From contig NZ_JAURYU010000011.1 of the NCBI RefSeq assembly GCF_030653755.1, positions 62,001 to 126,000 of the forward strand: DNA of 64,000 bases. Direction: 5' to 3'. Source of the stretch: Methylotenera sp. (GTDB taxonomy: Bacteria > Pseudomonadota > Gammaproteobacteria > Burkholderiales > Methylophilaceae). The notes below the pieces were generated by a model. That model was not told the DNA's origin. It worked only from the letters and a program-made list of their open reading frames with translations, and ran no database searches. A program made the translations under genes and the position numbers. Below are positions 1 to 64,000 of the stretch, one piece after another (position 1 is the first letter of the stretch; every line of letters begins with the position of its first letter).

Positions 1-1
1 T

Positions 2-70
2 CGACTTAATGCGGGCGCAGTAACTGAGGTTTATCTAGCCGTTTACTGTAATGGGAGATGGTTTGGATAA
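2..70 (+). other. Possible 3' end of an upstream gene
   Basis: Frame 2 is open from the window edge to a TAA at 68-70 and reads as 22 codons ending in NGRWFG. The other two forward frames stop within the first 26 bases. It could be the tail of the gene before carB, but it does not look like the usual C-terminus of CarA and is too short to identify. A short hairpin (CACGC 78-82 / GCGTG 89-93) follows it. Confidence 0.2.
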
Positions 71-129
71 AAAGCATCACGCAAATTCGCGTGTTTAGAT
101 GCAAGATAATTTGTTAAAAAGTAAATCTA

Positions 130-3100
130 ATGGCAAAACGTACAGACATAAAATCAATTCTTATCATCGGTGCTGGCCCAATTGTAATTGGTCAGGCTTG
201 TGAGTTCGACTACTCAGGGGCGCAGGCATGTAAGGCGCTGCGTGAAGAGGGTTATCGTGTTATTTTAGTCAACTCTAATCCTGCTACGATTATGACCGAC
301 CCTGAAATGGCCGATGCTACCTATATCGAGCCAGTGACCTGGCAAGTGGTTGAAAAGATTATAGAAAAAGAGCGTCCAGATGCCCTCTTACCTACCATGG
401 GTGGTCAAACCGCGTTGAACTGTGCTTTAGATTTAGATAAGCATGGTGTGCTGGCTAAATATAATGTAGAGCTCATTGGTGCTTCAAAAGAGGCGATTGA
501 TAAAGCTGAGGAACGTCAGAAGTTTAAAGAAGCCATGACCAAAATTGGCTTAGGTTCTGCGCGCTCTTCAATAGCTCACAGCATGGAAGAAGCTTTGCAA
601 GTGCAAGCTAGCATAGGCTACCCTGCGATTATTCGCCCATCGTTCACGATGGGTGGTAGCGGCGGCGGTATTGCTTACAACCGTGAAGAGTTCATTACTA
701 TTTGCGAACGTGGTTTAGATGCGTCACCAACTAATGAATTGTTGATTGAAGAGTCTCTACTCGGTTGGAAAGAGTATGAGATGGAAGTGGTGCGTGACTC
801 TGCTGATAACTGCATCATTATCTGTTCAATTGAAAATCTGGACCCGATGGGTGTGCATACTGGCGACTCAATTACAGTAGCGCCAGCACAAACCCTGACA
901 GATAAAGAATATCAGATTATGCGTAACGCTTCGTTGGCGGTATTACGTGAAATCGGCGTTGATACTGGTGGTTCCAACGTTCAGTTTGCGATCAACCCAG
1001 ATGATGGCCGTATGATTGTAATTGAGATGAACCCGCGCGTGTCTCGTTCATCAGCACTTGCTTCAAAAGCGACAGGTTTCCCTATTGCTAAAGTTGCAGC
1101 TAAATTGGCTGTAGGCTTTACATTGGATGAGCTACGTAATGAAATTACAGGTGGCGCAACACCAGCGTCATTTGAGCCAAGTATTGATTACGTTGTGACC
1201 AAAATTCCTAGATTTGCGTTTGAGAAATTCCCACAGGCTGACTCTCGCCTAACAACGCAGATGAAGTCAGTGGGTGAAGTGATGGCCATCGGCCGCACAT
1301 TCCAAGAATCATTTCAAAAAGCATTGCGTGGTCTTGAGGTTGGCGTAGATGGTTTAGATGAAAAAACAACAGATTTAGATACCATCACCAAAGAAATTGG
1401 TGTGCCAGGCCCTGAGCGTATTTGGTACGTAGGCGATGCATTTAGAATGGGCTTGAGTGTTGATGAAGTATTTAATATTTCAAAAATAGACCCATGGTTC
1501 TTGGTGCAGTTAAAAGACATTGTTGACCGTGAGCAAGCACTAAAAGGTAAGCATATTGCGGATCTAGATAAAGCCGCTTTATTACAACTGAAGCGCAGAG
1601 GCTTTTCTGATAGGCGTTTAGCTAAATTATTAGATACTGATCAGCATGCTGTGCGTGCTTATCGCCAAGCATTGAGTGTGCGCCCTGTATACAAACGCGT
1701 AGATACCTGCGCGGCAGAGTTTGCAACGAATACTGCTTATATGTACTCTACTTATGAAGAAGAGTGCGAGTCTAAGCCTACTGATAAAAAGAAAATCATG
1801 GTGTTAGGTGGTGGTCCGAACCGTATTGGCCAAGGGATTGAGTTTGACTACTGCTGTGTACATGCAGCATTTGCAATGCGTGAAGATGGTTACGAAACCA
1901 TTATGGTGAATTGCAACCCTGAGACTGTATCCACCGATTTTGATACTTCAGATCGTTTGTACTTTGAGCCTGTAACGTTAGAAGATGTGTTAGAAATCGT
2001 TGCGCTGGAAAAGCCAGTGGGTGTGATTGTGCAATACGGTGGACAAACGCCGTTGAAATTAGCGCGTGATTTAGAAAAAGCGGGTGTGCCAATTATCGGT
2101 ACCACGCCTGATGCAATTGATAAAGCTGAAGACCGTGAACGTTTCCAGAAAATGTTGCAGGAATTAGGTTTAAAACAACCACCAAACCGTACAGCCAGAA
2201 CGCCAGAAGAGGCGATTCGTCTAGCAATGGAAATTGGCTATCCGTTAGTGGTGCGTCCAAGTTATGTGTTGGGCGGCCGTGCGATGGAAATCGTACAAGA
2301 GCAAAGTCAACTTGAGCGCTATATGCGTGAGGCCGTTAAAGTTTCTAATGAGTCTCCAGTGCTGCTCGATCGCTTCTTAAATGACGCGCTTGAAGTCGAT
2401 GTGGATGCATTGTCTGATGGTCAAGAGGTCATTATTGGCGGCATTATGGAGCACGTTGAACAAGCGGGTGTTCACTCTGGCGACTCAGCATGTTCATTGC
2501 CACCTTATAGCTTATCGGCTAAGTTACAAGATGAGCTTCGTGTGCAAACTAAACAAATGGCAAAAGCGCTGGGTGTAATTGGGTTGATGAACGTACAATT
2601 TGCGATTCAGGGTGAGACTGTTTATGTGCTAGAAGTGAACCCGAGAGCGTCGCGGACTGTCCCATTTGTATCTAAAGCTTGTGGTTTGCAGTTGGCTAAA
2701 GTTGCCGCACGTTGTATGGCGGGTCAAACACTTGCATCACAAAATGTGACGCGAGAAATTATTCCTCCATTCTATTCAGTTAAAGAAGCGGTATTCCCAT
2801 TTATTAAGTTCCCTGGCGTAGATACGATTCTAGGTCCTGAAATGAAATCAACGGGTGAAGTAATGGGTGTAGGTAGTACTTTTGCTGAAGCTTTCTTGAA
2901 GTCACAGCTTGGTGCTTCAACCAAGTTACCTGAAGGTGGTCGCGCATTTATTAGTGTGCGCAAAGAAGACTATCTAAAAGTAGTTGAAATTGGACAGCAG
3001 CTTAATCAATTAGGTTTTGAATTGGTGGCTACAAAAGGTACAGCGTCAGCATTAATCGAGCATGGTTTGAAAGTGCAAGCTGTTAATAAAGTTGCAGAAG

Positions 3101-3333
3101 GTCGCCCACACATTGTTGATATGATTAAAAATGGTGATATTAGTTTTATCGTGAACGTGACAGAAGATAAGCGTGCTGTTGCAGACTCTTATGAAATTCG
3201 GCGTACTGCATTGCAAAATAAAGTGACTTATTACACGACGATAGCTGGTGCAAAAGCCGCATGTATTGGTATGGCGCATATGCAAGAGCTACAAGTCGAG
3301 TCATTGCAAAACTTGCATAAACTGCTAAGCTAA
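130..3333 (+). CDS. carB: Carbamoyl-phosphate synthase large subunit
   Basis: Makes carbamoyl phosphate from bicarbonate, glutamine-derived ammonia and two ATP, for arginine and pyrimidine synthesis in the cytoplasm, with the CarA glutaminase subunit (carA would lie before the window). The 1067 residues match the family length (about 1073 in E. coli). Two homologous ATP-grasp halves are visible: carboxyphosphate half at about 1-400 ([19 protein letters not shown] near the N-terminus, [17 protein letters not shown] near 300) and carbamoyl-phosphate half at about 555-935 ([33 protein letters not shown]), joined by an oligomerisation region. The last 130 residues form the MGS-like allosteric domain. 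No clear Shine-Dalgarno precedes the ATG. A terminator follows. Confidence 0.97.
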
Positions 3334-3375
3334 AATAAACTTAAGCTAATTAATATATAATCAATTTTACTTATG

Positions 3376-3408
3376 AAACCACGCTCGTGTGAGTGTGGTT
3401 TCTTTTTT
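3376..3408 (+). terminator. Rho-independent terminator after carB
   Basis: AAACCAC (3376-3382) plus CTC pairs with GAG plus GTGGTTT (3395-3401) around a GTGT loop, followed by a T-run at 3403-3408. It separates carB from greA. A longer in-frame greA start at 3373 would lie inside this hairpin, which argues against it. Confidence 0.85.
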
Positions 3409-3423
3409 ATTCGAGGGTGTAGT

Positions 3424-3906
3424 ATGGCATTGAGTCAATTTCCAGTAACCATTCGCGGTGCAGAATTATTAAAAGAGGAATTACAACGTTTACGCAGCGT
3501 TGATCGTCCTAATATTATTCAGGCAATTGCTGAAGCGCGTGCGCAGGGTGATTTGTCTGAAAATGCAGAATACGAATCAGCAAAAGAGCGTCAAAGCTTT
3601 ATTGAGGGGCGCATTGCTGAGTTAGAGGCCAAGCTATCTAACTTGCAAATAATTGACCCACAAACATTGAATGCGGAAGGTCGCGTAGTGTTTGGTGCAA
3701 CAGTCAATATTGAAGACTTAGATTCAGGCGATAATAAAACTTATCAAATTGTTGGTGAAGATGAAGCCGATATTAAGAATGGTAAGATTTCTGTGAGCTC
3801 CCCGATTGCACGTGGTTTAATTGGTAAATCCGCTGGAGATATTGCCGAAGTTTCAGCACCAGGTGGCGTTAAAGAGTATGAAGTGCTTGATGTGCTGTAT
3901 ATTTAA
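3424..3906 (+). CDS. greA: Transcription elongation factor GreA
   Basis: Binds in the RNA polymerase secondary channel and promotes cleavage of backtracked RNA. With the ATG at 3424 (GAGG about 8 nt upstream) the protein is 160 aa, the usual GreA length (158 in E. coli). The N-terminal coiled-coil hairpin includes the tip region [16 protein letters not shown], with the acidic residues that support transcript cleavage; the C-terminal FKBP-like domain (about 80-160) includes [14 protein letters not shown]. An upstream ATG at 3373 is in frame but sits in the carB terminator, so it is rejected. Followed closely by the DUF4149 gene, so co-transcription is likely. Confidence 0.96.
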
Positions 3907-3920
3907 ATAAGGTGACGACG

Positions 3921-4358
3921 GTGGCTTATCGACTATCATTAATTTTAATTGCCTTGTGGGCTGGTGCTTTGTGGAGTACCGGCATGAGTGCATATGTGCT
4001 TTTTGATAGTCTTCAAGATAAGCAATTGGCGGGAAGTCTTGCGGGTAAATTATTCAACGTTGTGACCTACATTGGTTTTGTCAGTGCTTTTTATTTACTG
4101 ATTCATCGATTAGTGCAATTCGGTACTTCAGCACTTAAACAGTCGTTCTTTTGGGCTGTTTTTGTGATGTTGCTATTGGTATTAGCTGGTCATTTTGGTA
4201 TTCAGCCAATTTTAGAGGGTTTGAAGTCTCAAGCCTTTCCCGCAGATGTGATGCAGAGTGTATTTGCGGACAGGTTTAGAAACTGGCATGGTGTTGCCAG
4301 TTTAGCGTATGTATTTGAATGCGTGCTTGCAGTGGTGATGGTGCTAAAAGCACGCTAG
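3921..4358 (+). CDS. DUF4149 (TMEM205-like) membrane protein
   Basis: Small inner-membrane protein of about 145 aa with four hydrophobic segments: LILIALWAGALWSTGMSAYVL, a segment around VVTYIGFVSAFYLL, VFVMLLLVLAGHF, and a C-terminal helix FECVLAVVMVL. The pattern and its position between greA and yhbY fit the DUF4149 family of Betaproteobacteria, whose function is unknown. The GTG at 3921 has AAGG about 9 nt upstream; the GTG at 3912 is in frame but touches that motif, so I prefer 3921. It is convergent with yhbY across a hairpin. Confidence 0.75.
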   Translation: MAYRLSLILIALWAGALWSTGMSAYVLFDSLQDKQLAGSLAGKLFNVVTYIGFVSAFYLLIHRLVQFGTSALKQSFFWAVFVMLLLVLAGHFGIQPILEGLKSQAFPADVMQSVFADRFRNWHGVASLAYVFECVLAVVMVLKAR

Positions 4359-4387
4359 CAGTTAAGCGTTAACTATTTTAAACAAGT

Positions 4388-4413
4388 CGGCCTGCTTTTT
4401 TGAAAACAGGCCG
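4388..4413. terminator. Hairpin between convergent DUF4149 gene and yhbY
   Basis: Perfect 7-bp stem CGGCCTG (4388-4394) / CAGGCCG (4407-4413) with a 12-nt loop containing T6, located between two convergent genes. The T-tract after the stem is weak on both strands, so termination is probable rather than certain. Confidence 0.6.
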
Positions 4414-4419
4414 AGTGTT

Positions 4420-4728
4420 TTAAAGTTTAGGAATTACTACTTTAGCACTTTCTTTAATAGTGCTGCTTGCACGGTAAAATACTAGTTGCTTTCCAATGTG
4501 ATGCACTGCAATAGCGTTTGTGAGTTTGCAGACCTCATCAAACATAGCTTTGCGAGCCACACGGTCATCTCCAGCTACTTGCACTTTAATGAGTTCATGA
4601 GCGTTTAAGTTAAGTTCGATTTCTTTAACAACATTTTCCGTTAAACCATTATTGCCTATCATGACAACAGGGTTTAAGCTATGAGCAAGGCCTCGTAGGT
4701 GTGCGATTTGTTTGGTACTTAGTTTCAT
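4420..4728 (-). CDS. yhbY: Ribosome assembly RNA-binding protein YhbY (CRM domain)
   Basis: A 102-aa single CRM-domain protein associated with pre-50S ribosomal particles. Family motifs are visible: LRGLAHSLNPVVMIGNNGLTENVVKEI in the N-terminal half (with the GNNG loop characteristic of CRM domains) and HELIKVQVAGDDR in the middle, ending IGKQLVFYR. Length matches E. coli YhbY (97 aa) with a few extra C-terminal residues. It is divergent from rlmE, another 50S maturation factor, which is a conserved arrangement. Confidence 0.92.
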   Translation of the reverse strand: MKLSTKQIAHLRGLAHSLNPVVMIGNNGLTENVVKEIELNLNAHELIKVQVAGDDRVARKAMFDEVCKLTNAIAVHHIGKQLVFYRASSTIKESAKVVIPKL

Positions 4729-4800
4729 ATTTTTTAACAGAATTAATTAGTTAACTATTTTAACACGAAGCAATGTTTATTTGATGGCAAAGTATCAACG

Positions 4801-5421
4801 ATGAAACCTACACGTACCAGTAAAGCTTGGATGCAAGAGCATCTAAACGACCCTTATGTAAAGCTTGCGCAAAAAGATGGATATCGCGCGCGCGCTGCAT
4901 ATAAGCTGATGGAGATTGATGATAAAGATAAATTAATCAGGCCAGGCATGACTATTGTGGACTTGGGTTCTGCACCTGGTAGCTGGTCGCAAGTCGTGGT
5001 ACAGCGTTTAAAAGGGCAGGGGAAAGTGATAGCTCTTGATATATTGGACATGAGCCCAATAGGCGGTGTAACCTTTTTGCAAGGTGACTTTCGTGAAGAA
5101 TCTGTTCTTAGATTATTAGAACAAACATTAAATAATGTGAAAGTAGACCTTGTAATTGCTGATATGGCCCCCAATATCAGTGGAGTAAAAGATGTAGATC
5201 AGGCGGGCGCTGCTTATTTAACAGAGTTGGCGCTCGACTTTAGTCAGGAATGGTTGAAACCAAGTGGAAACTTTTTGGTCAAGGTATTTATAGGTGCAGG
5301 TTTTGAAGAGATTTTGCAAAATATGCGTCAAATGTTTGATAAAGTAGTGACTCGTAAGCCAAAGGCATCACGTGATAGAAGCAGTGAAGTTTATTTGCTA
5401 GGAATAGGTCGTAAACCTTAA
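4801..5421 (+). CDS. rlmE: 23S rRNA 2'-O-ribose U2552 methyltransferase RlmE
   Basis: SAM-dependent methyltransferase (FtsJ/RrmJ) modifying U2552 of 23S rRNA in the 50S A-loop. The 206-aa protein keeps the SAM-binding motif DLGSAPGSWSQ (54-64) and the K-D-K-E catalytic residues: K35 (RAAYK), D121 (IADMAPN), K161 (FLVKVF) and E196 (RSSEVYLL), each three positions below E. coli numbering (K38, D124, K164, E199). Followed 83 nt later by ftsH, the same order as in E. coli. Confidence 0.96.
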   Translation: MKPTRTSKAWMQEHLNDPYVKLAQKDGYRARAAYKLMEIDDKDKLIRPGMTIVDLGSAPGSWSQVVVQRLKGQGKVIALDILDMSPIGGVTFLQGDFREESVLRLLEQTLNNVKVDLVIADMAPNISGVKDVDQAGAAYLTELALDFSQEWLKPSGNFLVKVFIGAGFEEILQNMRQMFDKVVTRKPKASRDRSSEVYLLGIGRKP

Positions 5422-5504
5422 AAAATTGGGTTAAACTGCTTTTATAAGACCTGAAATACTTAAGAAATTTAAGCGTAGTAGTTGTTGATAAAAGGATAAA
5501 GATT

Positions 5505-7409
5505 TTGAACAACGTGTTTAAGAATGTCGCTATTTGGTTAGCAATCGCCATGATACTGATGGCGGTATTCAACTTGTCTGGCGTGAAGAGTAACGCAGAC
5601 GACCAAATTGTATATTCACAATTTATTCAAGACGTTAAAGACGGACGTATTGCCAAAGTGCAGATAGATGGTCGCGTGTTGCGTGGCACTACCCAAGAGG
5701 GTAAAAAGTTCAACACTTACGCACCTTCTGATCCTTGGCTTGTATCTGACTTACTTAAATACAATGTTGCGGTTGAGTCTAAACCTGAAGAAGAGCAATC
5801 ATTGCTCATGAGCATTTTTGTGTCATGGTTCCCAATGATTTTACTGATTGGTGTTTGGATATTCTTTATGCGCCAAATGCAAGGCGGCGGTAAAGGTGGT
5901 GGTCCATTCTCTTTTGGTAAAAGTAAAGCTCGCCAATTAGATGAAGGGAATAATCATACAACGTTCGCTGATGTTGCAGGATGCGATGAGGCTAAAGAAG
6001 AGGTGTTCGAATTAGTGGAATTTTTGCGTGATCCATCGAAATTCCAGAAACTAGGTGGTCGTATTCCACGTGGTGTACTAATGGTAGGCCCTCCAGGAAC
6101 AGGTAAAACATTATTGGCACGTGCCATTGCTGGTGAAGCTAAGGTGCCATTCTTCACGATTTCAGGGTCTGATTTCGTCGAAATGTTTGTTGGGGTTGGT
6201 GCGTCGCGTGTACGTGATATGTTTGAAACTGCTAAAAAGAACGCACCATGCATCATCTTTATTGATGAGATTGATGCGGTTGGTCGTAGCCGTGGTGCTG
6301 GTACTGGCGGTGGTAATGACGAGCGTGAGCAAACACTTAACCAAATGTTGGTTGAAATGGATGGCTTTGAAGCTAACTCTGGTGTAATCGTGATTGCAGC
6401 AACTAACCGAGCTGATGTTCTGGATAAAGCGTTATTGCGCCCAGGCCGTTTTGACCGCCAGGTGATGGTAGGCTTGCCTGATATTAAAGGCCGTGAGCAA
6501 ATATTGTTAGTGCATATGCGTAAAGTGCCGATTGATCCTGATGTTAAAGCGGATATCTTGGCACGCGGCACGCCTGGCTTTAGTGGTGCAGATTTAGCAA
6601 ATCTTGTGAATGAATCTGCACTGTTTGCGGCGCGTCGTAACAAACGCACTGTGGACATGCAAGATTTTGAAGATGCTAAAGATAAAATTTTCATGGGACC
6701 TGAGCGTAAGTCGATGGTGATGCGTGAAGATGAGCGTCGCAATACTGCTTACCATGAGTCTGGTCATGCGGTAGTTGCTAAGTTGCTACCAAAAGCTGAC
6801 CCTGTGCATAAAGTAACGATTATGCCGCGCGGTTGGGCATTAGGTTTAACATGGCAGTTGCCAGAGTTTGATCGCATTAGTAACTACAAAGACAAAATGT
6901 TGGAAGAGATTTCTATTCTATTTGGTGGCCGTATTGCTGAAGAAATCTTTATGCATCAAATGTCTACAGGCGCATCAAACGATTTTGAACGTGCGACAAA
7001 ACTAGCGCGGGATATGGTGACACGTTATGGTATGAGTGATGCAATGGGGACTATGGTCTACACTGGAAGTGAGCAGGACTCATTTTTTGGTAGCATGAGC
7101 TCCAAGACCGTTTCAGAAGCGACACAGCAAAAAGTGGATGCGGAGATTCGTCGTATTCTAGATGACCAATATCATATTGCGCGTAAATTACTAGAAGATA
7201 ATCGCGATAAAGTTGAAGCAATGACGGCTGCTTTGTTAGAGTATGAGACGATTGATGCTGATCAGATCAATGACATCATGGCTGGTATACCTGTGCGTGA
7301 GCCTAAGCCTCGACAGGCCAGTATTCCACCAACTACTGATACAGGATCTTCTGGATCAAGCTCAAGTCCAGCATCAACTGGAGCACCTCAGCATAGTGCA
7401 AATACATAA
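5505..7409 (+). CDS. ftsH: ATP-dependent zinc metalloprotease FtsH
   Basis: Membrane-anchored AAA+ protease that degrades membrane and regulatory proteins. Two transmembrane segments (about 6-24 and 103-121) flank a periplasmic domain. Walker A is GPPGTGKT at 195-202, Walker B is [12 protein letters not shown], the pore loop is [14 protein letters not shown], and the zinc site is HESGH at 417-421. The start is TTG at 5505 with AAGGA 8-12 nt upstream; no ATG fits better because the first transmembrane segment begins at once. The tail after about 605 is Ser/Pro/Thr-rich and low complexity. 634 aa against 644-647 in E. coli. Confidence 0.97.
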
Positions 7410-7436
7410 TCATTGATTGCGGTGTGTGTAATTTTT

Positions 7437-7466
7437 AAAAGGGCTAGTTTCTATCTAGCCCTTTTT
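7437..7466 (+). terminator. Rho-independent terminator after ftsH
   Basis: AAAAGGGCTAG (7437-7447) pairs with CTAGCCCTTTT (7455-7465) around a 7-nt loop, followed by T residues. It ends the rlmE-ftsH unit before folP. Confidence 0.9.
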
Positions 7467-7581
7467 ATTGTCTAGAACATTGATGAATGTTTTATTATTG
7501 ATTTAAGTGTAGCGTGTAGATTTGTCAGAGATGACTACTACACGTTAACGGCTTTTATTAAGATTTAAGTATAATTAGCAT

Positions 7582-8430
7582 ATGCAAACTCAATATCAAT
7601 TCAATTGCGGTAAGTATCAGCTCAATTTAAATCGCCCTCATTTGATGGGGATTGTCAATGTAACGCCTGATTCATTTTCTGATGGTGGTAAATACTCCAG
7701 CACCGATTTAGCTGTAGCCCATGGTTTAGAATTGATTGCTGAAGGCGCTGATATTTTGGATATTGGGGGCGAATCTACAAGGCCTGGCGCACCGCCTGTC
7801 AGTTTGGACGAAGAATTAAGGCGAGTGATTCCTGTGATTGAGGCTTTAAGTGCAGTTTCAACAGTACCACTGTCAATTGATACCTATAAGCCAGAGGTCA
7901 TGCGTAGCGCAATTGCTGCAGGCATTGATATTGTGAATGATGTGCGTGCATTGCAAGAGAATGGTGCGCTTGATGTGGTGGCAAATAGCCATGTAGGTGT
8001 ATGTTTAATGCATATGCAGGGCATTCCACAAACCATGCAGTTAAATCCAAGTTATGTTAACGTGGTTGAAGAGGTAAAGCAGTTTTTGCATGCGCGACTA
8101 ACAGTTTTAACTGGGCGAGGGCGAGGGGTAGCGCGTGAGCGTATTGTACTTGATCCTGGTTTTGGTTTTGGTAAGACGACAGCACATAATATAGCCCTCA
8201 TTCAAGCGTTGGATACATTAAATGATTTGGGTCAGCCGCTTTTGGTTGGCTTGTCTCGTAAATCTGTGCTGGGAAAAATCGCAGGTGGTGATGAACAGCA
8301 GCGCTTGTATTCTGGGTTAGCAGCCTCGGTTATCTCTGCGATGAAAGGCGCGAGTATACTACGCGTGCATGATGTAAAAGCAACTCGGGATGCGCTCAAA
8401 GTTGTGGAAGTTGTATTAAACAGTATTTAA
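7582..8430 (+). CDS. folP: Dihydropteroate synthase
   Basis: Condenses p-aminobenzoate with 6-hydroxymethyl-dihydropterin pyrophosphate to dihydropteroate in folate synthesis; the family is the sulfonamide target. The 282 residues show the family signatures MGIVNVTPDSFSDGGKY (22-38), DIGGESTRPGA (about 61-71), IDTYKPEV, NDVRAL, LMHMQG, LDPGFGFGKT and VGLSRKS near 226. The order ftsH-folP-glmM is conserved in many proteobacteria, but here a small membrane-protein gene is inserted between folP and glmM. Confidence 0.96.
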   Translation: MQTQYQFNCGKYQLNLNRPHLMGIVNVTPDSFSDGGKYSSTDLAVAHGLELIAEGADILDIGGESTRPGAPPVSLDEELRRVIPVIEALSAVSTVPLSIDTYKPEVMRSAIAAGIDIVNDVRALQENGALDVVANSHVGVCLMHMQGIPQTMQLNPSYVNVVEEVKQFLHARLTVLTGRGRGVARERIVLDPGFGFGKTTAHNIALIQALDTLNDLGQPLLVGLSRKSVLGKIAGGDEQQRLYSGLAASVISAMKGASILRVHDVKATRDALKVVEVVLNSI

Positions 8431-8466
8431 GTGTTAGCAATTTACATCTATTAAAGGTGAGTATGA

Positions 8467-8748
8467 ATGAGCACTAATCATATTGCACATGATAAGGCGA
8501 CACTGAGCCCCTCAGCAATTGAGGCATTAGAACATGGAAGCATTATTGAAGCGATTAAGCTTACTAGAACTGCTACAGGGATGGGGCTTAAAGAATCTAA
8601 AGCTTGTGTAGAGGCTTATCTTTTGAATAATCCTGAGACTAAAGAAAAGATGGATGCATCGCATGTAAATTGGAATATTACGCGCGAACATATTATTTTA
8701 TTGCTGGCTGCTGTGATTTTATTTTTATACTGGATATTTAAGTCTTGA
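8467..8748 (+). CDS. Small membrane-anchored protein with an L7/L12 C-terminal-like motif
   Basis: A 93-aa protein I cannot name. Residues about 24-51 (GSIIEAIKLTRTATGMGL and KESKACVEAYL) resemble the core of the ribosomal protein bL12 C-terminal domain ([21 protein letters not shown] in E. coli). The rest of L7/L12 is missing; instead a charged linker leads to one C-terminal transmembrane helix (about 75-91, IILLLAAVILFLYWIF), leaving the motif on the N-terminal side. AAGGTGAG lies just upstream of the ATG at 8467; the ATG at 8463 gives only four codons. The gene sits between folP and glmM with 36 nt and 63 nt gaps, so co-transcription is likely. Function unknown. Confidence 0.75.
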   Translation: MSTNHIAHDKATLSPSAIEALEHGSIIEAIKLTRTATGMGLKESKACVEAYLLNNPETKEKMDASHVNWNITREHIILLLAAVILFLYWIFKS

Positions 8749-8811
8749 GCTAGATTTTATAGTGGCTTGTTGTTTAGCTATTTAGTTTAATGGAGTATGG
8801 AAAGCATTAAT

Positions 8812-10167
8812 ATGAGTAAGAAATATTTTGGTACAGACGGTATTCGTGGACGCGTAGGGGATGCATTAATCACGCCAGAGTTTGTGATGCGTTTAGGTTA
8901 TGCGGCTGGACGAGTGCTGACCAGTATTGACAGCCATTTAGCTAAAGGTGCGCATCCTGCTGTATTAATTGGTAAAGATACTCGAATTTCTGGCTACATG
9001 CTCGAAGCAGCACTAGAAGCTGGTTTGTCAGCTGCAGGTGTGGATGTTTTGTTGACAGGGCCGATGCCAACACCTGGCGTTGCTTATTTAACGCGCGCAT
9101 TGAGAGCGCAGGCGGGTATTGTTATTTCTGCCTCACATAATCCTTATGACGATAACGGGATTAAATTCTTCTCAAGTTTGGGTACTAAATTACCAGACGA
9201 TGTTGAACATGCAATTGAGGCCGCGCTTGATGAGCCAATGCAAGTGATGGAATCGGCTAAGCTTGGGAAGGCGCGTCGCATTGATGATGCAGCAGGCCGT
9301 TATGTTGAGTTCTGTAAAAGCACTTTTCCTAACCAATTAGATTTACGCGGATTAAAAATTGTTTTAGATTGTGCGCATGGTGCTACTTATCATGTGGCGC
9401 CGCCTGTATTCCATGAGCTAGGTGCGGAAATTGTTGTCATTGGCAACCACCCTGATGGCTTGAATATTAATGAAAAAGTTGGGTCTACTCATCCACAAGC
9501 GCTACAGGAAACGGTTGTTAAGCATCAGGCAGATTTGGGTATTGCTTTTGATGGTGATGGTGACCGAGTGATGATGGTCGATCATGAGGGACGATTGCTA
9601 GATGGGGATCAGTTGCTTTATATTATTGCCGCAGCGCGTCATCAGGTTGGCATGTTGCAGGGTGGTGTGGCTGGCACGCTGATGACGAATTTAGCGCTAG
9701 AGCATAAACTTGCCGCGATGAATATCCCTTTTGCGCGTGCAAAAGTAGGTGATCGTTATGTACTTGAACTGCTGAACCAAAATAACTGGCAATTAGGTGG
9801 TGAGAATTCTGGGCATATCTTAACCTTAGATAAACATAGTAGTGGGGATGGCATTATCGCCGCCTTGCAAGTGTTGCACGCGGTGATTCAGACTGGTAAA
9901 ACTTTAAGCGAGCTAGGAGCGGACTTAACACTTTATCCGCAGGTGTTAATTAATGTGACCACTAAGCAAAAGATTGATTTGGAAAATGCGCTGATTCAAG
10001 ACGCTGTGAATCAGGCCGAGGCGGAACTAAAAGACTCTGGTCGTGTTTTGTTAAGAGCGTCAGGAACTGAACCAAAGATTCGCGTGATGGTAGAAGGTGA
10101 AAATCAGGTTCAGGTTAAAGCATTAGCCCAAGCCATTGCTGATGTGGTTAACCAAGTTGCGTCTTAG
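8812..10167 (+). CDS. glmM: Phosphoglucosamine mutase
   Basis: Interconverts glucosamine-6-phosphate and glucosamine-1-phosphate on the way to UDP-GlcNAc for peptidoglycan and lipopolysaccharide. The start is [14 protein letters not shown]. The phosphorylated serine lies in [16 protein letters not shown] (Ser108 from this start), the metal loop is DGDGDR (247-252), the sugar-binding loop is GGENSGH and the phosphate-binding loop [15 protein letters not shown] chose ATG 8812 (GGAAAG 7 nt upstream), giving 451 aa; the ATG at 8797 would add MESIN with a Shine-Dalgarno that is too close. Confidence 0.96.
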
Positions 10168-10201
10168 TCTGCGTTGTACTTACTGTTTTATTAGCTTTAG
10201 T

Positions 10202-10252
10202 AGGCTACTGTGACGTTAGAACCTCTCAGATAGGGTTATTTAGTAGTAGCCT
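10202..10252 (+). other. Branched hairpin downstream of glmM
   Basis: AGGCTACT (10202-10209) pairs with AGTAGCCT (10245-10252); inside this an AACCTCT / AGGGTT hairpin (about 10220-10237) can also form. No clear T-run follows, so it may be an inefficient terminator or a structured 3' end. It lies in the 223-nt gap between glmM and the PAP2 gene, which otherwise holds the Pho-box-like repeats listed next. Confidence 0.35.
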
Positions 10253-10319
10253 CTGTTTCATCATTTCATTAGCTTGTTGGGTTGAATGTTACTAATTTTA
10301 TGTTCAATTCAACAAACCT

Positions 10320-10345
10320 TCATTTGTTGTTCATCAATTCTTCAT
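10320..10345 (+). promoter_or_regulatory. PhoB-box-like triple direct repeat upstream of PAP2 gene
   Basis: Three TTCAT half-sites have their TCAT at 10320, 10331 and 10342, exactly 11 bp apart, ending 45 nt before the PAP2 start. The established PhoB half-site is TGTCAT-like with an 11-bp period; here G is replaced by T, so this is a degenerate box. I see no convincing -10 at the right distance. Confidence 0.5.
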
Positions 10346-10390
10346 ATTTCAATGACAAGCTAGCTCCAGTTTAACCAACATTGGAGGTGA

Positions 10391-10930
10391 ATGATGACAT
10401 CTAGAATGCGATTATATTTACATCGTATGCACCAGTTAGATAGCAATGTATGTGTGGCGGTTAACCATACAAGCCGATATAAACTAGTGCGAGATAGTTT
10501 TAGAATGGTCAGCCGATTAGGCGATGGTGTGTTCTGGTACGTGCTGATGATGACAATCTTGCTTATTAAGGGTAGTGATGGTTTTGTCCCTGTGTTACAT
10601 ATGGGGTTGGCTGGATTATCTGGTACGTTGTTGTATAAGTGGTTAAAGGGTAAAACCCTACGCCCACGGCCTTATGAAGTTAGGCAGGATATCTGGTTAA
10701 CAGGGGCGCCGCTTGATAAATTTAGTTTTCCATCAGGACATACCTTACATGCTGTTGTGTTTAGTGCGGTGGCTTTAAGTTACTATCCTCAACTGTCATT
10801 TGTATTAGTACCCTTTACGCTAATGGTTGGTTTGTCTCGCGTTGTCTTAGGGTTGCACTATCCTAGTGATGTATTGGCTGGTGCTGTTATTGGCGTAGTG
10901 TTAGCGATGCTGTCTTTTTTAGTGATTTAG
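10391..10930 (+). CDS. PAP2-family membrane lipid phosphatase
   Basis: A 179-aa integral membrane phosphatase with the complete PAP2 signature: K86-x6-R93-P94 (KGKTLRPRP), PSGH at 114-117 and SRVVLGLHYPSD with the catalytic His156 and Asp160. Members act on phosphatidic acid, phosphatidylglycerophosphate, undecaprenyl diphosphate or similar lipids; the substrate cannot be read from sequence. GGAGG lies upstream of the ATG at 10391 (another ATG overlaps at 10394). Its neighbours are a phospholipase-C-like gene and a glycosyltransferase, and Pho-box-like repeats precede it, so release of diacylglycerol or recycling of a lipid phosphate during phosphate limitation is a reasonable inference. Confidence 0.9.
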   Translation: MMTSRMRLYLHRMHQLDSNVCVAVNHTSRYKLVRDSFRMVSRLGDGVFWYVLMMTILLIKGSDGFVPVLHMGLAGLSGTLLYKWLKGKTLRPRPYEVRQDIWLTGAPLDKFSFPSGHTLHAVVFSAVALSYYPQLSFVLVPFTLMVGLSRVVLGLHYPSDVLAGAVIGVVLAMLSFLVI

Positions 10931-10944
10931 CGATAAGCTAAATC
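10924..10944. terminator. Hairpin between convergent PAP2 and phospholipase-like genes
   Basis: GATTTAGC (10924-10931) and GCTAAATC (10937-10944) form a perfect 8-bp stem with a 5-nt loop overlapping the PAP2 stop codon. There is no strong T-run, so its role as a terminator is tentative. Confidence 0.4.
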
Positions 10945-10973
10945 TGCTGTGGTGTGATGTTTTAGTGACCAAC

Positions 10974-11825
10974 TCATGATAAGTGTTTTGGTTTAATGAA
11001 GTATTGCACAGGTTGAGGGTGTGTTTGGCGCAAGTGATCTAAACAAGCTTCACGCCAGAGTTCTAATTGATCTATGCTGATGTTCTTTAGCTCAGCTTCA
11101 TATGCAGGTTGGTTTCCGTTAAGTACTTCACCAATATCGGCCAACGCTATCTGTGTTTTTGCTATGTAGTATACAAAATTCTTGCTAACTTGCTTGTCAG
11201 CTAAGCGTGCAACTTTGTGAATTATCTGTGGCAGCTTAATACTTCTTAATAGCCTATCACCTAATGCTAGACGTTTAATTGCAGTGCGTGTGATATGTGT
11301 ATCGCAATTAAAGTGAACTGAAATAAAGTTCGTCATTACTGCGCTGTGTTTTGTGAGTAAAGCATGTGGTGATGTGTTGATCAGTGGTGCTAAATACGCA
11401 TCCATAGCCCATTCAGAAGTAATATGCGTGAACATGGTGCTTTTAAACCACATGGCCTCATGTGCTGGTACAAAATGATGATGTGCAATCACATCAATAT
11501 ACAAATGACTAGCGTAACCGATTGCAATCGCAGTTTCTTCATCAGATTCCGCAGCGTTAATGAGCTGGTGAGTCTTTTCCCATAAGTGAGTTCTTTTGAA
11601 GTGGTGACTAATAAGTGCCAAGTCAGGAATGCATGCGCCCGCCATCACTAAATCAGGAAATCTTTTAATAGCCCTTTGCAATTTTGGGTCTAATAATGGC
11701 ATTGCCCATAATAATGATTGCGCAAAATAAAGATGGGTAAACAGCCCCCATGCGTTTGCATCCGCTGAGTATGCACAGCATGGTAGCCACCAGTAATATT
11801 TTTTGATGAAGTCTGGTATTTTCAT
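10974..11825 (-). CDS. Zinc-dependent phospholipase C-like protein (PF00882-type)
   Basis: A 283-aa protein with the spaced His/Asp pattern of the Zn_dep_PLPC family: WGLFTH (26-31), GACIPD (Asp68), H74/H75 and KRTH (H80), then GYASHLYIDVIAHHHFVPAH (His107, Asp111, His116-122) and HITSEW (His134, Glu138). In B. cereus phospholipase C such residues and the mature N-terminal Trp bind three zinc ions. ANA before Trp26 resembles a signal-peptidase site, but the preceding stretch is poorly hydrophobic, so export is uncertain. Family members hydrolyse phospholipids to diacylglycerol, but many are uncharacterised. It is convergent with PAP2 and divergent from a lipid-type glycosyltransferase. Confidence 0.7.
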   Translation of the reverse strand: MKIPDFIKKYYWWLPCCAYSADANAWGLFTHLYFAQSLLWAMPLLDPKLQRAIKRFPDLVMAGACIPDLALISHHFKRTHLWEKTHQLINAAESDEETAIAIGYASHLYIDVIAHHHFVPAHEAMWFKSTMFTHITSEWAMDAYLAPLINTSPHALLTKHSAVMTNFISVHFNCDTHITRTAIKRLALGDRLLRSIKLPQIIHKVARLADKQVSKNFVYYIAKTQIALADIGEVLNGNQPAYEAELKNISIDQLELWREACLDHLRQTHPQPVQYFIKPKHLS

Positions 11826-11848
11826 GCCAGCTACTGTGCCAATTGAAT

Positions 11849-11876
11849 GTGATGCTAATATGACATTAGCATGATG
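11849..11876 (-). promoter_or_regulatory. Operator-like dyad / weak Pho-like box upstream of phospholipase gene
   Basis: ATGCTAAT (11852-11859) and ATTAGCAT (11865-11872) form a perfect 8-bp inverted repeat with a 5-nt spacer, 27-47 nt upstream of the start codon. Read on the minus strand the same stretch contains CATCAT and TGTCAT 11 bp apart, so it also fits a weak PhoB half-site pair. Which reading matters is not clear. Confidence 0.4.
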
Positions 11877-11915
11877 TTTTTATGCAGAAAATGATGAGGT
11901 TAGTTATCTTTGATT

Positions 11916-11932
11916 GTTCATGAAACTGTCAT
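11916..11932 (+). promoter_or_regulatory. PhoB box upstream of glycosyltransferase
   Basis: GTTCAT (11916-11921) and TGTCAT (11927-11932) are 11 bp apart. A TATATT -10 candidate begins 10 nt downstream (11943-11948), the geometry of class PhoB promoters, and the start codon follows at 11995. Confidence 0.65.
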
Positions 11933-11994
11933 ATAGCGTGTTTATATTGTTGGTGACGAAATAGAATTTATTAACAAATAGGTGAGCAACGCGT

Positions 11995-13209
11995 ATGAAG
12001 ATACTATTCATTTCTGATGTATATTTTCCACGTATCAATGGCGTATCAACTTCAATTAGAACCTTTGTTGAGCAGATGCAAGGCTTAGGGCATGAAGTAC
12101 ATTTAATCGCGCCAGACTATGGCGTTTACACTCAAGATGAATCGTGGATTAAGCGCATACCAGCACGCAGTATTTATTTTGATCCTGAAGACAAGCTAAT
12201 GAAATATGGGGAGGCAATTCAACGCCTACCTAGGCTACGTCGGGAAAAATATGACATTGTGCATGTGCATACTCCTTTTGTGGCGCATTATCTAGGGCTT
12301 AAGTTAGCGCGTGAGTTAAATGTGCCATGTGTAGAAACTTACCATACTTTTTTTGAAGATTACTTACATCATTACTTGCCTTGGATACCAAAGCCAATGG
12401 CACGTGGCGTGGCCAGAATGATTTCTAAGCGACAATGTAATGCTGTTGATGCGATTGTTGCACCATCGCAGCCTATGCTTGATGTGTTGCGCGGCTACGG
12501 TGTGTCTGTGAACGCTGAGGTAGTGCCTACAGGCTTGCAAATGCAGAGCTTTAAGGATGCTGATGGTCAGGCCTTTAGGCAAAAGTACGAGATTCCTTTA
12601 GAGCGGCCAATGCTCTTATATGTAGGTCGTGTAGCATTTGAAAAGAATATTTCATTTTTGCTTGAAATGGCCAGTGTGCTAGTTAAAGAAGTACCTGATG
12701 TATTGCTGGTGATCACGGGTGAGGGGCCAGCTGAAGCAAGCCTGCATCAACTGACACAGCAACTTTGCATATCGAATAACGTTAAATTTATTGGATACTT
12801 AGATCGCGAGCGCGAACTTAATGCTTGTTATCAGGCCGCAGATATATTTGTGTTTGCTTCAAAAAGTGAAACACAAGGCCTTGTGCTACTAGAGGCTATG
12901 GCGCAAGGTACACCAGTTGTAGCGATTGCAGAGCTTGGTACAGCATCAATATTGGTGAATGGTGAGGGAGCGCTGATCGCACCTGATCATGTTATCGGTT
13001 TTGCAGATAAGGTGAAGCATTTATTGATTTACCCTGAGGAGCGATTTGAGCTTGGTGTGCGTGCCAGATCTTATGTGCTTGCAAATTGGACTGCGTCAAT
13101 ACAGGCAGAGCGTATGGTGCAGTTTTATGCCACAATTATGCATGCTAACGTATCTGCTGATAAGAATAGCCAGCTAAGCATTACGCAGAAACATGTTGTG
13201 ATTGATTAA
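11995..13209 (+). CDS. GT4-family glycosyltransferase (probable diacylglycerol/lipid glycosyltransferase)
   Basis: A 404-aa GT-B fold enzyme. The N-terminal half begins KILFISDVYFPRINGVSTSI, typical of GT4 enzymes acting on lipids (diacylglycerol glucosyl-, mannosyl- or sulfoquinovosyl-transferases). The C-terminal half has YVGRVAFEKNI and the EX7E motif in SKSETQGLVLLEAMAQG; SETQGL is common in diacylglycerol glycosyltransferases. There is no signal peptide. Donor and acceptor are not determinable by eye; a mannosyltransferase acting on another lipid is an alternative. A Pho box and a divergent phospholipase-C-like gene suggest glycolipid synthesis when phosphate is scarce. A GGTGAG Shine-Dalgarno lies upstream and a strong terminator follows. 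Confidence 0.82.
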   Translation: MKILFISDVYFPRINGVSTSIRTFVEQMQGLGHEVHLIAPDYGVYTQDESWIKRIPARSIYFDPEDKLMKYGEAIQRLPRLRREKYDIVHVHTPFVAHYLGLKLARELNVPCVETYHTFFEDYLHHYLPWIPKPMARGVARMISKRQCNAVDAIVAPSQPMLDVLRGYGVSVNAEVVPTGLQMQSFKDADGQAFRQKYEIPLERPMLLYVGRVAFEKNISFLLEMASVLVKEVPDVLLVITGEGPAEASLHQLTQQLCISNNVKFIGYLDRERELNACYQAADIFVFASKSETQGLVLLEAMAQGTPVVAIAELGTASILVNGEGALIAPDHVIGFADKVKHLLIYPEERFELGVRARSYVLANWTASIQAERMVQFYATIMHANVSADKNSQLSITQKHVVID

Positions 13210-13241
13210 TAGTTAATTGCCCCTGCTAGCGTAAGGGGGCG

Positions 13242-13282
13242 CCAAATAACAAAGGCCAACATTGTTGGCCTTTGTTATTTGG
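13242..13282. terminator. Strong hairpin terminator after the glycosyltransferase
   Basis: A perfect 19-bp inverted repeat, CCAAATAACAAAGGCCAAC (13242-13260) with its complement at 13264-13282 around ATT. Both strands carry T-rich right arms, so it can serve the convergent glycosyltransferase and pstB transcripts. Confidence 0.8.
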
Positions 13283-13302
13283 GTAAGAATCTACTTGATT
13301 TA

Positions 13303-13404
13303 GCTTTTACTAACTAACCAGATTTATAAAGTTATTTAGTAAAAGCACCCAGCTAGTTAAAGTTAGTTAGCTAGTAAAATCATCTAGCTTATAAAGTTAG
13401 TTAG
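13303..13404. repeat. Degenerate repeats between glycosyltransferase and pstB
   Basis: GCTTTTACTAA (13303-13313) is an inverted repeat of TTAGTAAAAGC (13336-13346). A TATAAAGTTA(T/G)TTAG unit occurs near 13324 and again near 13390, and AGTTAGTTAG / TAGCTAG variants fill the space between. This is a low-complexity, slippage-prone spacer ending in the pstB stop region. Confidence 0.5.
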
Positions 13405-14180
13405 CCGAATTTACCAGTAATGTAATCTTCAGTTTCTTTACGGGTAGGGCGTGTGAAGATGCGGTCAGTTTCACCATGTTCAATCAGTTCGCCTAAATAC
13501 ATATAGGCTGTGTAATCAGAAACACGTGCGGCCTGTTGCATGTTGTGGGTCACGACAAGAATCGTTAGCTTGTTACGTAACTCACTCATTAACTCTTCAA
13601 TATTTGCGGTTGCGATTGGATCTAATGCTGAAGTCGGTTCATCAAACAGCATAATCTCAGGGTCGGTTGCCAGTGCGCGTGCAATACATAAACGTTGCTG
13701 CTGACCGCCTGATAAATTGAAGGCTAGGTCTTGCAATCTGTCTTTTACCTCATTCCAAAGTGCAGCGCCCTTTAAAGCCTCTTCTACTTTATCATCAACA
13801 ATGCGTCTATTTTTTTCGCCACGTACACGTAAACCATACGCCACGTTTTCATAAATAGATTTTGGAAATGGATTAGGTTTTTGAAACACCATGCTAATAC
13901 GCATGCGTACTTCAATCGGGTCTACATTTTTCTCTAGGATATTGGTGTTATCTGGATGCATGATAATTTGACCCTCATACTTGTTGCCAGGGTATAAGTC
14001 ATGCATACGGTTAAAGCAGCGTAAAAATGTAGATTTACCGCAACCAGACGGTCCAATCAGTGCAGTAATTTTATTTTCATACAAAGGCATAGAAACGTTT
14101 TTTACTGCATTATTGCCACCGTTATAAAAAAAACTGAGGTTACGTGCTTCAGCTTTTACTGGTGTAGTTGATGTCATCAT
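13401..14180 (-). CDS. pstB: Phosphate ABC transporter ATP-binding protein PstB
   Basis: ATPase subunit of the high-affinity phosphate importer PstSCAB. The 259 residues contain Walker [10 protein letters not shown], the Q-loop region [17 protein letters not shown] (family-specific), the signature [14 protein letters not shown], Walker [14 protein letters not shown] and the switch His in VTHNMQQA. Last gene of the pstSCAB run; it lies 44 nt after pstA. No phoU follows: the next gene is the convergent glycosyltransferase. Confidence 0.97.
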
Positions 14181-14224
14181 GAGAATTTAGATTCCTGTTG
14201 ATAAATATAGAGATAAGTCGTGCA

Positions 14225-15163
14225 TTACCATTTAATGTTTTTACGCATTTTGTAACGCATTCTGATGGCAAAGCCGTTCATAATTAGTGTCACTAAAATG
14301 ATAATCACCCCAGCGGCTGCGGCGTTAACATGGAATGCTTCACTTGGACGTGATAACCAACTAAACATCTGAATCGGTAAAACTGTGAAGCCTGATGATA
14401 GCCATTCAAAGTTAAGAAATGGCGCAGTTGTTGTCACAGGAGATGGTGGTAAAAATGCAATGAATGTCAGTGCGCCAATGGTAATAATCGGTGCAGTTTC
14501 CCCAATTGCGCGCGCCATGCCGATAATGACACCAGTTAAAATACCGCCAAAAGAATACTTAATGACGTGGTCATATACCACTTGCCATTTGGTTGCCCCT
14601 ACAGCGTAGGCCGCCTCACGAATCGCAATAGGGATGCTACGTATTGACTCACGGGTTGCGACAATCACGACAGGTAAAATTAATAAACCTAAAGTAAGGC
14701 CTGCTGTGACGATACTTTGGCCTAGGTCTAAAATGTAAACAAATAAGCCAAGTGCTAATAAGCCGTAAATAATTGAAGGCACAGCCGCTAAGTTTGAAAC
14801 GTTGATTTCAATCAGGTCCGAAAACCAGTTTTTTGGTGCGTATTCTTCAAGATAAATAGCCGCCATGACGCCCATCGGGACTGCTGACAAAAAGGTTACC
14901 AGCATCACTAATGATGAACCAACTAATGCGGATAATAATCCAGCACTAGACGCACGACGTGATGGGAAGTCTGTATAGAAACTTAAAGATAATAGTTTAG
15001 GGTAACCTTGGAGGACTAAATCAATAAACAGCGTTAATAGCGTAATAAGGCCAACCATTAAGCACAGTAAACCGATGATAGAGAAAATATAATCATTGAG
15101 TTTATGCCGTTGAATCATGGCACGTACTTCATTCAGGTTTTTAGTTTGTTGCTTGTTCATCAT
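14225..15163 (-). CDS. pstA: Phosphate ABC transporter permease PstA
   Basis: Inner-membrane permease subunit (312 aa) with about six transmembrane segments and the binding-protein-dependent transport motif region REAAYAVGATKWQ, which contacts PstB, followed by IIGMARAIGETAPIITIGA. Its start codon overlaps the pstC stop by one base (TAATG), indicating translational coupling. Confidence 0.96.
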   Translation of the reverse strand: MMNKQQTKNLNEVRAMIQRHKLNDYIFSIIGLLCLMVGLITLLTLFIDLVLQGYPKLLSLSFYTDFPSRRASSAGLLSALVGSSLVMLVTFLSAVPMGVMAAIYLEEYAPKNWFSDLIEINVSNLAAVPSIIYGLLALGLFVYILDLGQSIVTAGLTLGLLILPVVIVATRESIRSIPIAIREAAYAVGATKWQVVYDHVIKYSFGGILTGVIIGMARAIGETAPIITIGALTFIAFLPPSPVTTTAPFLNFEWLSSGFTVLPIQMFSWLSRPSEAFHVNAAAAGVIIILVTLIMNGFAIRMRYKMRKNIKW

Positions 15164-16110
15164 TAGTACCTCTCGCTATATTTCTTGCGGGTAATGTGGC
15201 CGATAATATTGAGCGTCAATGTCATTAGCATCAAGACTAAGCCTGCTGCAAAAATACTTTGATAGCCAATACTGCCATGCGGTAAGTCACCCATGGCAAC
15301 TTGCACGATATAAGCAGTAATGGTGGCAGCGGCATCCATCGGGTTAAACGTTAAGTTTGGTTGTTGGCCAGCCGCGATTGCAACTACCATGGTCTCCCCA
15401 ATCGCACGTGAGATACCTAAAATATAAGCAGCAACAATCCCTGAAACTGCGGCAGGGGTGACCACCCTAATGGCTGTTTGAAAACGCGTTGCACCCATCG
15501 CATAAGAGCCTTCGCGCATGCTCATTGGCACAGCACGCATGGCATCTTCTGATAGCGAGGCAATGTATGGGATAATCATAATGCCAATCACGATGCCAGA
15601 GCTCAACATATTAAATGTTGGCAAGCCCGGTATTATTTTTTGTAAAAGTGGCGTGATAAATAGTAGCGCAAAGAAACCGAACTCAATGCTTGGTACGCCT
15701 GCTAACAACTCTAAGATTGGTTTCACTGTTTCACGCACACGGTGTGACGCAAACTCTGAAAGATAGATAGCACTGATGGTACCAATAGGTACAGCAATTA
15801 ATAGTGCAACGCCAGTGACAGTAAGCGTACCAGAAACTAAAGGCAATATACCGTAGCGTGGGTTTTCAAATAACGGTGTCCATACAGTATCTGTCAGAAA
15901 GTCTGATATAGAGACATGTTCAAAGAAACCATAAGATTCGTATAATAGAATGCCCATAATCGCAGCAGTCGTTAATACTGCAGAGAATGCAGCTAGCATT
16001 AAAATGAATTCAATCACTCGCTCTTTTAAGTGGCGATTGAAGTTCTTAGATAAGCGATCACTAATTTGAGGCGTTAATGAGTTATTTAGCACTTGGGTTA
16101 CCGTATTCAC
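15163..16110 (-). CDS. pstC: Phosphate ABC transporter permease PstC
   Basis: Second permease subunit (315 aa) forming the phosphate channel with PstA. It has about six transmembrane helices and the coupling loop REGSYAMGATRFQ, then ILGISRAIGETMVVAIAAG. It follows pstS after 93 nt containing a large hairpin, and overlaps pstA by one base. Confidence 0.96.
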   Translation of the reverse strand: MNTVTQVLNNSLTPQISDRLSKNFNRHLKERVIEFILMLAAFSAVLTTAAIMGILLYESYGFFEHVSISDFLTDTVWTPLFENPRYGILPLVSGTLTVTGVALLIAVPIGTISAIYLSEFASHRVRETVKPILELLAGVPSIEFGFFALLFITPLLQKIIPGLPTFNMLSSGIVIGIMIIPYIASLSEDAMRAVPMSMREGSYAMGATRFQTAIRVVTPAAVSGIVAAYILGISRAIGETMVVAIAAGQQPNLTFNPMDAAATITAYIVQVAMGDLPHGSIGYQSIFAAGLVLMLMTLTLNIIGHITRKKYSERY

Positions 16111-16147
16111 GTGATATGTACCAGCTAGTTTATATTATTTGTAAAGC

Positions 16148-16192
16148 GGCGCTTGTCTGAAACATAAAAAATATGTATTTCAAACAAGCGTC
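16148..16192 (-). other. Intra-operon hairpin between pstS and pstC
   Basis: GCGCTTGTCTGAAACAT (16149-16165) pairs with ATGTATTTCAAACAAGCGTC (16173-16192) with few mismatches around an A-rich loop. On the transcribed strand there is no T-run directly after the stem. Such stem-loops after a binding-protein gene commonly stabilise that part of the message or cause partial termination, giving more PstS than permease; that is inference here. Confidence 0.6.
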
Positions 16193-16203
16193 AGTTAAGC
16201 ATG

Positions 16204-17205
16204 CTATTTAATACGTGCTAGCAACTCTTCAATTTTTACACCAACTTCAGATTTTCCACCAAAGCCAGAACCTGGTTTAAGTGCTTTCCAGTGAGTAATC
16301 ACGGCTTTTTGTTCTTTAGCTGGTAAAGCTACATATTTTACTTCCTCGATCAAAGGTTTGCTGTTTTCTAAATAATAGTTAACAAATGCTTTCACTTCTG
16401 GTTTGAAAGCAGCAGCCGTTGCATTCACATAAATAAAGATAGGACGAGCTAGTGGCTGATAAGTGCCATCTTCAATTGATGCTTTTGATGGTAATACAGC
16501 TGGTTTTCCAGCTTTTTCGATAATAGCCACTGCAGTTAATTTGTCTTGGTTTTCTTCATAGTAAGCATAACCAAAGTAACCAAGTGCACCTTTATCACCT
16601 ACCACACCTTTAACCAAGACATTGTCATCTTCAGATGCGGTGAAATCACCACGGCTAGATTTAGCTTTGCCAACAATCGCTTCCGTAAAGTAATCAAACG
16701 TACCTGAGTCAGCACCTGGGCCATATAGCTTAACTGGTGTATTTGGCCATGCAGGGTTTACTTGATTCCAAGTTTTTACTTTACCTTGAGCCGCTGGTTC
16801 CCATAATTTCTTAAGTTCTGCCGCTGTCATTTTCTTAGCGAAGTCATTTTGAGGGTTGATGACAACAGTTAATGCGTCATAGGCTACTGGTAATTCAATA
16901 AACTGTACGCCAGCCTCTTTACATGCATCAATTTCTTTTTGCAGAATAGGGCGTGATGCATTTTGTACATCAGTTTCACCACGGCAGAATTTTTTGAAGC
17001 CGCCGCCAGTGCCTGAAACACCTACGGTTACCTTGGTTTTTGTTGCTTTTTGAAACTCTTCTGCAACCGCCTCAGTAATTGGGTAAACAGTGCTGGAGCC
17101 GTCAATTTTAACAATTTTTTCAGCTGCAACAGCCATGGTTGGTAGTGCAAATAATGATGCAACTAAACCGGCTATTGATGAGTATTTAGTAAACTGGTAA
17201 TTCAT
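16204..17205 (-). CDS. pstS: Phosphate-binding periplasmic protein PstS
   Basis: Periplasmic receptor delivering phosphate to PstCA. The 333 residues start with a signal peptide (cleavage near AVA-AEK, about residue 28) followed by [19 protein letters not shown], then [19 protein letters not shown], and [15 protein letters not shown] in the second lobe, matching the phosphate-contacting Ser/Thr/Arg/Asp regions of the family. Preceded by a very good Pho box with a fitting -10, it heads the pstSCAB operon. Confidence 0.97.
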
Positions 17206-17252
17206 TTGATGCTCCTTATGAGAGTAGTCTGTTGTTAAACTTTACGTATCAT

Positions 17253-17280
17253 ATGAAGCTATTGTGACAATATAATGACA
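17253..17280 (-). promoter_or_regulatory. PhoB box of pstS promoter
   Basis: On the minus strand TGTCAT, TGTCAC and CTTCAT occur exactly 11 bp apart (plus-strand positions 17275-17280, 17264-17269, 17253-17258). A TATGAT -10 lies 10 nt beyond the second half-site. The box ends 48 nt before the pstS start codon. This is the clearest PhoB operator in the window and calibrates the others. Confidence 0.88.
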
Positions 17281-17307
17281 AAAAATAAATTAGTAAAATG
17301 AACAAAT

Positions 17308-17336
17308 AAAAAGGGGCTAAATTTAAGCCCCTTTTT
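17308..17336 (-). terminator. Terminator after pit
   Basis: On the minus strand AAAAAGGGGCT pairs with AGCCCCTTTTT around a short A/T loop, with the T-run included. It insulates the pstS promoter from the pit operon. Confidence 0.85.
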
Positions 17337-17368
17337 TACCATCCATACTGATTATTTCATACTATTGA

Positions 17369-18367
17369 TTACATGAAAGTGCGGCCTAAGTGATAACCCG
17401 CAGCAGCCATTAATCCAGCACATGGAATGGTCAGCACCCATGCCCATACGATTCTGGAAGCCAAGCCCCAGCGTACGGCAGACATGCGGCGAGACAAGCC
17501 TACACCAATAATGGCACCCGTAATGGTGTGCGTGGTTGAAACTGGAATCCCTAATGCGGTTGCTGAAAATAATGCAATGGCACCAGATGTTTGCGCACAA
17601 AACCCACCTGATGGACGGATGCGCGTAATGCCCATGCCCATGGTGCGTACAATGCGCCAGCCACCAAATAGCGTACCTAAGCCCATTGCCACTTGGCATG
17701 AAATGACCACCCAGAATGGAACATGGAAGTCACCTTGTAAGTAGCCATTTGCATAAAGTAACACAGCAATGATACCCATGGTTTTTTGCGCGTCGTTACC
17801 ACCATGGCCTAAGCTATAGAGTGATGAAGAAATAAATTGTAATTTATTGAATCTTCTTTCAGTTGGGTATGGAGATGCTTTTTCAAACGCCCATAGCGTA
17901 AGTACCATCAATAGTAATGCGAGCAACATGCCGAATAACGGCGACAAAATAATTGCCACTGAAGTTTTAGTGAGGCCTGCAGCGACAATTGAGCCAGTAC
18001 CTGCTTTAGCTACCCCTGCACCTACTAGGCCGCCAACTAATGCATGTGATGACGATGACGGAATACCAAACCACCATGTGATGACGTTCCAAGTAATTGC
18101 ACCGCTTAATGCGCCAAAAATCACAGCATTATCAATCACATCTTTTGAAATAATGCCTTTACCTACGGTATCAGCTACGTGCAAACCAAAAAATAAGAAT
18201 GCGATCAGGTTGAAAAATGCTGCCCATGCCACTGCAGCTTGCGGTGTTAGCAAACGCGTAGATACCATCAGCGCAATGGAGTTAGCTGCGTCATGGAAGC
18301 CATTCATAAAATCAAATATGAGGGCAACCACCACGAGCAACGCCATGATGAGAATTGCGTGATCCAT
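17369..18367 (-). CDS. pit: Low-affinity inorganic phosphate transporter (PiT family)
   Basis: A 332-aa polytopic membrane protein that takes up (metal-)phosphate driven by the proton gradient. The two PiT signature repeats are visible: GFHDAANSIALMVSTRLL near residue 23 in the N-terminal half and LGHGGNDAQKTMGIIAVLL near 187 in the C-terminal half; FGIPSSSSHALVGGLVGAG and GIPVSTTHTITGAIIGVG are further paired PiT motifs. It is 10 nt downstream of the DUF47 gene, so the two are one operon. Confidence 0.94.
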   Translation of the reverse strand: MDHAILIMALLVVVALIFDFMNGFHDAANSIALMVSTRLLTPQAAVAWAAFFNLIAFLFFGLHVADTVGKGIISKDVIDNAVIFGALSGAITWNVITWWFGIPSSSSHALVGGLVGAGVAKAGTGSIVAAGLTKTSVAIILSPLFGMLLALLLMVLTLWAFEKASPYPTERRFNKLQFISSSLYSLGHGGNDAQKTMGIIAVLLYANGYLQGDFHVPFWVVISCQVAMGLGTLFGGWRIVRTMGMGITRIRPSGGFCAQTSGAIALFSATALGIPVSTTHTITGAIIGVGLSRRMSAVRWGLASRIVWAWVLTIPCAGLMAAAGYHLGRTFM

Positions 18368-18377
18368 GATTTACCCC

Positions 18378-19034
18378 TTAAATACGCTCAAGTACAACGC
18401 CATGAATCACGTCTGCAACGTCCTCACAGCTATCAACGGCTTCTTCAAATAAATCGTAGAGTTCTTTTGAACGGATTAAGGTGCGTGCATCTTCAACTTC
18501 GGCAAATAGGCGTTGCATGCCTGAGCGCATGACGTGATCAGCTTCTCCTTCAATGCTGCTGATTTCTGCACAGGTGCGTAAAATGACTTCAGCATTTTTC
18601 ATGTCAGACAGCATGTTGACAGCTTCACGGACTTTTTCAGAAGCGCGTAATAAAATTTGCGCTAGTGCTACCATTTCTGGGGTAAAGCTTGAGTGACCAT
18701 AGATTTTTGCACTTTGTGGAATAGCTTCCATGTAATCAATGATGTCATCAAGTGCCATTGCTAGTTCGCGAATTTCACGACGGTCGAACGGGGTAATAAA
18801 TGTTTTATGTAGGGAGAGTAAAATTTCTTTTGTGTATTCGTCAGCTTCAGATTCAATTTTTCTAATTTCAGCAAAGTGCTCGTCGAACTTATCGCTGTCT
18901 CTCACGGCTGCCATCATCGCGAGTACTTTAGAGCCTTTAACTGCACAATCTGCAAGGCTATTAAATAGTACAAAATAATTGTCATTACGGGGTGTGATTG
19001 CCGCCATTAGGCGACCAAATGCAGCATTTGCCAT
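18378..19034 (-). CDS. DUF47 (PhoU-like) Pit accessory protein
   Basis: A 218-aa all-helical protein of the DUF47/PF01865 family, distantly related to PhoU, almost always encoded with PiT transporters and thought to modulate them. The acidic metal-binding type motifs ESEADEYTKEI (about 62-72) and DSCEDVADVIHGV near the C-terminus are present, as is DRREIRELAMALDDIIDYME. Co-directional with pit. Four Pho-like half-sites lie 22-60 nt upstream of its start. Confidence 0.92.
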   Translation of the reverse strand: MANAAFGRLMAAITPRNDNYFVLFNSLADCAVKGSKVLAMMAAVRDSDKFDEHFAEIRKIESEADEYTKEILLSLHKTFITPFDRREIRELAMALDDIIDYMEAIPQSAKIYGHSSFTPEMVALAQILLRASEKVREAVNMLSDMKNAEVILRTCAEISSIEGEADHVMRSGMQRLFAEVEDARTLIRSKELYDLFEEAVDSCEDVADVIHGVVLERI

Positions 19035-19055
19035 AATTCTTGAAGCTCCTAATTT

Positions 19056-19094
19056 ATTACAAATTTATTACTTTTAGATTACAAATTTATGAAT
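19056..19094 (-). promoter_or_regulatory. Four-half-site Pho-like box upstream of DUF47-pit
   Basis: Read on the minus strand ATTCAT, TGTAAT, AGTAAT and TGTAAT begin exactly 11 bp apart (plus-strand units at 19089, 19078, 19067 and 19056). TGTAAT is also the second half-site in the porin box. The site ends 22 nt from the start codon, close enough to suggest it may act in repression. The remaining 19095-19328 stretch holds only the prfB promoter region as far as I can see. Confidence 0.5.
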
Positions 19095-19295
19095 GTTGCA
19101 AGTTTAACCGTCTAGGCCAAAATCTGCGAGTATTTAAATTGATTTAATGGAACTTTTTTAAGATACATCAATAATTTTGTCTTTTTTAAAACGATTAAGT
19201 ATGGCTGCTCAAAGTATTTAGCGTAGATTGTACTGATGCTTTTCAGTCGACAAGCATTAGATCATCCTGCAATATGGTGTGATAAGCCTTTGCTG

Positions 19296-19301
19296 TATAA
19301 T
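19296..19301 (+). promoter_or_regulatory. Candidate -10 of prfB
   Basis: A perfect TATAAT lies 28 nt before the prfB start codon. I see no good -35 at 16-18 nt upstream, so the assignment rests on the -10 and its location. Confidence 0.4.
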
Positions 19302-19328
19302 GACGTTTTTTAGTAATACGTAAGCATT

Positions 19329-20433
19329 ATGGAAGCAGAACAACTCAATATTATTGCTAATCGTTTAGACGATTTAGGCGAGCGTAACCTTGCTCTTCGG
19401 GGGTATCTTTGACTTTGAGACAAAGAGCCAGCGTTTAGAAGAAGTCAATGGTCTACTGGAAGACCCCAAAATTTGGGATGACAATGCCAAAAGTCAGGCA
19501 TTAGGTAAAGAAAAACGTAGTCTTGAGATGGTAGTAGAGACGCTCACGCATGTGCAATCTGGGTTAAAAGATGCTCAAGAGCTGTTTGAGATGGCGCGTG
19601 AAGAAAATGACGATGATACTTTATTAAGTGTCGAGCAAGATTCGCTAGCACTTGAAAAGCAAATTGCCGAGATGGAATTCAGGCGCATGTTTTCTGGTGA
19701 GTTAGATGCTGCGAACTGTTTCATTGAGTTTCAATCAGGAAGTGGCGGCACTGAAGCGCAAGATTGGGCAAACATGCTGTTGCGTATGTATTTACGCTAT
19801 TGCGAGCGCAAAGGCTTTAAGGTTGAAGTGTTGGAAGAATCAGAAGGTGATGTGGCTGGTATTAAGGGCGCATCAATTAAAGTGTCTGGCGATTACGCCT
19901 ATGGTACTTTAAGAACTGAGAACGGCGTACATCGTTTAGTGCGTAAATCTCCATTTGATTCTAACGCTAAGCGCCACACTAGCTTTGCCAGCGTGCAGAT
20001 ATTCCCAGAAGTAGATGATTCGATTCAAATTGACATTAACCCTGCCGACTTGCGTGTTGATACGTATCGAGCGAGTGGTGCGGGTGGTCAGCACATTAAT
20101 AAAACTGATTCTGCGGTACGGATTACGCATATTCCGACTAATACCGTGGTGCAGTGTCAAAATGACCGTTCGCAACATCGCAATAGAGAAGAAGCGATGA
20201 ATATGCTGAAAGGTGCGCTTTACAATTTAGAGTTAAATAAGCGTAATCAAGAGAAACAAGCACTTGAAGATGCCAAAACCGATATTGGTTGGGGTCATCA
20301 AATCAGGTCTTATGTGTTAGATCAGTCACGTATTAAAGATTTACGTACTGGTGTGGAAATTGGCAATACGCAAGGCGTGCTGGATGGCGACCTTGATCCA
20401 TTTATTACCGAAAGTTTGAAGCAGGGAGTGTAG
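19329..20433 (+). CDS. prfB: Peptide chain release factor 2 (programmed +1 frameshift)
   Basis: Recognises UGA and UAA stop codons. Translation starts at ATG 19329, reads 27 codons ([15 protein letters not shown]...RGYL) and meets an in-frame TGA at 19410-19412. The slippery CTT-TGA-C with an upstream GGGGG Shine-Dalgarno-like element is the classic autoregulatory site; a +1 shift continues at GAC 19411, so the coding sequence is 19329-19409 joined to 19411-20433, 367 aa (365 in E. coli). The SPF tripeptide anticodon motif is in [11 protein letters not shown] and the catalytic GGQ in [14 protein letters not shown]. lysS follows after one base, as in E. coli. Confidence 0.97.
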
Positions 20434-20434
20434 T

Positions 20435-21997
20435 GTGAGTAACGTGCAAAATAATGAACAAAATAATCAGCAGATTAATGAAGCGCCAGCAATCGATGAA
20501 AACCATGTGATTGCGGAGCGCCGTGAGAAATTAAAAGCGATTCGTGAAAATGCTAAGCTTAATGGCAGCGTTGCTTTTCCAAATGACTTTAAACCAGAGC
20601 AACATGCTGCGGGCTTGCATGCTGAATTTGGTGGTTTTGATAATGAAGTACTACAACCTAGAGCCGTACATGTGAGCATCGCTGGTCGCATGATGCTTAA
20701 ACGTGTGATGGGTAAAGCAAGTTTTGCCACAGTGCAAGATAGCACTGGTCGTATTCAACTGTTTATTTCTAAAGACAATTTCACTGATGATAATAGTGAA
20801 GCTGTTTACGATGCATTTAAGCATTGGGATTTAGGCGATATTATTGCGGCTAAAGGCGTGTTGTTTAAAACTAAAACGGGTGAGCTTTCAGTTAAAGTGT
20901 CTGAGTTGCGTTTATTGACTAAATCATTGCGTCCATTACCAGAGAAGTTTCATGGCTTGCAAGATCAAGAAGTTAAATATCGCCAGCGCTATGTTGATTT
21001 AATGGTGTCTGAAGAAACGCGTGCAACCTTTATTGCACGTAGTAAAGTGGTGTCAGCAATTCGTAGCTTTATGCTTGAGAATCAATTCTTAGAAGTAGAA
21101 ACGCCAATGTTGCACCCGATTCCAGGTGGCGCATCAGCTAAGCCTTTTATTACGCACCATAATGCATTAGATATGCAAATGTATATGCGTATTGCACCTG
21201 AGCTATATCTAAAACGTTTGGTAGTGGGTGGCTTTGAGCGTGTGTTCGAGGTGAATCGTAACTTCCGTAATGAAGGCTTAAGCGTTCGCCATAATCCAGA
21301 ATTCACCATGATGGAATTTTATGCGGCTTATACTGATTACCTATGGTTGATGGACTTTACTGAACGTTGTATTCGCGCGGCTGCGATTGCTGCTTGTGGT
21401 ACAGCGGTATTGCAATATCAAGGTCGCGAATTGGATTTAAGTAAGCCTTTTCAACGTTTAACCATTGTTGGCGCAATTCAAAAATACGCACCGCAATACA
21501 CGCTTGAGCAGTTGAACGACGCAAACTTCTTGCGTGCTGAAATACTTAAATTTGGTACCAAACCATTTGATCACGCAGGCTTAGGTGCACTGCAATTAGC
21601 TTTGTTTGAAGAAACCGCAGAGAGCCAATTATGGGAGCCTACCTATATTATTGATTATCCTGTTGAGGTGTCACCATTGGCACGAGCATCAGACAAAAAC
21701 CCTGAGATTACAGAGCGATTTGAGTTGTTTGTGACAGGGCGTGAAATCGCTAACGGTTTTAGTGAGTTAAATGATGCAGAAGACCAAGCCGCACGCTTCC
21801 ATGCGCAAGTGAAGGCCAAAGAGGCGGGTGATCATGAAGCGATGTATTACGATGCAGACTTTATCCGCGCACTAGAATACGGTATGCCACCGACAGGTGG
21901 TTGTGGTATTGGTATCGACCGCTTAGTGATGATGATTACTGATAGTGCAAGCATTCGCGATGTGATTTTATTCCCACATATGCGTCCAGAAGCTTAA
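20435..21997 (+). CDS. lysS: Lysyl-tRNA synthetase (class II)
   Basis: Charges tRNA-Lys. The 520 residues show the N-terminal OB-fold anticodon-binding domain (about 70-175; [23 protein letters not shown]) and the class II catalytic core: motif 1 around [16 protein letters not shown], motif 2 [26 protein letters not shown], and motif 3 [18 protein letters not shown] near the C-terminus. The start is GTG at 20435, one base after the prfB stop; the first 18 residues are Asn/Gln-rich. Co-transcribed with prfB. Confidence 0.97.
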
Positions 21998-22039
21998 GCC
22001 TGAATATACATTAAGCTTTATCCAATAGCTTTACTTGGG

Positions 22040-22071
22040 CCCTGATTAGTAAATACTAATTGGGGTTTTTT
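22040..22071 (+). terminator. Terminator after lysS
   Basis: CCC (22040-22042) and ATTAGT (22045-22050) pair with ACTAAT (22055-22060) and GGGG (22062-22065) around AAAT, followed by T6. Confidence 0.8.
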
Positions 22072-22118
22072 GTTGTAAAAATACAACATTTATGTCATTT
22101 TTATGATAAATGTAGTTC

Positions 22119-22135
22119 TGTCATCAAACTGTAAT
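22119..22135 (+). promoter_or_regulatory. PhoB box of the porin gene
   Basis: TGTCAT (22119-22124) and TGTAAT (22130-22135) are 11 bp apart, with C before each T as in the enteric consensus. A weak -10 (CAAAAT) lies 10 nt further. The start codon is 70 nt downstream. Confidence 0.75.
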
Positions 22136-22204
22136 ACAGCTATCGCAAAATCCCTCTTGTTGAAAAAACGCAGTAAATAACTATTAAACTAAGAGGGAAT
22201 TGAA

Positions 22205-23656
22205 ATGAACTACAAATTACGTAGCTTGGTGGCAGCGACTATCACTGGTTCACTAATGTTAGGTCTTGCTCAACATGCTTCGGCAGATTCTACCACTGAC
22301 ATTGTGAATGCGTTGATTACTAAAGGGGTATTAACCGAGGAAGAGGGTGCTTTGCTTACCAAGGGCCGTGATAGTGAAATAGACACACAAAAGAAAAAAG
22401 AGAAAAAGTTTTCTTCTGGCAAAGTTGGTGGGGCAGTGAATATCCGTGGTTACTTACAAGTGCGTAACACCACCATGCTTGGTGGAGATGACGTAGGTGT
22501 CAACCTATTCTCAGATCGCTCAGTTGGTAATGATCGCTCTTTGGGTGACCAAGATAAAAACTTTTTAATTCGTCGAGCACGTGTCATTTTATTTGGCGAC
22601 ATTGGTGAGCGTTTGTACTATTACATTCAGCCTGACTTTGCATCTTCTACAGGAGATACTGGTAATATCGCACAACTACGCGATGCTTATGGCGATTTAA
22701 AATTAACTAAAGACAATGTGCATAGGATTCGCGTAGGTCAATCTAAAGTACCTTATGGTTTTGAGAATTTACAATCGTCACAAAATCGCTTGGCTTTAGA
22801 TCGTGCGGATGCATTAAATAGTGCTGTAAAAGATGAGCGTGATTTAGGTGCTTTCTACTATTATACGCCACTAGAAACACAAGCATTGTTTAAAGAGATT
22901 GGTAAATTAGGCTTGAAACACTCAGGCGATTATGGCCAGTTTGCCTTTGGTGCATATAATGGCCAAGGTGCAAACCAGCGTGAGCGCAACGACAATTATC
23001 ACATGGTGGCACGGTATACGCATCCGTGGAAAACAGAATCTGGACAGATCTACGAAGCAGGTATTCAGGCATATACTGGCGATTATGTTCCAGTATCCGT
23101 ATCATCATCAACAAGTCAATATCGAAGAAGAGACCCTATATCTGGTGTAATTTCAGGAGCTACACCTGGAATTGCCGCAGAGGGGCGCAATGGGTTTAAG
23201 GACGAACGTGTTGGTGTCAGCTTTATGATGTATCCACAACCATTTGGTTTACAGGCTGAGTGGAACTGGGGTAAAACACCAGGCTTAGATATTGCTGCCA
23301 ATGAGATTCAACAAAAAAGCTTAAATGGTGGCTATATTCAAGCGATGTATAAAATTGATAATTTCCAAGTTTTTGATACTAATGGCACTTTGATTCCATT
23401 TGTCAAATGGCAATACTTCGATGGTTACAATAAAGCTGAATCTAATGCGGCACAGAATAAAGTTAACGATTGGGAAATTGGTGCTGAATGGCAAATCGCT
23501 CCTGAGGTTGAGTTAGTGGCCTATTACCATCGCATGAAGCGCTCTAATCTTGTGCGTGGCGCATCTGCTGCAAATGCTGCTTTAGGTGGTCCATCAACTG
23601 ATTACGAGGTATTTAACGCAGATGCACTTCGCGTGCAGTTGCAATATAACTTCTAA
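22205..23656 (+). CDS. Phosphate-selective porin (OprO/OprP family)
   Basis: Outer-membrane beta-barrel, 483 aa, with a signal peptide (about 1-27, cleavage after AQHASA) and a C-terminal Phe (QLQYNF) required for barrel assembly. After a short charged linker (about 45-75) the barrel starts with AVNIRGYLQVRN; FLIRRARVILFGDIGERLYYYIQPDF and LRDAYGDLKL match the Porin_O_P (PF07396) pattern. Pseudomonas OprP/OprO carry phosphate and polyphosphate. The Pho box upstream agrees with phosphate uptake upstream of PstS. Specificity is inferred, not shown. Confidence 0.88.
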   Translation: MNYKLRSLVAATITGSLMLGLAQHASADSTTDIVNALITKGVLTEEEGALLTKGRDSEIDTQKKKEKKFSSGKVGGAVNIRGYLQVRNTTMLGGDDVGVNLFSDRSVGNDRSLGDQDKNFLIRRARVILFGDIGERLYYYIQPDFASSTGDTGNIAQLRDAYGDLKLTKDNVHRIRVGQSKVPYGFENLQSSQNRLALDRADALNSAVKDERDLGAFYYYTPLETQALFKEIGKLGLKHSGDYGQFAFGAYNGQGANQRERNDNYHMVARYTHPWKTESGQIYEAGIQAYTGDYVPVSVSSSTSQYRRRDPISGVISGATPGIAAEGRNGFKDERVGVSFMMYPQPFGLQAEWNWGKTPGLDIAANEIQQKSLNGGYIQAMYKIDNFQVFDTNGTLIPFVKWQYFDGYNKAESNAAQNKVNDWEIGAEWQIAPEVELVAYYHRMKRSNLVRGASAANAALGGPSTDYEVFNADALRVQLQYNF

Positions 23657-23729
23657 ATTAATTTAATGTAGATTTAGTAGGTAATAGCAGTACTTTTAAT
23701 CTTAAATTAAGATCGATGTTCTAAAATAG

Positions 23730-23758
23730 CCACCTTAGATGCTTAAGGTGGTTTTTTT
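23730..23758 (+). terminator. Terminator after the porin gene
   Basis: CCACCTTA (23730-23737) pairs with TAAGGTGG (23744-23751), followed by T7. It lies only about 14 nt before the next gene, whose Shine-Dalgarno follows directly. Confidence 0.88.
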
Positions 23759-23771
23759 ATAGGTGGTGCTT

Positions 23772-24461
23772 GTGTTGAATATGTTCAAATATAGTTTATT
23801 AATTGGGTCAGTCTTGATGTTTTTAACTACTCGTGCATGTGCTGAGAGTGTTGAGGATGGACGTGCTTGGTTAAATCTGACGGTTACTGGGGCTTTACCT
23901 ACAGAGGGATGGCGTTGGTATGCTGAATTGCAACCTCGCTTACGAGAAGAGGGCGCGCATTTGGATCAAGTGTTGATGCGCCCAGCAGTTTATTATCAAT
24001 TAACTGAGCAGAGCAGTATTTGGGCAGGTTATGCGCATGTGGTGACGCACCCAGTGAGTAGGTCTGCATTTGATGAGCATCGGCTATGGCAACAATATCT
24101 GTATCAGTTTGCACACATCAACAATATTGCTATACAAAGCCGTACACGTCTGGAGCAAAGGTTTATTGAAAATGCGGATGACACCGGGCATAAGTTAAGG
24201 CAAATGTTGAGATTTGTAGCGTCTTCTGGGGTGCATCCTAAGCTTAGTTGGGTGTTTTATGATGAGTATTTTATTAATTTAAATAATACTGATTATGGTG
24301 CGCAAAAAGGTTTTGACCAAAATCGTGCATTTTTGGGTGGAAATTGGACGCTTAGTCCTGAGGCTAAGATAGAGCTTGGTTATTTAAATCAGTATGTTAA
24401 AACTAAACAAGCTAATTTTATGAATCATGTGTTTTCCACGACGCTCATTTTTTCATTTTAG
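23772..24461 (+). CDS. DUF2490 outer-membrane-type protein
   Basis: About 229 aa with an N-terminal signal peptide (MFKYSLLIGSVLMFLTTRACA, cleavage near ACA-ES). The rest alternates aromatic and polar residues as in beta-barrels (RAWLNLTVTG, WRWYAELQPRLREEG, RTRLEQRF, LGGNWTLSP, ending LIFSF) and matches the DUF2490 pattern, a family of predicted outer-membrane proteins of unknown function. The start is uncertain: GTG 23772 or TTG 23775 fit the AGGTGG at 23761-23766 best, ATG 23781 begins the signal peptide. The porin terminator separates it partly from the Pho-controlled porin, so read-through expression is possible. Confidence 0.7.
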   Translation: MLNMFKYSLLIGSVLMFLTTRACAESVEDGRAWLNLTVTGALPTEGWRWYAELQPRLREEGAHLDQVLMRPAVYYQLTEQSSIWAGYAHVVTHPVSRSAFDEHRLWQQYLYQFAHINNIAIQSRTRLEQRFIENADDTGHKLRQMLRFVASSGVHPKLSWVFYDEYFINLNNTDYGAQKGFDQNRAFLGGNWTLSPEAKIELGYLNQYVKTKQANFMNHVFSTTLIFSF

Positions 24462-24514
24462 ATGTTTGCGCTAAATATATAACTACTTGAATGGACTATT
24501 CAACTTCACTTATT

Positions 24515-24567
24515 TATTAAACCAAGGTTATTAAATCTGGGCTATTAAATCAAGCCGCATTATTAAA
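24515..24567. repeat. Four TATTAAA-containing degenerate repeats
   Basis: Units of about 14 bp such as GGTTATTAAATCTG and GGCTATTAAATCAA are repeated between the DUF2490 stop and a terminator. The copies are too degenerate and too few for a CRISPR array. Confidence 0.45.
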
Positions 24568-24595
24568 CCTCTTTTCGCACCAGTTTGCACAATTC

Positions 24596-24620
24596 ACGCA
24601 CTTTAAAAGTGCGTATTTTT
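24596..24620 (+). terminator. Terminator after DUF2490 gene
   Basis: ACGCACTT (24596-24603) pairs with AAGTGCGT (24607-24614) around TAA, followed by ATTTTTTA. Confidence 0.75.
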
Positions 24621-24803
24621 TATTCTTTATACGTGATTTAGTTTGAAAATCCGTCATCTCTTCGTGTACTTTTAAGCATTGACGCCATCTGTAGTCAGGT
24701 TTCTGAAAGTTGGAACGAGAATTGCTATTTATTCATTAAGTAATCCTGTTTTGTATTGAATAAGTCTTTATAGACTTTGTTTAATGGTAGCGAGGAGAGC
24801 ATC

Positions 24804-25775
24804 ATGAATAAACATTTTTCAGCTTTATTATGTACTGTATGGTTTCATTTGCTTTTTACAGGCATGGCATCTGCATCACCATCATCTGAAATGGTGAGTA
24901 AGCTCAACGCACAGGTTTTACGTGTACAAGTTAAACACAATAATGGTAATCATGGTTTGGGGTCAGCAGTGGTGATTGATAAAGACCAAGTAGTGACCAA
25001 CTGCCATGTGGTGACTGATGCACATGACGTGCATGTGATGGTTAACGGTGTAGCGCATGTTGCTACCGAAGTGAGGCCTGATTGGCATCATGATCTATGT
25101 ATTTTAACCGTGGCTAACTTAGATGCGCCTATTGCAAAAGTTGGTGCCAGTAAAACTCTAAAATATGAAACCCCAGTATTTACTATTGGGTATCCTGATA
25201 AGACCACCGAGCCTGTGAATACATTTGGTGTGGTTAAGGGAATGTTCCCTTTGGATGATGGCGTAGTGATTCGTGCTACTAGCCCTTTTAGATTGGGTGC
25301 TAGTGGTGGAGGTGTGTTTGATGAGATGGGTAGTTTAGTCGGCATCATCACATTAAAGAGCCGCGGTAGCCAAGCCCATTATTACTATATGCCAGTAGAG
25401 TGGGTGCAAGCACTCAAGCATAAGCCAGCTCAGGCATTAGGCACTAAAAGTGAGAAACCTTTTTGGGCCGTTGGTGCAAGTGAGCAGCCTTATTTTATGC
25501 AAGTAGTGAAGCCTTATATCTCACATGACTGGAAATCACTGTTAGCGGTTTCTCGTGAATGGGTAAATGCTGAGCCTGATACTGCTGAGTCTTGGTTCTA
25601 CTTAGCGACAGCTGAATACGAAACAAAAGACTACAATAAAGCGGGTGAGCATTTTAGAAAGGTGTTGGCAATTAATGATGATCACCGTCAAGCACTCGAG
25701 TATTTAAATAAAATTACTGAAAAAACTGCTAGCGCTAAAGTTAATTTTGATCAATTGGCATTGTTAGCTAAATAG
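24804..25775 (+). CDS. Secreted trypsin-like serine protease with TPR tail
   Basis: A 323-aa exported protein. The signal peptide ends near GMASA (about 24). The protease domain shows the trypsin-like triad: His68 in TNCHVV, Asp97 in WHHDLCIL and Ser167 in LGASGGGVF. There is no PDZ domain, so it is not a standard HtrA/Deg protein; instead the C-terminal third (about 225-315) reads as tetratricopeptide-like helices (AESWFYLATAEYETKDYNKAGEHF). ATG 24804 has GAGGAG upstream. A clear paralogue lies at 40859-41911. Substrate unknown; envelope protein quality control is one possibility. Confidence 0.82.
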   Translation: MNKHFSALLCTVWFHLLFTGMASASPSSEMVSKLNAQVLRVQVKHNNGNHGLGSAVVIDKDQVVTNCHVVTDAHDVHVMVNGVAHVATEVRPDWHHDLCILTVANLDAPIAKVGASKTLKYETPVFTIGYPDKTTEPVNTFGVVKGMFPLDDGVVIRATSPFRLGASGGGVFDEMGSLVGIITLKSRGSQAHYYYMPVEWVQALKHKPAQALGTKSEKPFWAVGASEQPYFMQVVKPYISHDWKSLLAVSREWVNAEPDTAESWFYLATAEYETKDYNKAGEHFRKVLAINDDHRQALEYLNKITEKTASAKVNFDQLALLAK

Positions 25776-25789
25776 TTTGGTAAAAGGTC

Positions 25790-25827
25790 TTAATTAAGAG
25801 CTTAGTGCAAACTAAGCAGTTAATTAA
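25790..25827. terminator. Bidirectional hairpin between convergent genes
   Basis: GCTTAGT (25800-25806) pairs with ACTAAGC (25811-25817), extended by TTAATTAA on both sides with a GA/AG mismatch. It lies exactly between the protease and response regulator stop codons. Confidence 0.65.
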
Positions 25828-26295
25828 CTACTCAGAAGTCTGGTTGATATGTACTACTGGCGTTACTGCAGCGTTGAGTGATTTCAAATGACGATACAAA
25901 ATACGAGTTTCAAGCAGGTTCCAAACACGTAACATTGCTTCAATCGTATCAAATGGCTTGGTTAAAAAGTCTTTGGCACCTAGTGCCAAAGCTTTTCTTT
26001 TTGCACTGATTGTGGCATCTGCTGTTAGCACTAGCACTGGTAAATACTCATCTTTAGGAATGTGCCGTGATAGCATTTCTAACACCGCATAGCCATCTAG
26101 TTCTGGCATCATTAAATCGAGCAAGATTAAGTCAGGCTCAAAAGCTTTGTATAAATCTAAGGCACGCGTAGAGTCTGCCGTGCTGATGACCTGATGAAAA
26201 CCTTCTCTTGTTAATAGGTCTTCTAGTAGCTTTAAATTAGCTTCCGCGTCATCTACAATTAAAATTTTGGCGTTTAATATTTCAGCCTCGTTCAT
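25828..26295 (-). CDS. Stand-alone receiver-domain response regulator
   Basis: A 155-aa protein consisting of one receiver domain: acidic pair D15-D16, phosphoacceptor D60 in LILLDLMMPELDG, Thr in VLVLTADA, and Lys in FLTKPF. The C-terminal 30 residues carry no recognisable output domain. The receiver resembles those of RpfG-type proteins but the HD-GYP part is absent. It lies 8 nt after the hybrid kinase and is presumably its partner or a phosphate sink; the effector may be a protein-protein contact. Confidence 0.9.
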   Translation of the reverse strand: MNEAEILNAKILIVDDAEANLKLLEDLLTREGFHQVISTADSTRALDLYKAFEPDLILLDLMMPELDGYAVLEMLSRHIPKDEYLPVLVLTADATISAKRKALALGAKDFLTKPFDTIEAMLRVWNLLETRILYRHLKSLNAAVTPVVHINQTSE

Positions 26296-26303
26296 TTTAT
26301 TTC

Positions 26304-28271
26304 CTAACTTTGAATTAATTCTCTTACTTGTTTATTAAATACGGCAACATCTAACGGCTTTGTCATGTAATAAGCCACACCTGCAGCTTGTAATCGATTG
26401 ATGGTGTCTGGCAAAGCGTCTGCACTTAAAATCATCATCGGGATATTTTTTAATCTAGGCTCGGACATCACGTAGTGTACGAGGTTTTCTCCTGAGCCAT
26501 CAGGCAGGTTTAAATCTATTAATAATAGCGAAGGCTGTAACTCGTTTAAATATTGCTTTGCATCTTTGATTGTGGACACACAATGAATGCGCAAATCTCG
26601 TTGACGTAGAATAATGGCTTCAACCAGTGCACGATTACTAATGTTGTCTTCTACATAAAGAATCGAGTGTTTGTTTGATAGATTAAGTTGTTTTGATTTT
26701 TCTTTTTGTTGAGGTTGTTTGCTAACATCTGTATTGGCCTCACAGGCTGAAATTTCAACCCAAAATAGGCTTTTATCTTTTGCAAGATGAATGCTCCCAT
26801 GCATTGCAAGCATAATTTGTTTGGATAGTGCTAAACCTAGACCAGTCCCTTCAATTTTAGTATTTTCTGCACCTAATCTATCGAAAGGTGTAAATACTCT
26901 TTCCCTTAACTCAACAGGAATACCTAGCCCATCATCTTGTACTTCAATCATGATTTGATCTTGCTTACGATAAGCATTTAATTGAACTGCAGAATTAACC
27001 GGACCGTATTTTAGTGCATTAGAAAGTAGGTTGAGTACGACTTGTAATAGTTTTTGTCGGTTAGCCATTGCCCATAGGTTTGGCTCAATATCCGATTTAA
27101 TTTCGATGTCTCGAATTTTTCCGATTGGTGCAATGTAATGTATTGCTTCTTCTAACAAGTTATTAAGGGCTATAGGTGCTAACTCTAATGAGACTTCACC
27201 TGACTCTATTCTTGCAATTTCTAGTACTTCATTAATTAATTTGAGTAAATGTTGACCCGCGCCTTTGATAAGCGAAACACTGTCGCGTTGCTTTCCTGGT
27301 GCTAAATCTTGTTCTAATAGTTGTGCAAATCCTAAAATTGCATTGAGCGGTGTTCTAAGTTCATGACTGGTTCTTGATAAGAACATACTTTTCGAGGCGC
27401 TGGCTTCTTCTGCCTCTTGCCTAGCTTGTAAAGCGTCGCTAATGTTTTTGGCTAGCAATTGAGAGGCGTGATCTAGCTCATCTGAGAGTTGCCCTAATTC
27501 GTCTTTACTGCTTGAGGGTAAATCGAGCGCTTCTGCACGCGCCAAGTGGCCTGCACTGTCCCGAAGTAAACGTACACGTTTAACTATCGTACGTGAAAAG
27601 ATCCAAACAGCCATGAGCGAACCAATAATGCCTGCAATTGCGGCAATGAGCGTGACAGAAATACTTTGCTGACGCTGTAGAAAAATCTCTTGCTGATCTT
27701 GCTCTACTAGTAACGCCTCTTCTGCATTGAGTGCTTCAATTTCTTTTCTAAGCTGGTCTAGCGTGGCGACTTGTGATTTAAATTGCGTAATCAAACTATC
27801 TGAGGCTATTTCTGAGTCGTGATCTGACAGCGCTTTTAAATCTGCTAAGTTCTTAGCAACCAATGGCACGATGACAAGTAAGCGATTCTTTTGCTGATCG
27901 CTTTCTAGGCGATCTTCTAGTGTATTGATAATCTCAGGAAGTATTTTTTCAGCTTCAAAAAAAATGTTTAAGAAGTGTTTGTCACCTGTAAGCAGATAGT
28001 CTCTCACGCCAGTTGATGCTTCTAAAAGCTGGGTATGTACGGTCTGAATATCACGTTGGTTTTGTAAAGCATGCTTAAGATTGTTTTCGAGCATGGTGGA
28101 TTCTAGTTCACGTATATAAAGTGAAGCTAAAGATGCTAATAACACGGTTAACGGTAGCGCAATCACAAACATACCTTTAAACCCAAGGGGCAAATCTTGC
28201 CACGCCTGCGCTGCCCAATGTAGGGGGCTGATGTTTTTTCTTTTCGCTGGGATGTGTGATTTACTCATCAT
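26304..28271 (-). CDS. Hybrid sensor histidine kinase (CHASE3-like, HAMP, HisKA, HATPase, REC)
   Basis: Inner-membrane sensor of about 655 aa. TM1 (about 34-52) and TM2 (about 206-228) flank a periplasmic helical domain with STGVRDYLLTGDKHFL, typical of CHASE3. A HAMP segment follows (RTIVKRVRLLRD), then the H-box SHELRTPLNAILGFAQ (His near 303), N-box NLLSNALKYG, G-boxes DDGLGIP and GTGLGLAL, and a C-terminal receiver with Asp in LLLIDLNLPDG. ATG 28271 or 28268 starts the protein; TTG 28277 is also in frame. It follows the LuxR gene by about 50 nt. The stimulus is unknown. Confidence 0.9.
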   Translation of the reverse strand: MMSKSHIPAKRKNISPLHWAAQAWQDLPLGFKGMFVIALPLTVLLASLASLYIRELESTMLENNLKHALQNQRDIQTVHTQLLEASTGVRDYLLTGDKHFLNIFFEAEKILPEIINTLEDRLESDQQKNRLLVIVPLVAKNLADLKALSDHDSEIASDSLITQFKSQVATLDQLRKEIEALNAEEALLVEQDQQEIFLQRQQSISVTLIAAIAGIIGSLMAVWIFSRTIVKRVRLLRDSAGHLARAEALDLPSSSKDELGQLSDELDHASQLLAKNISDALQARQEAEEASASKSMFLSRTSHELRTPLNAILGFAQLLEQDLAPGKQRDSVSLIKGAGQHLLKLINEVLEIARIESGEVSLELAPIALNNLLEEAIHYIAPIGKIRDIEIKSDIEPNLWAMANRQKLLQVVLNLLSNALKYGPVNSAVQLNAYRKQDQIMIEVQDDGLGIPVELRERVFTPFDRLGAENTKIEGTGLGLALSKQIMLAMHGSIHLAKDKSLFWVEISACEANTDVSKQPQQKEKSKQLNLSNKHSILYVEDNISNRALVEAIILRQRDLRIHCVSTIKDAKQYLNELQPSLLLIDLNLPDGSGENLVHYVMSEPRLKNIPMMILSADALPDTINRLQAAGVAYYMTKPLDVAVFNKQVRELIQS

Positions 28272-28324
28272 TAACAATCATTTTGCAAATATAAATTTAC
28301 AACCTATTAAGACTGATTAGCCTA

Positions 28325-29086
28325 TTAAGATTTATAACCAAGCTCAACTGCCTTCACCGCAGCTTGCGTTCTGTCTTTGACACCAAGTTTATTTAAAATA
28401 CGCTCTACATGAATTTTAGCGGTACCTGATGCAATACCAAGTTTAAGACCTAATTGATTGTTGCTTAAACCAGCGGGCAACAGTGCGAAAATTTCACGCT
28501 CTCGTGGTGTTAGTGTTTCTAAAATAGATAAATCAGCTTCACTACGAGCAGGACCTTGATGCTGTGAAATAGCGAGTGCGATTAAGCCTGATACCGCATT
28601 TAAAGCTTCTATCTCCGCGTTGTTTAGCACTAACTTCTTACCCGAAAAAGCGATGACGCCTTTACCATGCTGCCCTAAAGCGATAGGGACTAAGCACTCA
28701 TGATGTTGTAAGTCTGCATGTGTCCATAATTGTGTACTTTTATTTTCATGAACAGTAAATTGAACTGGGTTCTTTAGCATCATAGCTAATATGCCCATCA
28801 TAGGAATTCTTGATCCTACTGGCAGTGTTTGCCCAATTTGAGTAAATATTACAAGTTTGCCAGAATTTTCAATCGCTAATATTGCGTGTTGTGCAGAGAG
28901 TAAATTACATAATGAATGTAGCAAGCTACTCGCCGCACTGATATTCCAACCGTGTGCAAATAATTGCTGACCAAAGTTTAGATACAGCCGTAAATGGGTA
29001 TCGTTTGCTTGCGTTTCTTTCAAGCTTTGTCTAAGCGCGCGAGCGCTACTTGGTTGATTTATATTTTCATGTAGGTCACTTGGCAT
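28325..29086 (-). CDS. LuxR-family transcriptional regulator with GAF-like sensor
   Basis: About 253 aa. The C-terminal 65 residues are a LuxR/GerE helix-turn-helix (LETLTPREREIFALLPAGLS, then NNQLGLKLGIASGTAKIHVE, ILNKLGVKDRTQAAVKA). The preceding region (about 45-180) has the pattern of a GAF-like domain (AILAIENSGKLVIF, CLVPIALGQHGKGVIAFSG). There is no receiver domain, so a small ligand rather than phosphorylation may control it. ATG 29086 is preferred; GTG 29104 is in frame and TATACT in this region may be promoter. First gene of the LuxR-kinase-receiver run and divergent from the small secreted protein genes, which it may control. Confidence 0.85.
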   Translation of the reverse strand: MPSDLHENINQPSSARALRQSLKETQANDTHLRLYLNFGQQLFAHGWNISAASSLLHSLCNLLSAQHAILAIENSGKLVIFTQIGQTLPVGSRIPMMGILAMMLKNPVQFTVHENKSTQLWTHADLQHHECLVPIALGQHGKGVIAFSGKKLVLNNAEIEALNAVSGLIALAISQHQGPARSEADLSILETLTPREREIFALLPAGLSNNQLGLKLGIASGTAKIHVERILNKLGVKDRTQAAVKAVELGYKS

Positions 29087-29210
29087 ATGCCGAACAGTAT
29101 ACACCGTTATACCTATAATGGTAGATTTTTAGTTGACTCAGACCATTCATAATGCACTCCATCAACAAAGCAATTAAACGAACAACAGACAGTCTTACAA
29201 GGAGAAAAGA

Positions 29211-29471
29211 ATGAAAGCTTTAAATTTAGTAGCAATTGTTTCTTCAGCAGTTTTATTAGTAGCAGGTGCAGCACATGCTGAAAGCAACTATAAGAGTAAT
29301 GCACACAACCAAAATTTTATTTCTAAAAGACCATATCAGCAAGTGGTTACAAAAAGCGATCAGAAAAAAGATCAACAATGGGAAGGTGCAACATTGATTG
29401 AGGATGAAGCGAAAGTTAAAGTGGGTTCAAAAAACCGTAACGCATCGCGCATCAATAAGTATGCTGAATAA
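29211..29471 (+). CDS. Small secreted protein, KRPYQ family copy 1
   Basis: An 86-aa exported protein I do not recognise. The signal peptide ends at AAHA-E (about 23). The mature part contains NFISKRPYQQVVTKSDQKKD and QQWEGATLI, nearly identical in copy 2 and partly in copy 3, but lacks the C-terminal second KRPY motif. AAGGAGA lies 7 nt before the ATG. The mature peptide is small, basic and has no cysteine. First of three tandem paralogues divergent from the LuxR gene, with about 124 nt between. Confidence 0.8.
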   Translation: MKALNLVAIVSSAVLLVAGAAHAESNYKSNAHNQNFISKRPYQQVVTKSDQKKDQQWEGATLIEDEAKVKVGSKNRNASRINKYAE

Positions 29472-29522
29472 GCGAGATACTAAAAATAGTATCACTAGAT
29501 GAAAAACGAATTGGAGAAAATC

Positions 29523-29792
29523 ATGAAAAGTAAAAGTTTAATCACACTAATATCTGCAGCAGCATTGTTGGTAGCAGGTACAACGCATGCTGAAGGTAAC
29601 TTTAAGAATAATGCACATCATCAAAACTTTATTTCTAAAAGACCATATCAACAAGTTGTCACAAATAGTGACCAGAAAAAAGACCAACAGTGGGAAGGTG
29701 CCACACTGATTTCTGATCAGGCTTCAGATGATGTGGTTGCTGGCAGTCGTCATACATTACGTCTTAACATGTTAAGTAAACGCCCATACTAA
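29523..29792 (+). CDS. Small secreted protein, KRPYQ family copy 2
   Basis: An 89-aa paralogue. ATG 29523 has GGAGAA 6 nt upstream and gives a normal signal peptide (cleavage near THA-E); an upstream ATG at 29499 adds eight polar residues and is less likely. The mature part shares NFISKRPYQQVVT and KKDQQWEGATLI with copy 1, and ends LRLNMLSKRPY, a second KRPY motif absent from copy 1. Function unknown. Confidence 0.8.
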   Translation: MKSKSLITLISAAALLVAGTTHAEGNFKNNAHHQNFISKRPYQQVVTNSDQKKDQQWEGATLISDQASDDVVAGSRHTLRLNMLSKRPY

Positions 29793-29850
29793 AGCTAATT
29801 TTTTAAACAATGTTGTACTGAATACAAATACATAATTATTGGAGAATATC

Positions 29851-30123
29851 ATGAAAAACAAATACTTAATCACACTATTGTCTGCAGCAACTTTATTGGC
29901 AGCTGGTGCAGTATCAGCAGATGAAGACTACAAACATATTAATAAACAAAACTTGTCTAAACGCCCATATCAGCAAGCACCTGCTGATCCAGCACTAAAC
30001 AAGAAGGAAAATTTTGAAGGCGCTACATTGATAGACGAGAGTGCTGAAACTGATGGTAAACATAAGCAAATGCGTCTTAACATGTTGGGTAAACGCCCAT
30101 ATGTAGAAAGAAATACGGACTAA
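29851..30123 (+). CDS. Small secreted protein, KRPYQ family copy 3
   Basis: A 90-aa paralogue starting at ATG 29851 (GGAGAA upstream). The signal peptide ends near VSA-DED. It keeps NLSKRPYQQ and FEGATLID and the C-terminal MRLNMLGKRPYVE, but the middle is diverged (APADPALNKKEN). The longer spacing before it (58 nt) and greater divergence suggest it is the oldest duplicate. A PhoB-box-like pair starts one base after its coding sequence ends, followed by a terminator. Confidence 0.8.
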   Translation: MKNKYLITLLSAATLLAAGAVSADEDYKHINKQNLSKRPYQQAPADPALNKKENFEGATLIDESAETDGKHKQMRLNMLGKRPYVERNTD

Positions 30124-30140
30124 TGTCATAGATATGTCAT
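30124..30140 (+). promoter_or_regulatory. PhoB-box-like perfect repeat after the small secreted genes
   Basis: Two perfect TGTCAT half-sites (30124-30129 and 30135-30140) 11 bp apart, immediately after the copy 3 stop codon and 141 nt before sulP. Any promoter built on it would start inside the left arm of the following terminator hairpin, so its transcript could escape that terminator. It may also be coincidental. Confidence 0.5.
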
Positions 30141-30157
30141 ATTAGTTTTTTAAGCTT

Positions 30158-30188
30158 GCCCTGCCGTTATTTAACTGGCAGGGCTTTT
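30158..30188 (+). terminator. Terminator after the small secreted protein genes
   Basis: GCCCTGCC (30158-30165) pairs with GGCAGGGC (30177-30184) around an 11-nt loop, followed by TTTT. Confidence 0.85.
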
Positions 30189-30280
30189 GCGATTGTAGGC
30201 GTTTGATATAGTATTCTTAGCGTTACCTCAAGCTTATAAGCTAATCATTATCATTTTTATAAAAGGAATTAAAATAAAAA

Positions 30281-31825
30281 ATGAATTTATTCAAAGAGTT
30301 TAAAAGCGATTTTCCGGCAAGTATTGTCGTATTTTTTGTGGCATTGCCATTGTGTTTAGGTATCGCACTTGCTTCTGGCGCACCATTATTTTCAGGTGTG
30401 ATTGCAGGTATTGTTGGCGGTATTGTTGTGGGTATGTTTAGTGGGTCTCAGCTTGGGGTGAGTGGCCCTGCTGCGGGTCTTGCGGTGATTGTGCTCACGG
30501 CAATTGGAACATTAGGTTCTTTTGAAGCATTTTTATTATCTGTGATGGTCGCTGGGGTGATTCAGTTTTTACTTGGCTATTTTAAAGCTGGCTTCATTGC
30601 ATACTTTGTACCTTCATCTGTCATTAAGGGGATGTTAACGGGTATCGGCTTATTGATTATACTTAAACAGATACCGCATGCATTGGGTTACGATGATGAC
30701 TACCAAGGTAGTGAGTCTTTCGTGCAGGCTGATGGTAACAATACGTTTACTGCCTTAGCTGATGCATGGAATTTACTAACGCCAGGTGCCTTATTAATTG
30801 CAGCTATTTCTATGGTGATCCTAATTTTATGGGATACAACCTTAACAAAGAAAAATCGCTTGTTTGAATTGCTACAAGGTCCGATTGTTGTAGTGCTTGT
30901 TGGTATTTTATTAAACTATCTGTTCCAGTCAGGTGTTCTTAATTTTTCTTTAGCAGAAAAGCAGATTGTGCAATTGCCAGTTGCTAATAACCTCGGTGAG
31001 TTTGTTGGCCAGTTTACAACGCCAGATTTCTCACAGCTTACTAATATAGAAATTTATAAAGTCGGTTTAGTGATGGCGATTGTGGCGAGCTTAGAAACAC
31101 TTTTATGCGTAGAGGCAACTGATAAGCTAGATCCAGTTAAGCGTATTACACCAACAAATCAAGAGCTTAAGGCACAAGGCATTGGTAATGTGTTGTCAGG
31201 CTTGATCGGTGGATTACCTATTACACAAGTCATTGTGCGTAGTTCTGCAAATATCACCTTTGGCGCCAAAAGTAAGCTGTCAGCAATTTTGCATGGTATT
31301 TGGCTATTGCTCAGTGCAGTGACGATTGCAGGTATGTTGAACATGATTCCTTTAGCTAGTTTGGCTGCCATTTTGATTATGGTGGGTTATAAGTTAGCTA
31401 AGCCATCATTGTTTTCACATATGTATAAGTTAGGCTGGGAACAGTTCGCGCCATTTATAGCGACTGTTGTCGCTATATTGCTCACAGACTTATTAACAGG
31501 GATTGCCATTGGTTTAGTGGTCGGTATTTTCTATACCCTACATCATAGTTACCGTAACTCTCACTATCTTAAAGAGAGCAAAACGACAGAGGATGGTCGT
31601 CAGGTTCATCACATTGTATTAGCTGAAGAGGTTTCATTCTTTAATAAGGCGAGCATTTTGCAAGTGCTCGAGGCGATACCTAAAAATGCAAAAGTGGTTA
31701 TCGATTGCTCTAATTGTAAGTCGATTGCGTATGACGTCGTCGAGTTTATTCGTGATTATCCACTCCACGCTAAATTAAAAAATATTGAAGTCGAAACAAT
31801 TAATTTTATTCAGCCTAAGTATTAA
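30281..31825 (+). CDS. SulP-family anion transporter (probable bicarbonate uptake)
   Basis: A 514-aa inner-membrane transporter with about 12 hydrophobic segments and a C-terminal STAS domain (about 435-510; VSFFNKASILQVLE, KVVIDCSNCKSI). The SulP core is recognisable: ASIVVFFVALPLCLGIALASG at the N-terminus, SGPAAGLAVIVL in TM3, and GLIGGLPITQVIVRSSANI in the middle. SulP proteins carry sulfate, bicarbonate or other anions. The carbonic anhydrase gene 58 nt downstream argues for bicarbonate, which would supply carboxylases such as carbamoyl-phosphate synthase; sulfate remains possible. Confidence 0.9.
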   Translation: MNLFKEFKSDFPASIVVFFVALPLCLGIALASGAPLFSGVIAGIVGGIVVGMFSGSQLGVSGPAAGLAVIVLTAIGTLGSFEAFLLSVMVAGVIQFLLGYFKAGFIAYFVPSSVIKGMLTGIGLLIILKQIPHALGYDDDYQGSESFVQADGNNTFTALADAWNLLTPGALLIAAISMVILILWDTTLTKKNRLFELLQGPIVVVLVGILLNYLFQSGVLNFSLAEKQIVQLPVANNLGEFVGQFTTPDFSQLTNIEIYKVGLVMAIVASLETLLCVEATDKLDPVKRITPTNQELKAQGIGNVLSGLIGGLPITQVIVRSSANITFGAKSKLSAILHGIWLLLSAVTIAGMLNMIPLASLAAILIMVGYKLAKPSLFSHMYKLGWEQFAPFIATVVAILLTDLLTGIAIGLVVGIFYTLHHSYRNSHYLKESKTTEDGRQVHHIVLAEEVSFFNKASILQVLEAIPKNAKVVIDCSNCKSIAYDVVEFIRDYPLHAKLKNIEVETINFIQPKY

Positions 31826-31883
31826 TAGCATTAATGATACTAAGGTCAAGCTTGTTAATAAAGATCAATGATAGGAAATAAAA

Positions 31884-32528
31884 ATGTACAAACACCCATT
31901 ACTTAATCGCGACTTAATGTCTCCAAAAGAAGCTTTAGATATTCTAATTGAAGGTAATATTCGGTTTACGAGTAACTATTCTGAAGATAAAGACTTTCAA
32001 AGTTTGCTGAATATTACTAAAGATAAGCAACATCCTTTTGCCTCTTTTTTAAGTTGCAGTGATTCTCGTGCACCAGTTGAATTGTTATTTGACCAAGCGT
32101 TAGGTGATATTTTCAGCGTGCGTTTGGCAGGTAACATTGCGTCTGATAAAGCCATTGGTAGCTTAGAGTTTGGTTCTAAATATTTGGGTAGCAAATTGAT
32201 CGTTGTGATGGGGCATACCAGTTGTGGTGCTGTTAAAGCTGCATGCGATGATTTTAAAGATGGGCATATTGGCGAAATTATTAACTTTATTAAACCATCT
32301 ATTCGTCACGAAAAAACTGTACTGAACAAAGATGATAGAAACTCTAAAAATCCAGACTTTGTTCAAAAGATTAATGTGCTGAATGTAAAGCATCAGATTG
32401 ATACCATTATTCGTCAAAGTGATATCGTGAATGACATGATTGAAGCACGCCAAATTGCGATTGTTGGGTCTATTTATGATCTTGCTACAGGTAAGGTTAA
32501 CTTCTTAGAAGACACTTATGTTGGCTAA
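31884..32528 (+). CDS. Beta-class carbonic anhydrase
   Basis: Interconverts CO2 and bicarbonate using zinc. The 214 residues contain the beta-class ligands in SCSDSRAP (Cys and the Asp-Arg dyad, near 53-57) and GHTSCGAVKAA (His and Cys, near 110-113). It lacks a signal peptide, so it acts in the cytoplasm. Paired with the SulP transporter, it probably maintains the intracellular bicarbonate pool. A long perfect terminator follows. Confidence 0.94.
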   Translation: MYKHPLLNRDLMSPKEALDILIEGNIRFTSNYSEDKDFQSLLNITKDKQHPFASFLSCSDSRAPVELLFDQALGDIFSVRLAGNIASDKAIGSLEFGSKYLGSKLIVVMGHTSCGAVKAACDDFKDGHIGEIINFIKPSIRHEKTVLNKDDRNSKNPDFVQKINVLNVKHQIDTIIRQSDIVNDMIEARQIAIVGSIYDLATGKVNFLEDTYVG

Positions 32529-32536
32529 TAGTTAAT

Positions 32537-32574
32537 CCGTAAAAAAAACCGCCAATAGGCGGTTTTTTTTACGG
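32537..32574. terminator. Bidirectional terminator between carbonic anhydrase gene and fdx
   Basis: A perfect 17-bp inverted repeat (CCGTA8CCGCC / GGCGGT8ACGG) with an AATA loop. A- and T-runs on both sides allow termination on both strands. Confidence 0.92.
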
Positions 32575-32631
32575 GTAGAACATTAATTAATTTACCGCGA
32601 GCTTTGTAGGCTAGCAGTTGTTTTGATTTTT

Positions 32632-32973
32632 CTAGCGATGGCCTTCTTTTGCCATGTTGATGCTGTATTTTGGAATTTCTACGACTAAGTCTTCTGTGCC
32701 AACCACAGCTTGGCACGATAGCCTTGAGTTTGGCTCTAAGCCCCATGCTTTATCAAGCAAATCATCTTCTTGCTCTGTAGATTCGCTGAGTGATTTAAAA
32801 CCCTCACGTACGATGACATGGCATGTTGTACATGCGCAGGCTTTGTCGCAGGCATGATCGATATCAATGTCATTGTTTAGTAAGACATCACAGATAGATT
32901 CGCCAGTTTGTGCTTCAATGGCTGCGCCATCGGGACATAGTTCTACATGTGGCAGAATAATAATTTGTGGCAT
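32632..32973 (-). CDS. fdx: ISC-type [2Fe-2S] ferredoxin
   Basis: A 113-aa adrenodoxin-type ferredoxin supplying electrons for Fe-S cluster assembly. The cluster cysteines are in HACDKACACTTCHV and RLSCQAVV (the C-x5-C-x2-C ... C pattern). VREGFKSLSES and EQEDDLLDKAWGLEP match E. coli Fdx closely. Last gene of the isc run on the minus strand. Confidence 0.95.
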   Translation of the reverse strand: MPQIIILPHVELCPDGAAIEAQTGESICDVLLNNDIDIDHACDKACACTTCHVIVREGFKSLSESTEQEDDLLDKAWGLEPNSRLSCQAVVGTEDLVVEIPKYSINMAKEGHR

Positions 32974-33068
32974 GTTGTTTCCTTAAAGTAGGCCCGATTT
33001 GTAAATCGTGAGTGGCGGTAGTAACCACGCAATTTCGGTCATGTTACTATCGAAATATAATATCGCGC

Positions 33069-34964
33069 CTACAGGTTAATTGAATCTAAATTTTTTCCTG
33101 CTAGCGCACGGCTTACGCTGGCGTTCATGCGGGCAGCTGCAAATGCCTCCGTTGCATGATTGAGCGTATCCACTGCTTGATTAATCGCAGTAGCATCTTC
33201 AGCCGTTGTAAGTGCTTGCAATTTTTTAATTTCGGCCTCAATTGCTTCTACTTCAGTTGCACTGATTAAATTGCCATCTACGGCTAAAGCGGCACTTACT
33301 GAGCTGATAATTGCGCCTGCATTCACTCTTGCTTCTGCAAGCATACGTGCTTTTTTATCTTCTTCGGCACTATTAAATGATGCTTTAAGCATGTTGGTGA
33401 TTTCATCTTCAGTGAGTCCGTAAGATGGTTTCACGGCAATATTTGCTTCAATACCTGTACTTTGCTCACGGGCTGATACTGATAACAAGCCATCAGCATC
33501 TACCGTAAACGTTACACGAATTCGTGCTGCACCAGCTGCCATGGGTGGTATGCCGCGCAATTCAAAACGGGCTAAGGATCTACAGTCGCTGACCAGTTCT
33601 CGCTCACCTTGCACAACATGAACACTCATCGCGGTTTGTCCATCTTTATAAGTGGTGAACTCTTGGGCGCGAGCAATTGGTAGTGTGCTATTACGATGGA
33701 TGACCTTTTCTACAAGCCCACCCATGGTTTCTAAGCCTAAAGAGAGCGGGGTAACGTCTAGTAGCAATAAGTCATCGTCACTCTTGTTGCCAGCCAAGAT
33801 ATTTGCTTGAATCGCTGCACCTAAGGCAACGACTTTATCAGGGTCTAAATTAGTGAGAGGTTCTTGCTGAAAATATTCTTGTACTGCATGTCTAATATGC
33901 GGCATACGTGTAGCACCACCAACCATGACTACACCATTAATGTCTTCAAGGTTAAGTTTGGCATCGCGCATTGCTTTGCGTGTTGGTGATAAGGTTTTGC
34001 TGACTAAATGCTCGGTGACTTCTACCAATTGAGACGCGGTAAGTGTTACGTCTACCAATGTACCGTTGCTTAATTTGCAAACAATTTGTGCTTCAAAGTT
34101 GTCAGTGAGCCATTCTTTTGCCTGACGTGCTTTTGTGAGCAACAGTCTGGTATCTTCTTCAGTAAGCGGTGAGAAATTGGCATTGGTTTCACGTACTTTA
34201 TCTAACACCCAGCAATAGATGCGGTGATCAAAGTCGTCACCGCCAAGCGCTGCGTCACCATTGGTAGCAAGTACCTCAAATACACCTTTAGATAAACGTA
34301 AGATAGACACATCGAATGTGCCGCCACCTAAATCGTAAATGACAAAAGTGCCTTCTGCGGCGTTATCTAGGCCATAGGCTACCGCAGCAGCCGTTGGTTC
34401 ATTGAGTAAGCGTAGTACATTTAAACCTGCTAAACGTGCAGCATCTTTAGTAGCTTGACGCTGCGCATCATCAAAGTAAGCGGGCACTGTAATGACTGCA
34501 CCTACTAATTCTCCGCCTAGAGATTTTTCTGCACGTGCTTTGAGTGCTTTAAGGATTTCAGCCGAAATCTCAATAGGTGTTTTAAGACCAGCACGGGTTT
34601 GTAGTTGCAAGCTACGTGTTGTCGTTGAGTCTGTACCCTCTACAAATCGATATGGGATATGTGCTTTATTGGAGATGTCATTTAAACTACGACCCATAAA
34701 ACGTTTGACTGATGTAATCGTGTTGATTGGGTCTTCGCTTTGGTGTGCTTGCGCCTCGTGGCCAACGACAATGTCCCCATTAGGCATGTAGCGAACAACA
34801 GAGGGTAATAAAGCATGACCAAAGTCGTCTTGCAAAACGGTGCTCATGCCACTGCGAACAGTGGCAATCAGTGAATTGGTGGTGCCTAAGTCGATGCCTA
34901 CAGCAAGTCTATGCTGATGTGGTGCGGCACTCATGCCAGGTTCTGAAATTTGGAGTAATGCCAT
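33069..34964 (-). CDS. hscA: Fe-S assembly Hsp70-type chaperone HscA
   Basis: Specialised DnaK-like ATPase that, with HscB, promotes cluster transfer from IscU. The 631 aa begin the ATPase domain at [16 protein letters not shown] after an 18-residue leader; [13 protein letters not shown] and [13 protein letters not shown] are the Hsp70 signatures, [13 protein letters not shown] the third. The substrate-binding domain starts near 400 ([18 protein letters not shown]) and the helical lid lacks the EEVD-like tail, as expected for HscA. Confidence 0.96.
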
Positions 34965-35048
34965 AAGTTTACTTGTTGCTTATCTATTATTTGCTACATT
35001 GATGTGATTGCTATGCTAATGATATAGCTTTTATTCGCTAACTTTTAA

Positions 35049-35079
35049 TCATCTAGCTGTTCTAGTCATCTAGCTGTTC
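35049..35079. repeat. Short tandem duplication at the 3' end of hscB
   Basis: TCATCTAGCTGTTC occurs at 35049-35062 and 35066-35079 (period 17). The second copy encodes the last residues EQLDD of HscB on the minus strand; the first lies just after the stop codon and looks like a recent slippage duplication that moved the stop. Confidence 0.6.
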
Positions 35080-35598
35080 GATGACTTGGTCAATGTCTGC
35101 GCAAACTTTATCGATGAAAATAAGTTTACGAGTCACCGCTGTTGCCGAAGCTAGATCTTTCTTAATGTCCAGTAACTCATGTAGTTTATTGATTAATGAG
35201 TTGGTTTCTAATTTTAACTCGCTTGCAATCTCATCTAACTCAGTGATGCTACGTGCCATTTTTGCATCTTCAATACGTTCGCGCCATTCCATTTGCTGCA
35301 TCAAAAACTCGGCTGGCATTGCAGTGTTTGTATCTGCAATAGCGTCTATGCCATGCTGTTCCAGCATGTATTTAGCACGTTTGGCAGGGCTCTTTAACAC
35401 GCTGTAAGCTTCATTAGCTAAGGTGGCCAATTGCATGGCTACGAGTTTCTCTGATGCTGGCGCACTGACAAACCGATCAGGGTGATTTGCCGATTGAGTT
35501 TTGCGGAAATTGCTTTCTAGCGAAGCTACATCAAGCTCAAACTGTTCTGCAATCGCAAATAGTTTAAAGTAGTTAATTGGGGTGCTCTGCATGTGCAT
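35062..35598 (-). CDS. hscB: Fe-S assembly J-type co-chaperone HscB
   Basis: Binds IscU and delivers it to HscA. The 178 aa show an N-terminal J domain with INYFKLFAIAEQFELD and the HPD motif (NHPDRF, about 38-43), then a C-terminal three-helix bundle (about 85-175) that contacts IscU. The start is ATG 35598 or 35592, neither with a strong Shine-Dalgarno. It starts 6 nt after iscA ends, suggesting translational coupling. Confidence 0.94.
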   Translation of the reverse strand: MHMQSTPINYFKLFAIAEQFELDVASLESNFRKTQSANHPDRFVSAPASEKLVAMQLATLANEAYSVLKSPAKRAKYMLEQHGIDAIADTNTAMPAEFLMQQMEWRERIEDAKMARSITELDEIASELKLETNSLINKLHELLDIKKDLASATAVTRKLIFIDKVCADIDQVIEQLDD

Positions 35599-35604
35599 CT
35601 ATGT

Positions 35605-35928
35605 TTAAACAGTAAAGCTCTCACCACAGCCACATTCATCTTTAACATTAGGGTTGTTAAATTTAAAGCCTTCGTTCAAGCCTTCTTTAGTAAAATCTAA
35701 CTCAGTGCCGTCAATGTAAACCAAGCTTTTTGGATCAACAATGACTTTAACGCCATGGCTCTCAAACGCAATATCTTCTGGCTGCATATCATCTACGAAC
35801 TCAAGTGTGTAAGCCATGCCTGAGCAACCAGTGGTTTTAACGCCCAGGCGTAAACCTACGCCTTTACCGCGATTCGCAAGAAATTTTTCAACGCGGCTTG
35901 CCGCTGTTTCTGAGAGTGTAATTGCCAT
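35605..35928 (-). CDS. iscA: Iron-sulfur assembly A-type protein IscA
   Basis: A-type carrier, 107 aa, with the three conserved cysteines: Cys35 in TTGCSGMAY and the C-terminal CGCGESF pair (about 99 and 101). It accepts or carries iron or clusters for apo-targets such as [4Fe-4S] enzymes. Located between iscU and hscB as in the standard isc operon. Confidence 0.96.
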
Positions 35929-36029
35929 GGTTCTTTATTTAATCCTTTTAGACCTCTATTTTATACCACAAAGCCACGTTGGTTTTTTCAACGTGTTTTT
36001 TTAGTGCATTTGCCATGCAGTAGTCGTAC

Positions 36030-36425
36030 TTAAGCTGCTACTTTTGCCGCTTGCTTAGCTTTAATGTCGGCTACGGCAGCTTTAATTGCATCTTCGGCTA
36101 GCACTGAGCAGTGAATTTTTACTGGCGGCAATGCAAGCTCTTCTGCGATTTCAGAATTCTTAATGGCATAAGCCTCTTCAATGGTTCTACCTTTTAGCCA
36201 CTCTGTCACTAATGAGCTAGAAGCAATTGCAGAGCCGCAACCATAAGTTTTAAACTTTGCATCTTCAATAATGCCGTTGTCATTCACTTTAATCATCAGT
36301 TTCATCACGTCGCCACAAGCGGGTGCACCCACCATGCCAGTGCCTACCTGAGGATCATTTTTATCTAATGAACCAACATTACGCGGGTTCTCGTAGTGAT
36401 CTAATACCTTGTCTGAATATGCCAT
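36030..36425 (-). CDS. iscU: Fe-S cluster scaffold protein IscU
   Basis: Scaffold on which clusters form from IscS-derived sulfur. With ATG 36425 (AGGAG upstream) it is 131 aa and starts AYSDKVLDHYENPRNVGSLD. Conserved residues: Cys in GAPACGDV (with the catalytic Asp following), Cys in YGCGSAIASSS, and the HscA-binding LPPVKIHCSVLAEDA with the third Cys. A longer upstream frame adds 12 residues encoded by the repeat region and is unlikely. Confidence 0.96.
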   Translation of the reverse strand: MAYSDKVLDHYENPRNVGSLDKNDPQVGTGMVGAPACGDVMKLMIKVNDNGIIEDAKFKTYGCGSAIASSSLVTEWLKGRTIEEAYAIKNSEIAEELALPPVKIHCSVLAEDAIKAAVADIKAKQAAKVAA

Positions 36426-36448
36426 TTTGGTTCTCCTGTGATGAGTTA

Positions 36449-36655
36449 AAATGCATTGCAAACTCTGCGTTGGCTAGCCTTGCCGTACCATTCGCACTGT
36501 CTGCGGCTTGCCGTCTTGATTTTGCTTCGCTTTTTAATTCATTTAATAATTTAACTACTTTGTGTGTTTGAAATACATCGCAAACTCGGCGTTGACTGCG
36601 CTTTGCCGTACTTTAAGTGCTATCTTCAGCTTATCGCTTTGATTTTGCTTACTAT
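36449..36655. repeat. Two imperfect direct repeats in the iscS-iscU spacer
   Basis: Copy 1 (about 36449-36538) and copy 2 (about 36570-36655) share blocks such as GCAAACTC(T/G)GCGTTG, TTGCCGTAC and TTGATTTTGCTT, separated by about 120 bp start to start. The central parts differ while keeping a GTAC...GTGC-like partial dyad. They look like an interspersed intergenic repeat family rather than part of a gene. Confidence 0.6.
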
Positions 36656-36728
36656 TTCAAACGCTTGCATTATTTCTTAAAACTTTTATAAAAAAACTTT
36701 CTCTTTCTTATATGACTAGCGGTAAGTG

Positions 36729-36754
36729 CATTCGTTTAGTTTTATAAACGAATG
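36729..36754 (-). other. Hairpin downstream of iscS
   Basis: CATTCGTTTA (36729-36738) and TAAACGAATG (36745-36754) form a perfect 10-bp stem with a 6-nt loop, 38 nt after the iscS stop. No T-run follows on the transcribed strand, so an RNA processing or stability element is more likely than a terminator. Confidence 0.5.
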
Positions 36755-36791
36755 AGGTGACAACAAAGTCAGGTAAGCAAAGAGCGTTTCT

Positions 36792-38045
36792 TTAGTGTGC
36801 TGCCCATTCTACTTTTGACAAATCTACACCATCTTTAAACATTTCCCAAAGTGGTGATAGTTCTCTTAATTTATCAATTTTGCCTTTCATTAAACTGATG
36901 GTGTAATCTACATCTTCATCTGTTGTGAAGCGACCAATTGAAAAACGGATTGAGCTGTGTGCTAATTCATCACTACGGCCAAGTGCACGTAACACGTAGC
37001 TAGGCTCAAGGCTGGCTGATGTACATGCCGAGCCGCTAGATACTGCAATGCCTTTTACTGCCATAATCAGTGATTCACCTTCAACATAGTTAAAGCTGAT
37101 GTTTAAGTTGTGCGGTACACGTTGTTCTAGGTCGCCATTGACGTAAACTTCTTCAATGTTTTGCAGACCATTAAGTAATTTATCGCGTAAGCGACGGATG
37201 CGAATATTTTCTTCATCCATCTCTTCGCGCGCGATACGGAATGCTTCGCCCATGCCAACAATTTGGTGTGTCGCTAAGGTGCCTGAACGCATACCGCGCT
37301 CATGACCGCCACCGTGCATTTGCGCTTCAATACGGATGCGTGGTTTACGACGCACGTACAATGCACCAATACCTTTAGGACCGTATGTTTTATGTGCACT
37401 AAAGCTCATTAAATCGACTGGCAATTTTTCTAAATCAATGTGTACTTTGCCAGTTGCTTGCGCAGCATCCACGTGGAATATGATGCCATTTTCACGACAA
37501 ATGTTACCAATGGCGGTGATGTCTTGTGTCACACCAATTTCGTTGTTTACTAACATGACAGAAGCTAGCACTGTATCAGGGCGAATAGCCGCTTTAAATT
37601 TTTCTAAATCCAGCAAACCGCTTGGTTCTGGGTCTAGGTAAGTGGCTTCAAAGCCTTGACGCTCCAGTTCGCGCACAGTATCAATGACCGCTTTATGCTC
37701 AGTGGTCACGGTAATAATATGCTTGCCTTTAGCTGAGTAAAAGTTGGCAGCACCTTTAATAGCAAGGTTGTTAGATTCTGTAGCACCTGATGTCCAGACA
37801 ATCTCACGAGGATCTGCGTTGACTAATTTAGCGACTTCTTCACGAGCGTTTTCTACCGCTTTCTCTGCTGTCCAACCATATGGATGGCTACGTGAAGCTG
37901 GATTGCCAAAATGTTCTGTAATGTATGGAATCATTTTTGCGGCAACGCGAGGATCTACAGGCGTAGTGGCTGAGTAATCCAAATAAATTGGATGAAGGTC
38001 ATGCTCTGAGCCTTTCAATACTTGCATTTCAATTGATGCTGACAT
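36792..38045 (-). CDS. iscS: Cysteine desulfurase IscS
   Basis: PLP enzyme converting cysteine to alanine and an enzyme-bound persulfide for Fe-S clusters and tRNA thiolation. The 417 aa contain the PLP lysine in [12 protein letters not shown], the PLP-binding [10 protein letters not shown], and the mobile-loop active Cys in [21 protein letters not shown], characteristic of IscS. About 13 extra N-terminal residues precede [16 protein letters not shown]. Upstream is a second, shorter desulfurase. Confidence 0.97.
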
Positions 38046-38102
38046 TTCTTAATTATCCTTACCTGTTACGTTATATATATTAATAGCGCTGATATTGGCT
38101 GC

Positions 38103-39248
38103 TTATGCGGCAATACTAGTGAGCTGTTTTAATCTCAAAATTTCATTGTTAAGCGTTGTTAAAAAGTCTGTTACCTGTTGCAATGTGTTATGCTCGCCGA
38201 AGCTCACACGTACCGCACCACGTGCTAAATCTGGCGCAACACCCATCGCCAGTAATACATGGCTAGGTTCTGTGCTATCACTCGAGCATGCTGAGCCACT
38301 AGCCACTGCAAAGCCTTTACGGTCTAATGCTGTGACTAAGGTTTCTCCCTCAATGCCGTCTAATGCAAAAAAGCTGGTATTGGGTAAGCGCGTTGCATTA
38401 CTGCTAAATACCGTGGTGTTGAGCGATTTTAATCCATGCTCAAATGCACTACGTAACATTTGTGTGTGGCTATTAAAGTGCGTCAAGTTTGCTATTGCAA
38501 GCTCACATGCTAGCCCGAAGCCAACGATAGCCGCAATATTTTCTGTGCCGCTACGTAACCCACGTTCTTGACCACCGCCGTGTAACAGTGGCTGTATATC
38601 AACACGTTTATCTAAAATCAGTGCCGCTGCGCCTTGTGGGCCATGAATTTTATGGCTTGAAACTGTCATCGCATGCACGTTTAAATCAGTAAAATTAACG
38701 GGTATTTTACCTAAACCCTGAACTGCATCGGTATGCATAAACGCGCCCGCTTTGCGTGAGATTTCAGCAATCTCTGCAATGTTCTGAATGACACCCGTTT
38801 CATTATTGGCCAGCATTACCGATACAACGCTGCTTGGTGTTTGAAGCTGCTGCTGTAACTGTGCAATAGTTAAAACGCCGTTTGCATCCACACCAATTTC
38901 ACTACTTAACCATCCTGCCTGTTGCATTGCTTTTGCTGGGCGAGATACACAAGGGTGCTCAATCGCGCTGTACAAAATCTGACTACCTGCTTGACTACCT
39001 GCAATCCCTTTGACTGCAAAGTTATTCGCCTCAGTGCCTGATGCCGTGAAAATCACTTGAGAAGCATAAGCGCCACATGCTTCAGCTACTTGCGACCTAG
39101 CGAGTTCAACTGCATCTCGTGCTGACCTGCCGAATACATGACGGCTTGTTGGGTTGCCACTTTGGTTTTGCATCCATGGCAACATGCTATCTAGCACACG
39201 CTGGTCAAGCGCTGTCGTCGCGTTGTGATCTAAATAGATGCTAGACAT
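38103..39248 (-). CDS. Second cysteine desulfurase (NifS/IscS-like)
   Basis: A 381-aa class V aminotransferase-fold desulfurase. It has the PLP site HTDAVQGLGK, PLP lysine in VSSHKIHGPQGAAAL and the active Cys in ASGSACSSDSTEPSHVLLAMG. It is clearly diverged from the adjacent IscS (shorter, no N-terminal extension, MHGGG replaced by LHGGGQERGLRSGTEN). Similar tandem pairs after iscR occur in some Betaproteobacteria. A separate sulfur acceptor or backup role is plausible but not shown by sequence. Confidence 0.92.
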   Translation of the reverse strand: MSSIYLDHNATTALDQRVLDSMLPWMQNQSGNPTSRHVFGRSARDAVELARSQVAEACGAYASQVIFTASGTEANNFAVKGIAGSQAGSQILYSAIEHPCVSRPAKAMQQAGWLSSEIGVDANGVLTIAQLQQQLQTPSSVVSVMLANNETGVIQNIAEIAEISRKAGAFMHTDAVQGLGKIPVNFTDLNVHAMTVSSHKIHGPQGAAALILDKRVDIQPLLHGGGQERGLRSGTENIAAIVGFGLACELAIANLTHFNSHTQMLRSAFEHGLKSLNTTVFSSNATRLPNTSFFALDGIEGETLVTALDRKGFAVASGSACSSDSTEPSHVLLAMGVAPDLARGAVRVSFGEHNTLQQVTDFLTTLNNEILRLKQLTSIAA

Positions 39249-39268
39249 GGGTTCAACCTAATCAAACT

Positions 39269-39796
39269 TTAGTTAGCAACCGCGGTTGCTGTATTAGTCG
39301 CTACACTTTTATCGTGAGTGTTAGCTTTTTCATGAGTAGCACTACAGTTGCGCGGGGTGATTAACACTTTTTGGCCACTTTGCTGTGATGCGACCATGTC
39401 TGCTAGCGTGACACCTGCTAAGTATTCTAAAATTTTAGTGTTTAACGAAGACCATAAGTCATGTGTCATGCAACGACCTTCATCTCTGCAATTTTCATGG
39501 CCACCGCATTGTGTTGCATCAATTTGCTCATCGACTGCATGAATGATCTCAGCCACTGAAATATCTGCATAATTTTTAGCCAGATTATAGCCACCGCCTG
39601 GGCCACGAATGCTTTTGACTAAACCTTGTCTGCGCAAGCGACTGAACAACTGCTCTAGATATGAGAGTGATATATCTTGACGCTCACTAATGCCAGCGAG
39701 CGTCACGGGCTTAGTTACTGGCGCGTCTTTTGTCTCATTGATCGCTAGGTCCAACATTGCTGTGACAGCAAACCGACCTTTAGTGGTTAATCGCAT
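39269..39796 (-). CDS. iscR: Fe-S cluster regulator IscR
   Basis: Rrf2-family repressor of the isc operon that senses Fe-S status. The 175 aa begin [18 protein letters not shown], with the winged-helix domain to about 65 ([20 protein letters not shown]) and the cluster cysteines in [14 protein letters not shown] (three Cys), plus the His of MTHDLW region. The C-terminal 30 residues are Thr/Ala-rich and probably disordered. First gene of the isc operon with its own promoter upstream. Confidence 0.96.
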
Positions 39797-39831
39797 AATA
39801 TTTTATATTGGTATGTATCATTGATGAGCTA

Positions 39832-39864
39832 ATTGTATAATTCCTTACAAATTTAGTCAACTAT
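39832..39864 (-). promoter_or_regulatory. iscR promoter with an IscR type 1-like half-site
   Basis: On the minus strand TTGACT (-35; plus 39855-39860) and TACAAT (-10; plus 39832-39837) are 17 bp apart. The -35 lies in ATAGTTGACTAAATTTG, which matches the left half of the type 1 IscR site; the right half is not well conserved. This fits autorepression of the operon by holo-IscR. Confidence 0.7.
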
Positions 39865-39942
39865 TATGCAATTCAGTTCAACTCAGTCGGAATTAATTTA
39901 AATCGTTTAATCATTGCATGCTAATTCTAAGGCTGGATTAAG

Positions 39943-40692
39943 TTATGGCTTGTTGTTTGTTGGAGGAATGTTAAAAGCCTCGGCCACTTCTGTATCACTA
40001 TGTTCGTCTGTATTCAGTCGTGCTAACTGAGTTTGTAGCTCGGTAATCGCTTGATCTTGTTTGGATGCATGATCTAGCAATGAATGTATTGCTTTAATCA
40101 TGGGGTCATTTTCGTCATTACCAACTGCATAGGCGGCAAATCCAATTTTCTGCGCTGTTTCTTCGCGTTTTTTTGATTTTTCTTCTTCCAAAATACGTGC
40201 AGGAATGCCGACAGCAGTTGCATTGGCTGGCACATCTTTGACGACAACGGCATTGGAGCCGATTTTTGCGCCTTCACCAATCGTAATGGGGCCGAGTACT
40301 TTAGCGCCTGCGCCAATGACGACACCTGCTTCTAATGTTGGGTGGCGTTTGCCTTTGTTCCATGAAGTGCCGCCAAGCGTTACGCCATGATACAAGGTAC
40401 AGTCATTGCCAATAATCGCGGTTTCACCGATGACAACACCCATGCCATGATCGATAAAAACACGACGTCCTATTGTGGCACCAGGGTGAATCTCAATACC
40501 AGTGAACCAGCGACCCAAGTGTGACAAAAACCGACCAAGCCAGAAAAAATTAGCCTTCCATAGCCAATGGCTCAGGCGGTGCATCAATAGTGCATGTACG
40601 CCAGGGTAGGTGGTTAAAATTTCCCAGTGTGTGCGAGCAGCAGGGTCGCGCTCGAAAACGATAGAAATATCTTCTTTGATGTGGTCAAACAT
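39943..40692 (-). CDS. cysE: Serine O-acetyltransferase
   Basis: Acetylates serine with acetyl-CoA, the first step of cysteine synthesis. With ATG 40692 the protein is 249 aa. The helical N-terminal part is short, followed by the left-handed beta-helix of hexapeptide repeats ([41 protein letters not shown] with the catalytic His regions, and [15 protein letters not shown]). The C-terminal 60 residues are charged and low in conservation. A TTG at 40743 would extend the N-terminus by 17 residues with no better signal. It is located just before iscR, linking cysteine supply with the desulfurases. Confidence 0.93.
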
Positions 40693-40858
40693 GTGGTTTG
40701 GCAATGGTTTTAAATAGTGCGTAATTATGCCATAAATCAACAATGGTTGACTAATTTACTAGGGCTCTGGTGTCAGCGCACTTTTCATTAATGCATGATT
40801 AACATATGAATGTGCGACATCGCTTAACTGACTATTCTTACTTGCATGGTGAATATAG

Positions 40859-41911
40859 TTAACATTGACTTATTTCGCAGTCGTTGCCTGTTGCAATGCC
40901 TAGTTTCTCGTTCAATTGGTTTGCTGCGTCTTTGTCTAACTGATCAAGAAGTGTCGCTGTTTTGATGGCCTCATCTTTATTGCCAGATTCTGCTGCAATC
41001 ATTCCCAAATGTAATAAAGCATTGGCGTGATGTTTGTTTTGAGCATAAATTTGGCCGAAATGCTGCTGAGCATTTTTAGTTTCTTTAAGGTTGTATTCAG
41101 CAATAGCTAAGTAATTAAGTGCTTCGCTTGTTTTTGGTTCTAATAGTAACCATTCGGTAGCAAGTTTTTTGAGCATTTCCCAGTTTTTAGTTTGATATGG
41201 TTGAATCACACGCATGAAGTAAGGGCGTTTTTCTTCTGGGGCATCCCAGAAAGGTAATTCACCCTTAGTGTTAATGGCAATCTCTGGTTGTTTTAACAGA
41301 TTTTTAATCCATTCAACAGGCATGTTGTAGTAAAACGCGTTTCGCCCAGGGCTTTTGAGGGTGATGATGCCTACTAGTTTGCCATCATCACTAAACATAG
41401 CACCGCCACTAGCGCCCAATCTAAAGTCATTAGTAGTGCGGATAATTACGCTGTCATCCATTGGGTATAGCGCCTTTACTGCGCCATAAGTGGTGAGTGG
41501 CCTAGGGGAGTTGTTAGGAAAGCTGATGGTGAAAACGGATTGTTCATATTGTAAGCTGGTACTTTCACCTAACGTTGCAACCGTTGTGTTTAATCCATCA
41601 AAGCCGACAATACAAAGGTCGTGCTCCCAGTCTGCTTTTAGGCTTGTTGCACGATGACTTTCACCAAATTTAATCACATTAATGGCATGTGCATTAGCGA
41701 CGACATGGCAATTAGTGACAACTTGGTCTTCAGCGACTACTACGCCAGAACCAACACCATAGTGGCCGTTAGGGAGTATGACGCGAATTTTTACAACGCT
41801 AGATTTGAGTGCATATACCAAACCATCTGGCGGTGTTGCGAATGCAGTGATGTTAGTAAAAATAAAACTAATGCTGAGCATGAGCCCAAGGCCAAGTGTC
41901 AGTGTGCGCAT
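40859..41911 (-). CDS. Secreted trypsin-like serine protease with TPR tail, second copy
   Basis: A 350-aa paralogue of the protein at 24804-25775. The signal peptide ends near TAFA (about 25). The triad is conserved: His in TNCHVVANAH, Asp in WEHDLCIVG and Ser in LGASGGAMF. The linker LPFWDAPEEKRPYFMRVI parallels the first copy's PFWAVGASEQPYFMQVV, and the C-terminal TPR-like region is longer (about 240-335). A short tail ends NDCEISQC with two cysteines. No PDZ domain. It stands alone between cysE and the pilin-like gene. Confidence 0.82.
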   Translation of the reverse strand: MRTLTLGLGLMLSISFIFTNITAFATPPDGLVYALKSSVVKIRVILPNGHYGVGSGVVVAEDQVVTNCHVVANAHAINVIKFGESHRATSLKADWEHDLCIVGFDGLNTTVATLGESTSLQYEQSVFTISFPNNSPRPLTTYGAVKALYPMDDSVIIRTTNDFRLGASGGAMFSDDGKLVGIITLKSPGRNAFYYNMPVEWIKNLLKQPEIAINTKGELPFWDAPEEKRPYFMRVIQPYQTKNWEMLKKLATEWLLLEPKTSEALNYLAIAEYNLKETKNAQQHFGQIYAQNKHHANALLHLGMIAAESGNKDEAIKTATLLDQLDKDAANQLNEKLGIATGNDCEISQC

Positions 41912-42044
41912 CAGTGAGTCTCCAAAAGATGGATAAAGCTTGATAGTACTATTTTGATAAGAAAATATTGATGAGGAAAAGTTCTATTAAGATAGATAGA
42001 ACAATTGGTTAGTGTTAATTAAGCGGTGGAGTGAGTTTGTTTTT

Positions 42045-42629
42045 TCAGCAACCACTGGTGTGTGCTGTAACAACAGGCGTACCACTGCCGTTGTAACGAT
42101 ATTGGACTGCACATTGGTTAGGTGTGCTTGCGGATTCTATTCTCCAGCCAGCATCGCCAGTAGGAATGGTGGAGTTGCCAAACCCGTAAAAAGTCAGACC
42201 GTTATTTTCAATGGCAGCATTACTTAGATAGCATCCAGCGGTTGGGACGATAAAACCTTGTTGCAATACGCCTATGCCATCGCACCAGCGGTCCGGATAG
42301 CCACTCCAAACTCTAACATTGGTGCCATCCGCCAGCTGGATCCAAGTGATGTTGGGTTGCTGACCAGCTGAGCCCATCCCTTTTATCATCACTTGACCTT
42401 CTACAAGGTGCATTGAGCTTCGTACTGACCCTGCCAGACTTTGTATGGCGGCAACTCTTGCCTCTCTACCTAGATTGATGAACTTAGGTAATGCTGTAGA
42501 GGCGAGTATCCCTAATATGACAATTACCACAACTAATTCGATGAGCGTGAAGCCTCGTTGTATATAGTCAGCAGGGCTAATAATATTTTGTGTGACCTTA
42601 TTTAAATTGTGATTAGATTTTTTATACAT
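42045..42629 (-). CDS. Type IV pilin-like / pseudopilin protein
   Basis: About 194 aa from ATG 42629. A 25-residue basic leader ends in the prepilin peptidase site G-FTLIELVVVIVILGILAS, with Glu5 of the mature protein present. The globular domain has four cysteines (WCDGIG, AGCYLS, NQCAVQ and the C-terminal SGC), suggesting two disulfides including a pilin-type C-terminal loop. It most resembles MshA-like pilins or minor pilins. No assembly genes are nearby, so it depends on a type IV pilus or type II secretion system elsewhere. Confidence 0.85.
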   Translation of the reverse strand: MYKKSNHNLNKVTQNIISPADYIQRGFTLIELVVVIVILGILASTALPKFINLGREARVAAIQSLAGSVRSSMHLVEGQVMIKGMGSAGQQPNITWIQLADGTNVRVWSGYPDRWCDGIGVLQQGFIVPTAGCYLSNAAIENNGLTFYGFGNSTIPTGDAGWRIESASTPNQCAVQYRYNGSGTPVVTAHTSGC

Positions 42630-42750
42630 TTTCCCAATGACGAACTGAAAGGCACATATTTTACTTTTCAAATACTTCAACGATTTAATGGCTGGAGACT
42701 ATTGTTATGATATGTAAATATATACCTTTTTATTCTAGTAAGTGAGTGCT

Positions 42751-43494
42751 TTAATACTTATCATGTTTTTTTGGTGTGATTGATAAAGTTAAGATCCCTC
42801 TCAATAGATTGACCTCTTCTTTTTCTAATTTGGCGCGAGCATAAATGCGACGTATGCGCTCACTGAGTTTTTTGGGGGCGGTTGGGTTGAGATAGCCGAT
42901 TTTAATCAGGGTGTCTTCTAAATGTGCATAAAAGCCTTCGAGTGCTTCGTTGGTGGCGAGTTCTGGTTGGTTTGTTGGTACCTCCAGTTTGCCATCTAAT
43001 ATAGCCATGCGGATTTCATATGTCATGACTTGTACTGCTGCTGCAAGGTTGAGTGAAGAGTATTCTGGGTTTGCCGGAATCATCGCGAGTAGTTGGCAGC
43101 AATCTAGCTCTGCGTTTGAAAGTCCACTCATTTCTGTGCCAAATACAAGGGCAATAGGTTGATTTTGTGCGATAGAGACTGCACGCTCTGCGGCTTCACG
43201 CACGTTCACTAGTTCATGTGAAATTTGTCTTTTACGTGCGCTCATGCCGATGGCTAATACACAGCCGGTGAGGGCCTCTTGCAGGCTAGTGCAAACTGTT
43301 GCAGTTTCTAGTAGGTCAGCAGCGCCAGTGGCAAGTGAAGTTGCCTGCGGATCTGGGAAATGTAATGGATTCACCAAATATAAATGGTTTAAGCCCATGG
43401 TTTTCATGGCGCGAGCCGTAGAGCCAATGTTGCCAGGATGACTGGTTTGGCATAAAACGACACGAATGTGATTGAAAATATTTTGTTTATCCAC
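42751..43494 (-). CDS. trmJ: tRNA (cytidine/uridine-32-2'-O)-methyltransferase TrmJ
   Basis: SPOUT-class enzyme, 247 aa, methylating the ribose of position 32 in tRNA anticodon loops. The family features are RVVLCQTSHPGNIGSTARAMKTMG at the N-terminus (catalytic Arg and Asn), ALVFGTEMSGLSNAEL (SAM knot) and NPEYSSLNLAAAVQVMTYEI (C-terminal knot). The C-terminal extension (about 165-247) is helical as in E. coli TrmJ. Divergent from suhB, a common arrangement. Confidence 0.94.
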   Translation of the reverse strand: MDKQNIFNHIRVVLCQTSHPGNIGSTARAMKTMGLNHLYLVNPLHFPDPQATSLATGAADLLETATVCTSLQEALTGCVLAIGMSARKRQISHELVNVREAAERAVSIAQNQPIALVFGTEMSGLSNAELDCCQLLAMIPANPEYSSLNLAAAVQVMTYEIRMAILDGKLEVPTNQPELATNEALEGFYAHLEDTLIKIGYLNPTAPKKLSERIRRIYARAKLEKEEVNLLRGILTLSITPKKHDKY

Positions 43495-43616
43495 TTGGCT
43501 GGCCTAATTTGTTAAAAATTATTCACTTAGCGAACCTTAATTTGATATAAGAATTTGGTATTAAGGTCGATAAAAGCTAAAATAGCATTTTATCAGCTCT
43601 TTTAGAAAATCTAGTC

Positions 43617-44429
43617 ATGCATCCAATGCTATCTATCGCAGTAAAAGCCGCTCGTGAAGCGGGACGTATCATTAACCGAGCCTCGCAAGATGTAGGTTCT
43701 ATCAGTGTTCAAACTAAAAACTATAATGATTTTGTTAGTGAAGTGGACAGATCAGCCGAGCAGGCGATTATTGATGTATTAAAAGATGCGTATCCTGACC
43801 ATGGTTTTTGGGGCGAGGAAAGTGGTCATGATAACCATGAAGCCGATAATATTTGGATTATTGACCCATTAGATGGTACGACCAATTTTTTACATGGTTT
43901 CCCGCAATACTGCATTTCTATTGCTTTGCAGCAAAAGGGAGTGCTTACTCAGGCGGTAATTTACGATCCAGTTCATAATGATTTGTTTACCGCAACCAAA
44001 GGTCGCGGTGCATTTTTAAATGATAAGCGTATTCGTGTGACTAACCGGAGTAAATTGCAGGATTCACTAATTGCGACTGGTTTTCCATTCCGTGACTTTA
44101 CTCACTTAGATACTTACTTGGGTATGTTAAAAGACATGATTAAGAAAACGACAGGCATCCGTCGTCCAGGATCTGCTGCGTTGGATTTAGCTTATGTTGC
44201 TGTAGGTTGGGTGGATGGTTTCTTTGAAATTAACTTATCAGCTTGGGATATTGCTGCGGGTGGCCTCATTGTGCAAGAGGCTGGTGGCATCGTTGGAGAC
44301 TTTGAGGGTAACGAGAGCTGGATAGAAACGGGCAACATTGTGGCAGCTAACCCAAAAGTGTTTGCACAAATGTTACAGACATTGAATCCTCATTTAACAG
44401 ATTCACTTAAAACACCTAAAAACGCTTAA
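43617..44429 (+). CDS. suhB: Inositol-1-monophosphatase family protein SuhB
   Basis: Mg-dependent phosphatase fold; in E. coli SuhB hydrolyses inositol monophosphate in vitro and acts in rRNA antitermination with Nus factors. The 270 aa show the metal and substrate motifs [23 protein letters not shown] and [17 protein letters not shown]. The start is ATG 43617 with no strong Shine-Dalgarno. Followed by a terminator. Confidence 0.94.
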
Positions 44430-44461
44430 TTTATTAAACGCTTTTATTTGATGTTTTCAAT

Positions 44462-44489
44462 ACGCCTGCCATTTTTGGTAGGCGTTTTT
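44462..44489 (+). terminator. Terminator after suhB
   Basis: ACGCCTGCCA (44462-44471) pairs with TGGTAGGCGT (44476-44485), followed by TTTT. A second imperfect inverted repeat, ATTGATTCAACA (44511-44522) / TGCTGTATCAAT (44527-44538), lies further on, upstream of the gcr-like gene. Confidence 0.85.
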
Positions 44490-44656
44490 ATTGTAAATTC
44501 ACGTTCTTATATTGATTCAACAATACTGCTGTATCAATATAAAATTAGTTACCCTTGTATATTTAGTTATCCCAGTACAAGCGTAAATCTTAAGATAACC
44601 TCATCAGTAGCTTTGCAATCGGGCAGAGTTGCCTTGTTTTAAAATGGAATTTCAAT

Positions 44657-46687
44657 ATGAATAATAAAGTGAATAGCCATACTAACTTGATGGAGCAGGT
44701 GTTTGAGCAGTATGCGCATCATGATGATGCGCCGAGGTTAATTGCAGACTTGGTAGCTCAGGTTCGCCCAGCAAAGCCTGAGCAAACAGATTCTGCGATT
44801 AAATCAATACAGGCACTTTGTTACTTACTGAGTACAGATGCTGAAAGAGCGCGTCAGCTTAGAAGTGCCATTTTATTGTTATTAAGCGCTTATAACCCGC
44901 TCTCACTTTTTTTAATTGCACGACACTCAGTATTTACTGGTTTTTTTGCCGAGATGCGCAGAAGAATCGCCCATAAAATTCTGCCAGAAGCGATAGATGG
45001 TGATTATCTCGTTGATTTGTTTGCAATTTTCTTCACAAAGACGACTGATGAGTTATGGGTGAATACTGTGCCAGATGATGTATGGTCGCAGTTGATTAAA
45101 GTGATGCGGTTTGATTTGGCAGACAAAGAGTTGATTTTATCTTGTCAGCAAAATTTGTTCGCGGCGTCACAAGTGCTTTCATATCGAACCGCTGCACTTG
45201 GATTAGAGCCAGAGTTATTGCGCAATTATCCTGAGCTAGAGCAACATAGTTCACCATTTATTATGCAGCAAGCTGAATTGGCCGAATTCATGGGCGCGCA
45301 GGATGTAGACAATGCGCATACTGATATTAAGCATATTTTAGTGATGCTCGATCAGTGTAAGGCGATTGTTGCAAAAGTTAGAAGGAATAGCGCTCTCACT
45401 GGGACTAGTATTCATCTAACGCAGTTGTTGCAGCGGATACTAAGGCAGATTGAGCGATTAGAAGAGCTGCTCAGTATTTTGCATTGCTTTCAGCATGGCC
45501 AATCGGCTGATGCAGTGATTGTGAAGTTGTTTAAAGACTTGGTTTACAGCGAATGTCATAAGAATGACCTGCATGAGTATTGGCAGGAGAGCATGGAAGT
45601 AATGGCGGTGCGTGTGACTGAAAACGCAAGCCGTGCTGGTGAGCATTACATTACGGAGAATCGCAGTGAGTACTTTGCGCTGATGCGCTCAGCGATGGGG
45701 GCAGGCGTAATCATTGCGCTCATGGCTATGTTTAAAATTGTGTTGGCTAAACAACATTTTGCGCCGCTAGCTGAGGCTATTTTCTTTAGTTTGAATTACG
45801 GTATCGGTTTTATGTTGATCCATATATTGCATTTTACGGTAGCGACTAAGCAGCCAGCGATGACGGCTGCGGCGATTGCTGCCACGATTGATAATGCATC
45901 GGATGGTAAAACCAAAGATATGCATAATTTAGTGACCACAGTGACGAATACCATGCGCAGCCAAGCCGTAGCAATTTTTGGTAATGTAGTGGTAGCGATT
46001 CCAGTAGCGATGCTGCTATCTTGGGCAGTACTTTATTTGTCTGGGCATCATTTTGTAACGCCAGAAAAAGCACATAAACTATTAAGCGAGATTCATCCTT
46101 TTACTAGTGGTGCATTTTTTTATGCAGCTATTGCAGGTGTTTGTTTGTTTTTATCGGGCTTGATTGCTGGCTATCACGATAATTTGGCGGTTTATAACAA
46201 GATTCCACAGCGATTAAAAGCGATTAAGTGGTTGCAACGACTTTTGGGTGTGGAACGCTTAGCGCGAGTTGCGCATTACGTAGAGCATAATTTAGGGGCG
46301 CTTGCAGGTAACTTCTATTTTGGTTGTTTATTAGGAGGTATGGGCGCTTTTGGGTTATTGCTTGGTCTGCCAATTGATATTCGGCATATTGCATTTTCAT
46401 CTGCCTTTGTGGGTTTTGCCAGTTTTGGTTTGGAGTTTATGCTGACTTGGCAAATGGTTGCTTATGCAGCGTTAGGGCTTGCGTTAATTGGGTTAGGTAA
46501 TTTGATGGTGAGTTTTGGCTTGGCGCTTTATGTGGCAATGAAGTCCAGAAAAGTACGCTTTAATGGTTGGCGCTTACTGTTACGTAATTTAGGCAGTCGA
46601 CTCAATCAGCATCCTGCTGAGTTTATATTTCCACCAAGAGATTTAATGCCAGAGGCGTTAGTTAATGAGACTGAACCCGAAGTTTAA
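44657..46687 (+). CDS. PF10136 'site-specific recombinase Gcr' family membrane protein
   Basis: A 676-aa protein of the family annotated after Neisseria Gcr. The N-terminal half (about 1-340) is helical and soluble; the C-terminal half has about seven transmembrane segments (VIIALMAMFKIVLA, FFSLNYGIGFMLIHILHF, VVVAIPVAMLLSWAVLYL, FFYAAIAGVCLFLSGLIAGY, GGMGAFGLLLGLPIDI and a C-terminal pair). I see no tyrosine or serine recombinase catalytic motif, so the recombinase name is doubtful; a membrane role is more credible from topology. ALDLPIDIRHIAF-like and GNFYFGCLLGG motifs are family-conserved. Stand-alone gene, convergent with the chemoreceptor. Confidence 0.85.
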   Translation: MNNKVNSHTNLMEQVFEQYAHHDDAPRLIADLVAQVRPAKPEQTDSAIKSIQALCYLLSTDAERARQLRSAILLLLSAYNPLSLFLIARHSVFTGFFAEMRRRIAHKILPEAIDGDYLVDLFAIFFTKTTDELWVNTVPDDVWSQLIKVMRFDLADKELILSCQQNLFAASQVLSYRTAALGLEPELLRNYPELEQHSSPFIMQQAELAEFMGAQDVDNAHTDIKHILVMLDQCKAIVAKVRRNSALTGTSIHLTQLLQRILRQIERLEELLSILHCFQHGQSADAVIVKLFKDLVYSECHKNDLHEYWQESMEVMAVRVTENASRAGEHYITENRSEYFALMRSAMGAGVIIALMAMFKIVLAKQHFAPLAEAIFFSLNYGIGFMLIHILHFTVATKQPAMTAAAIAATIDNASDGKTKDMHNLVTTVTNTMRSQAVAIFGNVVVAIPVAMLLSWAVLYLSGHHFVTPEKAHKLLSEIHPFTSGAFFYAAIAGVCLFLSGLIAGYHDNLAVYNKIPQRLKAIKWLQRLLGVERLARVAHYVEHNLGALAGNFYFGCLLGGMGAFGLLLGLPIDIRHIAFSSAFVGFASFGLEFMLTWQMVAYAALGLALIGLGNLMVSFGLALYVAMKSRKVRFNGWRLLLRNLGSRLNQHPAEFIFPPRDLMPEALVNETEPEV

Positions 46688-46741
46688 TAAATCTTGGTGA
46701 GTATGAGTTTGTGGCAAGTAATTGCGACAAGAGGTAGTAGG

Positions 46742-46769
46742 GGAATGGCAGTTTTAAAGCTGCCATTCC
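46742..46769. terminator. Bidirectional terminator between the Gcr-type and chemoreceptor genes
   Basis: A perfect 10-bp stem GGAATGGCAG (46742-46751) / CTGCCATTCC (46760-46769) between convergent stop codons. T-runs are short on both strands. Confidence 0.7.
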
Positions 46770-46823
46770 TTAAACTGAACTAGTACAACTTATCAGTTGC
46801 ACTAGTGCATATCTATTTATTAA

Positions 46824-49800
46824 TTAAAAGCTATCCCAATGCCCATTGCTGTAATCAGCCACGCTTACTTTAATGCCTAGCTTTTTAGTGTTGCCAAGGG
46901 GTGGTTTTGGAATCGGGCGCATTTTAACCACGTTGTCAGGATGCGTTAAATGTTGCCTATCTATCAATTGTCCATCTAGCTTAAATACGCTGACTGCATC
47001 GGCTAAGGCGCTGGCTTGTTCTAATAGCGATTGTGCAGCTGCGGTGGCTTCTTCTACAAGTGAAGCGTTTTGTTGAGTTGCTTCATCCATACTAGTCATG
47101 GCTGCGTTGACTTGATTTATCCCTGCGCTTTGTTCTGTAGATGCGGCGGCTATTTCACTAATGATGTCTGCCACCTGTTTAACTGAAGAGACGACCTCTT
47201 CCATGGTTTTGCCAGCATTTTCAACTTGTTTTGTTCCTTCGTAGGTTTTGCTTACAGAGTCATTAATCAGGTCTTTGATTTCTTTAGCGGCGCTCGCTGA
47301 GCGTTGTGCTAGGCTTCTTACTTCACCTGCAACTACTGCAAAGCCACGACCTTGTTCACCAGCTCTTGCCGCTTCAACCGCAGCATTGAGCGCGAGAATG
47401 TTGGTCTGGAACGCAATGCTATCAATCACGCTGATAATATCTTCAATTTTTCGTGCACTTTGGTTAATGGCGGTCATGGTCACTACCGCATCTGAAACGA
47501 CAGCACCACCTTTGATGGCAACCCCTGAAGCTTTGAGTGCTAATTGATTGGCGCGTTTTGCGTTATCTGCATTTTGTTTAACGATAGAGGCCAGCTCTTC
47601 CATACTAGCCGCAGTTTCTTCTAAGCTTGCGGCTTGCTTTTCTGTTCGCGCGGAGAGGTTGTTATTACCAGATGTGATTTCTTCGGCGGCAGTGTTAATA
47701 GTTTCTACTGATGCTTTCACAGTGGCGATAGGGCCTACGATCATTTCTAATGTTTCGTTAACACCTTCTACTATCTTTCTAAAATCTCCTGAATGCGTAT
47801 TTGCATCAACACGCACTGAAACTCTACCGTCATGCGCTGCATTTGATAGAATCTTTACATCACTCACCAATGCATTAATCGCAGTGATGCATGTGTTGAG
47901 GTTGTCTTTAATGTGATTAAAGTCGCCGTTGAAGTTTGCAGTGATTTTTTCTGGAATTTCACCACGGGCAATGAAGTCTAAATTGCTGGCAGCTATATTA
48001 AGCGGCGTCACAATCGCGTCTAGTGTTGCATTAAGACCTTCAATCACTTTACGATATTCACCAAGATGTTTAGCGCTATCGGCACGTGTTGTTAGCGCAC
48101 CAGCTTCTGCACTGTTTGCTAATAAATTTGCATCAGCAACCAGTGCTTTAATGGCAAGGCCACAGGCATTTAGATTATTTTTAATGATATTAAAGTCACC
48201 GTGGTAGCCATCGGTAATTTCGCCTGGAATGATGCCTTTTGATAGACTATCCACATAATTTGCAGCCATAGTGAGCGGCGTGATGATGGCATCTAATAGC
48301 TCATTAATGCCGCTACTGATGTCTCTAATAACACCCGTTGGCAATGTGTTGGTGTCGATGCGTTTGTTGAGATTACCTGCGACAGCTTGCTGGATAAGCT
48401 CAGCTACATTTTTTTCAGCAATCACTTCAGCAGTGCGATCGCTCCATTGTGTCATTCTTCCTAATGCGTAACCGTCTGTTTCATCATATACGTTATTAAT
48501 CACTAACTGTAGATGGTGGTCTGCCATCGTTGTATTTATGATCTTTTGTGTATTAATTTCACCGTTAAATTGCGCGCAATCAGCCTCGCTTTCCAAATAT
48601 TGGTCTAGGCGTTCGCCCATCATCGTGGCTGATGTGAAATCTGGATGATGTTTGCTGATGCCTGCACTCATCTTATCAAAGAGTGTTTTTGCGGCATTAT
48701 TCATATAGATGAGCTGATTATCTTTATTCGATAATGTGACGGCGATGGATGCCTGATCTAACGTGGCTTTAATTCTTTGTATATTGCTTAGGGTTTCTTT
48801 GTGGTCAAAATCAAGCCTCGTTTTGAGTGCATGATAGGCATCGACGACATCGGTTAATTCATCGCGGTGTTCTGATCTAGGCACGAGTTTGTTATTCATT
48901 TCCTCAGCACTTTCTCGCAAATTGCTGCCGATAGCACGTAAGCGTGGAATGATAGATCGGTTAAGGTTAAAGCCAAGTAGCCCGCATATCATCAGCGCGA
49001 CAACAATAAATGCAATTGCGTAATCTTTATGTTTAATATAGTTAAGTTGAGTGGTTTCATATTCAGTGGCAACACCAGCGTAATGCAGATTAATCAACTG
49101 GTTGAGGCTTTCTGTCAGTGGGTCGATCGCTTTGTAAACATCTGAAGTATTAAAGGTCATGAGCCGTTCAATATCATCACTACGAATAATCCCTTGCAGC
49201 AAAACAGCAGCCTCTAAGGCTGTTTCAAATAAAGGCTGAATATCGTTTGCTAATTGCGACTCCGCTTCTTCATGAGGGCTCGCTAAATAGTCTTTCCACT
49301 GCTTATCTAATACCAGCAAAGCCTCATCAACATTAGCCGCCGCGTCGCTAGAGGCAATGATTCCTCTTTGTAGTTTTTGAGCAGTGCTGACGATATTAGT
49401 ACTGTACATGTCATTGATGATTTTTAACTGTTGCAATGGCAAGACTCTGTTTTTGTAAACATTTTCTAACCCATTGTTACTTTCCTTAATGCCCGATATC
49501 CCGCTAAAGCCAAGCATTGAAGTCGTTAACGCGACCATGATAAAAATGCATGCAATTTTATTGCTGATTGTGATGCGGTTGCTAAATTCTTTAATTCTTC
49601 TAAATATTGCGGTATACCAGCGTTCTTCATGCTTGATTGCGCGGTAATGCGCGCGGGCTTTTTCAATCTGTTCTTGGCTTGCTTTTTTGCTAACGGAAAT
49701 ATAACCAATCACTACGCCATTTTCACGTATCGCTGTGACGCAAGAGTAAACCCAAAAATGGTCACCATTTTTACAGAGCCTTAGTTCTACACCAATCCAA

Positions 49801-50033
49801 GGTTTCTTTGCTTGTAGTGTCTTCCATATGTCTGTCAGTACTTCTGATGGCATATCTGGGTGATGGATAAGATTCTGTTTTTTAAAGATCAAATCCTGCT
49901 CAGTAAAACCGCTTACTTCTGTAAAGTCGCGGTTAATGTAAGTTACTTTTCCTTCTAAATTAGTTTTTAAAACGATAGAAACTGATTCGTTAATCTCACG
50001 TTCACTTTGCGTTAATGTGATATTTTTTTTCAT
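46824..50033 (-). CDS. Aer-like methyl-accepting chemotaxis protein with repeated HAMP-like modules
   Basis: A 1069-aa chemoreceptor. Residues about 15-125 are an Aer-type PAS domain ([32 protein letters not shown]), which in E. coli Aer binds FAD for energy taxis. TM1 (about 160-180) and TM2 (about 343-362) enclose a periplasmic four-helix-type domain. A HAMP follows, then a second PAS-like segment (about 420-540), then about three repeats of a 90-residue HAMP-like unit (for example [20 protein letters not shown], and [19 protein letters not shown]). The C-terminal 250 residues are the signalling domain with the conserved tip near 880 ([20 protein letters not shown]). No che genes are nearby. 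Confidence 0.92.
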
Positions 50034-50167
50034 TACAACCCTTTTTTATTATGTGGTTTTATTATCTGGATAAAAATATTGAATAGATATTATGGGTGTT
50101 GAACGCTTAGCCCTTTATTTAAGTTGCTAATTTTTATGACTTTGTTGTTGTTCTATTGTTTCTACCT

Positions 50168-51970
50168 TTACTCTTGAGGGTTGCGACGCTCTATAAAAAG
50201 GCAATTGCCTGCAATTGCCTTAGCTTGTTTTTTTGCATGAACACAAGCAGTTGAAACTTGGTGGTGCGATTGATAAATGGTGGAATCCACAATGAGTGCG
50301 CCAATAGAGAGGCTGATGAATGGATGAAAGCGTTGTTCACCTTGTCGGTCTTGCGTGGTAATGCCGCCATTGCGTAGATCTTGTGCTGAGTAAAACGATG
50401 GAAATGTTTGGGCAATATTAGAGAGCAATGTATTGCAGCGACTTTCCCAGTTTTTGCTTTGAAAAAGTACGATAAAGTCATCACCACCAATATGTCCAAC
50501 AAAGTCGTACGGGCCGCAAATTTCAGTAAGTAGTTGACCTGTTTTTTGGATGACTTCATCGCCTTTTTTATAGCCATACACATCATTAAAAGGCTTGAAA
50601 TGATCCAAGTCGCAGTAACACGCTACAAACTGAGTGCCAGATTGCAGCAGACTATCGATTTGCTCACTAATTGGCACATTGCCAGGCAATAAAGTGAGTG
50701 GGTTGGCATATCGAGCAGTATCAATCTGCATTTTGGTAATCAGTCTAAGCAAGTCATGACCGCTTGCCATGCCGATATATTGGGTGTTTTCTGTAATGAT
50801 GAACCCAGCAGAGAGATGGTGCGGTTTACTTTGTAATATTAAATTGCTGAGGTCTTTGAGACTGGTATCTTTGTCTACGATGAGTGCTGATTTATCCATC
50901 ATCATTTCACATGAGCGTTGCCCATAAAGTTCCTTACGATAAGGGCGTGCATAATCGTTAATCATGACTGAGCGACTAATGAGCCCAACAGGCTTGCCAT
51001 CTAGCACTACTGGGATGGAATAAAGCTCTGTGTTTTCGTCAAACATTTTAAACACATCTTGGTTATGGCATGTGGGGCTAACAGGTGCAAAGTGTTTCAG
51101 TAGTTTTTCGACAGTGGCTCTATTTTGTAATAGATTCTCACGCTCGATTTCAAATCTAACGAGTGGGGCAGTGATTTCAGATGAGGCCTGATGTAAGGGC
51201 TCAGCATGTGGTCTGGCAATGTGATAGCCTTGGCTGTAGGCGATGCCTAAGTCTCTAATCGCCATTAGTTGTTCATGGGCTTCTATTCCCTCGGCGATGA
51301 CTTTCGCGCTAGCTTTAGCCGCTATTTCTTGTATAGAGCGTACAAACTGCAGCTTTACAGGATCTAAATGAATATTTTGTGTAAAGTGTTTATCAATTTT
51401 TACGTAATCAGGGCGAATCTCCGACCATAAACGCAAGCTAGAAAAGCCTTCACCTAAGTCATCAATGGCAATCTCAAAGCCCATGTTTCTATAGTGATGG
51501 GTTGCATCACGCATGAGTTGGTAGTCAAGTGTTTGCGCATTTTCTGTTAATTCAATAATGACTTGGTTGGGCTGTAGGCCCAGTGCTTCTATATATTTAA
51601 GCGTTTCGCCTGAAGTTGAACACCGTTGTAATAAGATGTCAGGGCTGATATTAAGAAATATTTTTCCTGGGAGTTTGAGCCTAGCAAATGATTCAAGCAC
51701 AGTACGACGAGAAAGATATTCCAGCTCTGCCACTAAGTCACATTTTCTTGCCATTGCAAACAAGCCTAGGGGTGAGTGAAGCACACTGTTAATTGGCCCT
51801 CTGATTAAGCCCTCGTAGCCAATGAAATTGCTTTGTTGCATATCGAGGATTGGTTGAAAAACAGCAGTGAGTTGCTTACCTTGAATGATGTCATGCAGAT
51901 GTAGGCATGCGGTTTCATTAGATGTGGCGCCTAACGCTGTCATCCATCTTTCATCATTCACGATACTCAT
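50168..51970 (-). CDS. EAL-CBS-GGDEF c-di-GMP turnover protein
   Basis: A 600-aa protein without transmembrane segments. The N-terminal EAL domain (about 25-265) keeps the catalytic residues: Glu in YEGLIRG, ELTENAQ, the DDLGEG metal motif, KIDKHF and AEGIEAHEQL, so phosphodiesterase activity is likely. A CBS pair (about 295-420; SIPVVLDGKPVGLISRSVMI, GFIITENTQYIGMASGHDLL) may bind nucleotides. The C-terminal GGDEF domain (about 430-590) has DLDHFKPFND and the active-site variant GGDDF; Glu to Asp may keep or reduce cyclase activity. A strong Pho box lies 50-75 nt upstream. Confidence 0.92.
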   Translation of the reverse strand: MSIVNDERWMTALGATSNETACLHLHDIIQGKQLTAVFQPILDMQQSNFIGYEGLIRGPINSVLHSPLGLFAMARKCDLVAELEYLSRRTVLESFARLKLPGKIFLNISPDILLQRCSTSGETLKYIEALGLQPNQVIIELTENAQTLDYQLMRDATHHYRNMGFEIAIDDLGEGFSSLRLWSEIRPDYVKIDKHFTQNIHLDPVKLQFVRSIQEIAAKASAKVIAEGIEAHEQLMAIRDLGIAYSQGYHIARPHAEPLHQASSEITAPLVRFEIERENLLQNRATVEKLLKHFAPVSPTCHNQDVFKMFDENTELYSIPVVLDGKPVGLISRSVMINDYARPYRKELYGQRSCEMMMDKSALIVDKDTSLKDLSNLILQSKPHHLSAGFIITENTQYIGMASGHDLLRLITKMQIDTARYANPLTLLPGNVPISEQIDSLLQSGTQFVACYCDLDHFKPFNDVYGYKKGDEVIQKTGQLLTEICGPYDFVGHIGGDDFIVLFQSKNWESRCNTLLSNIAQTFPSFYSAQDLRNGGITTQDRQGEQRFHPFISLSIGALIVDSTIYQSHHQVSTACVHAKKQAKAIAGNCLFIERRNPQE

Positions 51971-52019
51971 TTAGACCTCTTATTCGTCTTATTTTGAGTA
52001 AGAATGGTGACTGACTAAT

Positions 52020-52047
52020 GTGACATAAAAGTGACAGTTTGATGAAT
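52020..52047 (-). promoter_or_regulatory. PhoB box upstream of the EAL-CBS-GGDEF gene
   Basis: On the minus strand ATTCAT, TGTCAC and TGTCAC start exactly 11 bp apart (plus-strand units at 52042, 52031, 52020). The site ends 49 nt from the start codon, the same geometry as in the pstS promoter. The -10 element 10 nt beyond is weak. The rest of the 242-nt gap to wzm shows nothing clear. Confidence 0.7.
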
Positions 52048-52212
52048 GTTAGTTGGTTGCTAACGGAGTCTACGAAAAGAAATTGTGATTATTGGTCTGT
52101 GATTTTTTTAAGGTTTATTGTGATTAGGTTAAAATAATCGTTTGGGTACTAGTTCCTATGGTCTTGTTATAAAGACTAGTAAACTAAACCTTAGTCATTT
52201 TAAAGAGTCTGC

Positions 52213-53061
52213 ATGAGCCTTGTATCTACAACAACTAATCCGCATGCCGCCCAACCAACATCGCTTGTGGCTTTAGCTAAAAGCCTGTGGCGTAATCGTC
52301 AGCTTATTATACAAATGACTAAGCGTGAAGTGGTTGGTCGCTATAAAGGCTCGGTTATGGGCTTGGCTTGGTCGTTCTTTAATCCAGTGTTTATGCTGGT
52401 GATATATACCTTTGTGTTCTCTGTAGTGTTCAGGGCGCGTTTAGGTGTTGGTGAGGAAAGTAAGCCGTTATTTGCCATCACACTTTTTGTAGGTTTGATA
52501 GTACATGGGTTATTTGCCGATATAGTTAATGGAGCGCCTCGTTTAATTCTTTCAAATGTTAACTACGTTAAAAAAGTAGTGTTCCCGCTTGAAATTTTGC
52601 CCGTTATCACTATGTCCGCTGCACTGTTTCATAGCATAGTCAGTCTATGCGTATTAATCATGGCATTTGTTATATTGAATGGATTTTTGCACTGGACATT
52701 AGTTTTTATACCATTAGTATTATTGCCATTTATTATTCTTACCCTTGGCTTTGCGTGGATGTTGGCAGCGTTGGGCGTCTTTCTGCGTGATATTGGTCAA
52801 GTCATTGGTATGGCCACTACGGTTATGATGTTTTTAGCTCCAGTGTTTTACTCCGTGACTGCAGTACCAGAGAGATTTCGTCCTTTCATCATGGCTAACC
52901 CACTTACCTTTATTATCGAGCAAGCGCGCGAAGTGCTGATATGGGGACATTTGCCAAATTTGATAGGGTTGGGTATTTATACCGTTGCCGCTATCGTAGT
53001 TGCTTGGGCTGGTTATGCTTTATTCCAAAAAACCAGAAAAGGGTTTGCGGATGTCCTCTAA
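52213..53061 (+). CDS. Polysaccharide ABC exporter permease (Wzm-type, ABC-2)
   Basis: A 282-aa inner-membrane protein of the ABC-2 type with about six transmembrane helices. The family pattern is visible: [23 protein letters not shown] at the N-terminus, the [14 protein letters not shown] loop, and [33 protein letters not shown] before the last helix. With the Wzt-type ATPase it exports O-antigen or capsule-like glycans across the inner membrane. It overlaps cysC by 11 nt, so the genes are translationally linked. Confidence 0.93.
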
Positions 53062-53734
53062 TCTAAATGATCAAGTTTCAACCAATGTGGTTTGGCATAA
53101 CGCCACTGTTACCCGTGTGCGTCGTGAAGAGCAAAATGGTCATCGTGGTGCAATTATCTGGTTTACTGGCTTATCAGGTTCGGGTAAATCTACACTTGCA
53201 CATGCAGTTGAGGAGTCCCTACATCAGCAAGGGCGCCGAACTTTTGTATTAGATGGAGATAACGTGCGACACGGGCTTTGTGGTGACTTAGGTTTTTCAG
53301 ATAAAGGCCACCAAGAAAACATACGGCGCATTGGTGAAGTTGCCAAGCTCTTTATGGAGGCGGGGGTCATTGTTTTAACCGCCTTTATCTCACCATATCG
53401 TGCAGACCGCAACCGTGTGCGTGGTATGGTTTATCAGAATGACTTTGTTGAGGTTTGTTGTGACACACCAATTGAAATTTGTGAAACACGCGATGTGAAA
53501 GGCTTGTATAAAAAAGCCCGTGCTGGAGAAATTGCCGAATTTACAGGAATCTCATCTCCCTATGAAAAACCAGAGAACGCGGAGTTGGTTTTAAATACAG
53601 GAGCGGTGTCATTGGATGTGTGTGTGCAAGAAGTTGTTAGTAAAATAATCAGCATAGGCATCCTAGACAAAACTCGCTTAATACAGGATTTTGAAGTCGA
53701 AATGCAGCTACAAGATAATGGAATGCAGCCATGA
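53051..53734 (+). CDS. cysC: Adenylylsulfate (APS) kinase
   Basis: Phosphorylates APS to PAPS, the donor for sulfotransferases and, in many bacteria, for sulfate reduction. The 227 aa contain Walker [10 protein letters not shown] (about 37-45), [17 protein letters not shown], the lid-region [13 protein letters not shown] and FISPYRADR, and [23 protein letters not shown], all typical. The C-terminal 25 residues extend past the usual end. ATG 53051 overlaps wzm, and the stop overlaps the wzt ATG by 4 nt. No cysD/cysN sulfurylase gene is present here. Its place inside an exporter operon points to glycan sulfation. Confidence 0.94.
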
Positions 53735-54999
53735 CAGATGTAGCAATTAGCGTTCAAAATCTTTGCAAGTGTTACCAAATTTACGAAAACCCACGTGATA
53801 GGCTCAAGCATTTTGTTATGCCTAGAATCAGGAAGATAATAGGTAAACCTAATAAGCAATATTGCCGTGAGTTTTGGGCGCTTAAAGACGTTTCATTTGA
53901 AGTGAAAAAAGGTGAAACTATTGGGATTATTGGGCTTAATGGCAGTGGTAAGTCAACTTTGTTACAGATGATTGCAGGCACACTTAATCCTACCAATGGA
54001 AGTGTGGAAGTAAACGGTAGAATTGCTGCATTATTAGAACTTGGAAGTGGTTTTAATCCAGAATTTACTGGGCGCGAAAATGTTTATATGTATGCTGCAA
54101 TTCTTGGGCTTAGTAGTAAAGAGCTAGCTCAACGATTCTCTGATATAGAGCAGTTTGCGGATATAGGCGACTTTATTGATCAACCAGTTAAAACCTACTC
54201 AAGCGGTATGGTTGTTCGTCTTGCTTTTTCTGTATCTGTTAATGTTCAACCTGACATTTTAATTGTAGATGAAGCTCTCGCCGTTGGTGATGCAGCATTT
54301 CAATTTAAATGTATGGAACGATTAAATGATTTGACCAACTCTGGAACTACATTGCTGTTTGTATCGCATGATTTGAACTTACTTAAGATGTTCTGTAGTC
54401 AAGTCATCTATCTTAAAAATGGTAGCGTACATGCATCTGGATCTGCTGAAGATGTGACTAATATTTACATCATGGACTTACGGGATAGCCAATCAAGTTT
54501 AAATGAATCTAAACAACAAATCAAAAAAAAACCTTCTTTAAATAATGGCTTTGCTTATGGGACAAGTGAGGGAAGAGTCGTCGATGCACAATTTACTACT
54601 GGAGGAAGACTCTGCCAAGTAACTAAAGGTCAGGCGTTGTCTTTTTGGATAGAAGTAGAATTCTTCGACACAGTCAAATGCCCATCAATTACTGTATTGG
54701 TAGAAAGTGTAAAGAAAATACCGATTGGTGGGCAACAGTATTTAATTAATAAAAATGAGCCAATTAATGAGATTCATAACTATCGAGTTCATTGCGAATT
54801 ATCTGCGAATTTCTCTGCAAATAGATATTTTGTATCAGTTCGGTTAGAGGATGGTTTAATTGACCAGAATTTCTACGTTATAGATAAGCAGGCAGCGCTA
54901 TTATCATTTGAAGTGATTAACGACAATGCTGGCGGTTTGAGAGGTATGGTTGATTTGGGCATAAAGATTCAACAGCAGGAGTCCCTTTTATGCGTGTAG
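53731..54999 (+). CDS. Polysaccharide ABC exporter ATP-binding protein (Wzt-type)
   Basis: A 422-aa ATPase. The nucleotide-binding domain (about 1-245) contains [39 protein letters not shown] (typical of polysaccharide exporters), signature [11 protein letters not shown], Walker [16 protein letters not shown] and the switch His in VSHDL. The C-terminal part (about 270-415) resembles the Wzt_C beta-sandwich that recognises the modified chain end in some O-antigen exporters, so export may depend on a terminal modification. Overlaps cysC and the next glycosyltransferase gene by 4 and 10 nt. Confidence 0.93.
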
Positions 55000-55901
55000 T
55001 TGCGTTGCTGGCAATAAGAAATGAAGCATTATTTCTTGAGCGTTGCTTAAATCATTTATACCACCAAGGAATTGAAACCTGCATTATTGATAATGACTCA
55101 ACCGACAGTTCTTTAGCTATCGCTCAATCTTATATTGGTCGAGGTGTGAGTCGAATAGTTAACTTACCTTATGAAGGCTGCTTTGACCTCCCTAGGATTT
55201 TAAAGTTAAAAGAAATGCTCACAAGAGAAATTGATGCTGATTGGTTCATTCATTACGATGCTGACGAAATTCGAGAAGCTCCTAAACCGTATAACACACT
55301 ACTAGAAGGAATTGAAGAAGCAGATAAGCAAGGGTTTAATGCAATTAATTTTGATGAATTTGTGTTTATGCCAACGAGTAATACAGAAGCATATGAGAAC
55401 AAAGACTACGTTGCACAAATGCAATATTATTATTTTTTCGAGCCATACCCGTTAAGGCGCCTTAATGCTTGGAAAAAAATGCCAGAGCCAGTTGATATTG
55501 TAAATTCTGCAGGTCATTGTGTTAGTTTTCCAGGGCTCAACTTATTCCCTACAAGCTTCATTATGCGGCATTACATCTGCCTAAGTAGGGAGCATGCAAT
55601 TGCCAAGTATGGTACAAGAGTATTTTCATTAAACGCGGTAAAAGAGCGTGGGTGGTCAAAAGACAGGGTCAACTTTACTGCTGATAATCTTTATTTTCCA
55701 GAGAAAAGTAGACTAAAACAAGTAACAATATCTGGTGACTGGGATAAATCGGACCCATGGGTGCGTCATAAGAGTTTGTTTGGTGACAAAATTACCGCAT
55801 CTAAGCAAATTTCGAATCAGACAGTATATGAAACTCAGGCTTGCAGAAGTAGATCGAGCGGTAATTGGGCTCGTCGATTACTTTCATCATGGTTTAAATA
55901 G
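54990..55901 (+). CDS. Glycosyltransferase family 2-like protein
   Basis: A 303-aa GT-A fold protein. It begins [21 protein letters not shown] with a nucleotide-sugar region IDNDSTDSSLAIA and the metal-binding DADE motif (HYDADEIRE, near 88-93). The C-terminal half (HYICLSREHAIAKYGTRVF, WSKDR) resembles glycosyltransferases of O-antigen and capsule loci with limited similarity to classical GT2. The donor sugar is not deducible. Starts 10 nt inside wzt and belongs to the same transcription unit. Confidence 0.82.
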   Translation: MRVVALLAIRNEALFLERCLNHLYHQGIETCIIDNDSTDSSLAIAQSYIGRGVSRIVNLPYEGCFDLPRILKLKEMLTREIDADWFIHYDADEIREAPKPYNTLLEGIEEADKQGFNAINFDEFVFMPTSNTEAYENKDYVAQMQYYYFFEPYPLRRLNAWKKMPEPVDIVNSAGHCVSFPGLNLFPTSFIMRHYICLSREHAIAKYGTRVFSLNAVKERGWSKDRVNFTADNLYFPEKSRLKQVTISGDWDKSDPWVRHKSLFGDKITASKQISNQTVYETQACRSRSSGNWARRLLSSWFK

Positions 55902-55936
55902 ATTGTTTATTAATATTTTTTTGTTGGAGAAATTGA

Positions 55937-58033
55937 ATGTGTGATTTGCCTGGGCTAGATCTTCGTGTACTTTATGCGGTGGAGTCATTTCCTCACTTAA
56001 CACAGACTTATATCCATACAGAAATAGAAGCTATGCGTCGTTTTGGAGTACACGTTGAGGTTTGGTCTTCAAAGCAACCCTTAATACCATATGCTACTGA
56101 TATTCCTGTACACAATGGTACTTTTGAAAAGGCTATAGAGTCTGTGAAGCCACATCTTGTACATACGCATTGGACGCATATGGTGAAACGCTTTCGAGAT
56201 GTCGTTGCACAGGCAGGCTTACCTTTGACTGTTCGAGGTCATCATCCATATGATTTCTCTCAAAAAGTTAATGATGAGTTGCAGTCTGATCCTGTGGTGC
56301 AGGGGGTGTATATGTATAGCAGATATGAAAATAAACTCCCCATTAAATATACAAAAGTTTTACCTATAGATGCGTGTTATGACCCTGTGTTATATCACTC
56401 AGATAATGTAAAAGACCCAAAGCTTGTTGTTCGAGTGGCACCAGCAAGAACAGTTAAAGAACTTGATTTCTTTATACGAGTAGCTGCCAGATGTCCCGAT
56501 CATCGATTTGTACTTGCTGCGGGCACCACGATTGAGCTCACCTGCCCTGACGAGCTTCTGGAATATAATAAAAAACTTGGTGAGCCTGTAGAACTGTTCA
56601 TTGATATTTCATATGAAGAGGTTTCAAAACTTATTCAAAAGGCAGGTATTTACCTTTACACAGTTAAGCCAAGCGAAGAGTACTCCATGCCAATTTCCGT
56701 CTCAGAGGCATTGGGTGCTGGATGCTATGTAATTAATCGAGCAAGCGAAGGCGCTCAATTACATCTTGCTGGTGCGGGTGTAATGTACGAGAGTGAAGAT
56801 GATGCGGTTAGACTAATCAAAGAAACACTTAATTGGGAAGAAAGCCAGTGGTCTCAGGAAAAGAATAAGGCACTGGAACGGGCTCAAAGCCTAACTAGTT
56901 CAGTAGTCTTGAGACCAATGCTTAATGACTGGCTCAATATTGCAGAAATTCACAGTGGTTTTGTTCGAAAAGATCGAACTACCCATTTACTAATCAATCG
57001 CGCAAAACGGTTAGTAGTTGTTTTAGGCGCTCATCGCTCTGGCACTAGCACCATTACTCGAGGTTTAAAGGTGATGGGAGTAGATCTAGGCACAAATTTG
57101 ATACCAGCACTAGACCATAACAATGAAAAAGGATTCTGGGAAGATGCAGAACTTAATGCATTTAATCATCAAATGCTGCTGGCGATTGGGAGCGATTGGG
57201 ACGGCTTAGCTCCCATTAATTTGAATGATGTTGATGTCCTCTATAACAAGGGCTACTTCATTGGGGCCGTTGGATTGTTGCATAGAAAATTAGAGAATGC
57301 TTCCGTTTTCGGCTTCAAAGATCCACGCATGGCAAGACTGCTACCTTTCTGGCAAAGAGTGTTTGCACACTGTCAATTTAATATAAGTTATGTACTTGCT
57401 ATTCGCCATCCATTAAGTGTAGTAAATTCACTAGCTAGGCGCGATGGCTTAAGTGCTACTTATAGTTATCTTCTTTGGCTGGGCCATGTCATAACAAGTC
57501 TTTCAGGTACAAATGGTGCCAATAGAGTACTTGTCGATTATGACTGTTTGATGCAGTCACCAGAGTTGGAAATTAAGCGCATTGCTCAAGGTTTAAAGTT
57601 TGAGATTGATCCAGAACAATTAGAAGAGTATCAATATGAATTTATCGACAAAAACTTACGGCATACATGCTATGACTTGAATGCTTTGCTGATTGATGAC
57701 ATGTGCCCCCAAATTGTTCGTGAAGTATATGCAATTCTTCTTGATGTGGTATATAGCAAGACATCGCTAACTGATCTAGAGCTTCAAACCAATATAGCTA
57801 AGTGGTCTGAGGAGCTTGGTCGGTTAAGAACAATATTAGTTTTAGTTGATGAGTTTAAGCAGTCATTAGCAGAGCATGAAGCTGATGTTGCTAGACTAAG
57901 TCAGTCATTAGCAGAACGTGAGGCTGATGTTGATAGATTAAGTCAGTCATTAGAGTTGCTTTATAGCTCAACTAGCTGGTTGATTACAAAACCTTTGCGG
58001 TATATAAAAAACGCTATAAGCGGTGCAGATTAG
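55937..58033 (+). CDS. Glycosyltransferase-sulfotransferase fusion with C-terminal coiled coil
   Basis: A 698-aa multidomain protein. Residues about 8-330 read as a GT-B glycosyltransferase (DLRVLYAVESFPHLTQTYIH, then LVHTHWTHM, and SEEYSMPISVSEALGAG with an E-x7-E-like end). About 355-620 is a sulfotransferase domain: the 5'-phosphosulfate loop is G364-AHRSGTSTITRG and the 3'-phosphate motif IRHPLSVVNSLARRDG begins at 489. The C-terminal 80 residues hold two 14-residue repeats (SLAEHEADVARLSQ, SLAEREADVDRLSQ) and end in SSTSWLITKPLRYIKNAI, a tail seen in many glycan-assembly proteins. It could both extend and sulfate the chain, using PAPS from the linked CysC. Confidence 0.85.
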   Translation: MCDLPGLDLRVLYAVESFPHLTQTYIHTEIEAMRRFGVHVEVWSSKQPLIPYATDIPVHNGTFEKAIESVKPHLVHTHWTHMVKRFRDVVAQAGLPLTVRGHHPYDFSQKVNDELQSDPVVQGVYMYSRYENKLPIKYTKVLPIDACYDPVLYHSDNVKDPKLVVRVAPARTVKELDFFIRVAARCPDHRFVLAAGTTIELTCPDELLEYNKKLGEPVELFIDISYEEVSKLIQKAGIYLYTVKPSEEYSMPISVSEALGAGCYVINRASEGAQLHLAGAGVMYESEDDAVRLIKETLNWEESQWSQEKNKALERAQSLTSSVVLRPMLNDWLNIAEIHSGFVRKDRTTHLLINRAKRLVVVLGAHRSGTSTITRGLKVMGVDLGTNLIPALDHNNEKGFWEDAELNAFNHQMLLAIGSDWDGLAPINLNDVDVLYNKGYFIGAVGLLHRKLENASVFGFKDPRMARLLPFWQRVFAHCQFNISYVLAIRHPLSVVNSLARRDGLSATYSYLLWLGHVITSLSGTNGANRVLVDYDCLMQSPELEIKRIAQGLKFEIDPEQLEEYQYEFIDKNLRHTCYDLNALLIDDMCPQIVREVYAILLDVVYSKTSLTDLELQTNIAKWSEELGRLRTILVLVDEFKQSLAEHEADVARLSQSLAEREADVDRLSQSLELLYSSTSWLITKPLRYIKNAISGAD

Positions 58034-58223
58034 CGTTGCGTTTGAGGAGGTGAGCTAATAACCTTAAGTATCAGGTAAGCCATTTTCCAGAGTGTTTCAT
58101 CTGGGCGAGTATGGTTTTAGCATCTATTTTATTTTTCCTGAAGTGACCTATTCAAAAAATCGCTTAGGAGTTAGAAACCTACTTCAACTCTTTAGAAAAT
58201 TAGAAGTTTATTAAGAAAATACA

Positions 58224-59516
58224 ATGACTGTATCAAATAAGAATGTAAATATCACTTCACCTCGGTTGATAGCTTTTTATTTAACTCAATATCATCCAGT
58301 ACCTCAAAATGATTTATGGTGGGGAAAAGGGTTTACTGAATGGACGAATGTCACAAAAGCAAAACCGTTATTTGAAGGACATTACCAACCACATCTACCA
58401 AGTGACTTGGGCTTTTATGATTTGCGTTTGCGAGAAACGAGACAGGATCAAATAAATTTAGCTAAACAATATGGAATAGATGGGTTTTGTTATCATTATT
58501 ATTGGTTTTCAGGTACACGCATCTTAAATTTACCACTAGATGATATGCTCCTTGATAGCCATTCTGATATGCCATTTTGCTTATGCTGGGCAAACGAAAA
58601 TTGGACTAGACGTTGGGACGGCGCTGAGCAAGAAGTATTGATAGCGCAAAAATATTTGCCCGATGATGATTTGAATTTCATCAAATCTCTGATTCCTTTT
58701 TTTGAAGACAAACGTTACATTCGGGTTGATAGTTGCTTATATATTATTGTTTACTTCCCTCAACATTTACCTGATGCAAAAAAGACCCTCACTGTTTGGC
58801 GAGACTACTGTAGATATGTTGGATTGGGTGAGCTTCACATTTGCGCAGCATTGACACATGGTAACGAAGATTATGCTCAGTATGGATTTGACAGTGGTGT
58901 TGAATTTCCACCTCACAACATAAAAGTTGAAAACTGTAGTAATCAAATGAATTTTTATGAAGCTCACAAAGGTGGCATATATCAATATGCTCAAGTTGCT
59001 GAATTCTATATGAATCGCAACTGTACTAATCAGAGAGTATTCAAAACAGTTTTTCCATCTTGGGACAATACAGCTAGAACGAAAGAACGTGCGTTAGTAG
59101 TATTGAATGGGCATCCCGATAATTATGAGTACTGGTTGTCTTCAACTATAGATCTGGCGAAACAAAAACAAAATGGTGAACAGTTGGTCTTTATCAATGC
59201 TTGGAATGAATGGGCTGAGGGCTGCCATCTTGAACCTGATCGTTGGTTTGGTCATGGATTTTTAGAAGCAACTCTAAATGCAAAAAAAGGAATGCGAAGA
59301 TTTACAACATTCACACAAATTGGCTTGCCTCATGAAGAGAGTTTAGCTCATCGGACGTTTTTAAAAGACCTAGTTACGGTGTTCCATTATCATTCAAATT
59401 TAATATTTTCTGATATGAAACGTGCTATTCATAAGCGACCTTATTTATATAAAGGATTGTTTCCAATAGTCAGTTTAGCTCGCAAAATTCGATCAAAAAT
59501 TGGTAGGCTTAATTGA
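58224..59516 (+). CDS. WbsX-like glycan-processing protein
   Basis: A 430-aa cytoplasmic protein of the WbsX/PF14307 type, related to GH99 (beta/alpha)8 barrels. Family features: IAFYLTQYHPVPQNDLWWGKGFTEWTNV near the N-terminus, YGIDGFCYHYYWFSGTRIL, WANENWTRRWDG, and FINAWNEWAEGCHLEPD in the second half, with the paired acidic residues. Members occur in O-antigen loci and are called glycosyltransferases, though activity is little studied. The 190-nt gap before it shows no gene or terminator. Its stop meets the convergent GT2 stop directly. Confidence 0.85.
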   Translation: MTVSNKNVNITSPRLIAFYLTQYHPVPQNDLWWGKGFTEWTNVTKAKPLFEGHYQPHLPSDLGFYDLRLRETRQDQINLAKQYGIDGFCYHYYWFSGTRILNLPLDDMLLDSHSDMPFCLCWANENWTRRWDGAEQEVLIAQKYLPDDDLNFIKSLIPFFEDKRYIRVDSCLYIIVYFPQHLPDAKKTLTVWRDYCRYVGLGELHICAALTHGNEDYAQYGFDSGVEFPPHNIKVENCSNQMNFYEAHKGGIYQYAQVAEFYMNRNCTNQRVFKTVFPSWDNTARTKERALVVLNGHPDNYEYWLSSTIDLAKQKQNGEQLVFINAWNEWAEGCHLEPDRWFGHGFLEATLNAKKGMRRFTTFTQIGLPHEESLAHRTFLKDLVTVFHYHSNLIFSDMKRAIHKRPYLYKGLFPIVSLARKIRSKIGRLN

Positions 59517-60455
59517 TTAAATTTTATTAATGATTGTTGCCAGCCATAGAGATAAGGTCCCCTGCCAAGTTTGACGATAAAGGCCACATACTTCTAATAG
59601 GCGAACTCTATCTTTAAAACGTGCTCCACGAAACCGACCAAATATTTCTAAAATATCTTGGGTGTCTTTGGTTAATAATTGGCGAACATTGCAAAGTGCA
59701 GTGTAATTAATATTATTCCAATTTTTGAAGCGCCCATTAACTACATAAAAAATTCGTTCAACTCTGGCTCCAAAAGATGAGTTTGCACCAATAAGTGCAT
59801 TTGTATGCTGACGGTACAGTAATGACGGTTTTGGGTCGTAATAAAAAATGCCACCAGCACCTTTTACAATTAGGTATAACCACCAGTCGTGCGACACAAC
59901 TTGTTGCATACCTGCACGCTCTAAGAGTTCTTTTGCTGGTTGATTAAACACCTGAGTATTGCCTCCGGCAATGCTTTGCACAAGTGCGTTACGAAATGAT
60001 CTTGGTAATGTGAATTCAGGTGAAAATCCAAGCGGCTTTAGTGCTTCATTTACTATTTGGGTGCGGCTACCATAAGCTGTGGGGACTTGTGATTCATTAT
60101 TCTCACTGAAAAAGGTAACAGCTCTTTCAAGTTTATCAGCAAGCCAAACATCGTCTTGGTCTGAGAAAGCGTATAAGTCTGCGCGTATTGTTGCATCACA
60201 TGCCATGGATAAAAAGTTTTGGCAAAACCCCTGTTGCGGACCTTGGCATATTTCTAGGCGATCACTTCCCCACTTTTCTTGGAATTGTTTGACAATGGCT
60301 AAGGTATTGTCGCTTGAACCATCATCGCTAATCACCAAGCGCCAGTTTTGATGTGTTTGATCTGCAATCGATTGTAGCTGTTCAGCTAGAAACTTTTCAC
60401 CATTGTAGGTAGACATGAGTATGCAGATGTGAGGTATATTTTTTTGATGATTCAT
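59517..60455 (-). CDS. Glycosyltransferase family 2 (rhamnosyltransferase-like)
   Basis: A 312-aa GT-A enzyme with HICILMSTYNGEKFLAEQLQSI, the nucleotide-sugar motif SDDGSSDNTL (about 42-51), the metal site SDQDDVWL and a catalytic-region SHDWW. The pattern is that of rhamnosyl- and similar transferases in O-antigen clusters. It is the only gene of the polysaccharide locus on the minus strand and is separated from mutS by 280 nt containing no obvious gene. Donor sugar unknown. Confidence 0.88.
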   Translation of the reverse strand: MNHQKNIPHICILMSTYNGEKFLAEQLQSIADQTHQNWRLVISDDGSSDNTLAIVKQFQEKWGSDRLEICQGPQQGFCQNFLSMACDATIRADLYAFSDQDDVWLADKLERAVTFFSENNESQVPTAYGSRTQIVNEALKPLGFSPEFTLPRSFRNALVQSIAGGNTQVFNQPAKELLERAGMQQVVSHDWWLYLIVKGAGGIFYYDPKPSLLYRQHTNALIGANSSFGARVERIFYVVNGRFKNWNNINYTALCNVRQLLTKDTQDILEIFGRFRGARFKDRVRLLEVCGLYRQTWQGTLSLWLATIINKI

Positions 60456-60735
60456 TATTTCTTTGATTCATATGCGTATATGCACATTTTTTTTAGAAAA
60501 AACTAATTCTAGCAGAAGGGATGCTGGCATGGCGCGACCATTTTAGTTAATAAAAATTTTGGCTCTTAGTGCTCTTGTTTGTTCTAAACGTGTCTATGAA
60601 TAGAGGTAGCTTGTTTTAATTGTGATCACTTTAGTTTGTGTGAGTTTTGCTAATTAAAAATTAGTGGTGATTTACTAGCTTAAGTTTAAGTGAGTTAAAA
60701 TGGGCTAACCTTAGCATGTGCTTGTGATTATTAAT

Positions 60736-63363
60736 ATGAAGAGTATACAAAAAAACAATAACAAAGAGATTGATTCTGGCGTGTTAGAAACTCACACCCC
60801 CATGATGCGCCAGTACCTTGGCTTAAAGGCACAGCATCCTGATATGTTGTTGTTTTATCGTATGGGTGATTTTTACGAGCTGTTTTTTGAAGATGCTGAA
60901 AAAGCTTCTAGCTTGCTTGGTATCACCTTAACACAGCGTGGTAGCAGTAATGGGCAGCCCATTAAAATGGCAGGTGTACCTTATCATGCGGCTGAGCAAT
61001 ATTTAGCCAAACTTGCCAAAATGGGCGAGGCGGTCGCTATCTGCGAGCAAGTGGGCGACCCTGCCACCAGTAAAGGCCCAGTAGCGCGTGAAGTAGCGCG
61101 TATTTTAACGCCAGGCACGCTCACCGATGCGGCGTTGTTAGATGAGTCTCGTGATAATCAATTACTCAGTATTTTTCAGGCGGATGGTGTGGTTGGTCTT
61201 GCACGGTTGAACCTAGCCTCTGGCAGTTTTATATTGAGTGAAATCGCAGTGGGTTTGGTGGCGCAGGAAATAGAACGCATTGCGCCTAGTGAAATATTAC
61301 TTTCTGACGACTTTCAACACAGTTCACTCAATGCCAGTAAAGTGGCTAAACGGCGCTTAAGTGCATGGCAGTTTGATTTTGATAGTGCTTTTTCTACGCT
61401 GACCAAACAATTTAATACTTATGATTTAAATGGCTTTGGCTGTGCCGATATGCACCCTGCAATTTGTGCGGCAGGTGCATTGCTTGATTATGTAAAGCAT
61501 ACGCAACGCACCACTTTGCCGCATATCAATGCATTAAGTGTAGAAACCACCAGCGCCTATTTACAGCTGGATGCCGCGACTAGGCGTAATCTTGAAATTG
61601 ATATGACCTTGCGCGGTGAGGCAAGCCCTACGTTATATTCATTACTGAATACTACCCAAACCGCGATGGGTGCGCGTTTATTGCGACATTGGCTACACCA
61701 TCCTTTGCAAGACAGTAACTTGGTGATGAAGCGTCATGAGGCAGTTGCTGATTTAATACAAACCAACCAATATTTGAATTTACGGCAGACCTTAAAGTCT
61801 GTGGCTGACATTGAGCGTATTACTGCGCGCGTTGCCCTTAAAACAGCGCGCCCAAGAGACTTGTCTGGTCTTGCTGTGAGCCTACAGCAATTACCTTTGC
61901 TGCAATCGCAACTTAATCAGCAATCTGCCAGTTTATTACAAACCTTAGCCAGCAATTTAATACCATCTGCTGCGGTAGTAAGTTTGCTTACCACTGCCAT
62001 TAAAGCGGAACCTAGTGTAGTGCTCCGTGAGGGCAGCGTGATAGCAGATGGCTATGATGCCGAGCTGGATGAACTACGTGCGATACAAACCAACCATGGC
62101 GAGTTTTTGTTGCGATTTGAAGCGGCAGAAAAAGAGCGGACAGGGATTACCAATCTCAAGGTGGAATACAACAGCGTGCATGGTTTCTATATTGAAATGA
62201 GCCGCACCCAAGCGGAAAGTGCGCCAGCAGAATATAGGCGTCGCCAAACACTTAAGAACGTAGAGCGATTTATTACCCCAGAACTTAAAGCGTTTGAGGA
62301 TAAAGTACTCAGTGCAAATGACCGTGCTTTAGCCCGCGAAAAGATGTTGTATGAACAGGTGTTAGTAGAACTTGGGCAATATATCTCTGCATTGCAAACC
62401 AATGCAGGCGCAGTAGCTAGTTTAGATGTGTTGTGTTGTTTTACCGAGCGTGCTATTAGCTTAAATTATGTGTCGCCCACATTTACAACCGAGGCTGGGT
62501 TAGAAGTAGTGAACGGTCGCCACCCTGTGGTGGAGCAGATTTCTATGCAAGCCTCAGGTCAGCCCTTTATTGCCAATGATGTGACACTTAACCCTTACCG
62601 TCAATTGTTGCTGATTACAGGCCCGAATATGGGCGGTAAATCTACTTTTATGCGGCAAACTGCTTTGATTGTATTACTGGCGTATTGTGGCTGTTATGTG
62701 CCAGCAACTTCAGTAAAAATTGGTGAGATTGACCGCATCATGACACGTATTGGCGCTTCGGATGATTTAGCAGGCGGACGTTCAACCTTTATGGTAGAAA
62801 TGACAGAAACGGCCAATATTTTACATAATGCGACAGACAAAAGTTTAGTACTGTTAGATGAAATCGGGCGCGGTACCTCTACATTTGACGGATTAAGCCT
62901 CGCATGGGCGGTTGCCAAGCAGTTATTAGAGAAAAACCGCGCTTATACTTTATTTGCTACGCATTATTTTGAGCTGACGCGTATTGTTGATGAGTTTAAA
63001 TATGCAGCTAATGTACATCTAGACGCGGTTGAACATGGCAACAGTATAGTGTTTATGCACAAAGTCGAAGAGGGGGCGGCCAATCAAAGTTATGGCTTAC
63101 AAGTTGCGCAACTGGCAGGGATTCCTAAGCCCGTTATTAGTGCGGCAAAAAGAAAATTAGCGCAATTAGAGTTAAATCAGGTGGCTAATCAGGATGCAAC
63201 AGCAGTGCCGCAAGTAGATATGTTCATGATGAATGAGCAAATTGAGGACGTTCCATTACATCCAGTGCTCACTGAGTTGGAGTCATTGCAGGTCGATGAC
63301 CTCACGCCCAAGCAGGCTCTGGATATGTTGTACAGACTAAAAGAAGCCGTCAATCAAGTGTAA
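60736..63363 (+). CDS. mutS: DNA mismatch repair protein MutS
   Basis: Recognises mismatches and recruits MutL. About 875 aa. The mismatch-contacting [16 protein letters not shown] (Phe-x-Glu motif) is near residue 38; the C-terminal ATPase has [13 protein letters not shown] (about 629), the ABC-type [15 protein letters not shown] and Walker [19 protein letters not shown], then the His motif FATHYFEL. The last 55 residues contain the tetramerisation region. The start is unclear: ATG 60736 or GTG 60718, neither with a Shine-Dalgarno. Confidence 0.95.
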
Positions 63364-63624
63364 TAATAGCAGTCAGTGCTTCTGTTGATAGGTCAGGGCA
63401 TACTAAAAGGAAGCACATTACTCTTCGCGCGCATCATTGAAGTGCGTTTTGTCTTGATGCAAGCGTGTGCATGCGCACCTTATTTGTGCGAACTGATGTT
63501 TTTTGAAGGTATTTCTACCACTACGTATAATTACGTATTCCATATTAAACAAGTGGTTAAGCAATTTTTTAATAGTTGGCACACCTATTGCTTATATTTG
63601 CTCAGTCGATTGAGTTAAGCTGCT
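63364..63624. other. mutS-nasT intergenic region
   Basis: A 261-nt region. An 80-codon frame (63376-63618) fills most of it, but it has no Shine-Dalgarno, starts 12 nt after mutS and is unusually rich in Cys, Leu and Phe, so I do not call it a gene. It may hold the promoter of the NasT-like gene. Confidence 0.5.
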
Positions 63625-64000
63625 ATGTTAAAAGTAATGATTGTTGATAATAATTTGGAGCGTGTTAAACCACTCAAGCAGTCATTGCTTGATAACGGTT
63701 ACGACGTGATTGCGCATCTAAGAGACACTATCAACTTAAATGATGCATGCAGTAAATTGCAACCAGATGTCGTGGTGATCGATACAGATTCGCCAAGTCG
63801 AGATACTTTAGAACATATCTGTGTCATGACGATGAATGATCCACGTCCAGTGATGATGTTTACACATGATGGGGATAAAGAGCAGATTAAATTAGCAACG
63901 CAGGCTGGTGTGTGTGCTTATGTGGTGGGTAATTTACCCAATGAGCGCTTGCAACCAGTAATTGATGCGGCAGTTGCAAGGTTTGAAGAGTTTAAGAATT
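63625..64000 (+). CDS. NasT-like ANTAR response regulator (5' part)
   Basis: An open frame from ATG 63625 runs off the window after 125 codons. It reads as a receiver domain (LKVMIVDNNLERVKPLKQSL, then PDVVVIDTDSPSRD at the phosphoacceptor position and PVMMFTHDGDKEQIK), followed by the helix VIDAAVARFEEF leading towards an ANTAR domain expected downstream. This pattern fits NasT, which relieves termination in nitrate/nitrite assimilation leaders. The usual Lys near the receiver C-terminus is replaced (YVVGN), also typical of NasT-like proteins. Partial; the ANTAR part is not visible. Confidence 0.75.
   Translation, partial: MLKVMIVDNNLERVKPLKQSLLDNGYDVIAHLRDTINLNDACSKLQPDVVVIDTDSPSRDTLEHICVMTMNDPRPVMMFTHDGDKEQIKLATQAGVCAYVVGNLPNERLQPVIDAAVARFEEFKN

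Follow-up and report, generated by a model that had tools for sequence, protein, structure and literature searches.

A predicted exported zinc phospholipase C that probably takes the place of PlcP in a probable phosphate-starvation lipid-remodelling cassette of Methylotenera

The window, that is, the whole stretch of 64,000 nucleotides of Methylotenera sp. DNA analysed here, carries a trio of genes flanked by glmM and pstBACS. The first encodes a PAP2-family phosphatase of 179 aa (10391..10930, plus strand), the second a PF00882 zinc phospholipase C-like protein of 283 aa that is predicted to be exported (10974..11825, minus strand; called ZPLC here), and the third a GT4 glycosyltransferase of 404 aa, predicted to act on diacylglycerol (DAG) (11995..13209, plus strand). 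The preliminary description had reported these as three adjacent genes next to pstSCAB. All three open reading frames are present there without internal stops, and the phosphate uptake operon was found as pstB, pstA, pstC and pstS at 13401..17205 on the minus strand; its gene names come from reading and position, and it serves as a locus marker. The operon adjoins the cassette in many relatives. A chance neighbourhood of the trio was ruled out, because most genomes of the genus sample keep the trio, which also recurs in other families. Among the 37 genomes of that sample, PAP2 occurs in 34, ZPLC in 31 and GT4 in 32, and in 68 of the 80 named loci PAP2 and ZPLC are no more than 2 kb apart. The locus comparison of relatives covers the best 80 of 306, many of which end at contig edges.

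The PAP2 protein matched its Pfam family with 79 bits (cut-off, 27.2). The superfamily motifs are KxxxxxxRP, PSGH and SRxxxxxHxxxD, and all three were read in the open reading frame, as KGKTLRPRP, PSGH and SRVVLGLHYPSD, so that the motif set is indeed complete. The protein also matched five equivalog models, including those of PgpB, LpxE and undecaprenyl phosphatases, each below its cut-off. We infer that this phosphatase would offer a second route to DAG, from phosphatidate.

ZPLC matched the Pfam family Zn_dep_PLPC (PF00882) with 80 bits, the cut-off being 26.8. Its predicted signal peptide comprises residues 1-25 (11751..11825, minus strand) and ends in A-N-A, abutting Trp26. In an alignment of 32 orthologues, from which one region (L284) was left out because its reading contained a stop, the AxA immediately before Trp26 (A23, A25) was invariant, as were W26, H31, D68, H80, H107, D111, H134 and E138; H117 was conserved in 31 of the 32. 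When the predicted fold was compared with known structures, W26 was the point at which the alignment with residue 1 of the phospholipase C chains began. We presume that the His, Asp and Glu residues correspond to the ligand numbers of the Bacillus cereus enzyme, and the order of ligands matches. The His/Asp pattern noticed earlier was borne out, with the His/Asp/Glu set present and a Trp at the predicted N-terminus of the mature protein. The nearest folds were the phospholipases C of B. cereus and Listeria, with 13-16% identity in the fold alignment, closely followed by P1-type nucleases. Foldseek gave nothing at E <= 0.001, a sequence search of the PDB gave no match up to E 10, and a search of plasmids gave no match. 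A PF00882 scan across the class found matches in 10 of 274 genomes, 7 of them above the cut-off.

The GT4 protein matched the Pfam families Glycos_transf_1 (132 bits) and Glyco_transf_4 (115 bits). Its best NCBIfam match was alpha-monoglucosyldiacylglycerol synthase (Mgs; NF049988), and the second best was another lipid glycosyltransferase. Because the score for the former was 145.6 bits against a cut-off of 400, the protein was not filed in that equivalog; it was below the cut-off for every one of the 25 listed NCBIfam families, and far below it for the lipid models. The SETQGL motif had been taken as a sign of DAG glycosyltransferases. SETQG is present, in FASKSETQG, together with GRVAFEKN, but it is not the FPSxTDTFG of the Agt clade, whose TDTFG motif is described in the consulted part of PMC8231724. 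Glycosyltransferases adjacent to PlcP in six other genomes of the order carry FPS.TDTFG. From the family, we predict that the window GT4 glycosylates DAG, most likely with glucose.

Pho-box-like sites were scored by matches out of 14 and compared with 1000 dinucleotide shuffles. Within the window, the site TGTTCATGAAACTGTCAT before GT4 (11915..11932, plus strand) had 11 of 14 matches (p = 0.008) and was the only significant site of the trio. The site before pstS (17264..17281, minus strand), the positive control, gave p = 0.017, and one of the window controls, glmM, gave p = 0.04 for two units and 0.23 for three. Three units with 11-bp spacing before PAP2 (10317..10345, plus strand) did not reach significance by themselves (p = 0.58 with two units and 0.16 with three). 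The same holds for the site before ZPLC, which had not been noticed earlier (11860..11877, minus strand; p = 0.13 for two as for three units). When orthologous loci were examined with the window left out, upstream regions scoring at least 10/14 numbered 42 of 62 for PAP2 (two units), 43 of 52 for ZPLC and 61 of 76 for GT4, compared with 22 of 27 for pstS and a shuffle background of 8-9%. Eight other neighbouring genes were near background, the highest being pstC (4/29) and rlmE (5/39). Of the repeats reported before the PAP2 and GT genes, the one before GT4 holds both alone and in orthologues, but the one before PAP2 is convincing across orthologues only.

The distribution of ZPLC was then compared with that of PlcP. 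Among 399 genomes of the order, ZPLC was found in 57 and PlcP in 196, and no genome had both, where 28 would be expected if descent is disregarded. GT4 was present in 107 of the 399; of these, 47 had ZPLC, 55 PlcP, 5 neither and none both, so that exactly one of the two was present in 102. Among 120 sampled genomes of the window's family, ZPLC occurred in 78, PlcP in 22 and both in 1; a member of the window's genus, G027, carries the two together. The cut-offs, chosen after seeing the relatives, were 1e-10 for ZPLC, 1e-40 for PlcP (1e-30 within the family) and 1e-95 for GT4, and the weakest genomes accepted across the order had 4e-73 for ZPLC and 1.6e-49 for PlcP. Since at most six first-look candidates (ZPLC, PlcP) or four (GT4) were scored per genome, a few genes may be missed in these order searches. 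For closer comparison, 20 ZPLC and 20 PlcP regions were picked by hand for spread; all of the former came from the 57 genomes, and 19 of the latter from the 196, the remaining one being G027. An orthologous GT4 adjoins PlcP in a number of relatives. In one genus of the window's family, the cassette GT4b-PAP2-X-DgkA-GT4-EAL-pst has ZPLC as X in one genome and PlcP as X in two.

No PlcP was found in the window's own genome (99.7% complete, 58 contigs). A hidden PlcP was rejected: the two PF00149 matches there were read as ApaH and LpxH, and the PlcP query gave only a weak match (E = 4e-6), at the LpxH-like gene. It was also rejected that the PlcP candidates of other genomes are LpxH, as they share 47-53% identity with the Sinorhizobium meliloti protein, compared with 25% for the LpxH-like protein of the window's genome; two of them were also far below the LpxH equivalog cut-offs. 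The preliminary description had proposed searching related genomes for the three genes together and for a lack of plcP; the outcome was that the window's genome has the trio and no PlcP was found in it, and that ZPLC and PlcP do not co-occur in the 399 genomes of the order. Its suggestion that a PF00882 phospholipase supplies DAG instead of PlcP, with PAP2 as a second route, is thus supported by comparative genomics, through the exclusion and the exchange within a conserved cassette.

Alternatively, ZPLC might serve to gather phosphate from outside the cell, as an exported phosphodiesterase or nuclease whose only tie to the lipid genes is shared control by PhoB. We regard this as improbable. 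It leaves unexplained why none of the 107 GT4-bearing genomes has both ZPLC and PlcP, and why the two are exchanged at a single place within a conserved cassette. At the last ligand position, phospholipase C has Glu and P1 has Asp; ZPLC has Glu there in 32 of 32 sequences. It is more doubtful still that the product of GT4 is a cell-surface polysaccharide or some other compound not derived from DAG, and that the cluster is a surface-remodelling set. The family is broad and the scores are below every curated cut-off, far below for the lipid models; against this, the top two matches are lipid enzymes, nearly every GT4-bearing genome has exactly one of ZPLC and PlcP, and some ZPLC loci have genes for DAG kinase and ornithine lipids as neighbours (OlsB- or OlsA-like genes in part of the other families). 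That PAP2 is the main DAG source, ZPLC having a minor or unrelated role, is very unlikely: the PAP2-GT4 pairing is kept in G011, G012 and G018 with ZPLC elsewhere in the genome, and ZPLC is missing from G029 of the genus sample, but PAP2 is common to both types of cassette and so cannot account for the exclusion.

We consider it probable that the trio serves lipid remodelling during phosphate starvation, exchanging membrane phospholipids for sugar lipids, and that ZPLC, with its likely signal peptide, is the phospholipase C in the position that PlcP occupies in some relatives. The exclusion, the one-slot exchange, the AxA-Trp junction, the predicted fold and the Pho boxes, taken together, argue that ZPLC most likely replaces PlcP as the DAG source, probably acting from the periplasmic side. 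In the proposed mechanism, PhoB would switch on PAP2, ZPLC and GT4 through the Pho boxes observed before them. ZPLC would be exported and, as the invariant AxA-Trp suggests, matured with Trp26 first; it would then bind zinc and, on the periplasmic side, cleave head groups from phospholipids to give DAG; the head-group phosphate could be recovered there by phosphatases and Pst. PAP2 may yield additional DAG from phosphatidate. The DAG would move to the cytoplasmic face, where GT4 would add a sugar, most likely glucose, and DAG kinase, where it is part of the cassette, may return surplus DAG to phosphatidate.

We also lean, with less assurance, towards a broader view: that this is a second, non-homologous engine of lipid remodelling in bacteria, a Pho-controlled exported zinc phospholipase C making DAG at the periplasmic face, which has been swapped with cytosolic PlcP in at least 7 genera of one order, once inside an otherwise unchanged PAP2/DAG kinase/GT4 cassette. 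In the consulted parts of these papers, PlcP is described as central in bacterial lipid remodelling (PMC4796936), and plcP, through its abundance or transcription, is put forward as a marker for phosphorus stress (PMC9457565, PMC9239053). Searches of the titles and abstracts of openly licensed PMC papers, combining PF00882, zinc phospholipase C or PAP2 with lipid remodelling, covering the PlcP literature, and pairing either Methylophilaceae or Methylotenera with the topics of lipids, phosphate and phospholipase C, gave no description of this arrangement, and a term look-up found no passage in PMC6794327 and PMC3728764. As judged from genome comparison, the ZPLC cassette is most likely a variant of the known PlcP-type pathway that surveys based on plcP would overlook. 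If ZPLC does the work of PlcP, bacteria lacking plcP would be wrongly scored as non-remodelling. The cut would also shift across the inner membrane, from its inner to its outer side, changing the site of phosphate recovery and raising the question of how DAG gets to a cytoplasmic glycosyltransferase.

Among known systems, Mgs, itself a GT4 enzyme, resembles the window GT4 as its best curated model. The synthesis of ornithine lipid by OlsBA is likewise a pathway to a phosphorus-free lipid, but in the window's genome it has a separate locus, with an OlsB-like gene (183.9, cut-off 320) that has a Pho box and an OlsA-like gene (134.7, cut-off 300). ZPLC shares with the zinc phospholipases C of B. 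cereus and Listeria the Pfam family, the Trp after the likely signal-peptidase site, the presumed ligand order and, with P1-type nucleases close behind, the nearest predicted fold. It differs from them in its low identity and lack of a PDB sequence match, and in that it lies within a Pho cassette and is predicted to target the membrane of its own cell.

Lipid remodelling by PlcP and Agt occurs in Sinorhizobium, Phaeobacter, Pelagibacter, Pseudomonas and Methylosinus. The cassette of the window resembles this system in combining a predicted phospholipase C and a predicted DAG glycosyltransferase under predicted Pho control, with Pho boxes enriched across the orthologues of all three genes. In contrast, the predicted phospholipase of the window belongs to PF00882 and is predicted to be exported, whereas PlcP belongs to the metallophosphoesterases and is given as intracellular in the consulted part of PMC3972451. 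The GT4 carries SETQG instead of TDTFG of the Agt clade (PMC8231724, as far as consulted), and cassettes of the window type have a built-in PAP2, joined by DgkA in part of the loci.

The genome of the window (G000; 2.49 Mb, 58 contigs, 99.7% complete) has the gene order yhbY (-), rlmE (+), ftsH (+), folP (+), glmM (+), PAP2 (+), ZPLC (-), GT4 (+), pstB-A-C-S (-), pitA (-), a phoU-like gene (-), prfB (+) and lysS (+) there, with housekeeping names read from translations. The reading frames of PAP2 (10391-10930, +), of ZPLC, the PF00882 zinc phospholipase C-like protein (10974-11825, -), and of GT4, the predicted diacylglycerol (DAG) glycosyltransferase (11995-13209, +), are intact, and each exceeds its Pfam cut-off. 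Among the best 80 of 306 relatives, the closest named record is a Methylotenera sp. MAG, with 97% protein identity in ZPLC and identical gene order; on this ground G000 is assigned to Methylotenera (Methylophilaceae). The search of related genomes that the preliminary description had called for was run. Among 37 genomes of the genus (G000 included), ZPLC is present in 31, GT4 in 32 and PAP2 in 34, the trio stands side by side in the majority of the loci fetched, and PlcP, the standard phospholipase of lipid remodelling, occurs in one at E <= 1e-30. In G011, G012 and G018 the PAP2-GT4 pair is retained and ZPLC is at another place. In this sample ZPLC was not found in G029, which has GT4 and PAP2 without ZPLC and without PlcP.

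One set of 399 genomes of the order was searched three times, and positives were 57 for the ZPLC profile, 196 for PlcP and 107 for the window's GT4. ZPLC and PlcP occurred together in 0 of the 399, where 28 were expected (Fisher 2e-19, descent not corrected for). GT4 accompanied ZPLC in 47 genomes versus 15 expected (descent likewise not corrected for) and PlcP in 55; none of the 107 GT4 genomes held both phospholipases, and five (G385, G427, G586, G623 and G644) held neither. Across all 196 PlcP genomes these 55 were not beyond chance (52.6 expected); for the 51 closest PlcPs the link was strong (39 versus 13.7 expected). Window-type GT4 was absent from 10 of the 57 ZPLC genomes. Descent was addressed by spread: in the order sample, 8 families and 6 genera include genomes of the ZPLC kind as well as of the PlcP kind, as does g384, a genus of the family sample. 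In the window's family (n=120), 78 genomes had ZPLC, 22 PlcP, one both (G027) and 21 neither. G027 is the sole member of the genus with both; its PlcP gene (L314; G027:C13:660532-661263) is 43-44% identical to the query, and no GT4 was found near it within the fetched stretch. Methylotenera plcP transcripts are reported from lake sediment in an excerpt of PMC9239053; as excerpted, they fit PlcP in a minority of the genus (1/37), and they mean that the exclusion is no law.

In g384 the two phospholipases exchange within one cassette. The order in G711 is glmM, GT4b (a second GT4 type), PAP2, ZPLC, DgkA, GT4, an EAL/GGDEF gene and pst, and that in G725 and G733 is GT4b, PAP2, PlcP, DgkA, GT4, the EAL/GGDEF gene and pst; the common genes of G711 are 62-84% identical to those of the other two. 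ZPLC is opposite in strand to its neighbours, PlcP the same as its neighbours. Beyond GT4b lie glmM (G711), the contig end (G725) and different genes (G733). The ZPLC of G711 is 49% identical to that of the window, and the PlcP of G725 shares 53% identity with the Sinorhizobium meliloti protein across 240 residues. The conserved protein between GT4 and pst has EAL, CBS and GGDEF domains (L345:12114-13916, -, the copy used for Pfam; L340:4119-5987, -), and an EAL-like ORF, read by eye, lies near the ZPLC cluster of L087; it is possible that c-di-GMP and the phosphate response are linked. In G352, PlcP and GT4, like the window's trio, lie between glmM and the pst operon, which is there reversed relative to that of the window. 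Two 1.3-Mb genomes of the window's family (G559, G462) have PAP2 and GT4 near PlcP, OlsA-like and OlsB-like genes.

In the order relatives G050 and G056, an orthologous GT4 (48-55% identical to that of the window) adjoins a metallophosphoesterase in place of ZPLC. This enzyme is PlcP-type: across 263 positions, L082 as query shares 47% identity with an S. meliloti protein whose annotated gene neighbours are those for an acyl-homoserine-lactone synthase and a LuxR protein. This match is presumably SMc00171, the neighbour of sinR/sinI, which is reportedly the PlcP that Zavaleta-Pastor 2010 described. With the LpxH-like protein of G000, the S. meliloti protein shares only 25% identity. G050 also has a second PlcP-like copy with internal stops next to an open GT4 frame (L081:5936-6718), and on a Mitsuaria sp. 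7 plasmid (L318) a PlcP-type gene lies immediately 5' of the polyphosphate kinase gene ppk1, near a Ppx/GppA phosphatase gene. An excerpt of PMC9239053 describes plcP as apparently ubiquitous among proteobacterial methanotrophs; a 74% identical protein is present in Methylomagnum ishizawai and may be the plcP product meant there.

Predicted lipid genes are frequent neighbours of ZPLC. Within 2 kb of 80 named ZPLC loci (the best 80 of 306), GT4 was present at 74, PAP2 at 68 and DAG kinase at 26. In 20 hand-picked ZPLC regions, of which one (G618) belongs to the window's family and 19 lie in other families, the counts within 3 kb were GT4b 14, PAP2 13, DAG kinase 8, OlsB 7 and OlsA 5; GT4, GT4b and PAP2 were all not found in five of the 20 (L278, L279, L282, L290 and L293). 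DAG is the direct substrate of DAG kinase, and DgkA between ZPLC and GT4 is thus as a DAG-producing ZPLC would predict. In G000, genes like OlsB and OlsA lie some 10 kb away from phoB-phoR-like genes, and OlsB is preceded by a Pho box (p = 0.010 on two units, 0.001 on three); both Ols-like proteins fall under the curated Ols cut-offs. They stand on contig C45 in a row of PfkB-type kinase, glycine-zipper protein, OlsB-like and OlsA-like genes (L119:9378-12811), and in L292 and L294, from other families, such a block adjoins ZPLC-PAP2-GT4b-DgkA.

Two-unit Pho boxes were found upstream of 68% of PAP2, 83% of ZPLC and 80% of GT4 orthologues (shuffled 8-9%), comparable to pstS (81%). At pstB, pstC, pitA, glmM, folP, ftsH, rlmE and prfB they reached 2-14% (shuffled 3-10%), and pstC gave 3/29 versus 2% on the stricter three-unit measure. 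In the window alone, sites were significant at GT4 and pstS and not at PAP2 and ZPLC, and the glmM control gave p = 0.04 on two units. Thus the Pho boxes earlier noted before PAP2 and GT4 are both enriched across orthologues, but within the window the claim stands for GT4 and not for PAP2.

Against the proposal we counted G027, the 5/107, 10/57 and 5/20 exceptions, G029 and the Methylotenera plcP transcripts in the excerpt of PMC9239053. The suggestion that a PF00882 phospholipase would supply DAG in place of PlcP was supported comparatively, by 0/399 genomes of the order with both and by the cassette exchange in g384, and at the level of genome comparison the proposal as a whole appears upheld and strengthened. 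Some of the PlcP genomes outside the GT4 link have a different glycosyltransferase next to PlcP, which in 6 of 20 fetched PlcP regions has the Agt motif FPSxTDTFG. These enzymes (L305, L306, L307, L312, L313 and L315) carry the Agt-clade motifs GRVAVEKN and FPS.TDTFG, and the loci are predicted to be canonical plcP-agt pairs within the order. Compared with that system, the trio most likely represents a predicted version of the PlcP pathway under Pho control, where the PF00882 phospholipase C would substitute for PlcP.
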